From positions 372,001-436,000 of the forward strand of contig NW_024104430.1 in NCBI RefSeq assembly GCF_003945595.2: 64,000 nucleotides of DNA, given 5' to 3'. The DNA comes from Pipra filicauda (taxonomy: Eukaryota; Chordata; Aves; Passeriformes; Pipridae). The stretch's first letter is position 1; each line of letters starts with the position of its first letter. The position numbers and the translations under genes are program-made. Of this stretch, positions 1 through 64,000 are shown in pieces. Under the pieces are notes generated by a model. The model worked only from the letters and a program-made list of their open reading frames with translations. It was not told the DNA's origin and did no database searches.

Positions 1-1007
1 TCTAACAGGCCCAAGATTAAAAGAATGGCACGTTTTGCCATATATAGGCCTTGTTTTTTTTCAAGTTATATTTTTAAAAAGAGTCTTGTCAGTGTTTAAG
101 TGGGCTCTGTGCAGGAGGCAATCTCATTAATTTCTAGCATAGTAATGCTGTAGTGGTAAGAAATGTATTCACAAGCCTCTGATGTGTACGAGGTTATTGT
201 TAATGTTTGTACAACTAGCTTAGGGGAAAATAATAGCTGTGCATCACTCCAGTTTGAGCTGAAAAATATTCCAAGGTGGAAAAAAACCCCACATAACATC
301 AGAAAAATTTGTGGAAATATAGATATGATTTTTATAAACATGTGAAATAAGTTTCCTTCGTGTTTTGCTCAGCATTTTGTGATCCTACAATATGAGTTTT
401 CTTATTATCATTCATTTTTTTATAGCCAAAATATTCTTAAGTGTTACTTAATGTTAGATAATAAATATTACAAAAAAGTACAAGGAGGAAAAATGAAATT
501 ACAATTTAAGTGAAATCTTGTAAGTTTAAAAACATAAATATGTCATTATAACTTTAAGGAGTTTTCAATTAGAATGTTCTAGAATACTTTATGAAACAAG
601 ATTGGTAATGCAGGAACATAACTGTCTTGGCATGTATTTCTCTGTATATCAATAAAATCAACAGTCTAGTAGAAATGGAATTTAAGTAGTTTAATTTGGT
701 TTGGTTTTATGGTATTAGATACTACCCTTCACTATCCTTTTGTAAGTATCTGGTAGTTAGAGGCTTCATTATCAGAACATCTGAAGATATGTTTATTTTT
801 GTGGGAATGTGAAATATTAATCTATTTTAATATATAGGCAGAAGAACTAATGGGTTTACTCAACAGTAATCTCATAATTGAAACCTTCAACTGGTAAAAA
901 TTATCGAAGATACAATTAAGTCGGTGTAGCTTTTTCTCAGAAATGCAAGTTTCTGCAAGTGCTACAGGTATGCTGTTCTTTAGCTAGTAGTCTTAGTGTT
1001 CCTGTTT
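1..1007. other. AT-rich non-coding DNA
   Basis: No gene, repeat family or RNA is recognisable. Reading frames are short (60-81 codons) with no domain or splice-flanked exon pattern. Confidence 0.6.
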
Positions 1008-2090
1008 AGATTCCCTCCTGTGAAAGTGATGGAATGACTAGCCTTGGAAACCATTTCCAAGCAAATGAAAGACAAAAAGGTGGTAAAGAATAGTTAGCAC
1101 GGATCAGCAAAGGGGAAGCCGTGCTTGAACAGCCTGATAATCTAAAAAGAAATGTTCGTCTTGATAGATGAGGGGAAAGCAGAAGATATTGTCTACCTAG
1201 ACTTCAGTAGGGCTTTCAGTGCTGTCTTCCATAAGTTCTTTATGAAGAAGCTGATGAGGCATGGGCGGAATGAGCTGACAGTGAGGTGGACTGAAAACTG
1301 ACTGACTGGATGGGCCCAGAGGGTGGTGATTGACAGTGCAAAGTGCTGTTGGTACTACTGGAACTGACATTATACACCAGGGGTCAATACTGGGTCCAGT
1401 GATCTAAATGATGGGGCAGGGTTGTACCCTTAGCAAGTCTGCACATGGCACTAAATTAAGAGGAGTGGCTGGTATGCCATATTGTTGTACAGCTGCTCAG
1501 AAGAACCTAAGTGCAGTGCCCCACACCTGAAAAGGAACAACTCCAGGCACAAGAACAGGTTGGGAGGCAACCAGATGGAAACCAGCTTTGCAGAAAAGCA
1601 TCTGAGGGTCCTTGTGGACACCAAGTTGAATGTGAACCAGCACCAAAGGCCAGGGGTATCCTGGGCTGCGTTAGGAGACTTGTTACCAGCAGAACAAGGG
1701 AGGTGATTCTTTCCCTCTACTCAGCAATGGTGAGGCCAGTACTAAGTACTTGGAGTATAGTGTTGAGTTCTGGACTCCACAGTTTAAGAGACATATGCAA
1801 CTACTGGAGGAACTCCAGCAAAGGATCAATAGATGAATGAAGGGACTGAAGCATCTCTCCTATGAGGAAAGGCTGAGAGAGCTGGGACTGTTTAGCCTGA
1901 AGAAAAGAAGGCTCACAGGGATCTCATCAGTGTGTGCAAGTAACCGAAGGGAGGGCGCAGATAAGACAGACCCAGGCTCTTTTCAGTAGTGCCCGGAGAA
2001 GGTAATGGGCTCTACATGACCTTGCAGAGTGGTTGGACCAGATGAGCTATGTAAGTCCCTTCCAACCTCAACCATTCTGTCATTCTGGGA
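1008..2090 (+). mobile_element. CR1 LINE fragment: RT region to 3' tail, internally deleted
   Basis: A decayed CR1 non-LTR retrotransposon on the + strand. It begins near the conserved segment just before the RT fingers (a VPGKVME-like sequence around 1015). It continues through RT blocks that read as VYLDFS-like and AFDT-like in shifting frames (1190-1230) and the 'gtggactgaaaac' block. It then reaches the region after the palm (about 1560-1920), with typical CR1 wording such as 'tctcctatgaggaaaggctg' near 1857. The end (about 2040-2090) is the standard CR1 3' tail with an ATTCTGTCATTCTG repeat. Between about 1980 and 2035 most of the C-terminal coding and 3' UTR sequence is missing, so there is an internal deletion. 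The RT catalytic block is also skipped: sequence jumps from 'gatctaaatgatggggcagg' to 'cagaagaacc'-type sequence with gaps. Many frameshifts and stops are present and no protein is made. Recognition is from knowledge of the CR1 consensus; exact edges are approximate. Confidence 0.9.
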
Positions 2091-3221
2091 AGGAATCTGA
2101 GCTGTTTAAAGAGGCTGTCAGATGATATGAAACTTATTGGGGACACATGCTCTTACAGAATGGACAACTGGATATCAAACTGGATACTACACAACATTGA
2201 AAGTTTTTATCCAGGTTATTTTACCGAAAAGATTATAAAATGTCACAGAAAATTCATCAAAAATATTTAATTCACCAATGAATAACAATAAAACCAGCCA
2301 AAATGGTCTTCATTTTTTCTGTGTAATGGATATTTTTAGTTATTAATAAAGAGTATTTGTTAAATATGGAAAAAAACCTTTGTGCTGTCATTAGTGACCC
2401 ATAAGTTTCAGTAGGCATGCAAGAATATGCAAGATAGTTCAAGAACAAAAATATAAAAGGCAATATTAATTTCCATATGCTGTACTAGGTTGCAGCCTGT
2501 GAAACTAGCAAAATACCAACTACAGTATGTTCAGAACAGTATAGTATAACATCAAGTACCACTTTTCTTAACAGAATTACAAGGCAGATTAAGCATGGGT
2601 GAACTGGGTACAGCATTGAGACATCATAAAATGTGTGGTAGCCAGAAATACCAATCTGATTTAATAACATATATTTTTAAAGTTATTTACAAGGGTTTTA
2701 TCTAGACTGGAAAGACAAATAATATGTTATCCAACATTTGAACCAAGCAACATAATTTGGGTATTCAATCTACTTGTAATATAGGTTAAAAATGACAAAC
2801 AGATTCCTAACTCGTCTAAACAACTGAAAATAAATGGGTTAAAAAATCTACTTTGTTTTAATGAAAAAAATTTATCGCATCATTTGATTGCTGTCCTTGT
2901 TAAAGAAAATGAAGATAGAATTTGATGAAGAGGAGAAATGAAGTGTGATTGTGTGCATCACAGTGTAACTATATACGGATATGATAAAATATTAAAATCA
3001 TTATAGCTTTAAAATATTGTCTTTACATGCAACTGCTTAGGATACCATTTCTGAGATTCTGTCATTTGTTGGAAGTGATTTGTCTTTCAAAAGGCATAAA
3101 GATAGTATTTTTCTTAGCAAAATAAAGGTCTAAAATGATTAATGAAAAATCTTGGTACAGTCATGCCACAAACTGTGTAAGGGTTGATCCATTGCATATA
3201 TCAGACAATGGATTTAATAGC
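2091..3221. other. AT-rich non-coding DNA
   Basis: Nothing recognisable. A short 'cagatgatatgaaact' stretch near 2119 vaguely resembles a CR1 palm motif, but I cannot extend it. Confidence 0.5.
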
Positions 3222-3282
3222 ATCATAGAATACTTCATGTTGGAAGGGACCTTTAAAGGCAATCTAGACTGACCCTCAATTT
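3222..3282 (-). mobile_element. CR1 3'-tail fragment
   Basis: About 60 bp reading 'catcatagaatacttcatg' followed by 'ttggaagggacctttaaagg'. This is the reverse complement of the CR1 3' terminus, so the element lies on the - strand with its 3' end at the low coordinate. It is heavily 5'-truncated, as is usual for CR1. No coding content. Confidence 0.8.
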
Positions 3283-3569
3283 GTGTCTTATTAATTACTA
3301 TCTATGAAAAAGAAAATCATCATCATAAAAATAAAGTGTGCAGGCAGTTATAACTGATAAATTCAAGTATATCTAACTGCTTCCAATAAGTTTAATAATT
3401 TAGTAACTGATTTTTTTTTCCAAAAATCTGGTACTAGACTTTTACCTAGGAAGCTGGAAGCTGCATATTTTTATTAGTAATTGATTGAAGACTAAGTGAT
3501 ACATGGTGAAATAAGAAGTCAATAGGGATTTTCATCTACAGTGCAAAGCATTTTATGTAAACTTAAAAG

Positions 3570-4670
3570 TGTGTGATGGTGCATTCTCCCCCTTCTTCCT
3601 TGGGGCTATTCTATGATTTCAGGAATTCCCATCAGGCCTTGGCCTTTGTGTAATGAGCAGTAAAGTGTCCCTTGACTACTCCAGAAACTCTTGCATGGCT
3701 AAAGTGGGGGCAGTATTGTCTATACCAAGAGCTTCTGTTACCTGACCGAGATGGGGAACAAGTGATCATCTGTCATCCCCACCCACTTTAGAACATTACC
3801 TGAACTGTATCCTGAGTGGAACAGTACCATTGTTACTGGACTTTTTAAAAATTCCATCAATTACCAATATGGGTTGTGGTCAGGAGAGAAACGTACTGAT
3901 GACTAAAGTCAAACATTTTGAGGCTCCCTAAACAGTTGTCTTGAGTGAGACCCTTTGAGTTCTTCTGGACCTCAGGAGGCTGTATCAGGATCTTCCTCTG
4001 AGTGGGACACCTCTCAGAGCTTGGAAACTCTCAGGTTCACAATACTCAAGGACCACTGCTGAAAGCTGATGATGGGGACCTGAGCTTATACCCCCACTCC
4101 TCAAGGGTCAATCCTCACTTGTATTGAAATGCCAAGAAATTTGAAATAAGTATTTCACAGAGTTCGAGGGGAATTTTTTTAACAAGTACCTTTGTACAGT
4201 TATCCATGTATATGTCTTTGTGTCTATGTGTGTGTATATGTGTGAATTGATTAAAATTCCCTATATGAAGTATGGTATAAATATTGCCATCTTGGATCTA
4301 TAATTAAGTGATTGTATTAAATCCTGTTGCTCAGTCTGTAAATGCTAAATTAGTCAGTGATTAAGTGCTGCTAAATCCTTTAGATATAAACCACTGACAA
4401 AGTCTGAGACTAAGATTGGATTTAGCCATACTTAAGCTCTGTCAGGAGTTCAGAAAGCAAGAGTTTCTACTCTGAAACTCATTACTCAATTACAAGAGTC
4501 TCCCTTACTCTTTTGCATCTCCAGTCTTTCTATAAATCATTCTAGCTTGATTCCAACTCAACTTTCCTTTGTTTCATCGATGTAGTAAAGAATAGAGTGA
4601 AATTTGACATTAAACTTTAATGTCACACCTTCGCAAATTTATATTAAACCTCTTATTTTATTTTTTTTTT
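3570..4670 (+). mobile_element. Old ERVL-like solo LTR
   Basis: Likely an old endogenous-retrovirus LTR on +. The best evidence is the block 4377-4442, which aligns over about 65 bp with 23308-23377 in the LTR at 22.9-23.6 kb: both contain 'tttaga.ataaac', then 'gacaaagtctg.gactaag', then a 'ggatt.agc' segment. Flanking pieces also correspond, for example 'ggatcttcctctg' near 3988 against 'ggatcttctctgg' near 23158. The order of blocks fits U3-R-U5 on +, starting TGTGTGATGG. It is longer than the 740-bp copy, mainly from extra AT-rich sequence at 4150-4370. No TSD was found and both edges are approximate. No internal viral genes are attached. Confidence 0.55.
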
Positions 4671-7558
4671 AGTATGTTTGACAGTGATTCTCTAAGTGCC
4701 CCAAACCATTCATTTGTGACAAAGGGTTCGAACCTTGAGATGCAAGAAATGCTTGACTTGTGTTCTGGTTTTCTACTACAACTCTTTTATGTCTGAATGA
4801 TGGACAATAAGAGCAATAACTTTAAAAAGTTTAAAAAGTTAATGGTGTTTTTAGAGTTTCTTTACGTCTTTTGTGACTAGATGATACAACTACATTCTCC
4901 AAGGAAACCAAATTGATCAAATTACTCTCAACTTTATAGACATTAAAACACCTACTCCAAACAATCAATTATTATCTTTGCTTCTATAAAATATCTTCCT
5001 GTCATCACTGATGAGGAGGACAGTAAAGGAAAAAATATCCATAATGCAACATCTTTTTTTATTTTCTTCATTACTTGAGTGTGGCTTAAAAATATAACTG
5101 AGAGCAGAATATAGCCCAGGTTTGTTTCTTTGTTTGCTCATAATAATCCAATTAAGAAGTGCATATACTCTCTCATTATACCATTCTGAAACAACCTTAG
5201 GTTGAATAATATACCTCCCCTTGAATGAAAAGAGAAGTAAATACGTTTAGAGAGAGAGAGGGAGAGGAACATGTGGAAGGCATGTAGGATGTTTACCATA
5301 GAAATTGCCCATGTCTTCTCTTCACAGAAGAGAAGGTGTAGATGCACAAGTAAAAGGGACAGAACAAGGTGATAAAAGCAATTTGGATGAAACAATGCAC
5401 CAATGCACATGCACTGAGATTGTATTGCACTGTGACTGACTAAACTGGTCTCTGCAATGACTTTTTTAAAAAAGTGGGTAACATAGACTTTGGAAACTCC
5501 CATTTTTACATGAAAAGACTCTACAAAGATCTTTTGAATTAAGAATATCAGGGGATGCTTTAGAACACTGTTTTGTTCTTCTCACAAGCCAGAGAGTGAA
5601 ACACAGAGTATTTTATTTCCCTAACTACCTCAGTGCTGGCCTATTTTCCATTGTATGTCTATAGAGAGATTAGATAATATGGATTAAAGACTACTCTGCT
5701 GTCTGAGTAGTGGACTGTAAGTGAATTTGAATGTGTAAGAGGGGCTCTTTTTGATGAGCGTATGCCTTGCAGCTAGCCTAAAGTTGCATATCAGGGCATC
5801 ACCTTGCAGTGCAGATGACAGATCCCACAACATTTAGCTATCTATGAATTAATGATGCACACCCAATAACCAGTGTAAGCTTCATTACTGGTAAAGACAC
5901 AATGCAGATATGCACACCTAGGATCCTAAGGTACTGCAGCAAATAATTTTTTCTTTTTTTTCTTTTTTTTTCTTTTCTGATACAGCAGTTGAACTTTATG
6001 AAGAAGTGCTTGTACAGCAAGTTTCATGACAGAGAAAGAAGAAACTTAGGAGAAATAGAGTTAACCAGCTAGAAGATTTAAATTTATCTGATCCTTGAAG
6101 GCTCAAGAGGCCAAAAAAGAAAAATGTTTGTGCTAATCTTTAATCAAGGGAACAATTTTGCTTGCTGATGGCAGTTCAGTTTAAAATAATAAAAATAAAT
6201 AAATATTAATAAAATAAAAAATCCCCCTTACTAAAATTCTGAACTATTTTTATTCTGTTTCTAATACAATATCTACAGTGAACGTTTTGGCTCCAGAGGT
6301 TTCTGAGCAAGAATGAGTTCCATTAAGATCAGTGAAAAATTGCTAGGGATTACAGTGGAAACAGATTTCACACTTCAGGCTCCTTCCCCACAATCCCCTG
6401 TGTAAATCCTCAGCTGTACATAGATGCCAAGTCTGCATGGTCAGCTCTTAGGTGCCTGCAAATCATATGAACACAAATCCAGAACTACCTCTGGATGGAA
6501 GGACTGTGGCACCCTTCGTTTTCTCCTCTCCTCTTGATAAGCATATATAACACTGACTTGTAGAAGAAGGTTTAGCAGAACATTGTGTCTACAGTCCTCT
6601 TTGTATGAACTCCCAGCAGGAGGATAAAACGGGGTAGAGCTTTTGCTCTCAGAAGAAGTAGGCAGTTTTAGAAGCTGGGTCTAGGTAGGACAGTCTTTCT
6701 GACAGGCTTTCTGTAGATTTTTTTTGGGTGCTACCTGAAATAATCTAAATAAAATGCACAAAGGATGCTAGGAGCAGAATGTAGGATTCACTGTAACCAC
6801 TGACCTTACACTAACTCTTCCTTTCTTTCTTTGTGAAACAAGAGGGTCGTATGTACGTACCCATAGCTTGTTGTATAAGGTCTGTTCTGGGAGCTGGAAG
6901 AAGTCAGTTCAAAACCCACAAATCGGAGGAGAGAACAGATTCCAAATTTCTTGCTTTTAAAGTGATTTCTCTGAGCTCACATATATTAGCATACAGCAAA
7001 CCACCAGTACAGTACTAAAAGGAAATAAAAAAGTGATCTGTTTTGCATTTCTAAAAGGAATAATTCAAGTCCCAGAGACAGGATTTTGGACTGAGAATCA
7101 GTCACATCTATTTCCAGTTCTGCACTCTCTGCTCCTTACTGCATTTTTAAAACTGTTATTATGCACCTAAATTTATTTTCAGCCTTATAGGATTTTGGTG
7201 GTTCTGTTAATATACTGTATTTAATACTTTGAAAATTAACTAAGATTGTCAGTGAGACTAAAATTAGACTAAGAATATAAAAGCACAAAAATTATTCAGG
7301 TTGGAGGTAATACAAAGAATCAGGGATTAGATTTCAATCCAATTTTACTTTTCCTTCTGGACACATAATTGGAACCAAATGCATACTTTAATATAGCAAC
7401 TGTTACTAATCTGCAAGAAATTGTAAATAGCGACAGAACATTGCAGTTACATAAAGTTTATAGGGAAACAAAAAATCAGAGAACTATAGAAGATAATGCA
7501 GCTGTATACTTTGAAAATATACACACATGCTATTCTGCTGTTCCAAAGCCCTGATTAT
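4671..7558. other. AT-rich non-coding DNA
   Basis: No gene recognised. It contains a short (AG)n run at 5249-5262, a pyrimidine tract at 5947-5979 and an AT-rich run at 6181-6225. A 121-codon frame at 5138-5503 (-) has no domain or signal that I recognise and is treated as chance. Confidence 0.5.
5947..5979. repeat. Polypyrimidine (T-rich) tract
   Basis: About 33 bases of almost pure T with interspersed C. This is a simple-sequence tract. It could be the poly(A) remnant of a minus-strand insertion, but no retroposed body was recognised beside it. Confidence 0.7.
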
Positions 7559-7665
7559 TTAAAAAAACCCAACCAAACAAAACAGTTTCCCTCCACTCCC
7601 CCCCTCCAAAAAAACCCCCAAAACCCACCAAATTCCCAAAACCCCCCAACAAACCACTGGAGAAA
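7559..7665. repeat. A/C-rich, G-poor tract with G4 potential on the - strand
   Basis: About 100 bp made almost only of A and C on the + strand. C-runs of 7, 5, 3, 3 and 6 lie between 7598 and 7647, separated by A-rich loops. The complementary strand therefore has G-runs of the right size for a G-quadruplex, although one loop is 8 nt and another about 10. No body of a mobile element is recognisable beside it. Confidence 0.75.
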
Positions 7666-8091
7666 ACTGAAAGCATATTACCTATGATAAGGCAAATTAC
7701 TATAGATGAGATATATGGTTGAAATAATGCAAGAAAAATGTAGAGACATCAGGAGAGACATGTAGGTAGTCAAATTCATTGGAAAGGTTTGCTTTTTCCA
7801 TATGTGGGATTTATGAAACAGTAGCCCTCCTGATCTTGATCATGAAAGGCTGAAGTTGCTGTGAGAGGCACCATAAGAATATTCACAACCTCAAGTTCTT
7901 ATTTCTTCACTCAGGAAATAGTGTGTGTGTCACTTTTTTCCTCCCATCATTTCCTTGAGTTTGTATCATGACTCACATGCCCATTAGCACAGCAACTACA
8001 TTTTTGAAAAGTTAAAAGAAGTACTGTGTTTCTGAATGCATTTAATTCTGTCAGTAGCTGACACAATTCTTCACTCTTTTCCATGCCATGT

Positions 8092-8213
8092 ATGTCTTAT
8101 ATGTCTATCTCGTATTGGCCTCATAAGCCACCAGTGTACTTGTAACGAACGTGGATAGAACCTTCCTAAATCTTCATTCGCGAAGCCTAGCCATGAAAAA
8201 TGGGATGTCTTAT
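8092..8213 (+). repeat. 9-bp target-site duplication around RTE copy 1
   Basis: ATGTCTTAT occurs at 8092-8100 and, perfectly repeated, at 8205-8213. The two copies flank the RTE fragment exactly. This is the signature of target-primed reverse transcription and fixes both ends of the insertion. Confidence 0.9.
8101..8204 (+). mobile_element. RTE-clade LINE, 5'-truncated 3' end (copy 1)
   Basis: A 104-bp insertion on + carrying the end of an RTE-type LINE. From 8102 a frame reads CLSRIGLISHQCTCNERG and stops at TAG 8156-8158. The SRIGL-SH pattern is typical of the extreme C-terminus of RTE-clade reverse-transcriptase proteins. Only about 46 nt of 3' UTR follow, containing 'cttcattcgcgaag' and ending 'gccatgaaaaatg'. 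A perfect 9-bp TSD flanks it. Copy 2 at 8776-8886 is about 91% identical over the shared ~92 bp, and the tails of the two SINE copies match its 3' UTR. The clade assignment comes from the peptide motif. AviRTE is the known avian RTE and the likely identity, but I recall this rather than having searched it. Not translated in the host. Confidence 0.85.
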
Positions 8214-8763
8214 GTTACTGTGTGCTTTGCTTTTGTTTTACATCTCTGGGAGCCTTTGTCACCTAATCGCAGGTATGGTGAGACTGAGGAAAGCATTCCC
8301 AATTTTACTGCTCAGATTGATGGCATTGCAGATATTATCAACAACTTATATCATCACTATTTAGTGCTTTCAAGAGGTTTCCTCTACTAGATGATGAAAT
8401 TATAGCTATTAAGGTTCACCAGGACTGTTATGAAATATGCATATACTAAGGTGGATTGTAGACCATGTAGTATGGAATTACTGGAAGGGGATGATGATGT
8501 AAGTATGATTTCATTATACATCCATTAGCACAGAGGAGTTGGAACAATCTGAAGTGGTCAAAGATGACTGTATTATGCACAGTATTATGTTCTATTCAGT
8601 GTGGAAACTGGTTTGACTTAAGGCACACCAATGACTGCTGCAATGTACAATTGTTTAGAACAGTGTCAGTGGCTAAGGCTGGAAGTAGAGTTTGGTGGGA
8701 TTGTAGTGTGGTCCCTGAGTTGCAAGAATATTGCAAAGAGGAATAAGACAACCAGAAGCTGGT
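8205..8763. other. Spacer between two inverted RTE ends
   Basis: About 550 bp with no recognised element. Frames of 60-98 codons here are chance or shadows of the RTE ends. Confidence 0.5.
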
Positions 8764-8898
8764 AACCACTTTCCTCCACTCCATGGCTGGGCTTCGCGAA
8801 TGAAGATTTAGGAAGGCTCTATCCACATTTGTTACAGGCACGCTGGTGGCTAATGAGGCCAATACGAGATAGACACATCCGATTGCAACCATTTTCCT
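8764..8898 (-). repeat. 12-bp target-site duplication around RTE copy 2
   Basis: AACCACTTTCCT at 8764-8775 and AACCATTTTCCT at 8887-8898 (one mismatch) bracket the second RTE fragment. This shows it is an independent insertion and not an inversion copy of the first. Confidence 0.85.
8776..8886 (-). mobile_element. RTE-clade LINE, 5'-truncated 3' end (copy 2)
   Basis: A 111-bp insertion on the - strand. Read on that strand it ends in RMCLSRIGLISHQRACNKCG, then TAG (8821-8819), then a 3' UTR of about 43 nt with the same 'cttcattcgcgaag' element as copy 1. It retains a few more 5' codons than copy 1. The flanking 12-bp TSD differs from that of copy 1, so the two inserted separately at sites about 570 bp apart in opposite orientation. 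The family is inferred from the C-terminal RTE motif. Confidence 0.85.
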
Positions 8899-9808
8899 AC
8901 GAAACTATAAAATATGACTGATTTATACAGAAAACAAAATCTAGGACTGGTTTATGTAGAAAATTGGAATACATTTAAATGCATAGCTGCTTTGAGAAGA
9001 ATCAAATGCAAATTAAATTTATTTCTTAAGCATTCGAAGTGGATCAATTGCACTGGTTAAACAGAAACAAAACTTTGGCATTACATTTCACACTGACATA
9101 ATAAGGGGCGCCTCATTTGCTCAAGGAAATTTTTGGGACAGCCTTTTTGTGGATCTTTGTGTGCAAGATACTGTTGATCTAGCCTGAGATAGCATTTTCT
9201 ATTATGCTGTTTTATATGAATGTCTTTAACAATAACTTTCAATTATCTTGTGGCTGTAGTTCAGTATATCTGCACAATATGGTGAACCTGTTGTGATTTC
9301 TGCACAGCTTTTGCATTTGTTCATCACAAACAGATCTGGAGGAAAGCTCAAGAAGAGTCATTTAGGAAGGCTTATCTTGAGCTTGGTCCTCATGAAGATT
9401 TTTCCTACTGCCTTTTCCTCCTTCTTGTGCTAAATGACCAAGAGCTCCTTCTGCACCTGGATGCACAAAGGAGGTAGCAGAGACAGAGATGGAACACAGG
9501 AGTGCTTCTATCCTGGAGATGGGCTGAAAGACTGAAAGTGTTGTGGAAGGTCTCAGAGAGGACTGAGGAAGAGGAAAGGAGAAAAGTCGGAAAGGACAGC
9601 TACAACTAGAATCTACATATTTTTTACACCTACTTTTCTGCCTGGGTTTCTACTGTCTGCTGATCTGAAGAGAAATGATTTTCATTTTAAACAGTGCTAG
9701 TTTCATTCTGTATATTGAACCATACTGAACTGAGAAAGAACAGAAGAGGTCAGTGAGATCATCCCCAGGTCTCAAACTAGAGACTAATATGCCTAAACTT
9801 TACATTGC
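8899..9808. other. Non-coding DNA
   Basis: No gene or repeat recognised. Slightly more GC-rich around 9340-9600, without a usable reading frame. Confidence 0.5.
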
Positions 9809-10740
9809 TGTAATGAGCTGGCTTTGGCTAGCTGCCAGGTGCCCACCACACTGTTCTCTAACTCCTCCTCAGCAGGGCAGGGAGAGAAAACACAACAAAA
9901 AAGTTTGTGGATCAAGATCATGACAGGGAGATCACTCACCAGTTACCATCACGGGAAAAACAATTGACTTAGGGAAGATTAATTTAATTTATTGACAATT
10001 AAAAATAGAGTAGGATAGTAAGAAATAAAATGAAGCTAAAAACCATTCCCTCCCACTTTCCCAGGCTCAATTTTCTTCATTCCCAACTCTTCTACCTCTT
10101 AACCTCAGCAGTTCATAGGGGATGGGGAATGAGGATTGTGGTTGGTTCACAGCATTTCATCTCCTTCCTCCTCCCACTCTACCCCTGCTCCAGTATGGGG
10201 TTCCTTCTATGGGGTGCAGTTTTTCAGGAATAGAGTGCTACAGCAAGCATGGTGCCCCACAGACCACAGGTCCTGCCAGGAACCTGCTCCAGTGTGGGCT
10301 CCTCTCCACGGGCTGCAGCTTCCTTCAAGGCACATCCGGCTGCTCTAGCATGTCGTCCTTGGTGGCTGTCTACTACATCATGGTCTTCTATGAGCTTCAG
10401 GGGAATGATTTCTTTCACTATGATTTTTGTCCTGGCCTTCAGGCAAATGTCTGCTATGGTGCCTGAAGCACTTGCTCCTGCTCCTTCACACCCGGGTTTC
10501 TGCAGGGTTATTTTTCTCACCTCTTCCCACTCTTCTCCCTCACAGCTGCCATGCGGTGTTTTTTGCCCTTTCTACTATCACAGAGCTGTAACCAGCATCA
10601 CCGATGGGCTCAGTTTGGGCCAGCGACAGGTCCATTTTGTGATGGTTGTGTCCAACACAAGAGCAGCTCCTGGTCTCTTCTCCCAGGGGTCACCCCTGAA
10701 GCTCCCCCACTACCAAAATCTTGCCATGTAAACCCATCAA
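9809..10740 (-). mobile_element. Avian ERV solo LTR (~930 bp)
   Basis: Recognised from wording typical of an avian ERV LTR read against its direction: 'gagctggctttggctagctg' at 9814, 'ccagtgtgggctcctctcc' near 10290, and 'gatgggctcagtttgggcc' near 10603. On the - strand a polyadenylation signal AATAAA lies at 9993-9988. This fits U3 on the right (10000-10740) and U5 on the left. The U3 is GC-rich with degenerate repeats of a 'ctgctccagtgtgggctcct' type unit, which explains overlapping open frames of up to 160 codons in several phases at 10122-10731; these are not genes. No TSD could be matched, so the right end is approximate. No gag, pol or env sequence adjoins it. Confidence 0.8.
9988..9993 (-). 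promoter_or_regulatory. LTR polyadenylation signal
   Basis: AATAAA on the - strand inside the LTR, placed between the GC-rich U3 and the U5 segment. Confidence 0.5.
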
Positions 10741-13051
10741 AATTTATCATTAGTGCACTGCCTAAGCTTAGTTCTCTTTCAATTCCAAGGAAAAGTTAAA
10801 TGATTTGTGTAATGAACTGAAACAAAAAGAATGAAAGCAAGACTTCATGTCCAATGACAGAAAGGTTGTTTTCAGAAATTAATTGTTTGTACCACTTGCA
10901 GATGTAACTCCTGCAAGCATCTTCTAGAGTAGTTTGTTTATGTAATTTCTCTAAAGTAGTTTTACAAGTCTTTTGTGGCAAAGTTTCAACACTTCCTTTC
11001 CTGGCCACTCTACAGCAAATGTCAGACTCAGGGAGCTTTTCAAGATAAAAAATCTTTATGAGCCAGCAACAAATAAACCATGATAAAATGACTGCATATC
11101 TAATTATATGCCACTTGATCCACATGACACACTTGTAATAAAGTTTTTACATTTTCAGATTTTTAATTTACAAGCTTGTCACTTGCAGTTTAGTCATTTT
11201 GTTCAGATAGGGTGAAAAATTTCTTAAGGTTCTTCTAATTGCCAATTCTTATTTCTCAGTTCTAATTATGCATAATACTTTTATTATAAATCACACACAC
11301 ACATACACAAGAGCAACTTGTGGTACAGAATCTAAGACAGCGAGTACTGAGTGTAAAGGACTACGGTAGATTATACTTGGTAAATGTTAGTATCAAATGC
11401 TGAAAAATTGTTTCTTTAGCAAAGAAAACAAAGATCTTCTCTTTAGCAGAGAAGATTTCTAATTGCTGTATACTCACAGAGTATCACTAAGGTAAAGTGC
11501 TACTTGCTTTCGAATCATTTAGAACTAGAAGAAAGATGATAATTAGAGAACTGTTAAGTAATTTTATATATGGGAGGTTTACTACACACACTTCTTACTG
11601 AGTAAATAAAAGTCTAGACTTTTAGAAAACTGCAGGTGGGCAAAGCTTTTGTAGAAGTCTGCCTGTATAAAACCCCTCTCCTGAAAAGTTTTACAACACA
11701 GTGGTAACCAGTTAGTTTGCAGGATTCAGTTTATAGGTCATCTTTGTGACAGTCCAGGTCACTTATTTCACTAATGGCCTGCCTTCCTAGATGTAAAACA
11801 GTTTTCCTGCTCTGGTATGCTCTGTTGATGTGCTCTGTCATTCTCCTTGACCAGGCTGACCAAGCAGCAATCAGAGGTGGGAATGTTATAGAAAGCATAT
11901 GAAGAGGAAGCAGAGGGAGATTAACCAGCAGTGGTTTCCTATTATTATGAAGGTTTACAGGAGGGATCTTCCTTGTTACTATTTCTTCATAACAAATCTG
12001 TAAAGAGTGACTGGAGAAGATGAGAAGAGCAGTATCATTGTAACAACAATTTGAATGGAGACACCATGACAATGACAGTGGAGTAAGAGGGTCAGTAAGG
12101 AGCCAGCTGATGACAGCTGATGATAGGGAATACTGTTAGACTCCTGACTGGCGGGAAGGTAATTCAAAAAACCCTTGCTAATTCAGGTTTCTCTGAACCG
12201 CAATTTATTTTGCCTGACTCCCTAGGCCCCTTTATTTGCTACTGGAAAAATAGTTATTCATGGGTGCCCCATGCTGTAATTTCTTTACCGTGCTCTTTGG
12301 CTGGATAGTTAAGCTCATGGACAGTCTTTCTGCTCAGCTTTAGCTTTCGTTTGCAGGCCTTTGGCCAGTCTTCTATTTTGCTTTCTTCTGCTGAGACTGA
12401 CAAAAGTCATGTATATTTTTTCTTCTGCCATGGATGTGATTTCCCCCATGTATGTCTCTCTGGCTCACTCCAAGAGAATAAAAGTGAAGGGCTGTGTGAC
12501 AGCAGCACTGCTTGTTCAAAAATATCGTGAAGTGGATCAGGGCCAAAAAGAAAATAGGATATTTTATTGCTGGTCCTGGAAATATCAAGTTTTCTACTTA
12601 GCTGTTTCACCTTCACTTTACAGGCCTTATTCTTCCATAGCTTTTTCACTTTAAAGCTCTCTGTTTAAATTGTCTGTACTTGAATGATTGGCTCTTGGAA
12701 CATAATACTGTTGTTAAGTCTTACAAGAAAAGAATTGCAATTTTGCTTGGTTAGAAGGGGCTCTTCTAAATAGTGCAACTCAGTGCTGAAATGCCTCTCT
12801 TCAAGGGCTATTTCTGAAAGTCCTTTATGTGCAGAACTCTGCTCATGCATGCCACGGGTGGGAGTGGAAGGCTTAGACAAAATTTATTAAAAAGCTCTGC
12901 TGTTGAGTCACAAGTTGCAGAAAGGACTGCCTTGCTTTCTAAATCCTTTCTCAGAGAGGAGTCTGAATATGCAGCAGTATGGCTGCATCCAATCTTAGTC
13001 TTGGATTTTGTCAAAAGTTTAAATTTAAAGGAATTATAGAGGTGTCATTAA
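10741..13051. other. Non-coding DNA
   Basis: No gene or element recognised. A short CA-rich microsatellite lies at 11290-11308. Overlapping 60-113 codon frames on both strands at 11731-13039 have no common domain and look accidental. Confidence 0.5.
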
Positions 13052-13795
13052 ACCACATTTGTCCCACAGGTTTTAATGATGGCAAAACAGATATATTTAT
13101 ATAAATGAATTATTTATTATGACAAACTAACAAACAGGTGAACAGATGAATGATTTTAATCAGACTTATTTACTACAGAGTATAAACACTAAAAATCTAC
13201 TACTAGAGCATAATATAGCATAAAGTAGTATAGTGCACTGTGACAAAGCAATTATTGAAGCAGTTATATTCAAGCTAGTAAAAAGAAATAATTATTAAGT
13301 AGAGATTTGATTTGAGGTAACTCACCCATACCAACTCTTGTGGGGAGATCTCTTTCTCTCAACCTTAAGGAGTAACTTTGCGGGGGTGCCCTCAGCCCAA
13401 GGGAGGAATCTCCATGCATACACCCCAAGAAGGGTTATGTCAGAAGGACCTGTCTGCATGAAAGGAGACTGGACTTTTATAGTATAAAGTGATTGACTGC
13501 TAGTCACACATTTGCAAGCCAGCTACCAGCTTATCTGTAAAATCAGACATCAAAATCAGGGTGTGTATCTGAAATCTAGTGAAGCAGGACGGTTTTAGCA
13601 CAGTTAACACCAAGACAGCACCCTGGCTCCAGCAGTTGATCCTGCTTGTTTGGATTTTAGGTCTTATCAGGTTGGGTCTATCCTGCCACAATGTGCCCCA
13701 TAGTTCCAGTCTATGGACATTGCACTTCATAATGCCTAACAGGATTGCTCAGAGAATGTATTTGTATTGATTAAAAATTGGAGAGATCCAATATG
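13052..13795 (-). mobile_element. Avian ERVL-like solo LTR (~740 bp)
   Basis: On the - strand this reads as an LTR with a TATA box (TATAAAAG, 13481-13474) and a polyadenylation signal AATAAA (13118-13113). It has the characteristic family text 'gaagcaggacggttttagc' (13581) and 'caccctggctccagcag' (13620). I recognise it as an avian ERVL-type LTR. About 250 bp of AT-rich sequence follow the promoter region. No viral genes are attached, so it is a solo LTR. The edges are approximate because no convincing TSD was seen. Confidence 0.75.
13474..13481 (-). promoter_or_regulatory. LTR TATA box
   Basis: TATAAAAG on the - strand, about 360 bp upstream of the AATAAA of the same LTR. Core promoter candidate of a retroviral U3; current activity is unknown. 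Confidence 0.5.
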
Positions 13796-14418
13796 TTAAA
13801 TGAGTAGGTTACATTTCCAGATTACAGACTTGACATTGTAAAAATATACTGTGTATACAAAAATATTTGGCTCAAATGTATATGAATTATTCAGATTTAG
13901 TAAGTATCTAGAACTTCATCTCATATATGTACATTTTTTCTCATATATCCCAACTCTTCAGCAAACAATTTGAGCCAAAAAGTCCAGATTTCAAGTATTT
14001 GAGTACCAACATAGAAACACAGAGTTTCAGCAGTAATCATAATTTTACGTTTTTAAAAACTCCCAAATCACCTAGTAGGTTGAACCTTACTGAAAATCAA
14101 AAACACAAGATTTGCAAAAACCTCTGATAAGTGATCATATTGTAATGCTGACAGGTAAAACAATGAAACTCATTTTGTATTACAAAATTTAAGTTCTATA
14201 AGAAGTAAATTTAACATAGTTTGGTGTTTGTGACTGTTGAATCTCTAATCTCTGTGTTTACAGAAGAGAAATTAGTTTCTGGACATAACTATATTTAATA
14301 TAGTAGTAAATAGTGTGGCAAAAATTTAATCTCTACTTGAATATAATCTGTAACTCTGATACATAAAGTTCCTGAAGCTGTAAAAAATAGATATCTTTCA
14401 GGAATTTACCAGAACTGC
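13796..14418. other. AT-rich non-coding DNA
   Basis: Nothing recognised. Confidence 0.5.
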
Positions 14419-14434
14419 ATATGCTATAAGGGGC

Positions 14435-14506
14435 CCCCTGGTGGTCTAGTGGTTAGGATGCAGCACTTTCACCACCGCGACCCGGGTTCGATTCCCGGTC
14501 AGAGGA
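14435..14506 (+). pseudogene. tRNA-Glu(TTC)-like head of the SINE
   Basis: 72 nt closely following vertebrate tRNA-Glu: D-arm 'tggtctagtggtta', anticodon loop CTTTCAC (anticodon TTC = UUC), and T-arm 'cccgggttcgattcccgg'. The acceptor stem is degenerate (CCCCTGG against TCAGAGGA, with an extra base). There is a SINE body directly downstream, so this is not a functional tRNA gene. Confidence 0.88.
14442..14495 (+). promoter_or_regulatory. RNA polymerase III A and B boxes of the SINE
   Basis: The A box TGGTCTAGTGG (14442-14452) and B box GGTTCGATTCC (14485-14495) are both intact matches to the tRNA internal promoter, spaced as in a tRNA. The copy could still be recognised by TFIIIC; expression is not known. 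Confidence 0.75.
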
Positions 14507-14772
14507 GTTCCCTGGGCAGATGGAGCTCGTCAGCCCTGTAAGGCCATCCATCTAAGAGAAGGTCACTCTAATCAAACCTACGTCCTGAGGACCTCGCTGC
14601 CACTGTCCGACCTTCGCTCGGCCCCGGCAGATAAACCTTAGGATTAAAGGGTGGGCTCAGTTCAGCACACACTGTGTCTCACCTGAAAAATCCACTGCAC
14701 AGGCTCGAAGGGTTAATGACCTTTCCCAAATCTTCATTCGCGAAGACTGGCCATACTACTACTATATGCTAT

Positions 14773-16445
14773 GAACAGAATCTGAGATATATATGCAGAA
14801 AAATATGGGTGACTGTGAGGAATAGAAACTTCTATAACCTCTCTCTGGTGCTGGCAGAAGGAAAATCTGCATACAGTGGTATTTTTATCCTAAAATTATA
14901 TTAATAACTGCTCTTGCAGGAGCTGAAGCATGGTCAAATGCAGGTGTTTTGATTTCGTTTTGTTTTTTCATTTTTTTTTCCAGAAGCTATATCTAGATTT
15001 TATGTCTCTATTTTTTTCTGCTTGTTCCTATTAGATTAATAGACCTTGTGGTCTTTGAAGATAATATTCCTGCCATGTACGGCTCTGAAAAAAACATTAG
15101 GAAAACTAATTCATTATTAAACAATTACAGTCATAAATTGTGGAACATTAGCCTAAGCACAAGTGGCTTAATAGTGGCATTTTTTCTTAATTTCATCCAG
15201 ATATTTCAATAATAGTAACCTAGAAAATAATTTTTCTCATGATAGCTGGCATGTCTGAATACCACCACCAGTGGGCAATAATGGGCCTTTTATTCTCATT
15301 TTTGAAGCTAACTCTGTCCATGAGAGAAAGAGAAGAAATAGGAATCTTTATAGCGTCTGAGAGCTGGTCCTGTTCTAGTAACTCCTGACTAAAATGGGTC
15401 TGTTTATTTTCTTTGTACTGCCTTCATAGAGCAAGACCCTCTTTCTGTCCAGCATTAGATGCCTGTATAATGTTAAGTATAATCAATTCTTTATAAACTC
15501 CCCTTTCCTCACTTCCTCTTCTTCCCATCTGAACTTATTTGAGCATTTTCCTTGCTAATGCAGAAGCATTTTGAAGTGTTGAATGTGTGACTAAGCTTGT
15601 AGCCAATGTAGTGAGCTAAGCACTTCAAATAAAGATAATAGCAGTTAGGGAGGGGGAGAGAGGAGAGAGAGGAGAGGGAAAAGATTCACAGAGAAATTAT
15701 GTTTGAGAGATGTAAATCTTGGGCAACCTTCAGTCTGCTCCAAGACTTTACTGTGTCTCAGGGACTATAGGTAGAGGTATGACTCAATCTTTCAACCATA
15801 CTGCTTAGGTGACCACCTGTGCTGCTTCATTAACTGCCCTACTGACTTTGAGGTTTTGTTCCCTTGGACCCCAGCTAAAGGTATTTTAGTTCATCCCACC
15901 TAAAACGTGTTTTAGTGTTCATGATGAAATCATAGTCTCTTTTTCCTCTTTATTGAGTTCTGCTCACAGACCAGCTTAAATAAGGTCTCTTCTTATGTTA
16001 ACAGTAGTAATACACTGACAAGCACAAAATTCAACTAGTTCTGTGCAAACAAAGAAAGAAATGTTTTTTATTTGCCAAAGCAGGTAACAACTATAATAAA
16101 ACTGTTATACAAGTATGAACATGGACCTTATAGCCACTACTGGCTAAGAGTTTACAGCAGAAGTAGTATGGAAAGAGAGAAATGCTGTGGAACCAACAAT
16201 TTTTTTACATCCCCTGCAGGACAGGAGAGCTCCTGAGGGTAGCATAGGCATGTCTCAATTGTCAGGCATTTAGTTGTTTTAGTTACTCTTCCACAGGCAT
16301 ATGGTTCAAGATTTTTTATTATATATCATATTATTTCCATAGGGGACTTTATGGTAGTAGCATCCAGTGTGGGACTCAAGTGTTTGAGGAAATTAAGAAT
16401 CACACAATAAAAGGAGTTAATATTAAAAGGTTGGTTTTGTTGGTT
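14773..16445. other. Non-coding DNA
   Basis: No gene recognised. A purine-rich (GGAGA)n-like stretch lies at 15643-15680. Confidence 0.5.
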
Positions 16446-17398
16446 TTTTTCTCCTGCTTGAAGGGCCCTTACTTTTCAACATCTTCAAAAATGACTTGGA
16501 CGAAGGATTGGAAGGGATATTAAACAAGTTTGCAGATGACACAGAACTGGGAGGAGCTGTTGACTCCCTCAAAGACAGGGAGGTCCTGCAGACAGACCTT
16601 GACAAATTACAGGACTGGGCAATCACCAACCATATGAAGTTCAACAAGGAAAAGTGCCACATTCTTCACCTGGGATGGGGCGACCCCAGATATTCCTACA
16701 GACTGAGGAATGCAATTCTGGAAAGCAGTGCCATGGAAAGGGACTTGGGAGTCCTGGTAAATTACAAGTTCGATATGAATCAGCAGTGCCCTGGCAGCCA
16801 GGAGGGCCAACCATGTCCTGGGTGGCAACAGGCAAAGCATCGCCAGCCAGTCAAGGCATGTGACTGTCCCGCTCTGCTCTGCACTGGTGCGACCTCACCT
16901 TGAATATTGTGTGCAGTTTTGGGCACCACAATATAAGAAAGATAGGAAGGTATTAGAGAATGTCCAAAGGAAGACAACGAAGATGGTGAAGGGCCTTGAG
17001 GGGAAGCCGTAGGAGGAGTGGCTGAGGTCACTCGGTGTGTTCAGGCTGGAAGGGAAGACGGTGAGGGGAGACTTCATTGCAGTTACAACTTCCTTGTAAG
17101 GGGAGCAGGAGGGGCAGACACTGATCTCTTCTCTGTGGTGATCAGTGACCCGAGGAAATGGCCCGCAGTTGCGTCAGGGGAGGTTTAGGCTGGATATCAG
17201 AAAAACTTAGACAGTGGTTGGGTGCTGTAACAGGATCTCCAGGTAAGTGGCCACAGGGCCAAGCCTGACAGAGTTCAAAAAGCTTTGGCTAATACTCTCA
17301 GGCACACGGTGTGACTCTTTGGGATGGTACTGTGCAGGGCCAGAAGTTGGATTCGATAATCCTTGAGGGTCCCTTCCAACTCAGATTCTGTGAGACAA
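16446..17398 (+). mobile_element. CR1 LINE fragment with open RT palm segment
   Basis: A 5'-truncated CR1 on + that starts in the RT palm at a GPLLFN-like block (about 16458) and runs to a normal CR1 3' end ('gggtcccttccaactcagat' near 17368). A frame open at 16496-16903 contains FADDT (16529-16543), the catalytic palm motif of LINE RTs. It also contains the MKFN..KC..LHLG thumb-side block about 50 residues later. Beyond about 16790 it is frameshifted ('cagcagtgccctggcagcc'), and the C-terminal part (16900-17090) is readable only with gaps. It differs from the CR1 at 1.0-2.1 kb and seems to be another subfamily. Not a functional gene. Confidence 0.9.
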
Positions 17399-20300
17399 GA
17401 TCAAACAGATTCTACACTGCAATGTAGATCCAAGAATAGTTACTTTGGCTCTCTAACCCTGTAGGATCCTGAATTCATTAAGCACCTACCCCTTTAATCT
17501 GAAATCTCCCTGATCACCTTTCTTGCCAATCAATACTCAGTTCTTGTGCTGGAAGGCAGAAAGGAATGACTGGGGAAGCACCAAACATGACTGCTTTAAG
17601 CTTATGGCTTCAGCTGCTGGCTGCAAATCAAGGTCTTCTTCCAGGTTGTGGGACAGAGTCCTGTTCTGCCCACATAAAGCTCAAAGCCAACTAGGCAAGA
17701 GCCAAGTAGCAATACTCGACTTTTTACTCTCATTTGGAGCTCGGAGGCACTAAAAGGTATCCTTGAGGGGAATGGGGGGGAAATAGATGTTCCAGGAAAC
17801 CACTGAAATAGGACTTAATTAAGAGGATGACATCTCCCTCTACTGGTCTTAAAAGGTACCTAATTAACATAAAATTGGAGTCTCAAAGGTTTCATTTTAA
17901 CTTCTGTCACTCCTGGGACAGAATGTCTTATCTTGGGAGCAGGGAAAATCAAACAGGAAACATTTGACCTAAACCAGAACCAGATAGAATCTCTACTAAT
18001 GTACAGCTCATATCTATGGTAATGCAAATAAAGCAACAAAAGTGAGGAATAGAATATAAAATACGAGAAGGAATTTTCTCTGTGTTCCAATTTAAATGTA
18101 CTGAACCAGAGAAGGATAAACAACAATGAAAAAAAATAGAGAAAAAATGCTGTGTGTTCCTTTTTTGATGGCTTTTGCAAACTAGTAAACATCACTAATT
18201 CACTGAATTAGCTGAGACAGCTTGCTTCAGTTGTTCTCTTAGCATATGGTCAGATGCATAATGCTTTGATTTATCAATGGACAATTCTTATTTTACAGCA
18301 ATATGGTTATAGTTTCCCATTTACTTGTAAAATTCTCATTCAATCAATGTTAAAATTGCTCTAATAAAACAACAGATAAAATATGAAAGGCTTGTAAGGA
18401 GATAAGGAGGAAGACGAAATGGATGTCAAGGAAGATTTTGTAATAAATTACTTAGAGTATTGTGCATATTTATATGTATGTTTTTCTGGGAAGATCTTTG
18501 CAGGAATAAAATATATAAACAGTTATCTTGTATTAGTTATCAGATCCGGTGTCCATTTGAATAGAAGGTGGGAAAACACTGAAAAAATTTATTTCAAAAT
18601 AATAATTCAAAATCTCTGAGAGCATATTCCTTCTGTTTAGGAAAATGGATGTGAATATTTGTGATGTGAGTAAGCTACATACAAGTATTCACTGAGACAT
18701 TCATTCACACAAGGAGATTTTGCAAAGCCATTTTGAAAGCTCTGTATAGGTTTAATAATTGTCTGATGGGGAAAAGAAACATGTGATTTAGGAGATTAAT
18801 TATACAATGTGAATATCAATCACAAGCTCCTGCTATTCAAACAATAACCCCAGCACATCCACAGTCCAAGATATGCTTTCACTCAGCATCTGTCAAATAA
18901 TAAGCAAATTGTTGTCATTGAATGAAATTAACAGGGAAAAAAGATCATAAATAGTCTGTCTCACAGAATCCAGAGTTTCCTTAGAGACAATGCAAATCAG
19001 TGGAAGTTACTGAGGATGGGCAGCCTTGGGGTCACAAGCTGTGCTTGGTGTGTTTGCTGCTGACCAGCATCCTGCTTTTCTCTGGGCAAGAGGGGCTCAG
19101 GTACTGTAATGAACTTTGATCTTTTTGTGAGCACAGCCGTAACATCAGTAAGAATGGCAAGCTGCAGGTGATCGACTGCAAACAAGAATACAGACAAGAT
19201 AATTCATAGTTGAAATAGTTCTGTAATTTAGCTCCTCTTTTCTACCAGTGGGGAAATGTAAGGATGTGTTAATTTGTATGTACAGCAATAAGATCTACTT
19301 GCTTTTCAGCCTCACAAACTGTATTCAATACCTATACCAAAATAGCCCTTTGAGTATATTGGATGGAAATGGGAAATAAACAGAAGCTTGCTTTTAGCTT
19401 TCAATGGAAGGAGACCTTGTATGTCAAGTAACAAGGTAAAGAACAAGAGGCAGTGAAGGCCAGCCTTTCACTCTTGCGATGGTTAGGTTTTGTCTGAGAA
19501 TTAGAGAGAGTGTAGATAATGAAACAGAGCTGTGCATTAAATACACACCATAAAAAGTTCTTGACTGAAAACAGGGGCCTGTGTAGCTAAAAGAGGATTC
19601 CAGCTCATGCTACTCATCAACAAATGCAAGTGTAAGACTATAAATCTCCTTACTAGCCCTCTATACCTCACTATGAAATATGCAGAAAGACATATATACA
19701 GAAGTCAAGTTTAAGGAGAACAAAAATTTAGATATAGATCATTACCCTTCATAAGATAACCAGAAGCTTTAAATTAAGAAGTTGAGGATGCAATGTGTTG
19801 AGAAGACGTCATAACACTTACAATACCTGGAGATTAAATTTTACAGAGTTCTGGTGATTGTCATAAATGAAATTGCCTCCAAGAGGGCTTGTTCTGTATG
19901 ACTTTTTTTTTCCATAGAACTAGTCTTCTGTGTTAATTTTCCCAGGACAAGAAACCAAGTGCCAAAAGTTGTGCAAGAAAAAAATTTAGATATTCAGCCA
20001 TGAAATATAAAGTGAGAAAAACAGTCAATTACAAAGCAAGGAAATGCTTTTTAGGTACTTGGGGATTAGAAAAAAAACAACATGACACGAGATCATGTGT
20101 CATGAGATGATGCATGACTTGCCTTTAAAGCACAAGGCAAAAGGGCCTGAGCTGGAATTCAGCATCCAATCTCAAATACAAGGACACTGTACATGTCCTG
20201 TCATGAAAATTCTGCTTGTCAGAAGAATAATTTACCTAACTCTGTACATTAAGTTAGTAGAAGCTGCATAGGGTTAGCCCAGACTGCATTGGTATCTCCC

Positions 20301-21173
20301 TGTCTCTGGTGACTTACTCAGGACTGCAGGGGAGCTGCCTTTCAGCTGGGAGTTATAGCTCGGAAACTTGAAGACTTTTATCTGCAAATTTGCCTTGAAT
20401 GTCATGAATAAGGCTATTTCATTATTTTCTTTAAAACTATAATGGTAAAGGTAACGTTATGTGTCTTTCAAGTCCACTGCTCAAAGTCAAATATTTGTCC
20501 TGTTCCTGAGCCTATGCGAGAGAATTCAGCCACATTTTCCTGCCTCACTGGTGTACCCTTGCTGTAAACTTTACAGCTGTAAGGAAGGATAAATGCTCTC
20601 CAGGGCTGCTGTTAAGTTGAGCTCTTATGCTGCTGGGAGTATTAAGCTCACAGAGAGGTGAGCATGCTTCTGTAGTCTATTGGTAATATTATCTATTTTG
20701 AAGTTGGAGGACCTGGATACAAGGAAAAGTAGAAATTGTATTAATGCATTTTATTTTGAACTGCAACTAGATGGAAGTCAGAAACAACCCTTAAGGCCCC
20801 TTTCTTGTTTAGAAACAGAAATAAGCATCCTAATAGTAACTGCTCTCTCCTCTGCATTGCAGTCAAAAGATGCAGTTTGCAAGTACACCCTGCCGACCTG
20901 TGTAATCTGCCTGCCTACGGAAGATTGCTACCACTGCAACAGTTGGAGTTCAGTCATAGTGTACGTGACAGAGTGTTTCCCTGTAAACACTAACCTACTG
21001 CCTTCCATAAAAAAATCCAGCTCCAAACTACAGTTAGCAGCACTCCTGAGTTCAGAAGCCCTATAGGTGACATTCACTCCTTCAGCTGATGATGCCAGAG
21101 CTCAAGTGGCATCAAATGCAAGGACATTGTATGAAACTGGTGGATCTTGCATTTTTTTTTCAATTGTAGATAA
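17399..21173. other. Non-coding DNA
   Basis: No gene or mobile element recognised. The frame at 20680-21066 (+, 128 codons) lies immediately before the SINE insertion, resembles no known domain and lacks gene context. Confidence 0.5.
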
Positions 21174-21485
21174 TTGTAGATAAATTTTTCATTTTTCATG
21201 GCCAGTCTTTGTGAACGAAGATCTGGGAAAGGTCATTACCCTTCGAGCCTGCGCAGTGGATTTTTTAGGTGAGACACAGTGTGCACTGAACTGAGCCCAC
21301 CCTTTAATCCTGAGGTTCATCTGCCGGGGCCGAGCGAGCTTGGACAGTGGCAGCGAGGTCCTCAGGACGTAGGTTTGTTTAGAGTGACCTTCTCTTGGAT
21401 GGTCTTACAGGGCTGACGAGCTCCGTCTGCCCGGAGGAGTTCCCTGACCGGGAATCAAACCCAGGCCACGGCGTTGTAGATAAAT
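21174..21485 (-). repeat. 12-bp target-site duplication around SINE copy 2
   Basis: TTGTAGATAAAT at 21174-21185 and 21474-21485 (perfect). The left flank also has an adjacent partial repeat TTGTAGATAA at 21164-21173. Confidence 0.92.
21186..21473 (-). mobile_element. tRNA-Glu-derived SINE with RTE tail (copy 2, 5'-truncated)
   Basis: Minus-strand copy of the SINE at 14.4 kb, 288 bp long. The 5' end is cut inside the tRNA head: the B-box half (21446-21473) remains and the A box is gone. The body and tail align with copy 1 at roughly 90% identity apart from small gaps, including a 4-bp indel. The tail ends 'gactggccatgaaaaatgaa' on the - strand, the same terminus (CCATGAAAAATG) as RTE copy 1. 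The RTE-like hairpin core is mutated here ('cttcgttcacaaag'). The truncation at the tRNA end and the 12-bp TSD support LINE-type target-primed integration. Confidence 0.9.
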
Positions 21486-22870
21486 AATGGCATACCAAAT
21501 ATCTGTAGATGGTTGAGACAGAAGAGTAGTAACTGTAATAATCTTTATCTCTAAATCTATGATATAAACAATCTTGGAAGGATCTAAATCAAATAAAGAT
21601 CCAAATACAGCCCAGCATGAAAACAAGTGTCATACCTACTTGTGTTCTTGCGTGGTGGCATATTTCATCCTGGAGTGCTGAGCGCACTTTGTAACTTTAG
21701 CTCCATGTTTGTAAATGACAGTTTCTGTGGAAATGCAAGGATACCTCTGCTCAGATCAGATGACACACCCATGGCCACATCCTTTTAAAGTGGTAGACCT
21801 CAACCAGTTTTACTTCACATCACAAATTTACAATTAACTTTTTGTCAGTGTGCAGCTCCTGTGTCACACTTTGTAGCTTAGAATACATGGGGAACACTGA
21901 CACATGGTAGTACCACAAAGAGTCTCTTTATTTGTATTGGGTTTGTGTGCTACCCACTATGCCTTCTGTTCCATCTCAAAAATATCATTATCACTTTTTT
22001 CTTAGTAAAATTGTCTTTTGTTTTATTAATTCTCTGTAGATGAAGAGAGTACTAATTTACCCTGCTACTTCATTTTTTAAACCTTACTGTTACTATACTT
22101 CAGCTTTTCAACTCAGAAGTCATAAGCAGATAAAATTTCTGCTATATGTGATTTGGGTGTGGGTCACAGCCTTTCAATGAGGATTACACAGGAGTTCATC
22201 TGTGAATGTAAAGAAACTCCAGACTGTGAGATGTATCTGTAATTTGCTACATCAGTGTCACTGTCTGGGTACCAAGGCTGAAGTAATCGTTTGTCATTCC
22301 AGGTAGGTTCTACACTCTCCATGCATGCTACCCAAACTCAGTCTCCCAGGTGCTGATAAGAAAAGAACGAATGATTGTTCCTATTTCTCCAATTGATTTA
22401 ATTACCTTTTAAACTAACCTGGAAGTATAATATTATTGAATAATTAAATAAACAATCAGTAAATAATTCTTCTTATGTTTATGAAATCATATAAAACTAG
22501 GATTACTGAACAAAAGCATTTAGTAATCAGCAAAAAATGTGGGGAAATGGACAATATTCCTCATAGGAAGCAAATCAGTAGGGGTGGAATTTGCCCAAAG
22601 GTGCCTTTCTTTTCTTAGTGGTGACTTATATGTTAGGTTTTCTTTCTGTTTATATGGTTGCCGCTTTGGTGGGAACAAGATCAAATGAGGTCTATTTTAA
22701 AACTTTAATGCCATAATTTATTACAGATTCTTTTCTCTGTCTAATGGGAGAAAAATAATGTGTGCTAGGAGTACCTATTGTTCCAATGCACATTGAAAAA
22801 ATCCATGTAACAATTCTCTCTGCAGCAGCTCTATACTAGCATGACCTCACTGAAATCAGTGCAGTTGTGA
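21486..22870. other. AT-rich non-coding DNA
   Basis: Nothing recognised. Confidence 0.5.
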
Positions 22871-23060
22871 ATTAATGTGGTGGTATGGTCAGCTCTGCTC
22901 CTTTCTGCTTGGGTGATAGCAACCAGCGGTGGACATGATGGCTGCAGCTGGCTTAAGCTGGTCTCTGGGAAACCAGATAACACCAATACAGCTAAGAGCT
23001 ACAAATCTTGACCAACAGATGAGGGCTAGTAGAGCATGCACGAATAAAAACATGGTTGGT

Positions 23061-23100
23061 ATGCAAATATGACTATAAATCAATCACCTTAACATATAAA
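23061..23100 (+). promoter_or_regulatory. LTR octamer and TATA core promoter
   Basis: ATGCAAAT (23061-23068), the consensus octamer for OCT/POU factors, sits 26 bp upstream of TATAAA (23095-23100). Both are on the transcribed strand of the LTR. The motifs are seen directly; function is inferred. Confidence 0.5.
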
Positions 23101-23558
23101 TAGTGGACAGCCCAGGGTTTGTTTATCTGCCCTGCACAGCCATGGTCTGCAGGCCAGGATCTTCTCTGGATCACGGGTACCTCCCAGGGTCACTCCTCGA
23201 GGCTGAGAGATTGCTTGCCACAGTAGATTCTTGGTAACTGATCAACAGCATGCTATAACTTGACATCTTATTTAAGTGATACACAGGGTTGACTGTACAC
23301 ATACAGTCCTTTAGACATAAACTGTTGACAAAGTCTGGGACTAAGTCTGGATTCAGCTGCACCTAAACTCCCCTCTGACAAGGTGGTTAGAGTAAAAGAT
23401 GGTTCTTTTTAAACCTCAGGACTCAACAGGAGAGTCTTCCTGACAGTTGTGTTTGACCCTGCAATTTCTGCAGTAAATAATCACTGTACCTTGCCATCGA
23501 GTTTTGTTAAACCACTGTGGCCTTCACTAACCAACTTTGTCAAATCACCATTTATATC

Positions 23559-23564
23559 AATAAA
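23559..23564 (+). terminator. LTR polyadenylation signal
   Basis: AATAAA, 51 bp before the LTR end. Confidence 0.5.
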
Positions 23565-23620
23565 TATATTACTGCTTCTCTTTAATGAGTGAAGTGCATC
23601 ACTCCATCCTCAACAATTAG

Positions 23621-26600
23621 ACAGTAGTAGTAAACTGCAATAACACCATATCGATTTTGGCTCTGGAATACAAAAGTGTCTTATAAACTGCAAGTCACAA
23701 GACATACTCTGCAAACAAAAATGTTAGGAGGGATTTTATAATAGAAGACTTCTATGCACAGAGCGGTATTCAATTCTTCTCTCCCTGGAATCCATAGAAA
23801 GTAAGTTAAAAGCATGATCTGATACACAGCTGGAACCAAGCAGCAAGTCATAACATTCCTACACTTCTGAGGACTGCAATCCGACTGTTAATACCTTGCT
23901 GGGTATTGGTACAACAGAGGAGTAGATTTAACCTTCTGTGTAAAACATATCAGTTAATTTTTATTTAACACAAAGAGATAAAAAGGCATAGCATTACTAT
24001 TTTTCTTTTCTTACCACCACTGATGGCACTAAATTATGGTTTCCAAAGAAAAGCAGTGGTCAGTGACAGTGTAGTGGCTGTACTAATTTAGAAGCAAAAA
24101 GTATGACAGAGATCTTTATTTATATGCCTGGAGTGTATTGTTACCAATAATCTGCCTAGTGAGCTTGCACCTAGGGCGTCTTATTAGAAAAGTACTTTTC
24201 TGCCAGCCCACCTTACAGTCACTTCATTACCATGCTCAACCATTCTCTAATGTTGTTTGATTTCATCTGTGTGAATTTAAGCTCTGGATGATGTTGTCAT
24301 ACTTAGCTTTGCAAATCTTTCTTTGATGGCAAAAGAATTCTGCAGCATTAATCTATTTATAGTAAAAGGGGGTTTTAGCTCTTGTAATTTTTTGTGAACG
24401 GATCTTTTATCTTTAATACAAACCAATCGCTCATGCTAACCCTCACAATTTATCTTGTCAAACTAAAGATATCCAGTGAGGTCTTTTTTGTCAGAAACAC
24501 CAAAAGCACATACTTTCATATAGTAATGCTTTCACAAACCAAATCTTTACCCTGTTTTTGAACAACATTCCTGTTCCGCCTTACTCTTTGAGAAATGGAA
24601 AGGTTTTAAAATACGCTTTGTTCATTTTTTTTCTAAGAGATACGAAGCATACTTGGACATTTACAGTTTCTTTCTTTAGCCTTATATCTTGCTAGAAACT
24701 CCTGTTTTTTATTCTTACCAAAGTGTTCCTATTACAAAATGTCACTTAGATATTCCTTCAGAATGTGAATAACTGAGTAACATTGCATTCTTCACACCTG
24801 AATCTTCCCACAACATTTTGCTAATGCAATAATGGCCTCTCCTGTGCAAAATTCTAATTAATGTTGTATCTATTTTCATGTTAAAGCTTCCTACAACAAC
24901 TGTAGAGAAGTCCATGTTAAAAAAAAAATTCAAATTAAAACCAAATCTAATGAAACTGTTGTTAGAATTTCCTATATCTATGTTGTAACATTTTCATTAA
25001 ATATTTTTTACTTTTAGACTTCTGCATACAACAGAAGAAATATGATCAAAAATCCTGCTCACTAAATATAGGTTTATGTCATACTAGGGAAGATTTTAAA
25101 GACACAGAACTTGCTCTTGTTTATAGATTCTGGGTAAAAAAATATCCTTTGTGACTTTGAAAATCTCTTCACCAAGTTTCATCTTTAGTCCCACTACCAA
25201 ACTTCATGGTTACCAGTTCTTTAGAAAGTAAGGATGAGCCAGGAGGAGGAACTGATCTTTGCAACAACATGACCTTGTACAGAATTTTGAAATTGTCTCT
25301 CTGTTGCACGGTTTGTTCCCATTTACTGATATATTTCATTTCAACTGGATAGGTACAGTTCTGTTCAGGTCTACTAAAGGCTCAAAGAAATAGTTGGTGT
25401 TGGTGATGGCTGTTTTGGTTTCTTAAATGTATGGAGGAATAGCAATTTTACTATTGTGTGGCCCCTGAGAATCGAGATGAGACAGTAATCCACATCTCTA
25501 GTGAGTACCTAAATTCTTCTCTTTTTATTCCCCGGAGCTAAGAGATGGGATGAAATTGAAGCCTCAGCACCTGCTGTTCCCTGAGCCAGACTGTGCCTGC
25601 AGAGAGGTACAGTGACTCCCATGCTCTCCGGGGCTCACAGGGAAGAATCATGTCCCACGCATCCACAGTGGCTCTGCAGTGTCAGACTGGACACTGGCCT
25701 CTGTGGATCCCACATGAGCTGTGTATGACAAACACCTCTGCTCTAAGTAGCATTAATCAGGACCCATACAGCACAAAAATGTTGAGTGATAAAACATAGC
25801 TTGAAAGGGAGTGAGAAAAATGGACTTCGGTCAAGGAAGTTTAAGGCAATTGCTGCTGGGGTTGAGCTATACAAGGTGCTGCTGTTGGTCCAGTAATGAA
25901 GTCCTGAGGGGTGGTTTTTTTTTCCCAGGACCTGCTCTACCCCCATGGTTGTCTTCTCCTCCCACTAGTATTTATGTCCTAGTGTTATTAACACAATTTT
26001 TGTTTTCTGCTTCTGAATACATTTAAGTGAATGAGAATTCTTATGTCTCAAATTTGACACAAGCCTTATCCTTCTATTCCTTGTCCGCCCAAGTTTAGTC
26101 AGATACCCAAGGTACTCATTTGAGACACTTGATTTTTATATTCCTCCTTTATTTTTGACTAACTGCTTCTTCTGAATGCTCTCTAATGTTAGTGGACCTA
26201 AAATGCTGTTTCTATAATCAGCATCCCCTGTGTAAGAGTTCTTGCATTCATAATGCTTCTTTCCTTTTCCATTTCCCACCTCTTCTCAAGTCAACTATCC
26301 TTGGTGCTTCATGACATATATATGTATTGGTTCCAAATACTTCCAAATATCTACATGCCTGGACTTATGTAAGACCAGGTCACACACACACACACACACA
26401 CAGAGAGATAAGGGAATGATAAGTCACTATCCTTAAAGCTATGCATAAAATTTCTGTCTGCTACAGAAATTTTTTCTAAGGTTCCCTCCAGTTCTGGTCA
26501 AAAAATAGATCCCAAATATGTGAATATTGGAATTCCATTGCGTACTTGCACCCTGCTGGTAGAGTAATTTTGGAATGAATTTATTCCTCACACAATATGG

Positions 26601-29600
26601 GTGAATTTCTCAGAACCAATGATGTAACTAATGCAAATTTCATACAACCAATGTTGTAACTAAGGTGCCTTAGTTGCAAAACTATATATTGGAATTTCTT
26701 TTTGTGGAATACTTCCATGATATTATCCTAAAAGAAAGTCACTTTTTTGTTTTTCTAGGTTAACTATGTGAAATATACTTTAGATTTTTATGCTTTCCTG
26801 TTGTAGAGTTCATGAATTCAAGATATTGAAAATGACCCTAAGGAAGGTCCTAAGGCCTTCAGCAAACTCCATATTAATGGTTCTGATCATGTCTCTCTGA
26901 CTGTTTGCAGTGCATGTTTGGAACTGCAGCTGGGTTTGTAGTCTGTTCTTGTCCCAATTTGTTATTCTATTTTTTGGTATGTAAACTATTATAATTTGAA
27001 TTTAGAGGCCTGTGACAAATAACAAATAGAATTTTTTATGCATTTGATTTTGCTGCATATTAATGCTAAAATATCCAATCATGAATGGCCATGTCTAACT
27101 ACGAGTCAGGATTTTGAGCAACTGTTTACTAAAATACACTACTATACGTTCCTAGGAAATATATGTTCCTTTAGGAATTATATGTTTCTAAAACTGTATT
27201 TAATTCTCCAATAGTTATAGAATATAGTTTTGATTAAAGACTTGACTTCACTAACAATCAGAAAACCTAAATATCTACCAACCTATGTAAATAAAGACTA
27301 TTTACTTATATTAGCATAGTGTCTCTGGACTTACGAGCTTCTCTAGCTCATAGAGTGTACAGACTTCTCTTTCCTCACAGGATTCATGGAATCTCATTGA
27401 TATGCTGTGTCTAAATGTATGTTAAGGGATTGCAAGCCAGTATTGCAAACGCTGTGAGTGACATCACTGTGGAATGTGCTGCTGAATGTGAGAACAGGTT
27501 TGCAGATTACAGAGAAAAATGAGAACAAGGTGAAATTTATCTGGGCTTGAAAAACCTTTTGAGAAAGTCCATCACAGGAGATTGAAAAAGTATGCTAGTA
27601 CATAGCCAAATGCAAAGTAGAGCCACAATTGATGTAGTTGGATTGGTTAATTAAAAACCCCCACTGAATAGGAATAAAAGGGCATTAGGAAAACCAAAAT
27701 GCTCTAAGAATGCTGTGGGGGAACAAATTTGCCAAGGACAGAGAACAATTTTATGTTAGACATAGTTAAAGAAGGTGCTCAAATGGACCTCTCAGATAAT
27801 AAAATGTGTCCTTTTTGTATCTTTCTTTGCTTATCCCTTTCTTTCTCTATTGAATATAAAATTATGTAAGAAAATAAGCAAATAAATATTTGAAAAAATG
27901 TGTTTCCATGGAAGTGTTATTTTGCTACTTGATCTTTAAAAAAGTTAATATATATCATCAGATGATTTTGTTTAGGAAAAAGCATCAGAAAAGCTAGGCA
28001 TCTGTTATTGATAGGATGATACTAATCTACTCAGTAAATACCAGGAAAAATTACTGTGGATTCAGACTCAGACTTCTTTGTTTCCTCAGAGGAAAGGTCT
28101 ATACAATGTTTTCGCAGGGAGCTCACACACAGTCTTCACATCAATGATTTTGGAATAGAGAAGAATCAAGTTGTGAAAACAGACAATCCAGTCAAGTTTT
28201 CTCTTGAAGTGAGAAAATTTTTGTTATTAAAGTGTGCTGAACCAATCTTTGATTCTACTAAAGTCAAAGGAGAATTATGGCTTTGCCTTCAATAGTACCA
28301 GGGCTTAGCCTCGTGTGTTTATAGATGAGAAATTCTTTAAACAAACAGTGCATCGTATTTACACAGTTTGCTAATCCACTTCTCTGAACCAAACACAATT
28401 CCACTTTCCTTTTATGTTTACTCCTTTCTCAAGCAAGAGCAGCATTACAGAAGTCGGCAAACAATGTCATTCTGTTCATAGTAAACATGTTCTATTTTTA
28501 GTGAGAATGACTGCAAAAACATCAGCCTTGCTCTTTATCTCTGAGCATGCCAGAACTAAGTCTGAGTGCGTCTGAACAAGCAAAAGCTTACATCCATTTT
28601 ATTTTTTTCCTATTCAGTAAGTTGTACTGAATACCAAATGAGATTACTCCATTTAATTTTTTTTATATCAGTTCAGGTTATAAAAAATGACGTAGTTCAT
28701 CTCTGTGGGTAAAGTAGTCTGTATCACAGTATTAGAGTAATTCCATCTTTTTGCCACTTTTTTACAACTCTCTGAATATTTTTTTCCTGAGATAGCATAA
28801 CCTAAATCTACAGTAGACCACTTATCAGTTGAGGAAAATTTAGTTTTTGGAGAGAAAAAAAAAAGGAATTTTCTCCTGGAGCAGAAATAAAAATTATGAA
28901 TATTTTGTAAAGCTCTTTATCTTTTTTTAAATAGCTTTGCTTTATTAAGACACAAAAGGACCTTATGCCACTGCTAGTTTAATTGACATTTTGGTAATTT
29001 CCCATACAGCTTTAACTATATCTGCAAAGATTCCCATCTGAGTCCTTTAGTGGTCACCTTCTTCTCTGCAGTCTCTCCACTGTCTTTCATTGCCCTTAAT
29101 ATGATATTGAGTGTAGTACATTAAGAATAATTTTTCTTACTTACCTAATTTTTATTCTAGTGAACCTTTATCAATTTACTGGCATTAGTAAATTGAATTT
29201 CTCACATATCGCAAGTCAAGCTTGTGATTAAATGATTTAAAGATATTGGGCACAATAAAATTAAATGTATTAATTTTATTTGACTGGGCATAGCAAATAT
29301 TTGTATAATAATCTCCAGTTCCTTTTTCCAAAGATCCTCTTTAGATTTGGATAATCATATGCAAGGACATATGTTTAATTCCTCATCTAGAATTAAGGCA
29401 AAATTTTTACTGTCATAATTTTCTACTTTTTAGTTCCACATTTTATCTAGAAACATAGAATCATACATTTAATTTCATCTTTTTTTCAGCAATGTCTACA
29501 CAGTCCATTTATCTGCACTCATCTACAACTTGATCTTGTTCTACATGTTTAGCACAGACGAAACACAAACATTTGAGTAGACATTTGACATCAATCCAGT

Positions 29601-29852
29601 ATTTTTCCTCATTCCCACAATTTTCCTCATTGATCTCCCACTTCTAGTAACTAGTAAAAAGATGCAGAAAATGTCAGTTAAATCAGAGGTTAATTGTGAG
29701 GTTATTTCTTTCTAGGTTTTGCCACAGCTAAAACAAAAACAAGAGAAGCAGGCTAAAGATTGCTATTTAATCACTGACCTAAAAGGCCTTTCTGAAGAAG
29801 TTATGACTTTTTTCATCTGACTAATTTCTACTTCTTCCTACAATCCTAAATA
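23621..29852. other. AT-rich non-coding DNA
   Basis: No gene recognised over 6.2 kb. It contains a (CA)11 microsatellite at 26381-26402. A stretch at 27526-27590 faintly resembles a LINE RT block ('gggcttgaaaaaccttttga' then 'gaaagtccatcacagg'), but I cannot extend it. Confidence 0.5.
26381..26408. repeat. (CA)11 microsatellite with short GA extension
   Basis: Eleven uninterrupted CA units followed by GAGAGA. Potentially polymorphic. Confidence 0.95.
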
Positions 29853-29857
29853 ATCAC

Positions 29858-30581
29858 TGTAGAAGCCTGGACAGTAAGGAGTTAGTGTATTGCTAAGCCT
29901 CAAACACTGATGACCTTTCAAGCAGACATATTAGAACAGGATCTGCCTAAAAAGGGGGGCCTTAAGAATGTAGGGGAGCACCTTTCTGAAAACAATTTTC
30001 CTTTTCAGGTCTGTGGTGACCTCATAACATATGATGCAAGTGCAGAAGTGGAGTCAAGAAGTGGGCAAGACCAATAGAGGGGGATTGAGACCACCAAAAG
30101 TCTTAGACCTCAAAGTCTGAGCCCGATGAAAAGATTGAGACCTCAAAGCCCGTAGTCCCACTTCCAGAAAAGTCCAGAACATTTCACTGCCGTTCATTTA
30201 CATGAAGAGAGAGTAACCTAATCTCAGACCAAGGAAAACTTACCTATAAGAAAGTACCCACACAAAGCCCAGATATGTCCCATGCACCCTGGAAACTCTT
30301 GACTGAATTAACACTGGACCCAGGACTGGTGACCTCATTTTTTCGTCTCCTACCTGATCTCCCTTTCATTTTTCTCTTTCTTCCATCTTTATACTTTTTT
30401 ATTACTATAATTTTTAGAAAATAGGGGCATAATATATACCAATTTCCATGTTGACTGTGTAGTTTGCTAATAAATTTTGTGTCCTTTTTTTTGGACACTT
30501 CTGGGTTTTGATGTTTCTTTTTCAACCACAAGCATCTGTGAACGTCAGGTGCTCCTTTCTGTGTAGGAGTGGGATGCAACA
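29858..30581 (+). mobile_element. ERV solo LTR (724 bp)
   Basis: LTR on + beginning TGTAGAAGCC and ending GGATGCAACA. It is flanked by ATCAC (29853-29857) and ATCAT (30582-30586), a 5-bp TSD with one mismatch. A polyadenylation signal AATAAA is at 30469-30474, followed by a U5-like segment ('ttggacacttctgggttttg' near 30491). I recognise the U5 text as an avian ERV LTR. No internal genes are attached. A 112-codon antisense frame at 30244-30582 is a by-product. Confidence 0.75.
30469..30474 (+). terminator. LTR polyadenylation signal
   Basis: AATAAA about 107 bp before the LTR end, followed by T-rich sequence. Confidence 0.5.
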
Positions 30582-30586
30582 ATCAT

Positions 30587-31332
30587 GTCACTGATTTTAT
30601 ATAACACAGGAATAACCTTACAGTCTTCCAGTAGAAAGTCTTCCTATAGAAACAATTGTGATAGGGGAGGATAAGTATTGATGAAAAGAACTGCAACTGA
30701 CACTGATGCAAGAGAGAACAAAAAAATGAGGGAAGAAGAAGAAGTACAGTTATTAGAACTTGAAGTTCAATGATGATTAAAAATATTAGCAGAATTCCCA
30801 CTGAACAGAGACTACTTCCTCACATGTGTAACTGAAATATTAAATATGTTTTAAAAGATGAAATGTTCAGCATCTGTGATCCCAAAACATGTATTGTCCT
30901 TCCCTTTGTAATCAGTCATTTGGAGCCCCTCTCCTCTGCAGAATCTCATTTGAATTAGAGGACTGACTTGAGCAGTTGTGTGTCTGAAGCTGTCAGTGGT
31001 GTATGAGCATCAGTCACAACACATTGACTCCACTGGGATTTGCACATATGATGCATTTTGCCCTTTGACCGTTATTTGCTAAAAAAAACCTTTGAAAACT
31101 ATCATCCCCTTAGTTTATAGCTTGCCCTTTCAGAGGCTTTTGTTCTTCTTCACCTTGATTCAAACTCTGCTTTTACTTAGTGAAACAGAAGAATTCCAAG
31201 CTAGATCATATAAAATGTTTATTTAATCCTGTATCCTTTCCTTGTTAAACAAATGAATACTTTGACATTGTATGAAACAGAACCATTACTTTTTCTTGAG
31301 GAAAATGATTAAAAAACATATTTCAATTAGTC
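30587..31332. other. Non-coding DNA
   Basis: Nothing recognised. Confidence 0.5.
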
Positions 31333-31460
31333 TCATAGAATCATAGACTGGTTTGGGCTGGAAGGGACATTAAAGATCATCTAGTTCCAACCCACTGCCG
31401 TGGGCAGGGACACCTCCCACTAGACCATGTTGCTCAATGCCCAATCCAACATGGTGTCAC
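31333..31460 (-). mobile_element. CR1 3'-end fragment
   Basis: Classical CR1 3' terminus in reverse complement: 'tcatagaatcatagactgg', 'gggctggaagggacattaa', then 'catctagttccaaccc' and 'gggcagggacacctccc'. About 130 bp, 5'-truncated, orientation -. The ATTCTATG terminal repeat is intact (two units). Better preserved than the other CR1 tails in the window. Confidence 0.93.
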
Positions 31461-34400
31461 TTATCCCTTTGTTGTCCTCCATTCAAGTTACACTCTGAAC
31501 TGATATGAGTCAGGGAGTAGTTTTGGTCCTGACTAAAATGACTTTTTGGATCAACTGACCTTTTTTACTGAGTGAAAGAAATTAATCCATGCCTACAGTT
31601 TAAGAATTTAAGTCTTTCTAAGTAGTCTTGCTGTGGGTTTTTTGTTTATTTTTCTCTAATGACTTTTATGAAATCAAAATCAGCCATGGCAATTTGGCAA
31701 TTAAAAGGACCTTTATTATATGTTCCCAATGTGATAAATCATATGTATAAGATTCAGTCTCCAATTACTTAGTACCAATAACTAAGGACATTGTCCTTAA
31801 TTTTATATTGACATTTTTTATTAATTCTTCACCTCTTAGTGGGTAAAAACAGTTCATTGTGACAGAAAACTGTGTCTTCATTCAGGACTGATGATATGGA
31901 GGGAAGAATTTGGAACAAGGCTGCAACACTGTTCCCATGCCATTACTCCTCTTGTGTTTCATTGCACAGTAAATTGCATTACTTGAATTTGCATAAATGC
32001 AGCTCAGGGGAATCTCCCTATAGCCAACCAGTAGAGCTACTTGTTTTTCAGTACCAGGTCAATCAGACAATTTTTGCAGTATACACAGAGCTATCCCAGT
32101 GTACACATTCAAATAAAATCCAGAGAAGGCTCCTTTAATCTGGAGGGAATACCAGTACAGATAGCTTAAATCACCTACCAAAATCACATTCAGAAAACAT
32201 ACTGTTGTATTAGATAGTATTAGCCAAATGTATTTCTAGGCATGTTCATGTTTTTACCTGGTTACTGTCAAATCCCAATGACAAATTATATGACACAATC
32301 AGAAATAGTGTATTAAAAATTTGAATGAGATTTTGAGGTCTAGCGGTAGTTGTGTAAGGGGAATTTACTGAATTGAATAATTTAGATAAGTCTTTTGTCT
32401 CAAATGCACATAGATTTCTGTTCTGTGTCCCTTCACTCCTCATCAACACACTCCTCATCAACGCACATGTATGAACTTCTTTTACAGCCTCCACAGTGTG
32501 TCCTTTCACAGTCCCCTGGCTTCTGGGACAACCAGCATTGCGTCCCACTGTGCAGTGCAAGAGAGGTGATAGAGTTGAAGTTGACAGCGGGATGCAGTGC
32601 ATGCATTTAAGTATTTGGATGAGAGGTAAAGCAAAATTTTAGGATTATATGTCCTTAAAATTTTTGACCTGAGGTGAAATAAAGCACCTTCCCTATTTCT
32701 AAAGCTGGCACAGATAAGCCTTCTCCTGCTGGACTGCTGAGGCTTACTACTGCTAGACTACAGACATTCTTTCAGTCAGATTTAGCAAGCTGTTAGAAAC
32801 CTGAAAACTTCACAAGTGTCATTTTTTATAAACCATTTCCTTCTACAAAAGGAAATGTAAGGGCTATACTTATGATATGAGGGCTGGAAAATATCGAAAA
32901 TCTTATGTGCTAACATATGCCAAGGTCTATATTTCAGAACAAAAGGAGACTGTTTAAAGCTGAGACACAATTGATTAATTTCTTATTGAAATACACTGGC
33001 AAGCTTTTAATAGTAACAAATAAATAGAATTTTTATAAAAAGGGCTATATTCACTAAAGGACAAAATCTTACTCTAGAGTTCTGGGCATATTAAATTCAG
33101 AAGACCAGCAATTTCAAAGTGTTCAAATGCATAAAGCAGTTTTTGTGAGATATGTTTCACTGACACCAAGTAGGTTATTTACTTCTCTGTTTGGCCTTCA
33201 ATGACTTTATATGAAAAGAAGGAGAAATGGGATTTTATGCAGCATGTAATAACTTTCATACAGTAAACAGGCTGATTTTATGACACTTCTTTAATATTGC
33301 AGGTAGCCTAATTCCAGTTGAAACTAATTTACATCTATCAAAGAACTCAGTTTTTATTTAGTGTCTTATTTAGCGTCTTATATGTTTTTTATTTAGTGTC
33401 TTATGGGTTCATTTTTGTATATTGTAAAGCAGCATAGCTTTTGCACAGAGCTTGAAGCCTAGACACTAAACAAGTATATCAAGGTGTGAAAAAATGCTAA
33501 TCTCTAGTATGGTAAATGAGCTAGTCAGGTGGTTTCATTTCCCTGGCTACTTTAATTCAATTGTTTGAGACAGATTATATATTTCTATACTGTATTTCAC
33601 TTGCCTGGACAGATGACTAGAGTAAAGTGCAATACTCTCATTGTCCTCCCTCATGATCTGCTTCTTTGTACAGGCAGTAAATATCTTAATTCTACAAGTA
33701 ATGTTTATTCTGCCTTGCAAAGGTGCTGAAAGCCTGGATATCACAAATGTTCTCAGCACTTGAGCTAGGATCATAATTGCTCTTGGATTCCTTTATGCTC
33801 ATGGAAAAACTTTAGATCATCCAAAGGGCAATTCAAGTTTTTGGTGAGTTTAATTATCCTCTCACTGAGCTTATGTTTTTCTATGCATTGCACAATATGA
33901 GCATGCTTAGATCTCTTGGAGAGGTAACCCCTTAGAGTCTTGTTCAGTTCACAGAATCCAGGCTTTCAAAGCATGTAAATGTAGTCATGGTGACATGAGA
34001 TGATGGGGCATACAGATAGATTTTCAAGAATGATGAAAAACTATCTCACAAGATGTGTCTGTCTATATGTCTTTTAGGCCTGATTATCCTTAAAATTTTG
34101 ACCTACTTGCTACAAAATATTCATTTACTTATGGTTGTTTCTGGAAAAAGGTGATTTGTCTGTATAGAGCTGCAAGAACAGATTCACAGGTACATTGGCT
34201 TAATTACCTTCTTGATTACAGTGTGTATTTATAGATGGAAAGAAAGAGGATTTAAGAAAGGTGATAAGGAAGTCATTGATTCTATTTCAGTTGTTCATCA
34301 GAAGGCTCAAAAATAATTTGTTTAAAAGAAAGCTCATCAGGTCTCTGCACAGTCTAGTCCTAGGAAGTTTCTCTTTGTCAGACTCAGGTTGTGCAAAGAA

Positions 34401-34945
34401 ACACTTTTGAAGGGACTGCATCTGTCTCCATCTGATCTATGAAGCCTTTATGTGTTGCACCTTTCCCCTCTCAGGAAAGGGGCATTTCCTAGTCTGATCC
34501 CCTCCCTTCAGGAGTATCCATCTGCAGCTATTGTAAGTCTTGAAGGAAGACAGCAAAGTAAATGAGAAAGAACACATAAATAATGTATCAACCACGACAT
34601 GGAGTCAAAAAATCCTCTTCTGTAAAACTCAACTTTTCCTCCCAAAGGAGGATGGAAGGGGTAAGAACATACAATGTTTGATCATGACTAAATATGGAGC
34701 GAAAATACCATATTCCACAGATATAGGTGGAAATACTTTTATTGACAGGAAAGGTTTTTATCATGACAAATTTCTGGCAGAAAATTAATTAATTGAATTT
34801 AAAATATTTTGTAGAAACCTATTTCAAATGATGTATTACAGTAATTTTAATATGACTCATCAATGTTTTAATGATGTTTATATTCATCAAATAAAGTTTT
34901 AAATGTAACTAAACTTATATGTTTTTTAAATTTGAAAATAGTATT
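31461..34945. other. AT-rich non-coding DNA
   Basis: No gene recognised. Short tandem duplications occur near 32427-32462 and 33351-33404. Confidence 0.5.
33351..33404. repeat. Short tandem repeat, ATTTAGYGTCTTAT unit x3
   Basis: The unit 'atttagtgtcttat' occurs at 33356-33369 and 33391-33404, with a variant 'atttagcgtcttat' between them at 33368-33381. A local slippage or duplication product. Confidence 0.85.
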
Positions 34946-35140
34946 TTTCACCGTGAGGACAGTTGACCAGGCGAGTAGGTTACTCTGCGAGGTTGTGTAG
35001 GCTCCTTCTGTAGTGGTTTTCAAGACTGGAGTGGAAAAAGACCTGAGCAGTATGTTCTGACCCCAGAGCCAGCCATGTTCTCAGTAGAAAGTTGGATGAG
35101 AGACCTGCTGATGTTGGTCCCAGACTAAATTATCCTGGAT
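34946..35140 (+). mobile_element. CR1 LINE 3'-end fragment (copy A)
   Basis: Begins in the last coding block of CR1 ORF2 (an FTVR-like, then EVV and APSV..FKTG-like reading at 34947-35035). It continues into the CR1 3' UTR ('agttggatgagagacctgct' at 35090, 'aaattatcctgga' at 35128). The 3' end abuts a second CR1 piece directly. Old and full of stops. Confidence 0.75.
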
Positions 35141-36660
35141 GGATACAGAATTTTCAGGAAGGATGGGCTGGGACAGCAAGGATGAGAGAGAAATGTGGTT
35201 GTATGGAGCTTTGCCTTGGTACAGGTGATGAGCCAACTGACCTTGTGAGTCAGATTATGAGGCAGAATAACAACATCAGTGATGTTGTGGGTGTTTGCTA
35301 TAGAGAACCTGATCAGGAAGAAGAGGTTTTTCCTGAAAAGCGTTTTTACTGAAGAACAGGCAAAAAGCAGGATCCCAACCCATGATTTTAGAAGATCAGA
35401 CTTTGTACAGTTCCTGCATTTTCTTGGAAGAATCTCATGAAAGGTGGCCCTGGAGAGAAGAGGGGTCCAAAAGAGCTGGTTCATATTCAGCAATTACCTG
35501 GTTGAAGTTCGAGAATGGTCTGTGCTGATGAGCAGGTAGTCAAGTAAATTTGTCAGGACACTTGCATAGATGAACAAGGAGTTCATGACAAAATTCAGAC
35601 ATGAAAATTACATGTAAAAGAGGTGGAAAGAGGGATGGATGACCTTGGAGGAATAGAAAAGCATTATCTAAGCAAGGGTGGAGTTAAGAAAGCCAAAATC
35701 CACCTGAATCTGCCAAGGCAGTTGAAGGAAAATAAATGTTTCTACAGAAATATCAGCAGGAAAAGGAAGGTTAGGAATAATGTGGGCCTTCTCCTGAATG
35801 GAGCAGGGGAACTTGTAGCAAAGGAAATGGAAAAGACCAAGATACTGAATGCCTTCCTTGACTCAGTCTTTACCGGTAAGATTAGCTTTCAGGAATATGA
35901 GATCTCTGATATCAGGGAGAAAGTCTGAAGCAAGGAAGACACCCTCATGCAGAAGTATCTGATTAGAGAACATTTAATCAAACTTTACAGACATAAATCC
36001 AAGGGACCTGACAGGATGTACCCACAAGAGCTGAGGGTGACAACTGTCCCTGAAAGGTCATTCTCAACTATCTATCAAGTCATTGTGACTTGGAGAGACT
36101 GCTGAAGGCTAGAAGAAAGAAAATGTTGTCCCTACCTTCAAGAAGGCAAAGAATGAGGAAACTACAGACTTGCCCATCTTGCATATTTCCTGGGAACGTA
36201 ATGGAGCAAAGCCTCCTGGAAATAATTTCCAGACCCATGAAGGACAAAAAGGTGACTGGGGAGTCATCAACATGGATTTACAAAAGAGAAATCTTGCCTA
36301 ATCAACGTGATAGCTTTCAGTGATGAGATGACTGTCTTGGTGGATGAGCGGGGAACACTGAATATTGTCTATCTTGACCAGCAAGGGTTTTGACACCATC
36401 TCCAGTAACATCATTATAGATAAACTGATAAAGTACAGGTTAGAAAAAGAGATGGTGAGATGGATTAAAAACTGTCTGAATTGCTGGTATCAAAGCTTTG
36501 TAATCAGCAGCAGTCAGATCAGTTCCCTCCTCTCGCAGGGATTAGCTCCAAGGTTCCCCAAGGACTCGGTGAACAACAAGGTTATACAAAAAAATGAAAG
36601 CAACAAAGACATTCTGACAAGCAGGAAGCAAGATCTTTTTTCCTATGAAACTCAGACCTA
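35141..36660 (+). mobile_element. CR1 LINE ORF2 fragment: endonuclease end to RT fingers (copy B)
   Basis: About 1.5 kb of CR1 ORF2 on +. In order it holds an endonuclease segment reading GVCYREPDQEEE (about 35293-35328, CR1-typical), then the endonuclease-RT linker (35395-35480). Next comes a KENKCFYRNI..NVGLLLN..GELV block (about 35728-35820) with NAFLDSVFTGK (35849-35881), the region upstream of the RT. RT blocks follow: GNVMEQ..LE..SRPMKDKKV (36193-36255) and FDTISSN..IDKL (36388-36430). It stops before the catalytic FADD block near 36570-36660, so it lacks the palm and any 3' UTR. Frameshifts separate the open pieces. Non-functional. Confidence 0.88.
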
Positions 36661-37243
36661 GTGCTGCATAGTAGCTACATAGATTGAAAAGTCAGGAGCC
36701 TGATTTCTAACTAAAGTGTTTATATCGTAACAGCTGCATGATAAACACATACACATATGAGTGCATTTCTGAAAAGGAATTGGTGAATCCAACCAAAGCA
36801 GAAAACCTTTTCTTGAGCAAACCTAGAGAATTTAAAAGGAACTTAGGAAATTCTATAAAAATTTCTTTCTGCTTTTAACTGACCTATATAGTTTAACAAA
36901 CAATTTGTGACATTGGAAACATAACCTGATTTCATTTCACAGAAAATATCAATCCATGTTTATATATCTAACATACTCTTAGGGAAAAAAAAAACAAACA
37001 AAAAAATCAACAGATACTTAGATTCTAAGAATGTCCAAGGAAGTAAAAAATTTCTTTCTTTTTCTATCATCAAACAATTATAGTTAAATTCAGTAAACTG
37101 TTCTAACTGTAACCTTCTACATATTTTAATCTCATGAATAATATTACTAGAGATAAATAACCCAAATAAATTAACCAGAAAACCTACATTATAGCACTAG
37201 CAGTCTCAAAGCAGTGCTCCAGAATGTAATTGCATATGTCAAA

Positions 37244-37273
37244 ATGAAAAAAAAAAAAAAACAAACAAAAAAA
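37244..37273. repeat. A-rich tract
   Basis: A run of about 16 A followed by CAAAC-interrupted A. It resembles a retroposon tail, but no retroposed body was recognised upstream. Confidence 0.7.
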
Positions 37274-39283
37274 TATGTTGAACAAAAAAATAATCACATA
37301 ATAAACACTCATCTGATGCAGATAAAATCAGTCTGTAGTTATCACCAGTATTAGCAGAGCTCCCATTTGACATGTTAACTTTTTGTATATTTGAATCAAC
37401 AGTAGTTTCACCCTTAATTAAAGTTGGTATTGCAAAACACTTGGTCCTTTTCTTATTTATTCCTTTTATCTTATTCCATGTTTTTTCTGCTGAAGTATGG
37501 TGATTAATACAGCTACAGAAGCTTTGCCAGCAAGATCTCTTAGATCTTTTAATAACCCCTTGAGTCTGAATATGCTTTTCTTTTACAATCTAGCAAATCC
37601 CGAAGTTTTAGCAAATGTTTTGCCTTACTCAAAGCTTTTCTCCTTTCTTCAAATGATTTATAACAATTTCCTTCCAGAGCTCTAGAGGGTTGCTTTTTTC
37701 TTAAATGCTACAGGAAAAGTAGTTGATATATATACCACAAAGTCCCCTTACAATCAGTAGCAGGAAACAAAAAATTCCCAAAAGAAAGAGCAGAGAAAAT
37801 AGCAATCTTGACTTAGAAAATAGGAAAAAAACCCAAACCCACAACCCAACTGAACCTTCCTGCTGAAAGCTTTTTATTAGTTTATTTCATTTTTTTTCAT
37901 TTATATTTATAAGCAGGTAATGTCAAAGAGAAGGCATAGTATTTCATCAAAAAGATGTTCCAGTTTTGATCTTAAACATTTATGATTCTGTTACATTTGC
38001 GAAGAGTGATGTTTAACCATCAAACTGTTTCCAGCGGAGAGAGATTTGAAAATATCTTACTGGTCTTACAAGGGATTTATACTACACTTCTATAATTTTC
38101 TTTCCTGTCTCTTCCTCAGTGAACTGTTTACAAGTTGTTTAACTTCTGATATCTGTGGTTTTCTACACTGTTAGTAATTGGGAAAAAAATGTCATACCTA
38201 TCACATAACTTATCCTCAACATCTTAAGCTAATCAGACAAATAAAAGTGCCCGTTTATGCCCCCTGAATCCCTATGTAAGGTTTGTAATTTGATTAGCTC
38301 GTGTAAAACCACAGGAGAAAAATTCCAGTCTCTGAGAACTGCTGCAGAAGTTTCACGCCTTCTTTCCTTTTCAAACCTGTTTTCTTTATTCAGAGACTTT
38401 TTTAGCCTGAACCTTCTCCTCAACTACCCAATTTTCCTTGATTATGATGATTCTTAGCTGCCTCTCAAGACAGAATCAAATTTGTAATAAGTTTCCAAAC
38501 TGCTTTTTTTCCCTTCTCTGGTTTTGCTTCCATTTTTTTTTCTCTCTTGCTCCCTTTTTTTTTAATGGATTTTGATTTTGAGGTCAGAGGGTCCTTTCAT
38601 TAGATCTGTCTCCTGTTCCTTGCATATCCCATACATAGTTTTCCAGAAATCTTTTAGTAAGTTCCTCCTTATCGACACTCCACCATTCTTGTCCTTTAAC
38701 AGCTAGTTCTGTTCAACATTAGGTATAATGTTTCCTAGATATTTGTCTCCTCATCCTGTATCAATAAAATCACTTTCTGTGTCAAGCCTGGACTTCACCA
38801 TCATTTTAGGAATATTTAAGCCTAAAACACTGGTGCTGTCTCCCTTTGCAGCAATTAGATATTCAGTATCTAATTCAGCAATTGGCAGGTCTGTAACATT
38901 CTACAAAATCAGATTATTTTCTATTCAATGTCTTCTTTAAAACACTTCTGGAAAAACTTGTCAGCAATTTAACAGAAGTGGTAGGATTTAATTTCAGTCA
39001 ATTATTGATGTTTACGTCTGGCCTAGTTACCCTAAATTTGCTTTATAATCAGTGAAGAAAAAAGCCTTACCGTGTAATTAATTGGATCTGGTTTTGATGT
39101 CTGCCTTAGTAGTAGTTACGTTCTAACAGTTCTTTCTTCTCTTTTTTTACTAGAAAATGATCTTAGGTGACCAGTTCAGACACAGATGTCCACACTGCCT
39201 AAAACCCTGTGGTGCTTTATCACACGGAACAATACTTTATTGTTATTGCCTTCCACTGCTAGACCTCTTTGTGGTGACTGTGC

Positions 39284-39318
39284 TTTGCTCTTACCTTCAC
39301 TTTGCTCTTACCTTCACC
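39284..39318. repeat. 17-bp tandem duplication
   Basis: 'tttgctcttaccttcac' is present twice head to tail (about 39285-39301 and 39302-39318). Confidence 0.85.
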
Positions 39319-41480
39319 TTCAGAGCACTGTAAAACAGAGATAATGTATGACAGGTTATATTGAGTGCCAACATAAGATACTGCATTATATGATAAGTAC
39401 TAACTATAGCAAAAAATATAATAGAAATATTATTATTGGTAGAACAGAAGAGGATCAGGAATTTGGACTATTTTTGAAACACCTATTCAAATATAAAAAT
39501 TCACTTATAATAAAAAAGAAGGGATTACCACCAAAAGTAATCAAATCACACATTAATGTCATCACATACACTTAAGTTACAAATGGTCATATTCTGATTA
39601 GTAGTTTTCCTAAATGCTAATAATTACAACTACAGAATTCTTAGTCTAACAGCATGGAACCCTGCAGGTTCTGAAGGGTGATATTTGATTTGTTATAGTG
39701 AAAGGATTATAACATTTCTCTAATTCTCAGGTATAGAGATTTTCATGCAATTAACTTCAGTGTCTTTCTCCACCCCTAGAGCTACCAACTGAATCTCTTT
39801 ACAAAATGGATAAACTGATGCACCTAACCATTAATAAAAAATGCATACATTTTTATTAATGTAATACCCATCATTCTGTGGAAAAAGAAAACCAGGTCAA
39901 CTTTTTCATTATGATTTTAATTTGTTAATAATCTAGATTTCATACTGAAAAGATGTGAGGAAGTTGTGAAAGTGAAGCTCAACAAAACGCATGAAACCTG
40001 CTGCTTTAGAGATCCAGCCTAATGCTTTTAAAGGAGAGCAAAATGACATAGCTGGTAGGTTCCAGTTCTTTTTATATACAGGTTGAGGAAGAGGAAGACA
40101 AGAGGCAGGACCAAATGGCAGATTTTGAAAACAAAATCTAAAAACATTTCCAGAGTTGGCATGAAAGGTATAGCTTGCAGGACAAAATTATCCACATTGA
40201 TTTATTATATATTAAATTGCTGAATGTAACTATAATCTTCATTGTCTCTTGTTTAGTAAACCCATCAAAAATACTCAAAATCCAAGGCCAATGAGAAAGG
40301 AAGAAGTTATGTTTGACACTGAAGACTGTGTCTTAGACCAGATGACAGTGGGGACAAAAGCGAATATCTGTCCAACAAAAGGACAATTAAGCTGCTTGAC
40401 TGCAAAAATTATCAGGGAAGTATTTAATCCATGTTTAATATAACATATATTTATCTATATATTCAAAACAATATCTCCCTTAGTTAACTCTTGTTAGATA
40501 AGCTAAACTTGTGTTTTCTTTGTTTTGATAAAATATTCATTTTACTTTGTTTATTTGTTTGATTGTATTGTTTGGTTTGATCAACAATGGTCTACCAAGT
40601 AATTTCTAGTGATTTAATATAAATATTTAACACTATTTTGTTATAGGCACACAGATACATTGAGAGGCCAAAACTCACAAGCTTTATACAAGGCCTTTTA
40701 GTTTATCTCTTTGTTGGTAACTACAGCCTCAATGCTGATAAAATGACATATATTAACTAGGGTCTGAGATTGCTGACAAATAACTGTTGACAAAAATCAG
40801 TATTAATAGCCAAATGATACAGTGTTTATTCCCTAATTGTGATGTGTGCAATAAAAGCTTTAATATCCGATGTGAGAACATTGAATCTTTTGTAGCCTAT
40901 TAAAATGCACAGAAACCTCCAGTGAACTCTCACTGGACCTCTTTTACATTGGACTGTCACCTTAAGGTCCAATATCACATCAAGTGACATGAATCCATCT
41001 GAACAGTGCAAACCATTAAATACTGATGCATTTCTTTTTTGAGTTCAATTGTAATTTTTAATATCCTTTTAAGAAAAGAACTTCAGAAAGAAGAGACCAT
41101 AGTATCCAGATTTTGATTTCCTTAATGCTATTCGAGGTAATTTTTTCTAATTTGTTCTTCCAAGAAATTCCCCTGTAGTGCACTCCAGAATTATCATTTC
41201 TCTCTATTGGAGCACCTCACATATATCTTGTATTCTATATCAATCGTTGATTAAGAATCTTAAAAATTTTAATGTTATCATGTACCAGTGCCTTTTAAAA
41301 TAAGAATTTTTTTCCGTGATGTCTGCCTTAAACATCTAAATCATGCTATAGCAATGTCTGATTAATAAGATGCATCTGGTCACATTTTCCCACTGATCAC
41401 AAACTGAATCTAGACATCTACCCACATAGGCAGATACCTACATTGAGGATGTCTAAATTTGTCAGATTAATCCCTCCCTT

Positions 41481-41705
41481 GACATCTGGCCTTGTGTCAA
41501 TCTTTGTTAACTTTTCAAAAGGAATCTTTCATTGAATTTTGTCATTTGATCAATATTGAAACCTTCTGCAAGGCAATGATGTTTACAAAATCCCTGATAT
41601 ATTTCAGAAATTCTTACCACCTCTGCCTTGTGCCTCAACTTGGTGGGCCATTGAGGAGCTTGGGCTCCCAGTACATCTCTTTGAAAGATCTCAGAAGGGG
41701 GGAAT
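41481..41705 (+). other. Possible ERV 3' internal end with polypurine tract
   Basis: A purine-rich run 'agaaggggggaa' (41693-41704) is followed directly by TGTTAAGACC. That is the arrangement of a retroviral polypurine tract and the start of a 3' LTR. The frame ahead (41492-41710, 72 codons) ends KDLRRGEC but matches no named viral domain that I can identify. I could not find the matching LTR end or a second LTR. Low confidence. Confidence 0.25.
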
Positions 41706-43040
41706 GTTAAGACCCTGCAATTTCCAACTCTTATCTTCATTTCCAGCACAGATACAGCTTCTGTTTGGATTGCTGGTTCTGAGGCAGTCAATAGCTTCTT
41801 GGAACTGAGAAGACAGCAGCAATTAACTTTAGCTAGAAGCTTTGAAGTATCTTGACTTTGTTCTGAATTAGACTAAAATTATATTATGAAGATGGAATTT
41901 TTAGTCCTGTTAAACCTGGAATTGCTAGTCAGCGTCAAAGCTTTACTTAAAATACAATTTGTTCAGTTGAGCCTACGTTAGTACATAATCAAATATGCTT
42001 GTATAACTAATCTATTATCTTCTTTATATTCTTATCCTCCATCATTTCTATAAAATTTACCAGCAAATATTTTATCATTCACTTTAAAACTATTGATAAA
42101 AATATTGACCCAGTTAGTTTGCAATATAAACAGGACTCCAAGCATAATCATAATAGATGTCCTCAAAACACAATAATTTCTAAATGAAACCTTGTGATAT
42201 GTCATTAGAACAGCTTTGTTTGTTTGTTTTAAATGCATTTATTCTAGGCATTGATTTTCTGTAGCAATGTTCTTTTTGTCAGAATTTTCAGTGAGGACTC
42301 AATATGATGAGTTACAGAACTAATGCTATTACACCAATATCATTGACTGTGCTGTGGCAAGAACTCTGGAACTTGTACAGAATTCAAGTTTATCCTTTAC
42401 TGAAGACTGTGATGTGGCTGAGTATCAAGCCTATGTCTGTGTGTGTGTCCACCTTTAAGTTGTAAATTCCCTGGGTGGCCAGAAATTCTCTGTTAGTTAT
42501 TTTCATAGATGAGACAATGCATTGACTTGAAACCACGACTGCAGTGACTGAACCACTAGCCACCTTCACAACAAAGTATTAGACTTATCAGTGCAGGAGC
42601 ACTCCCTGTGGGACTTTTACACTGTCCTGTAGATTCCTCTCAGGCAGCTCTTGCTGTGCATAAACCACTTGATATTCTTAAAAATGTTGATTGAGATTCT
42701 GGTGGAGAATCTGACCCCTAGAGGCCTCTCCTCTCAGGTGCTTTATGCTGCAAATTGATTGGTTTTTACACAGAAAAAACATTTATAAATGGTCTGTAGG
42801 AACTGTTTCTGAAGATATAGAAATTGTTGGGAGAACAACACTTAGTGTTTTGCTAAGATAATTAAGAGACCTCTTGAATGTAGAATAAGATGTTGAACTA
42901 TGATGGTCCATGCATGTTCTTGAGTAGTAGGACTACAATCCAGCTAGATTTTAAGGCATGAGCAGAAGAGGAAGCCTAGGTAAATCCCACCTATTCCAGC
43001 TGAAGGTCCTTACTGTTGTAAGGACCCTCACAGGAACTCT
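41706..43040. other. Non-coding DNA
   Basis: No gene recognised. The first several hundred bases could be a decayed LTR if the upstream purine run is a real polypurine tract. Confidence 0.4.
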
Positions 43041-43525
43041 TGTCACTACCGTCATGGTTTAGGAATGATGTTCACCAACTTAGTTCTCCCACCGAGACAC
43101 TAAACCAGTGCTGCTCACTCGGGTCCCTCTTCCCCTCCCCCTTTCCTCTCCGGTGGGGTAGTGTTGAGAATTGGAGGCAAAAAAGGTGAAAATCATGGAT
43201 TGAGATAAGAACAATTTACTGGAAACCTCAGTGAGATGAGAAAACAAACAGTAACAGCAACAGCAACAATATTAATAATAAAAGTGTATAAGAGAGGGTG
43301 AATCACATGCAAAAATGCTCACCATGGACCCTGAGACAACAAACCATGGCAGACAATGCTACCACATTTTTTCTGCCAGAAACCATGCCCTTCTCCTTGG
43401 AAGTCAATGAGTCCCTTCCTCCCACCCCTTACAATGATGTGAGGTGGTATAAAATAACCTCTGGGTCCTGGTCAAAACTGGAACACCACCCAGTCAACAA
43501 CAGACAATCTACAGATAATCTAGTT
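43041..43525 (-). mobile_element. Avian ERV solo LTR (~480 bp)
   Basis: Recognised as an avian (passerine-like) ERV LTR in reverse orientation: 'gtcatggtttaggaatgatg' (43051), 'ttctcccaccgagacactaa' (43084), 'attgagataagaacaattta' (43199) and 'accccttacaatgatgtg' (43424). On the - strand the likely polyadenylation variant is AGTAAA (about 43215-43220). The 115-codon + frame at 43298-43645 crosses its edge and is not a gene. The right edge is uncertain and no TSD was found. Confidence 0.72.
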
Positions 43526-44880
43526 CAAGAGATTTGTTTTCCAATATGGTCCTTACCTTCCAAGGTATCAAAAATGATTTCTTTTAAAAAATCCTCTTCT
43601 TGTGAGGGGGAAAAAGAAAGCTTCTCCATATTTATTTTAAATTAAAAATTATATATATATATATATATACGTATACACACACACACACACACACACATGC
43701 ACATGCATTCCTCAGTATATAGATACGAAATCATTAACATTCTCTTAACTCTCCTTAATGACTTCCTCATTCTTGCCTTTAACCTTTCCTGGCATTTTTC
43801 CAGGATTGTTGCTAAAAATGCATGACTCACATTTATAAAAAACAGCCTATTTCCCTCTTTCAGAAATAGTAATAGGACACGTTATTTTAAAATCAGAAAT
43901 TCTCAAAAATTTCTTGATTTGTAGAACATTGAATCCTAATCATTCAAAGATCTCCAAGATTTTGCCTGTCTTCAGACAACTGCCCAGAAGCTGTGTGCTG
44001 GCATCTCACTGTTCCTGTATCAGCTTCTGTATAGTACAGAATCAAGTGAGGGCTTTGTTTGGAAGATTTGTAAGCATTTTCAGGAAAGAAACAATGTGTT
44101 TGTTCTTTCCTTGTACCAAACAAGCAAACAAAAAAAATAGTGATGTCCTGCTTGATACCTGGTTTTGGTTGGAGTCAGGTTTTTTTAATGTGTAAAAATA
44201 AATTATAATATTAATGGAAATCATTTTAAAGAAGATTAAAAAGGAACTTCAAATACCCAAATTTGATACTCAAATACCGGTTGAAGTCCATTTCCTAAAA
44301 CAAAAGAAAGTGTCTTGCTAAGGAAAACTTAATAAATACTTCTGAAATAATTTTTCTGAATATAAAAAAAAGTAATAAATGGATTTTGTATTGTAGCTAA
44401 ACTCAAGCTGAAAACCATTAAAAGGATTTTTTAATTAACGAAAAAGCTGTGAGAACTCATCAAAATAAAATCTTTTATGACATGCCATTATTATTAAAAA
44501 GCATTCAGCCTTCTAAATTTGAATCTCATAATCCTTGAATGAGATAAGATGTTGCTTCCCTTGAGCCTACAGGAACAGAAATCTGAATGAGTGTCATAGA
44601 AATTAATAAGCTTAAAGCAAAGAAGGAATCAATATAATCTTGATTCAAAATGGAAACCTCACTGGAAAACAGAAAGGGTTTGCACAGATATGGTTTCCAT
44701 ATCTAGTTTCTTAAAGATCTGCTTATTACGAATAAGAAATCTTGTCAGTAAACCAGAAATACTTTCTGAATTCCCTTTTCTGCCATTGTTACAAAACGTG
44801 ATGATTGCATACTCCAGTGTTACCAGGTTTGGTCTAAAGTAAAACTATTTTCAATAATTGTCATGTGAAAAGGGACAGAA
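43526..44880. other. AT-rich non-coding DNA
   Basis: Nothing recognised apart from the dinucleotide microsatellite at 43649-43697. Confidence 0.5.
43649..43697. repeat. Compound (TA)n-(CA)n microsatellite
   Basis: About 10 TA units (43649-43669), a short ACGTAT joint, then about 11 CA units (43675-43697). The antisense frame rich in VCVCVC and IYIYIY is its translation and not a protein. Confidence 0.95.
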
Positions 44881-45178
44881 ATGAAGGACTTTCTGTCCCA
44901 CCTGTATTAAGATATTTTTTGTCCATTAGTGTCCCCCTCCCAGGATTTCAAAGCCTTTAAAGTCCAAAAAAGTCTGTCAGCGTCTCCTTATGGGGAGACC
45001 CTTTGCTTGACAGATTCACTGAGATGGACAGGACTTTTGATACCCTGTTTTTGGGGACTGCACTTAATAGCAATGGAGAACCTTCTCAGCAAGTTTCTCC
45101 TACGAATTATTCCACTGTCGACCAGACTGCCAGCACTGAAAAAACCCAGACTAACTCTTAGCAGCTCACAAAATAACT

Positions 45179-45184
45179 TTTATT
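45179..45184 (-). terminator. LTR polyadenylation signal
   Basis: AATAAA on the - strand (ATTAATAAAAG), about 810 bp downstream of the TATA box, an unusually long R-like region. Confidence 0.5.
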
Positions 45185-45539
45185 AATACAAATCTGTGAC
45201 AACTTATAGGATTCACGTCGTTGGTGATAACGTTTAACTGCAAAATTCTGCTTAACTAATAAACCCCAAACCAGAAGCATGCTTTCCAAAAGCAACACAA
45301 CTCCCTAAGAAGCAACAGATCACTATAACACCTCAATACAAAACTCAAGCAAGCCCCTCCGTGATAGACCAATTTACAAAGACTAAGGCAAAACCTAAAC
45401 ACACTCACTAACACAAAGCAAAAAGGAAAGAATATTGCTGCTTCTCGCTAGCACACACTTTTACTCACTAAGACAAAGATATACACACTTTAAGGCAAAC
45501 CATGTACAACAAGACGGAGTACGTGATCTAAGACATTAA

Positions 45540-45880
45540 AGTACAATATAAGAAAAAAATAAGGTAAAATATATACACAGTAGTCTAAAAGGTATAGTGC
45601 AAGGTAAAATTAGTATCTATAAGGTAAATGTCAAATATATAAAGCAAAGTAAAATATCAAATATATAAAGCAAAGTACAATTATTCTATAAGGTAAAGAT
45701 AAAATATGTATAAAGCAAGATATAAGGAAAGGTGAAAGCAAAGTAAAATACAAAAAGCAAAGTCTATAGGTAAGGATCTATTAGTCTATAAGGTAAAGAT
45801 CGATATATATATATAAGGTAAAATGTAAGGAAACAAAGTACAATTAGTAAAGGTGAAAGCAAAGTAAAATATAAAAACAG
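45540..45880. repeat. Degenerate AAAGCAAAGTAAAATAT repeat array inside the LTR
   Basis: Many imperfect copies of 'ataaagcaaagtaaaatat' and 'ctataaggtaaagat' alternate over about 340 bp. Unit length varies between about 15 and 45 bp. Located between the TATA box and polyadenylation signal of the LTR, so the array would be transcribed. Confidence 0.8.
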
Positions 45881-45990
45881 TTGCTCACCCCACAGTATCC
45901 TGAGGAGTGGAAGGAGAAAAAGTAGCCAGTCAGTTACCCTTGCAGAAATGATGGATCTTCTCACCGATTTTTACTCATGTCCAATCTCTT

Positions 45991-45996
45991 TTTATA
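45991..45996 (-). promoter_or_regulatory. LTR TATA box
   Basis: TATAAA on the - strand (GTATAAAAAGAG), about 425 bp into the LTR. Confidence 0.5.
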
Positions 45997-46420
45997 CTTT
46001 TTTCTTAGGCAGTTTGAGTGACTATAGTCAATAAACTAATTTTTGGGGTGATAGACAGATGACATAGGCCTAAGGGTCGGCTTTCTGAGTTCCCATCAGG
46101 TGGTCAGTTTGTGAAGAAAGGCCATGCTATCTCCATGCCATTCCATCCTTCCTTGATCCTATCAGTCTGTTGCTGGGAAGTTTCCACCAGGTGCTGGGGT
46201 CTTTCAGGAAGCCATCAGGACTCTCTTTGTCCCTTTTTGTATAGCCTTATCCCCTTAAAATAGGTTTCTGGGAATACCCTCTCCAGGTGCCAGGGTCTTT
46301 CCCCTAACTGCTCAGGACTGCCATTGTGGCCTTAAATTGGTCTGTCACCTTACAATAACGTAAAAGAGTAGCATTACAGTTTACTATAAATATTAATAGT
46401 CTTAGGCCATGCTGACAACA

Positions 46421-47914
46421 GAGAAAATAAAACAACACAAAAAATTTCAGAGCTTATAAGCTTTTCTCTACAATCATTCCAATCAATTACTACAATTTAG
46501 TGCTTATCAATTTTCAACGCCAAAGAAAATTGTCTCATCAATCTATAGACTTAATGGTTCATAATGAAAATGTGACTGGTGTGACACTAAATCCATTGTC
46601 CAAAAATTGATTTCTCCTTTTCTCTCTTACATTGTATTGTAGATGACAGTAATCCCAAATGACTATTCCCATGATCAGTAATGGCCAATTAACGATGACT
46701 AACTTTCTCACTGGTCAGTCCTGTTATGCAAAGAACACATCTTAGGGCCTTCACTGATCTTTCTTTCAATGGAAACTGCAGAATAGGTGATAATTTCTGT
46801 TTTGGGTGTCTTCTGGAATACTTCATTTTTAAAAGAAACAGTAACTGTTAAGTATGAGAACATGTTAAATGAAGTATGGAGTAAAATCTGTCTCAGATGT
46901 CAAGTGTTCATACCTCTGATTTGTTTTGTGTTAACATATATTTGCTTAGCATATTATCATAGTTTTTTAATTACTATCTGGGTTTCAAATTTAGGTGTCA
47001 TTCAAATAGTGTCTTTACATGGAATAAAACCAGGGTTTGTGTCCTTGACTTGGTCTTTCTGAAAAAGAATTTACTTTACCCCAGTAGAGAGATGAAGGTT
47101 GATGCAGTGAGGAAGGTTGCTGAGAGAGTTTAGACAGATCTAGTTACCATGCCACTTTGATATAGAAATGAATGTGGGGAAAGAAGGGGAAAAAAAAAGA
47201 CAACCAGAAGAAAAATCAGTTGTACATTAATGACAGATTGGAGCTCTTTGTAAACAATCAAGTCACATTAACATGTCCTTGGAGACAGAGATCATGGTGA
47301 TCAAAATGTTAGATAGGAATCTTACTGAAAAAAATGGTGCACTAAATATCAGCAAATAAATTAGAGCAATAATAGCTGTAACCCCCTATCAGTTCTATGC
47401 AGTTAGACCTCTGTTTTTGAGAATTTAACAAAAATAGTGCAATCTGATGATTCCATAAGACCACAAATCCTTTGAAATCTGAGAAAGTCTGTGGCTGTGC
47501 ACTATGCAAGATATATAGCTACTAACATAAAGACAATACTGGCGCTGTTTTTAGGCTTTATTTTCATTCCTAAAATCAGAAAGTCATTTTCCCAGACACT
47601 GAAGAACTGTATCAAGTGACCTCATACTCCAAGTCTCTTTAAAAATTTACTCTTTGCCATATATTATCTTCTGAACATTTTCTGTCTTGACTGATTGAAT
47701 CTAGTAATAAAGAAAAGGACTTAAGCAGCAACCAAGAGAAAAAGTAGGACAATTTTAATAATTAAATGGATTAGACGGTAGAAGAGCAAGGATCAGAATG
47801 GGAATGGTTTCAGGAGTGGAAAAAGATATACAGCGATTGAAAGGACTTTGTTATACGGACTTTTCCGATATTATGTGTTTACAAATATATACACTGTATG
47901 ATTCCCCCTACAGT
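46421..47914. other. AT-rich non-coding DNA
   Basis: No gene or element recognised. Confidence 0.5.
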
Positions 47915-48254
47915 TGTAATATCCAGGCTTGCCCAGTCATGCCTCGTGGTGCTTGTTCCCTGCTTCCCTGCTTCTCCCTCTGATTGGCTGAGAAAGCTGC
48001 AGTGAGGAGAGAGCTACCATTCGTCCTTTCCTTCCCCGGTTCCTCCCCAGTTCCTCCCTCTTCGCCTGAGTCCCTATCCCTCTTCGTTTCCCTGTTTGTC
48101 TGTCTTATGCTCCACCCTATTTTCTGGTGCATTCCATGCCAGAGCTTATAAAACCCTTGTGCTCCCTCATTAAAATAGCATTGCATCCTCAAACCTCGTC
48201 AGACCCCTTTGTGCAGTGCCACTACCCTTCACCCTTCCCCCACGGACCGTGGCA
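47915..48254 (+). mobile_element. Compact ERV solo LTR (~340 bp)
   Basis: A GC-rich short LTR on + inside AT-rich DNA. It has an inverted CCAAT box (ATTGG, 47983-47987), a TATA box (TATAAA, 48147-48152), and ATTAAA (48169-48174) as polyadenylation signal only about 17 bp after the TATA box. A U5 follows, ending ACCGTGGCA at 48254. The short U3-R-U5 layout resembles ERV1/ERVK-type avian LTRs more than the long ERVL ones elsewhere in the window. The 5' edge is approximate and no TSD was found. The 94-codon antisense frame at 47908-48192 is a by-product of its GC-richness. Confidence 0.72.
47983..48174 (+). promoter_or_regulatory. LTR CCAAT, TATA and polyadenylation elements
   Basis: Inverted CCAAT (47983-47987), TATAAA (48147-48152) and ATTAAA (48169-48174) lie in the correct order on one strand. 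Confidence 0.55.
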
Positions 48255-51200
48255 TTAGACCATACTCACCTCATGAAAGAAAAAAGGAATTTTCATAAAG
48301 AGGGAACTACAGCTTCTTTATTTATTCATGGTGATCTGTGTGATATGACTGTCAGAATGTGGTCAAACTTCACAGATACTGCTGTCTTTCTGCCAGGAGG
48401 GAATTTGCTTTGGGGGGCATCTGTGACAAAGCCTGGCTCAAAAAATTTAATATTAAAAAAAATCTGTTTCAATAAAATGAATTACATGCAGGTTAATTAC
48501 ACAAGCAGCATTTAATTTAACCCCATTTTATTTCTGATCCTGAACCCTTCCATACAGTACTTCCTAGTAGTGTCACGTAGTAGAATTTCAAGGACAGCTA
48601 CAACACAATGAACCACCTGGTAAACCCTGAAAAACACTGAGAGACATTTTAAGAACAGTGCTGATAACGCTCTGTGTTTTGCTGCAGCAACTCAGGCCTT
48701 GAAATGGTAACAGGAGTGAATGGAGGAAATAAGTGAGCCTCTGAGTTTTTGTGTTTTTCAGATGATGTGGCAATAAAGTTAAATATGCTTTGAAAATATT
48801 GTCTTTATCCTGTTGATGTTGATCAGGTTAAAAAAAAAATATTTTTCACACTGAAGGAACAGTGAATTTCTATTTTCTGTCCGTGCTTTTAATAGAGAAG
48901 CACAGACAAGAGGCGTTTATGTTTGGGATAAAATAGAGTTGTTATTTTTTAAAATATCATAATAATAGGTACACAGGAAAAAATTTATGGATAATTAAGC
49001 TTCTGAGCAATGAAGCTGATTTTTTTTAATCCAACATTGTGGATTGAAACATGAACCTGTACTGAATGGAAACATGAAGCAAAAATAAATGTGTAAATAA
49101 ATATCGAAGCTCTTCACCTCCCCGATGTACTCAGTAGATATATTGAAGATTTGGGGTTAGTGGCAATAACTAATTTCCTACATTCTATTTTAATCACAAA
49201 TTTCCCACATTCTACTTTAATCACAAATTTCCCAAGTTAAAGGGCTGATTACAACAAACAGCAGACAACCTCATTGTTGTGGCTGCGATAATCTGTACTT
49301 AAGATCAAGAAAGTGAAAAAACGAAATTAACAAGTATCTATAAAAATTGTTTCAATTTTCTAAATTTCAAGAATGAAAATATTCAACACAGTCATTTTCC
49401 CCTGTTCACCCTGCAAAAACGTCTTACAGCTAATACTCTATAGCCCATCCAGTAACTCTAGTAAAGCCAGGAGGCCCAAACTCACAAGAAGATACAAGGT
49501 CTTTCACACCGGTGAGCTTAATATATATAGTTCTGAAAGTGGTAACATTAAATAGTGAGAATTTTATGCTGCAGAAAGCCCCAGAATTATTCTCTATATT
49601 AAACAAAGAAGCCAAAACCAGTATGAAATATAAGTGTCTCTTCCAGAACATGTTATTATCCTGAACTTTAGAGGTAAGTATCTGAGGGAAGAGGGTGGAT
49701 TGCACTGTTTCATACATATTCATAGCAGCCAAATGATTATAAAGTTCATTTTGGAAACAGAAGACTTGGTACTCCCTTGGAGATGGTGGTAAACCATAGT
49801 TTACATTTTGAATGTTGCCAAAAAACTTCAGTTTAAGAAATAATCTGGATATTCTTTGCTGCTGGGCAGATGCTGGGTCACTGCATAGAGAAGAGTGTGA
49901 GATGAGTGGGTCCAGAGAGACAGAGCACTGAGAGGGAGGCAGCACTTGTAGCCCACTAATGAGTGATTTTCTACGTTGAACCAAGAGTCAGAATGAGCAG
50001 CCTGACAGGAGTCTTAGTTACAGAGCAAAACAAAAGTGGGACTGGAAGGAAGCTCAAGGGCTCAGTCTTTTACTGCCTAGGCTGCTGAAATCCTGACCAT
50101 CTCACTCCCTACTTGGGTGCTTTCTATTTGACAGTACCAGCACATTTCCCATTCAAACTCCTCATGAGGAATGAAACCACGCTAAATTTATCTCCTGTGC
50201 TAGATATGGCTCCCTCTGTAGTCATCCAATTCTGTCCCAGAAGTCTTTGCATTTGCTGCCATTGCATCTCCATCCATATTCCCAAATACACCAGTTCATG
50301 TCTTGAAATCATTTCTCTTATGTGTTGTACCTTAACTCTGATTCCTATATGTGGAGCTGGAAAGCAGGAAACAATTATTCTGTCTCCACGTCACATGTGC
50401 ATCATATAGAGTCCTGAGTGGGATGGTAGTCTGCTTTAGATGGTACTAGCTATAAACAGTGTGGACATGAACTTAAACATGATTCATGTCACTTGTCTGT
50501 TTTATTTAGGAGTATAGATGCAAAAAAAGATCCCTTTGCCTCTTCTTTGGCAAGTTTCTTCTTTGCTTGTTAATTTACTTCCTTCTTTGCTTTAATAAAT
50601 GCAGCAGTGTTACAGTTTACTGTAAGTTTGTAGTTTTCCATAACCATCCATTACAAACAGCACATTATGCTAGCGGTAGAGCAGCAGAGTGACAAACAAG
50701 AGGGTCTGACTAAAAACAGGTGGATAGGAAGAATGTGAGCATTGTGGGGCAGCAGTTAACAGCAGCTACCAGGAAGGTGTAATATTGGATGCAATGTAAT
50801 ATTGGATGGTTTGTGAAATCCCTAAAAGAGTAAAAAAGTACAGTGGTAATCTTAGCTACAAACTGGGAAAAGATGATTCTGATTCAGAGCAGCTCCTGTT
50901 TGGACTTGATAGAAGTTTATGACTTTCCCAGAATGCAAAAAAGAATGAAGCAAGATTTTGGAAGAAAGACAAGACAATGTTAAAATAGAGGGGGTTAAAT
51001 GAGAAAGATGGATTGCAGTAAGAGAAGCACATGAAAGAAAAAACTGTTTAAATGGAGATATCAGTGTTCAAAAGAAACAGTATAGGTGACTGATTAAGCT
51101 GGGGGAAAAATCACTGACCTAAGCATTGTCCAGCTTAACTGGACAGCAAAATGCTCAGCAAAACTACTGCATCTGAACAGAAAATCATACAAAAAACTGT

Positions 51201-51447
51201 AGATAAGTATTACAGCTACACAAAAAGAACAAAAGTACACATATGGCTTGACATTTTTATGAATAGTTTATACAGGTTATGAAAATATTTAAGAAATAGC
51301 TAAAGTAGCGTCTTAAGTGTAAGAGAAGCAATTAACATAATAGCAGACTATCCAAAAATATTGGATAGTCCTACTGGAGGATGTAGGAAGGGTCAGCCTT
51401 TTCACAAGTATATTTTTTAGCTAATTACAATCATATTTGACCTTGAT
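48255..51447. other. Non-coding DNA
   Basis: No gene recognised. A tandem duplication lies at about 49175-49234. The longest frame of the window (49430-49984, -, 184 codons) starts at TTG, not ATG, and has no recognisable domain. Confidence 0.5.
49174..49236. repeat. ~29-bp tandem duplication
   Basis: 'cacattctactttaatcaca' and its near-identical partner 'tacattctattttaatcaca', each followed by 'aatttccca', lie head to tail. Confidence 0.8.
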
Positions 51448-51531
51448 AAAAAAAACCAAACAAACAAAACTCCCCAAACCCAACCAAAAAAAACCAACCA
51501 ACCAACCAAACAAACAAAAAAACCCCAAACA
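51448..51531. repeat. A/C-rich tract with (AACC)n
   Basis: About 84 bp of A and C with an AACC tetranucleotide run (51492-51508) and AAAC repeats. Directly precedes the LTR at 51.6 kb. Confidence 0.85.
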
Positions 51532-51575
51532 GTAATGAACTGTATGATTTTATGCCATTGGCTGTTAATAAAAAG

Positions 51576-52166
51576 TGCCACGGTTTAATCCCAGCCATCA
51601 ACTCAGCCCCATGCAGCCACTTGCTCACTTCTCCCAGTCAGGATGGGGGAGAGAATCAGAAAAGTAAAAATGACAAAACTCATGGGTTGAGATAAAGACA
51701 GTGTAAAAGGTAAAACGATGCCACACTTGACAGCAAAATAAAACAAAGAATCCATTCACCTCTTCCAGTGTGGAGGCAGGTGCTCAGCCACGTTCAGGAA
51801 AAATGGGCTCTGTCATGCATAATTGTGACTTAGGAAGACAAATGCTGTGACTCCGAAAGTCCCCCTTTCCTTCTTCTTCCTCCAGTTTTATATGCTGATC
51901 ATGAGGCCATATAGTGTGGGAAATCCCTCTGGGCAGTTGGGGTCAGCTGTCCCAGATATGTTCATCCCAGCTCCTTGTGCACTCCCAGCCCCCTTGCTGG
52001 TGAGGTGGGATGAGAGGCAGAAAAGGCCTTGACACTGTGTAAGAGCTGCCCAGCAGTAACAAAAACATCTCTTTGTTATCAAGACTGTTTCCAGCATAAA
52101 TCCGAAGCATAGCCCATACTAGGTACTGTGAAGAAAATTAACTCTATCCTAGCCAACATTAGCACA
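51576..52166 (-). mobile_element. Avian ERV solo LTR (591 bp)
   Basis: One of the best-recognised LTRs here. On + it opens 'tgccacggtttaatcccagc' and closes 'ttaactctatcctagccaa' then 'cattagcaca'. Inside are 'catgggttgagataaaga' (51681), 'gggcagttggggtcagctgt' (51932) and the 'ctccttgtgcactcccagcc' block (51971). Read on - it is TG...CA with a TATA box (51892-51887). Flanks AAAAG (51571-51575) and CAAAG (52167-52171) look like a 5-bp TSD with one mismatch. No internal genes remain. Confidence 0.88.
51887..51892 (-). promoter_or_regulatory. LTR TATA box
   Basis: TATAAA on the - strand (GCATATAAAACTGG), in the usual place after the GC-rich U3. Confidence 0.6.
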
Positions 52167-52171
52167 CAAAG

Positions 52172-55100
52172 ATCCTGTAAGCTTTCATATCATCATACTC
52201 ATACAAATGAAGGTTCTGTACACAGGCACACTTCATAATTAAATGTGCACCTTGTGCCACCAAGAGATAGGGAAAGGAATAATTTTGCCATTGATGTGTA
52301 AAGGAATTGCCAATTAATGAGTCTGGTACATGAGAAGGCACCTGGTCTGAATAAGTGGTATTTATGTATCTCCTGAGAGGTGATACAGTCCTTCAGCTAG
52401 TGAGAAACATTCCAAGCATGCCTTTGAATAAGGAAGAAATAATTATAAAGGAAGTAATAATAATAAGATTAAGTATATCTAGGCTTCCTGGAAAGTTCAG
52501 CTATGGTGAGCAGCTACAAAATTAGCATACTCCACCAAGAAAGCACTTTTTTTAATAAGTGCAACTTGAGACGTAATGTAACCTGGGGGAGGAATTCTCA
52601 ATTGAAACACTGTTAGTGATTTCAGGAGGAGAGAGTTTTTTCATTTTAAATTTTGAGTAAAAAGATCAAGACGAATTTTTTCTTCTGTATTTTTACCTTT
52701 TTCATCTGTAAGAGTTTACAATTATTTTCTCATTTTAGGTATAGTAAAAAAAATAAATTTTTCTTTTTCACACAAAAGACTTTGTCAAGGATACCTCAAT
52801 AAGAAATTTTATATTTTTAATGGCATTTGAACCCTAAAGATGCTGTAAATATAGAAGTGTCATATAAAGAGATAAATTAACGTCCACCACATGGTGAAAC
52901 AAATCTTATGTAGAACTTCTAAAACAATTTATTTTTCAATTGATTTAACTCCTAGCATAGTATGAGGAATGCTTCTTCACAATTTTTTCCAGGGTCTTGC
53001 CTTTAATTATTAAATTCTCTTTTTCTGCCAAATGACAGTAATTTTAAATACAGAAGGAAAAGAGTTATTAAAAATTTGGCTCTGTAAGATCTTTTCTTTC
53101 ATTCCAATAATAGTGCATGTTCAGTTTGTTTCTTAATTTATTTTGACTCTTAAGAATTGATTTCAGCTGAAGTGATAGCTCTTAACTTGTCTCATTGGCC
53201 AATTTATAAGAATATAAAAAGGGAAAGAAACTGAAAAATAGGATTTATTATTTCTAAAAAAATTGGAAAGAAATGGATTTTGGATAAAGAAAAACCTATT
53301 TGAAAGACTGTCTTTTTGTTGCAGCCTCAGACTAAGAAAAGTTTAACATTCTCAAAGTTTTACAGTAGACAAAATCTTTTTTCTGTTCAACTAACTGAAA
53401 AGCTAAAAATGCATGTAATACCATTGTTATAACAATAACAAAGTCCAGATAACTTGTCATGTATTCAGATTTTTAACTTAAAAAGATAATTAATACATCT
53501 TCACTGTGTTATCAAACATAAGTCTCTAGATTAAAAGAATATTCCTGAATTATGTTCAAAGGATGCCTTGCTATAAATTAGAGGTATGCTTCTGGTTGAA
53601 CACACTGAAACATGGCATGTCACCATAGTAGAGAAGAATAAGGACAGTTTCAAAGATGTTTCATTGTACTTCATTATGACTGCAATATTTCCAATGAAAT
53701 GCAGCCAGACAATTTCTTCATTAAAAAATAAAATTAACAAAATCAGGTATGAAAAATAATTTCTTCTAGAAACTATCAAAGACATTGACAAATGAAGATA
53801 ACTTTTTTTTTTTTCCTGGAACTTATCAAAACGTTCTAACATCAATACATTTGGACCATGGAACCAAACTTCTGACTGAACGCTGATCAAGTCAGAAATG
53901 TTTTTTCAAACAAAAAATTAATTTTTGGAATTTTTTCTCATTATTCCATTTTTGTGGCCTTTAAACCCCAGTTTATCTTTCCATCTGAAGTTTCCACTTT
54001 TTTATTTTTTTTCTGTATCTGTTTCTTTCTGGTTCTTTTACAGTATTTATCTGTAAAAGACTTTCTCTCCTTGAAGCCCCACGAACAGGAAAAATATTTC
54101 TGTGTTTAAGTTCTCATTGTAGAAGTATTACTGTTCTCATAGTTCTCAAATCTGCACTGCATTATGATTGGCACAGATTGGGCTCTCTGTCTTCTCAATA
54201 CTGTGGAATTAAAGGCAGAAATTTCATACTCTTTCTGATAAAATATACTGTATACTTATTAAGGGTGAAGTTTTAGGCCTACGACTTTTTCCATTCCACC
54301 CAAATCCATTGATGCTTCATTGCTGAATCTTGATGACACAGAAAAGCAAAGAAATAGTAACTGAAAAATACTACTTTAAGAGAAAAGTAATAACAGGGAA
54401 TTTCACATTTTTAAAATAATATAATCTAAACTTTTAAGAATTATAACACTATTAGGCATTACCTAAATTATTTTAGAACAAAAATCCTCAAAGATTAACC
54501 TTAAAAATTAATTTTACCCCTCTTTCAACTCTGATTTGAACTCCAGCAGTTTTATTTATTTCTTTCAAAATGTAGACTACTGCTCTTCAAACTATTTCTG
54601 TATTGTATTACTAGTGTTTCTATCATCACAACTTGGTGTTTTCAGGTGCTTCTGCAATTTTGTGATCCTTCTTAAGATAATATTCAGTGAGACAGAGATA
54701 TGGGGGATCATAGATTGAAAAGACTGAAACTTTTTCTCATACACTACATTTCACAAGGCATGTGTAATATTTGTGTAGAATTCCTGGCACTCTTACGAAG
54801 AAGTAAGGTTAGTCCTATTTTACATGAAGAAAGGAATCTTGAGGATCCATACAAAGAGAATCACCAGCTGACTGGTGGTTACAGATTATGAACCAGATTC
54901 TCATTAACCTCTTTGTACTGTGTGACATGTGAAAATCCCATCTGAAGTCAGGAGGGAATTCCCTGATCCTGCAGTTACAGCAGTCATATGACAGCTTGCT
55001 GAGGAGCCAGCTACTAGGTTGTATGCCTGGGACCATGGAAGCACACTGAGGGCAGGGATAGCTGCAAGGGTGGTCCTTCCATACGCAGAAAGCCCTGGGA

Positions 55101-56299
55101 AGAGCAGCAGAGCTGTGTATCTCCCATCAGATGCAGGTGATCACATGGTATTTCTGCCTTCCCTGAATGGCTTTGATCTGGAAACCAGGCTCAGTCTTAC
55201 CTAAACAGGCCAGGTTGCCTCTGACCAAAACGTACATGTGAAACTTGTCCATTTCAGTGCCATGGGAAGCAGGAATGAAAAAATGATCTAAAAAAGGTGC
55301 TGGATTTTATAAAATCCCATTGTTTATGAATTGAGATAACCATTATGAGAATGTTAGCCCTGATCCTGAATGATAACCAGTCTGAGTGATTTCTTGTCTA
55401 TGTAAATCACAATACTGGCCCTCCAGCTGTTTTTCTTGTCTCGGTTTTTAAAGCAGACTCCCAAAAAGACTGAAGTGTATGTCACTTTTAGCTCTGTACA
55501 GAGAATATAACAAAGAATTGGGCAGAATGAATGAATCTGTCAACAGCTGGTCACTTGCATCCACTGAGGTAAAAGACTGCTTCAAGCTTAATTTTCAGGT
55601 GTACAAAGCCTCATTTTTACCCTCTGAACTGCCTATCACTATGTATTTCACAGGGCATCTCATTAGGTTGCAGAGTTGCTCGGAGTAGTCCATGTGAAAA
55701 ATGCTGCTCAGGCTACCTCAACAAATCTGTAGGGATTTTTTCCTCTGGGAGTAGAACCTATCCCAAGGGCTCTATTATCCAGTTCCCCTTGGCTGTGTGG
55801 AAATAATTAATTTCACTTGAGTGGTTTCTGTTTAGAAAAATGTTCAGCTGAAGATATTTTGGTTTCAAGGCTAAATTTCCTGGATTTGATTATTGTGCAA
55901 AAAAGGATCTACTGTGTTTTAAATGGAAGACATAGTCATAAAATTCTTCTGTCCATTAATTCCAAGTTGCTGTGCTGGCATCAATTGCATATTGATCTAC
56001 TGAAGAAAATTCACTTTCCTGTAGTTTTCTTTTCTTCTTGGGTGCCCCTGAGATGCCTATATGGCTTAGTAGGCAAAACCATGATCTTATTCTATTCTAT
56101 TCTTATTCCTGTGCTAAATATTTAGTATGTGATAAAAGAGACACAGAAAAAATATCTGAGACTATCTGGATGTGTATTTTTTCATTCATATATTTAGTTT
56201 CATCTTTACCAAATTTAAAGGTACATTGGTCATTCTCAGCTCTTTTCACTAAAAGCCTGTCTTCATAGGACAGGCTGCTATGGAGCACCTGTCATTCAT
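52172..56299. other. AT-rich non-coding DNA
   Basis: No gene or element recognised over 4.1 kb. Confidence 0.5.
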
Positions 56300-56392
56300 T
56301 TCTGTGGACCCACTCCAGTAGGTCCATGCTTTTTCTATGCTGAGGACTCCAGAGCTGAATGCAGTATTCCAGGTGGGGTTTCTTCAGAAACA
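56300..56392 (-). mobile_element. CR1 LINE internal fragment (3' part of ORF2)
   Basis: 'tggacccactccagtaggtc', 'ctgaggactccagagctgaa' and 'gtattccaggtggggttt' are the reverse complement of the CR1 ORF2 segment downstream of the RT palm. About 90 bp remains and neither end is a natural CR1 terminus. Confidence 0.85.
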
Positions 56393-56679
56393 TATATAGG
56401 GGGAACATGCCCTGATATATTTTGAGATAACTAGATTGAGATGTCATCTTAACCTAAGAATCGCAAATTCAAATTTTTAGAGGGTATCCCAGAGATCTCA
56501 TCTGGAGAGGTCCACAGAGGACAACTAAAGGCCATATTTTATCATTGAACAAATAAACCACAAGCTCATATTGAGGTATTTACTGGGCAATGAAATATGC
56601 TGTAAAAGAACACTTTTTTTTCATGTTTATGTCTTATACAATCTCTCTTTCCTTGATGAACTGAGAGAAGAAAAAGCAA

Positions 56680-56735
56680 TCACAGAATCACAGAATATGC
56701 TGAGTTGGAAGGGAATCACTTTATGGGTGAAAAAA
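56680..56735 (-). mobile_element. CR1 3'-tail fragment
   Basis: 'cacagaatcacagaatatgc' followed by 'tgagttggaagggaatcac' is a CR1 3' terminus in reverse complement, cut after about 50 bp. A separate insertion from the piece at 56.3 kb, because the 3' end lies upstream of where that copy would start. Confidence 0.8.
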
Positions 56736-57144
56736 AAGAGAAGGTAGGTGTGTAATGTGAACAGACTCATTAGGCAACTAAATAAATACTGTTTTGTTAC
56801 TAGTAAGAAGCCTGATCATATTGGTGTTAGCCAACACAGGGATCAACAGTCTGCAAAAGCTGTTGATGGAACAGGAGTGAAAGGAAGAAAAATCTTTGTT
56901 TTCTAAGATATTCATCATTAAATAATAGAAATTTAAAAAGGATAGGGCAAATGAAACAAAAGTCCTTGCAGCTATGGAAACAGTGACAGACCTGAAAGCA
57001 CAAGACAGTGCTTTCAACAGCACACATGATCTGTACATAGGCAGTAGCAATTTTGAGGTGTTTAGGAAAATTATATGCCAGTGACTGTAGCGGTAAGAAG
57101 GTATAGTACTTCTAGAAGTTGTACTTCAGCAGTAAATATTAGAA

Positions 57145-57208
57145 TTGGGTATATGTTGGTGCATTGACCAACAAAAATATTGCTTGGGTATATGTTGGTG
57201 CATTGACC
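57145..57208. repeat. 25-bp perfect direct repeat, 39-bp period
   Basis: 'ttgggtatatgttggtgcat' plus 'tgacc' at 57145-57169 is repeated perfectly at 57184-57208, with 14 bp between. Confidence 0.92.
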
Positions 57209-59289
57209 TCAGTCCCTACAGGTACATGCAGTGATCAGTTGTCTTCTCCAGGTGTCACTCAGATCATTACAGTAGAAAGCTGCCACTGTGACGTCCAGTA
57301 ATAAGCTTGATGTGTTGATGTCATAAACCCGATTCCAGATCCTTAATACTGCAGAAGTCTTACTATCTGGCATAGAAAACTTGGGCTTAGTACCACCATC
57401 CTGTGATAATCGGGAAAATTTTAAATTGCACATTCTGTAAGTTAAGAAAACAATAAAGTGTTACATTTTGTCTTCTCATCATGGTGTAAATATCACCTGA
57501 AAATCTTCCCTGAGAGATTGCAGAGAGCAGTTTCAAGGACTGTTTTATTTTATTGGGTGAAAATTACTGTCTGTGTAATGGCTCAGGCAGAAAGTAATAA
57601 AGCTGTCTCTGGTTACCTGTCTGGCCTTCATCTTTGCTAAAAGTACATGGTGAAAATCAAATTAGCTGAGAAAGTTTATAGAAGTTGACTGCTGCCATTG
57701 CTGCATCTATATGGACAATACCAGTGTTGCTAGACATTTCCGAAAAGCTTTCTACTCCTGAACAGTTAATAATGTAATCTCAGCACTACTTAAATCAGTG
57801 AGATCTGCTAAACCCCCAGAAGACAGATACTTGAGAAGCCAGTACATTTTATTCCTTGTCACTTCTAGATGTACCTCGTTGAGATCGATATTCCTATTTG
57901 ATGTAGCTGAAGCAGCTCAATGATCAGATTTGTTTAGGCATCTGGTATATGGTGTAATCCCTTTCATGGGTCTACAAAGTCAACTATTCACAGCAATGCC
58001 AAAAGAGAGATAAGGACCTGATCCCCTTGGCTACCTACTTGCCTAAATTCTGTAATTCAGTGTAGCTGTAGGACACTCTTGTCACACCTTTATATCAAGT
58101 CACAGAAAAATGAACACGGGAGGGAAGAAGAACCATTCAGGCAAGTGCCAGCTAAAACAGATAAGTTATGTAGCTCACGATGGAACCATGCAAAGATGCT
58201 GGCAGTAGCTTAGTTGCATCAGCCTGTCAGCTGGGCTCATCATATTGCACTCAGCACTACACCAGAGGCCTGTGCTGTTTCTGATTCTGCCAGGTTTAGT
58301 CAGCAGTAGCTCAGATTTCTGCTGCGATACCAAAATGTACTAAGAATGCCTAAATTCATCGTTCTCTCTGTCTTGAAAAGACTTCCTAAGGGTAAAATTT
58401 GGGGAAAACAGTCAGTGCCTAGCAGTTTTCTGTGTTAACTGGACATGTTTCACTATCTGCAGGACTCTGGGATTTTCAACAAAGAGAAGTTAAGTCAGCA
58501 GTCCCCAACAGATGCCAGAAGTATGTGAGGTGAAAACCTCCCAGCAGCTCTTTTAAAGGATCTCATGTATTTAGGTCTGATAGACTGTCATGAAAGAATA
58601 ATTATATTTAAAACTCCCAGAACACAAGTCACTTCACATGTAGCACTTCTGCAGAGCACCCTGTGATCCACAAGAGTGCTTTGAGTGAAAAAGGTGATAG
58701 CCTATGGACTGAGCCATAAGGGTGCACAAATTCTGCCATGACTTCAGTGAGACGAACTTCACTTCTTACCTTCTATCTAGCAGCAATGTGATTACACACA
58801 CCTAGGAAAAAAAAAGGCAAAGTTAGGTATGCCAAGTACTGCAGTTTCTCAGCATGATTACAGAGATTTCTGGAATGTCAGATTGGAAGCAAACCAAGAA
58901 AATCGCACTGAAAATTATGGTAGTTCCAGGAGCACCTCCAGTCTGGGAAGAGGACTTATTATAAATATTCCCAGGCACATACACTGAAATTTGGAGATCT
59001 CCTAACTAGATAAATCATTAGCACCCAGCATTAGGCAAAACCACCAGGACATGTTGATTGACACAGTTAGAGGGGAACAGCAGGAAAACAAATGAGGAAA
59101 CTGTCCTGCTTTTTCTTGGCAGGGAGGTCTCTCTTGTTTATGCTAGAAGGGGGCACTGCAAGCTAACAATGAAAGCAGCAATTTGAAGTGTACATCATAA
59201 TGATTACGTTGCTGTGTTTTCTGGTAATGGATCCCTTCAGTTTCCTTAGACATAGATACTCTGATATGTGTTGAATGTAGTGTATAATT

Positions 59290-59365
59290 TAGGAATATAT
59301 ACATATGTATATAGGGAGATATATATATATGTGTAAAATATGTGTTATATATATATTATTCTATT
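59290..59365. repeat. AT-rich dinucleotide-like tract
   Basis: TATATA and ACATATGTAT runs interrupted by GT; imperfect simple sequence. Confidence 0.75.
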
Positions 59366-62300
59366 TATATTCTGAGAACAAATATCTTGACAAATATTAT
59401 ATGTAATTAACAGAGTTGCTACAAACACTCAAAAGATTGTGTTTATTAACCATGTCTGCCTCTAGCTTCTTCAGAATATAATAATGGTATGATATCTGTC
59501 ATCTACCTCATAGAAACATTCTGATTATTAATAATTTTATGCTAAATTTCAAAGAGCAACCTACACTCACTTTCTGAAATTTATATTTTGTTACTCCCCA
59601 GTTTTCAGTTCCTGATAATACTAGCTGGTCTGTTAATTTTTAAAAAATAAAGTTTTTCTTAAAATAGTTTTGAAAAGCTCTATAAGACTGCAAATGCTGT
59701 GGGCTGTGAGTGCTTAAAGAGGTTAATATTTGTAACTAAGAGATTTGTCTCGAGGGAAGAATAGGTATCCAAATTACTTATGATTGTGTAAATTGTGATT
59801 TTTACTCTAAACAAAAGGAAAATCAGAGGCATGCATTTCTTTTCCACTAATTGTTAGTATGACTGCACTCATGTGATGAATGGAGACCTATGCTCAGGGT
59901 AGGCTATTAGACTTCACATTACTTCTGACGACACTTCCCTTTGTTATAATGTCAGAATATTTCTGAAGCTATTGCTGTAAAAGAAGGTCAGGTCACCTAT
60001 ATTTTATTCAAAAAGTGCAATTCTTAGAGTAAACTAAAACACTAAAATATGAGTTTACCATAATTTTGTTTTTCAAGCATATCTCCACATTAGCTTCATT
60101 CAGATACTGAGAACTATTTTGTATCTATGATAATGAAAAACTCTGCAGATAGCATTAGGGATTTTTTCATTGTTTTTACCTTTGTCTTTCACCTTTGTTT
60201 TTCATTCCTTATTTATAAAATTTCGTTTGATAAATAACTGCAGGGGTAACTTTCTGACATTACCTTCCATATTCACCAGTGATAATTTCTGCTACACTAT
60301 CAGCTGTAAAATGCAACCAGAACCATACATTTTTGGTGGCCTTCAGTAAAAAAAGGAAAGACAATCTCATTCTGAATAATGGGACAACTCTGTCTGTTAA
60401 GTAATGATGCCTTTTCCTAAGGAATATTAATGTTTGTGCTTCTTACAAAAAGATTTCCTGAATGGATAAAAATATTTTAGCACACAACCATTATAGATTG
60501 CTTATCACTGGTGATGGACCAGGTAAGTGTGTTCTGGATGAAGATGAAAGTGCAGTTAAAATTCAGTTATTCATTTATTTGTTTTCATCCATTCCTTTCC
60601 AGCAGATAGGTGAGTACAATAATAAGAACTGACTGGCTTTTATCTGTGCTAGGAGAATCTGAAAGGCCAAGGGATAGAGGCTATGCATTTAGATAATGAA
60701 GGGTCAGGCACTATACTGACTAGATGAACGTCACAAAATAAAATAGAGACAACTGCTTGAGAAACACACAGGTATGGAGAAAAAAGAATGCAAGGAAATA
60801 ATAAGGCTGTATTAAGTTGACAGAAAAGACAGCAGTGACAGAACAGAACTTCTATGTCTTTCCACATTTCTGAAGGAAGATGTAAACTGCATCTTCTAAA
60901 CCCTTGTAGCCTACATATGCTAATCCCCTAATAGCAATAGAGAAATGATTGATTAATTTTTTGTTAATTATTTGTGTGGTATTTTTTACAATAGAAAAAA
61001 ACTATAAATGCACTGTTAAATGCTACTAACGAGACTAACAAATCTGCCCAAGGGAGTGATACTTCTAGCAAATACAAATATGTTTGAAATGTTTCACAAG
61101 ACATATGTGACACCTTAAGTAATCTGAGAAGAGGCTTAATCATATAGTGCTCTGAGTTTGGTGCTGCCATGGGTACCTTTCTGACATCATTTCATCACAC
61201 TTTCTTTGCAAGGAGGTAAAACCAGTTACTTGATCTTCTCTTCTCCTTCTGCCTCTTATTCATCCTTCATCCATTCAACACACGCAAGTCCCTGCCTAAA
61301 TCGTGCTGCTTCTTAGGACACGCTGTAAACAAGATCACTAAAACTATCATTATTTTTAAAGCTTTCAGGGATCTAGTAATGGGGTATACTCGCAACCACT
61401 TGTAAAAGAAGACATGAAAGGTCATAGTAACGCAGAATGGTAAAAGTGGCAGAAACTAAAGATGTGTCTAGGAAAAAAAAGGATATAGCCGTGTCCTGAA
61501 CATTGTCTCAATTTCTCAGGAGTGCTTGTCTCCTGCAGTGCACTCCATATCGCCAGCACAAGGCCTTTATTTAAAAGTGGAGGATGGGACGCTTGCTGAA
61601 CTGCATCTATCAGAGTAACTTTCAACTTTCTCATCGTTACTTCTAGTAGTATTCAGAATATTACCAAAAAAAATAGTCCTTTTAATTGGTGTCCAACCCA
61701 AATCAATGATCACCCGTGCCAGTTCTAGGGGCTCCAGCTAGTCAGCTTTCTTCCACAGCTTGAAATCAGAATCTTCTTGGGTGGCAGTGGAGTGCTGGCT
61801 GGGAAATCTGTGTTTGTATGGCTACAGAATTACTTCAGCACAGGACCAAATGTCCTGGGACCTTGCAGACCAATCAGGCAGATATTTAGCAAATTCAGGA
61901 ACCTACAGGATAGACAGTGCTAGAGAGTGGGCAACTGAATTTCAATATTAGACATGAGGGGTGTTTTCATTATTTAATTCCGTGTTTGTGGCATTCATTT
62001 TTCCTTGTAGACACCCCTTTTATTTTCTCATATGTAAAATAAAAGGAATGATACAAATGTTCTTTTTAAAGTAATTCAGATATCCACTGAAAAAAGTGCA
62101 ATTAAAAATACATGTTGTAATGCTACCTGAAAATCTAGTGCTACTTCTGCATTAAAGCTATTTTGATTACATATACATTAATCATTGTAGTGAAAACATA
62201 TAAAGATTTGCATATTCCAGTAGAAGTATTATATAAACAGTGACTTCTTGTCGGTTGTGCATTGATTTATAGCAGCTGAAATGGACCAAAATCAAGTCCT

Positions 62301-62495
62301 TAGGAAGCATCTTGTGGAAAAAAACTATAATAAAATGAAAAAAACATCATGATGTGCAGGATAATACAATTAAAAAAGGAAAAGTAAGAAAAATATTTAA
62401 TTTACATCAATGCAAAGTAATCTTTGAAATGGTTTTGACTGGGAATACTTGTCTAGACTTCACTTGTTTTTATGATCATGTTCTTTAAAATTGTT

Positions 62496-63285
62496 AGAGA
62501 GATGCCTCTGCCCAAATCAAGGCGCAATATGCCAAAGAGAATAGCACAGATTTTTATTCAACAGTAAATGTGAAGTAAAGAGAGATAGAAAGAAACAAGA
62601 GAAAGAAAGAAAGGGGGAGAGAAAGGGAGTGACAGAGAGACAGATTAAGTAGAGAAAATATCACCACTCTGTGGATTCCAACGGTGTCCCATTGATCACA
62701 CCTGTGGTGTTCTTGGTAGTGAGAGTCCCAGTCTTTTCAAAGTGATGGTTGCAGCCGGATCCATCAAGAGTAGCCCAGGTTGGTGTGTACAGTGCCCATT
62801 AATGCTCATCAGCAGAGATTAATATCTTCAGGCTATGTGTGAATTGTCCCTGTGCTTCCCTAGAGGGGAGTTATCGCAGATCAGTCATTTGTGTAAGGGC
62901 AAAGAAACCTACCTCATCTCACAGGATTTGCCTCTTTCCTTATTCTATTCAACACCCAGTTTGCAGACTGAGATGTGCTGTCCTCAGCACCTGGGCAGTT
63001 ACTTTGTACATCACCAGCTTGCACCGTGATTGTCTGAGCCATTAGCATTCCAGCCTTTCATACTTGTGGATACATTCTTCTCCTGGGATAAGTGCACAAC
63101 AGCACCATCTTATCTCAAGTTCCTATCACAGTCCACATTAGTTGGTATATTTGGAGAGGGGCGGGTCTAGTAAGCAGTTGCTTCTTTGCACACTTTGCTA
63201 CAGCAGACAAAAGTCCTTCAGTGATTTTAACAATGTTTAAGCCATAAACCATTTCAATGTCTCTCACTCATGTTGTCTGTAAAAG
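62496..63285 (-). mobile_element. Avian ERV solo LTR (~790 bp)
   Basis: Recognised as a reverse-oriented avian ERV LTR by 'gtcccagtcttttcaaagtg' (62727), 'gagattaatatcttcaggct' (62815), 'tgattgtctgagccattag' (63028) and 'tagcattccagcctttcata' (63042). It has an AATAAA signal on - (62558-62553) and the purine-rich tract 62572-62645 just inside. Edges are approximate and no TSD was confirmed. Frames of 64-68 codons at 62835-63045 are accidental. Confidence 0.78.
62572..62645. repeat. Purine-rich GAAA/GAGA tract within the LTR
   Basis: About 74 bp almost without pyrimidines on +, made of GAAA and GA units. It seems to be a constitutive, expandable part of this LTR family. Confidence 0.85.
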
Positions 63286-64000
63286 GGCTACATAATATAG
63301 AAATATTATTTTCCTTATCAGTTTGCTTTAATATGGCATGGTTTCAAGCAAGTTCACTCTCAAGCAAGTTCACCCTTTGCTCTCAGCTCTACACACTCCA
63401 CTCAGCATAACCAAACAGAAGTCATATTTCTGCAGAAGAAAAATATAGTGCATGAAACAAAAAAGGAAACAACATGGAGCTGTGCAAAAATTAAGTGAAT
63501 ATGAATTCTCACATCTTTGACAAAAACCTCTTATTTGTCAAGATTTTGCAGCATATTCACTGCAAAAGGAAACTCTCTAGCTCCACAGTTGCTTCCCTCT
63601 TTCCCTACACTTTCAAAAATGAACAGCCAAAGACATCAGAACAAGATGTGAAAGGTTTTGTTTCGCAGAGATAATGTTGTCACAATCATCCAGCTACAAT
63701 CAGCCAACCTGGCTGATTCAGATGTGTACGGTCTGTAGCTAGGGCAAGCTGTAGTACTCATTAACATATTTTGGTGTTTGCTACTATAAAATATGTATGA
63801 AAATTCTCATGGAAAAGACATGGTTTAGCCATGCATTTTAACTAAAAGGACTAGACTTCATGCACTACTGACATCCAGTTTTTGTGGTTGAAATACAATA
63901 CTGACTGGATTTCCCAATCTCCTAGAAACTCAGTGTTTGCCACAATGCATTTTTGCTTCTTCAGATGTGCAGTTCCTGATCTCACCACTTCCAAATGAAA
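63286..64000. other. Non-coding DNA
   Basis: Nothing recognised except a small tandem duplication 'caagcaagttcac' near 63347-63372. Confidence 0.5.

Follow-up and report, generated by a model that had tools for sequence, protein, structure and literature searches.

The two SINE copies identified in the window (the whole 64-kb stretch of DNA that was analysed) are with high confidence ManaSINE1, or a SINE of the same anatomy, mobilized by the AviRTE LINE, probably with a nick placed about one helical turn past a run of T's. ManaSINE1 is a composite of a tRNA-Glu head, a piece of the AviRTE 5' UTR and the AviRTE 3' UTR, and its hosts are manakins and tyrant flycatchers (Suh et al. 2016, PMC4844689). 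Each of the three parts was observed here: the tRNA-Glu head (37 bits with Rfam; 64/71 identical to human Glu-CTC), the AviRTE 5'-UTR fragment in both copies (a published primer pair spanning 127 and 126 bp) and, provided that the LINE ends in the window are AviRTE, the full AviRTE 3' UTR of about 40 bp. We infer that the sequence is ManaSINE1 itself from this anatomy rather than from an alignment with the deposited consensus. The first-pass annotation had recognized a tRNA-Glu SINE carrying the 3' end of an RTE LINE, which the head and the tail matches bear out, and had suggested that the SINE might be undescribed. The latter must be withdrawn, as the anatomy of ManaSINE1 is already in print (PMC4844689, Fig. 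1 legend) and this kind of element has been known since 2016. The element itself confirms published biology, and the possible novelty is a target-site mark of a bird RTE at four out of four insertions.

SINE1 (14428..14763, + strand) is a full-length copy, recognized by similarity, its tRNA head, a target-site duplication (TSD) and primer matches, and SINE2 (21186..21473, - strand) was recognized by 88% identity to SINE1, a TSD and primer matches. These are the two copies found in the 64-kb window. In the window self-comparison, they are identical at 252 of 285 aligned columns (88.4%, E 8.5e-86). Their K2P distance amounts to 0.130 (288 columns) and falls to 0.099 (248 columns) once CpG positions are excluded, which would correspond to a divergence of roughly 5-6.5% per copy from the common source if both copies drifted equally. 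SINE1 is flanked by an exact 9-bp TSD, ATATGCTAT (14419..14427, +; 3' copy at 14764-14772), and SINE2 by an exact 12-bp TSD, ATTTATCTACAA (21474..21485, -; 3' copy at 21185-21174). These TSDs abut 14428/14763 and 21473/21186, the very limits first proposed for two related copies, whose relationship is likewise real. Internal TTTT is absent from both SINEs, and a 31-mer from the body had no match in a collection of viral contigs and a 20-mer none in genome contigs, both collections being non-animal.

The head of SINE1 (14435..14506, +) scores 37.0 bits with the Rfam tRNA model, against a gathering score of 29, and ARAGORN calls a tRNA at the same positions, albeit without a clean anticodon. In a comparison with nine human tRNAs, on which all Glu-CTC and Glu-TTC scores rest, the top-scoring reference was Glu-CTC (64 of 71 positions identical), followed by Glu-TTC (45/58). 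Both pol III promoter boxes are found in this head, the A box TGGTCTAGTGG at 14442-14452 and the B box GGTTCGATTCC at 14485-14495 (both +). Both copies had been credited with a tRNA-Glu head, which applies to the whole head in SINE1, while SINE2 has only a 3' remnant (21473-21440, -), identical at 31 of 34 positions to the 3' half of human Glu-CTC. This remnant keeps the B box (GGTTTGATTCC). SINE2 begins inside the tRNA head, is without an A box and is 5'-truncated, so that one of the two copies is full length.

The body, which the first-pass annotation had left as an unidentified stretch of about 210 nt, is recognizable as AviRTE 5'-UTR sequence. It occupies 14507..14717 (+) in SINE1 and 21439-21235 (-) in SINE2. 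The published AviRTE 5'-UTR primer int-F matches at 17 of 21 positions in each copy (14584-14604 and 21346-21366), and int-R at 18 of 19 in SINE1 (14692-14710) and 17 of 19 in SINE2 (21241-21259); for each primer, the two SINEs are the two best sites in the window. The primers span 127 bp in SINE1 and 126 bp in SINE2 (21241-21366), and the published amplicon is 126 bp (PMC4844689). When 200 shuffles of each primer were scored in the window, the shuffled int-F and int-R primers reached at most 16 matches, against 17-18 for the real ones. Matches above shuffles at the published spacing thus identify the SINE bodies as AviRTE 5'-UTR sequence, an assignment that could be made from the window plus printed primers and is a useful addition.

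The other eight of the ten published AviRTE primers do not exceed the best of their own shuffles in the window: 1R, 2F, 2R, 3F, 3R, 4F and 4R score below it, and 1F equals it (15/18 at 6376-6393, -), a match taken as chance. Between the int-F and int-R sites lies the motif GGCCCCGG (14620-14627 in SINE1 and the same place in SINE2). ManaSINE2 and BuceSINE carry this motif in their GC-rich heads, where it is described as possibly bound by a protein (PMC4844689), and those heads may be related to the body of the present SINE.

The tail connects the SINEs to two LINE ends in the same window. RTE-A (8101..8204, +) is the end of a 5'-truncated AviRTE-type LINE consisting of the last ~18 codons and the 3' UTR, and RTE-B (8776..8886, -) is a second such end, 91% identical to RTE-A over 97 nt in the window self-comparison. 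A self-alignment spanning 8099-8878 was read as these two inverted ends merged and was left out. The tail of SINE1 (14718..14763, +) runs through the AviRTE 3' UTR to GCCAT (14754) and closes with (ACT)3; that of SINE2 (21234-21198, -) is followed by the end GAAAAATGAAAA. The SINE1 tail is identical to RTE-A (8158-8194, +) at 32 of 37 positions (E 8e-6 within the window) and to RTE-B (8819-8783, -) at 31 of 37 (E 6e-5). SINE2 aligns with RTE-A at 36 of 45 positions (E 7e-6) and gave no match to RTE-B at E 0.01 in the self-comparison. The common part is 37 nt to GCCAT, close to the ~35 nt first described, with a variable end of 7-12 nt after it.

The C-terminal frame of RTE-B ends in SRIGLISHQRACNKCG and a stop, and that of RTE-A reads SRIGLISHQCTCNERG and a stop, a peptide that we take to be an RTE C-terminus. 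The homology between SINE tails and LINEs begins at the stop codon of this frame. That LINE homology was confined to the region beyond the stop codon, as the first-pass annotation had it, is correct for the 3' segment and fails for the body, which is also AviRTE sequence. The C-terminal frame and the 3'-UTR length of both LINE ends fit AviRTE, whose 3' UTR is about 40 bp long (PMC4844689). The 3'-end primer 4R matches the 3' ends of RTE-A and RTE-B at only 15 and 14 of 19 positions, and its shuffles reach 16, so the name AviRTE for the LINE ends derives mostly from the SINE with its two UTR pieces and from the ~40-bp 3' UTR. The missing ORF primer sites fit with both LINE ends being truncated.

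Across the compared tails (8158-8202, 8776-8819, 14718-14763 and 21186-21234), the SINEs share differences from both LINE ends, namely CTTTCCC versus CCTTCCT and GACTGG versus GCCTAG/GCCCAG, which suggests that the SINE source took its tail from a different AviRTE subfamily or that this tail drifted after capture. A candidate hairpin, CUUC-AUUCGC-GAAG, can be written in RTE-A, RTE-B and SINE1, and SINE2 breaks one pair. Folding gives weak support to this hairpin as a conserved signal for recognition: it is not the best fold in RTE-A, and by the fold z-scores of the tails (RTE-A -1.05, RTE-B +0.62, SINE1 -2.03, SINE2 -1.35) it is not clearly stable.

The strongest competitor of ManaSINE1 is an undescribed SINE with the same three-part plan of tRNA-Glu and AviRTE sequences but an independent origin, in a different bird lineage that carries AviRTE. 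AviRTE SINEs with different heads have indeed emerged in parallel (PMC4844689), and the likeness to ManaSINE1 was judged on anatomy. The main text of that paper has the term tRNA-Glu once, for ManaSINE1, and gives the other four named SINEs heads of 5S rRNA, 28S rRNA or GC-rich sequence. As parsimony also prefers the known ManaSINE1, we regard a separate origin as improbable.

Other repeats occur in the window. The segments 1981-2090 and 17301-17400 have the ends GTCCCTTCCAAC...ATTCTGT, presumably CR1-like 3' ends, which would point to a bird or other sauropsid. Three repeat copies (4372-4515, 12869-13036 on the - strand and 23307-23460) are 65-69% identical over 134-165 columns, and 1016-1330 and 36188-36504 are 64% identical over 324 columns; a third member of one repeat group (D1) at 29838 (65%) was taken as chance. 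With a tRNA head and CR1-like ends nearby, the copies might be thought to be passerine SINEs mobilized by CR1, like TguSINE1 and PittSINE. In those elements, the head derives from tRNA-Ile or tRNA-Asp and the 3' end reads AUUCURUG (PMC5729268), whereas the present copies have a Glu head and close with GCCAT and a short variable sequence. The CR1-type 3' end ATTCTRTG is absent from both SINEs, which close with (ACT)3 or GAAAAATGAAAA after GCCAT, and an origin by CR1 is hardly credible.

An AviRTE origin is further indicated by the insertion sites. The LINE ends are also flanked by TSDs, the 9-bp ATGTCTTAT in RTE-A (8092-8100 and 8205-8213, +) and the imperfect AGGAAA(A/G)TGGTT in RTE-B (8898-8887 and 8775-8764, -; 11/12), so that TSDs of 9-12 bp, one of them imperfect, are found at all four insertions. 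Of 3000 flank pairs drawn at random from the window, 22 reached 9/9, 9 reached 11/12 and 4 reached 12/12. All four TSD-flanked insertions are taken as real retroposition events.

Bov-B insertions have a "Tn-TA" signature, in which three T's are located ~10 nt before a TSD that starts with A and is usually preceded by T (PMC13295347, 2026). The signature is known from squamate and bovine Bov-B and from legume RTEs, with similar observations in horse and elephant, and most RTE-clade LINEs are suspected to show it; for birds, it "remains to be elucidated" (PMC13295347). Here, T runs of three or more nucleotides span -14 to -12 at both LINE and both SINE insertions: at 14405..14407 (+, -14 to -12) for SINE1, 21499-21497 (-) for SINE2, 8077-8080 (+, -15 to -12) for RTE-A and 8912-8909 (-, -14 to -11) for RTE-B. 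Measured from the T run to the first TSD base, these intervals are 8077-8092, 8898-8912, 14405-14419 and 21485-21499. The TSD starts with A in all four and is preceded by T in three (by C in SINE1), and the TSD of SINE2 possibly starts one base later, with T, because the end of the element is A-rich. TSD boundaries were fixed before the signature was considered.

With a broad criterion (last T of TTT at -8 to -14), the window background is 0.19 and the binomial P 0.0014, and three narrower intervals give P of about 2e-4, 2e-5 and 3e-6; the intervals were set after inspection of the flanks, the broad one following the wording of PMC13295347, and the P values are accordingly not those of a blind test. 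With n = 4, the T-run mark at AviRTE and SINE insertions is a lead. AviRTE and its SINE probably follow the Tn-TA rule of Bov-B and plant RTEs when they insert. If true, this would extend the signature to birds and would be evidence, independent of the tail, that a single endonuclease was responsible for the LINE and the SINE insertions. No AviRTE insertion profile was found in PMC4844689, PMC13295347 or PMC8665684, which does not prove its absence.

That the mark is alike at LINE and SINE insertions counts for the AviRTE explanation. The opposite notion, that the SINE has no relation to the RTE and the tails match by chance or through low complexity, could appeal to a tail of just 37 nt and is contradicted by the E value of 8e-6 in the window, by a body that also matches AviRTE 5'-UTR primers and by this same T-run mark, and merits practically no credence. 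Very probably, the SINE used the enzymes of the RTE LINE.

Tailed SINEs are transcribed by pol III, recognized through their tail by the LINE protein and inserted by target-primed reverse transcription, which is the standard mechanism. In the case of the present SINE, pol III would transcribe the RNA from the tRNA-Glu head, and the AviRTE protein would bind this RNA via its 3'-UTR-derived end and nick the DNA at sites where a short T run lies about one helical turn upstream. Reverse transcription of the SINE RNA at the nick would then result in TSDs of 9-12 bp and sometimes in 5'-truncated copies such as SINE2.

Compared by anatomy, ManaSINE1 has the same head, 5'-UTR fragment and 3' UTR as the element described here, with no difference known. 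GymnSINE, ManaSINE2, BuceSINE and MeloSINE share the bipartite tail of AviRTE 5' UTR and 3' UTR but differ from the tRNA-Glu head found here, that of GymnSINE being 5S rRNA, those of ManaSINE2 and BuceSINE GC-rich and that of MeloSINE 28S rRNA (PMC4844689). TguSINE1 and PittSINE are also tRNA-headed passerine SINEs and are distinguished by their CR1 tail and tRNA-Ile/Asp heads (PMC5729268). Outside birds, a parallel plan is seen in Bov-tA of ruminants, which joins a tRNA-Glu promoter to the tail of Bov-B, an RTE-clade LINE, and for which both the LINE and the host are different; in the same source, Bov-A2 is listed with a BovB 5' end and a Bov-B tail (PMC3747384).
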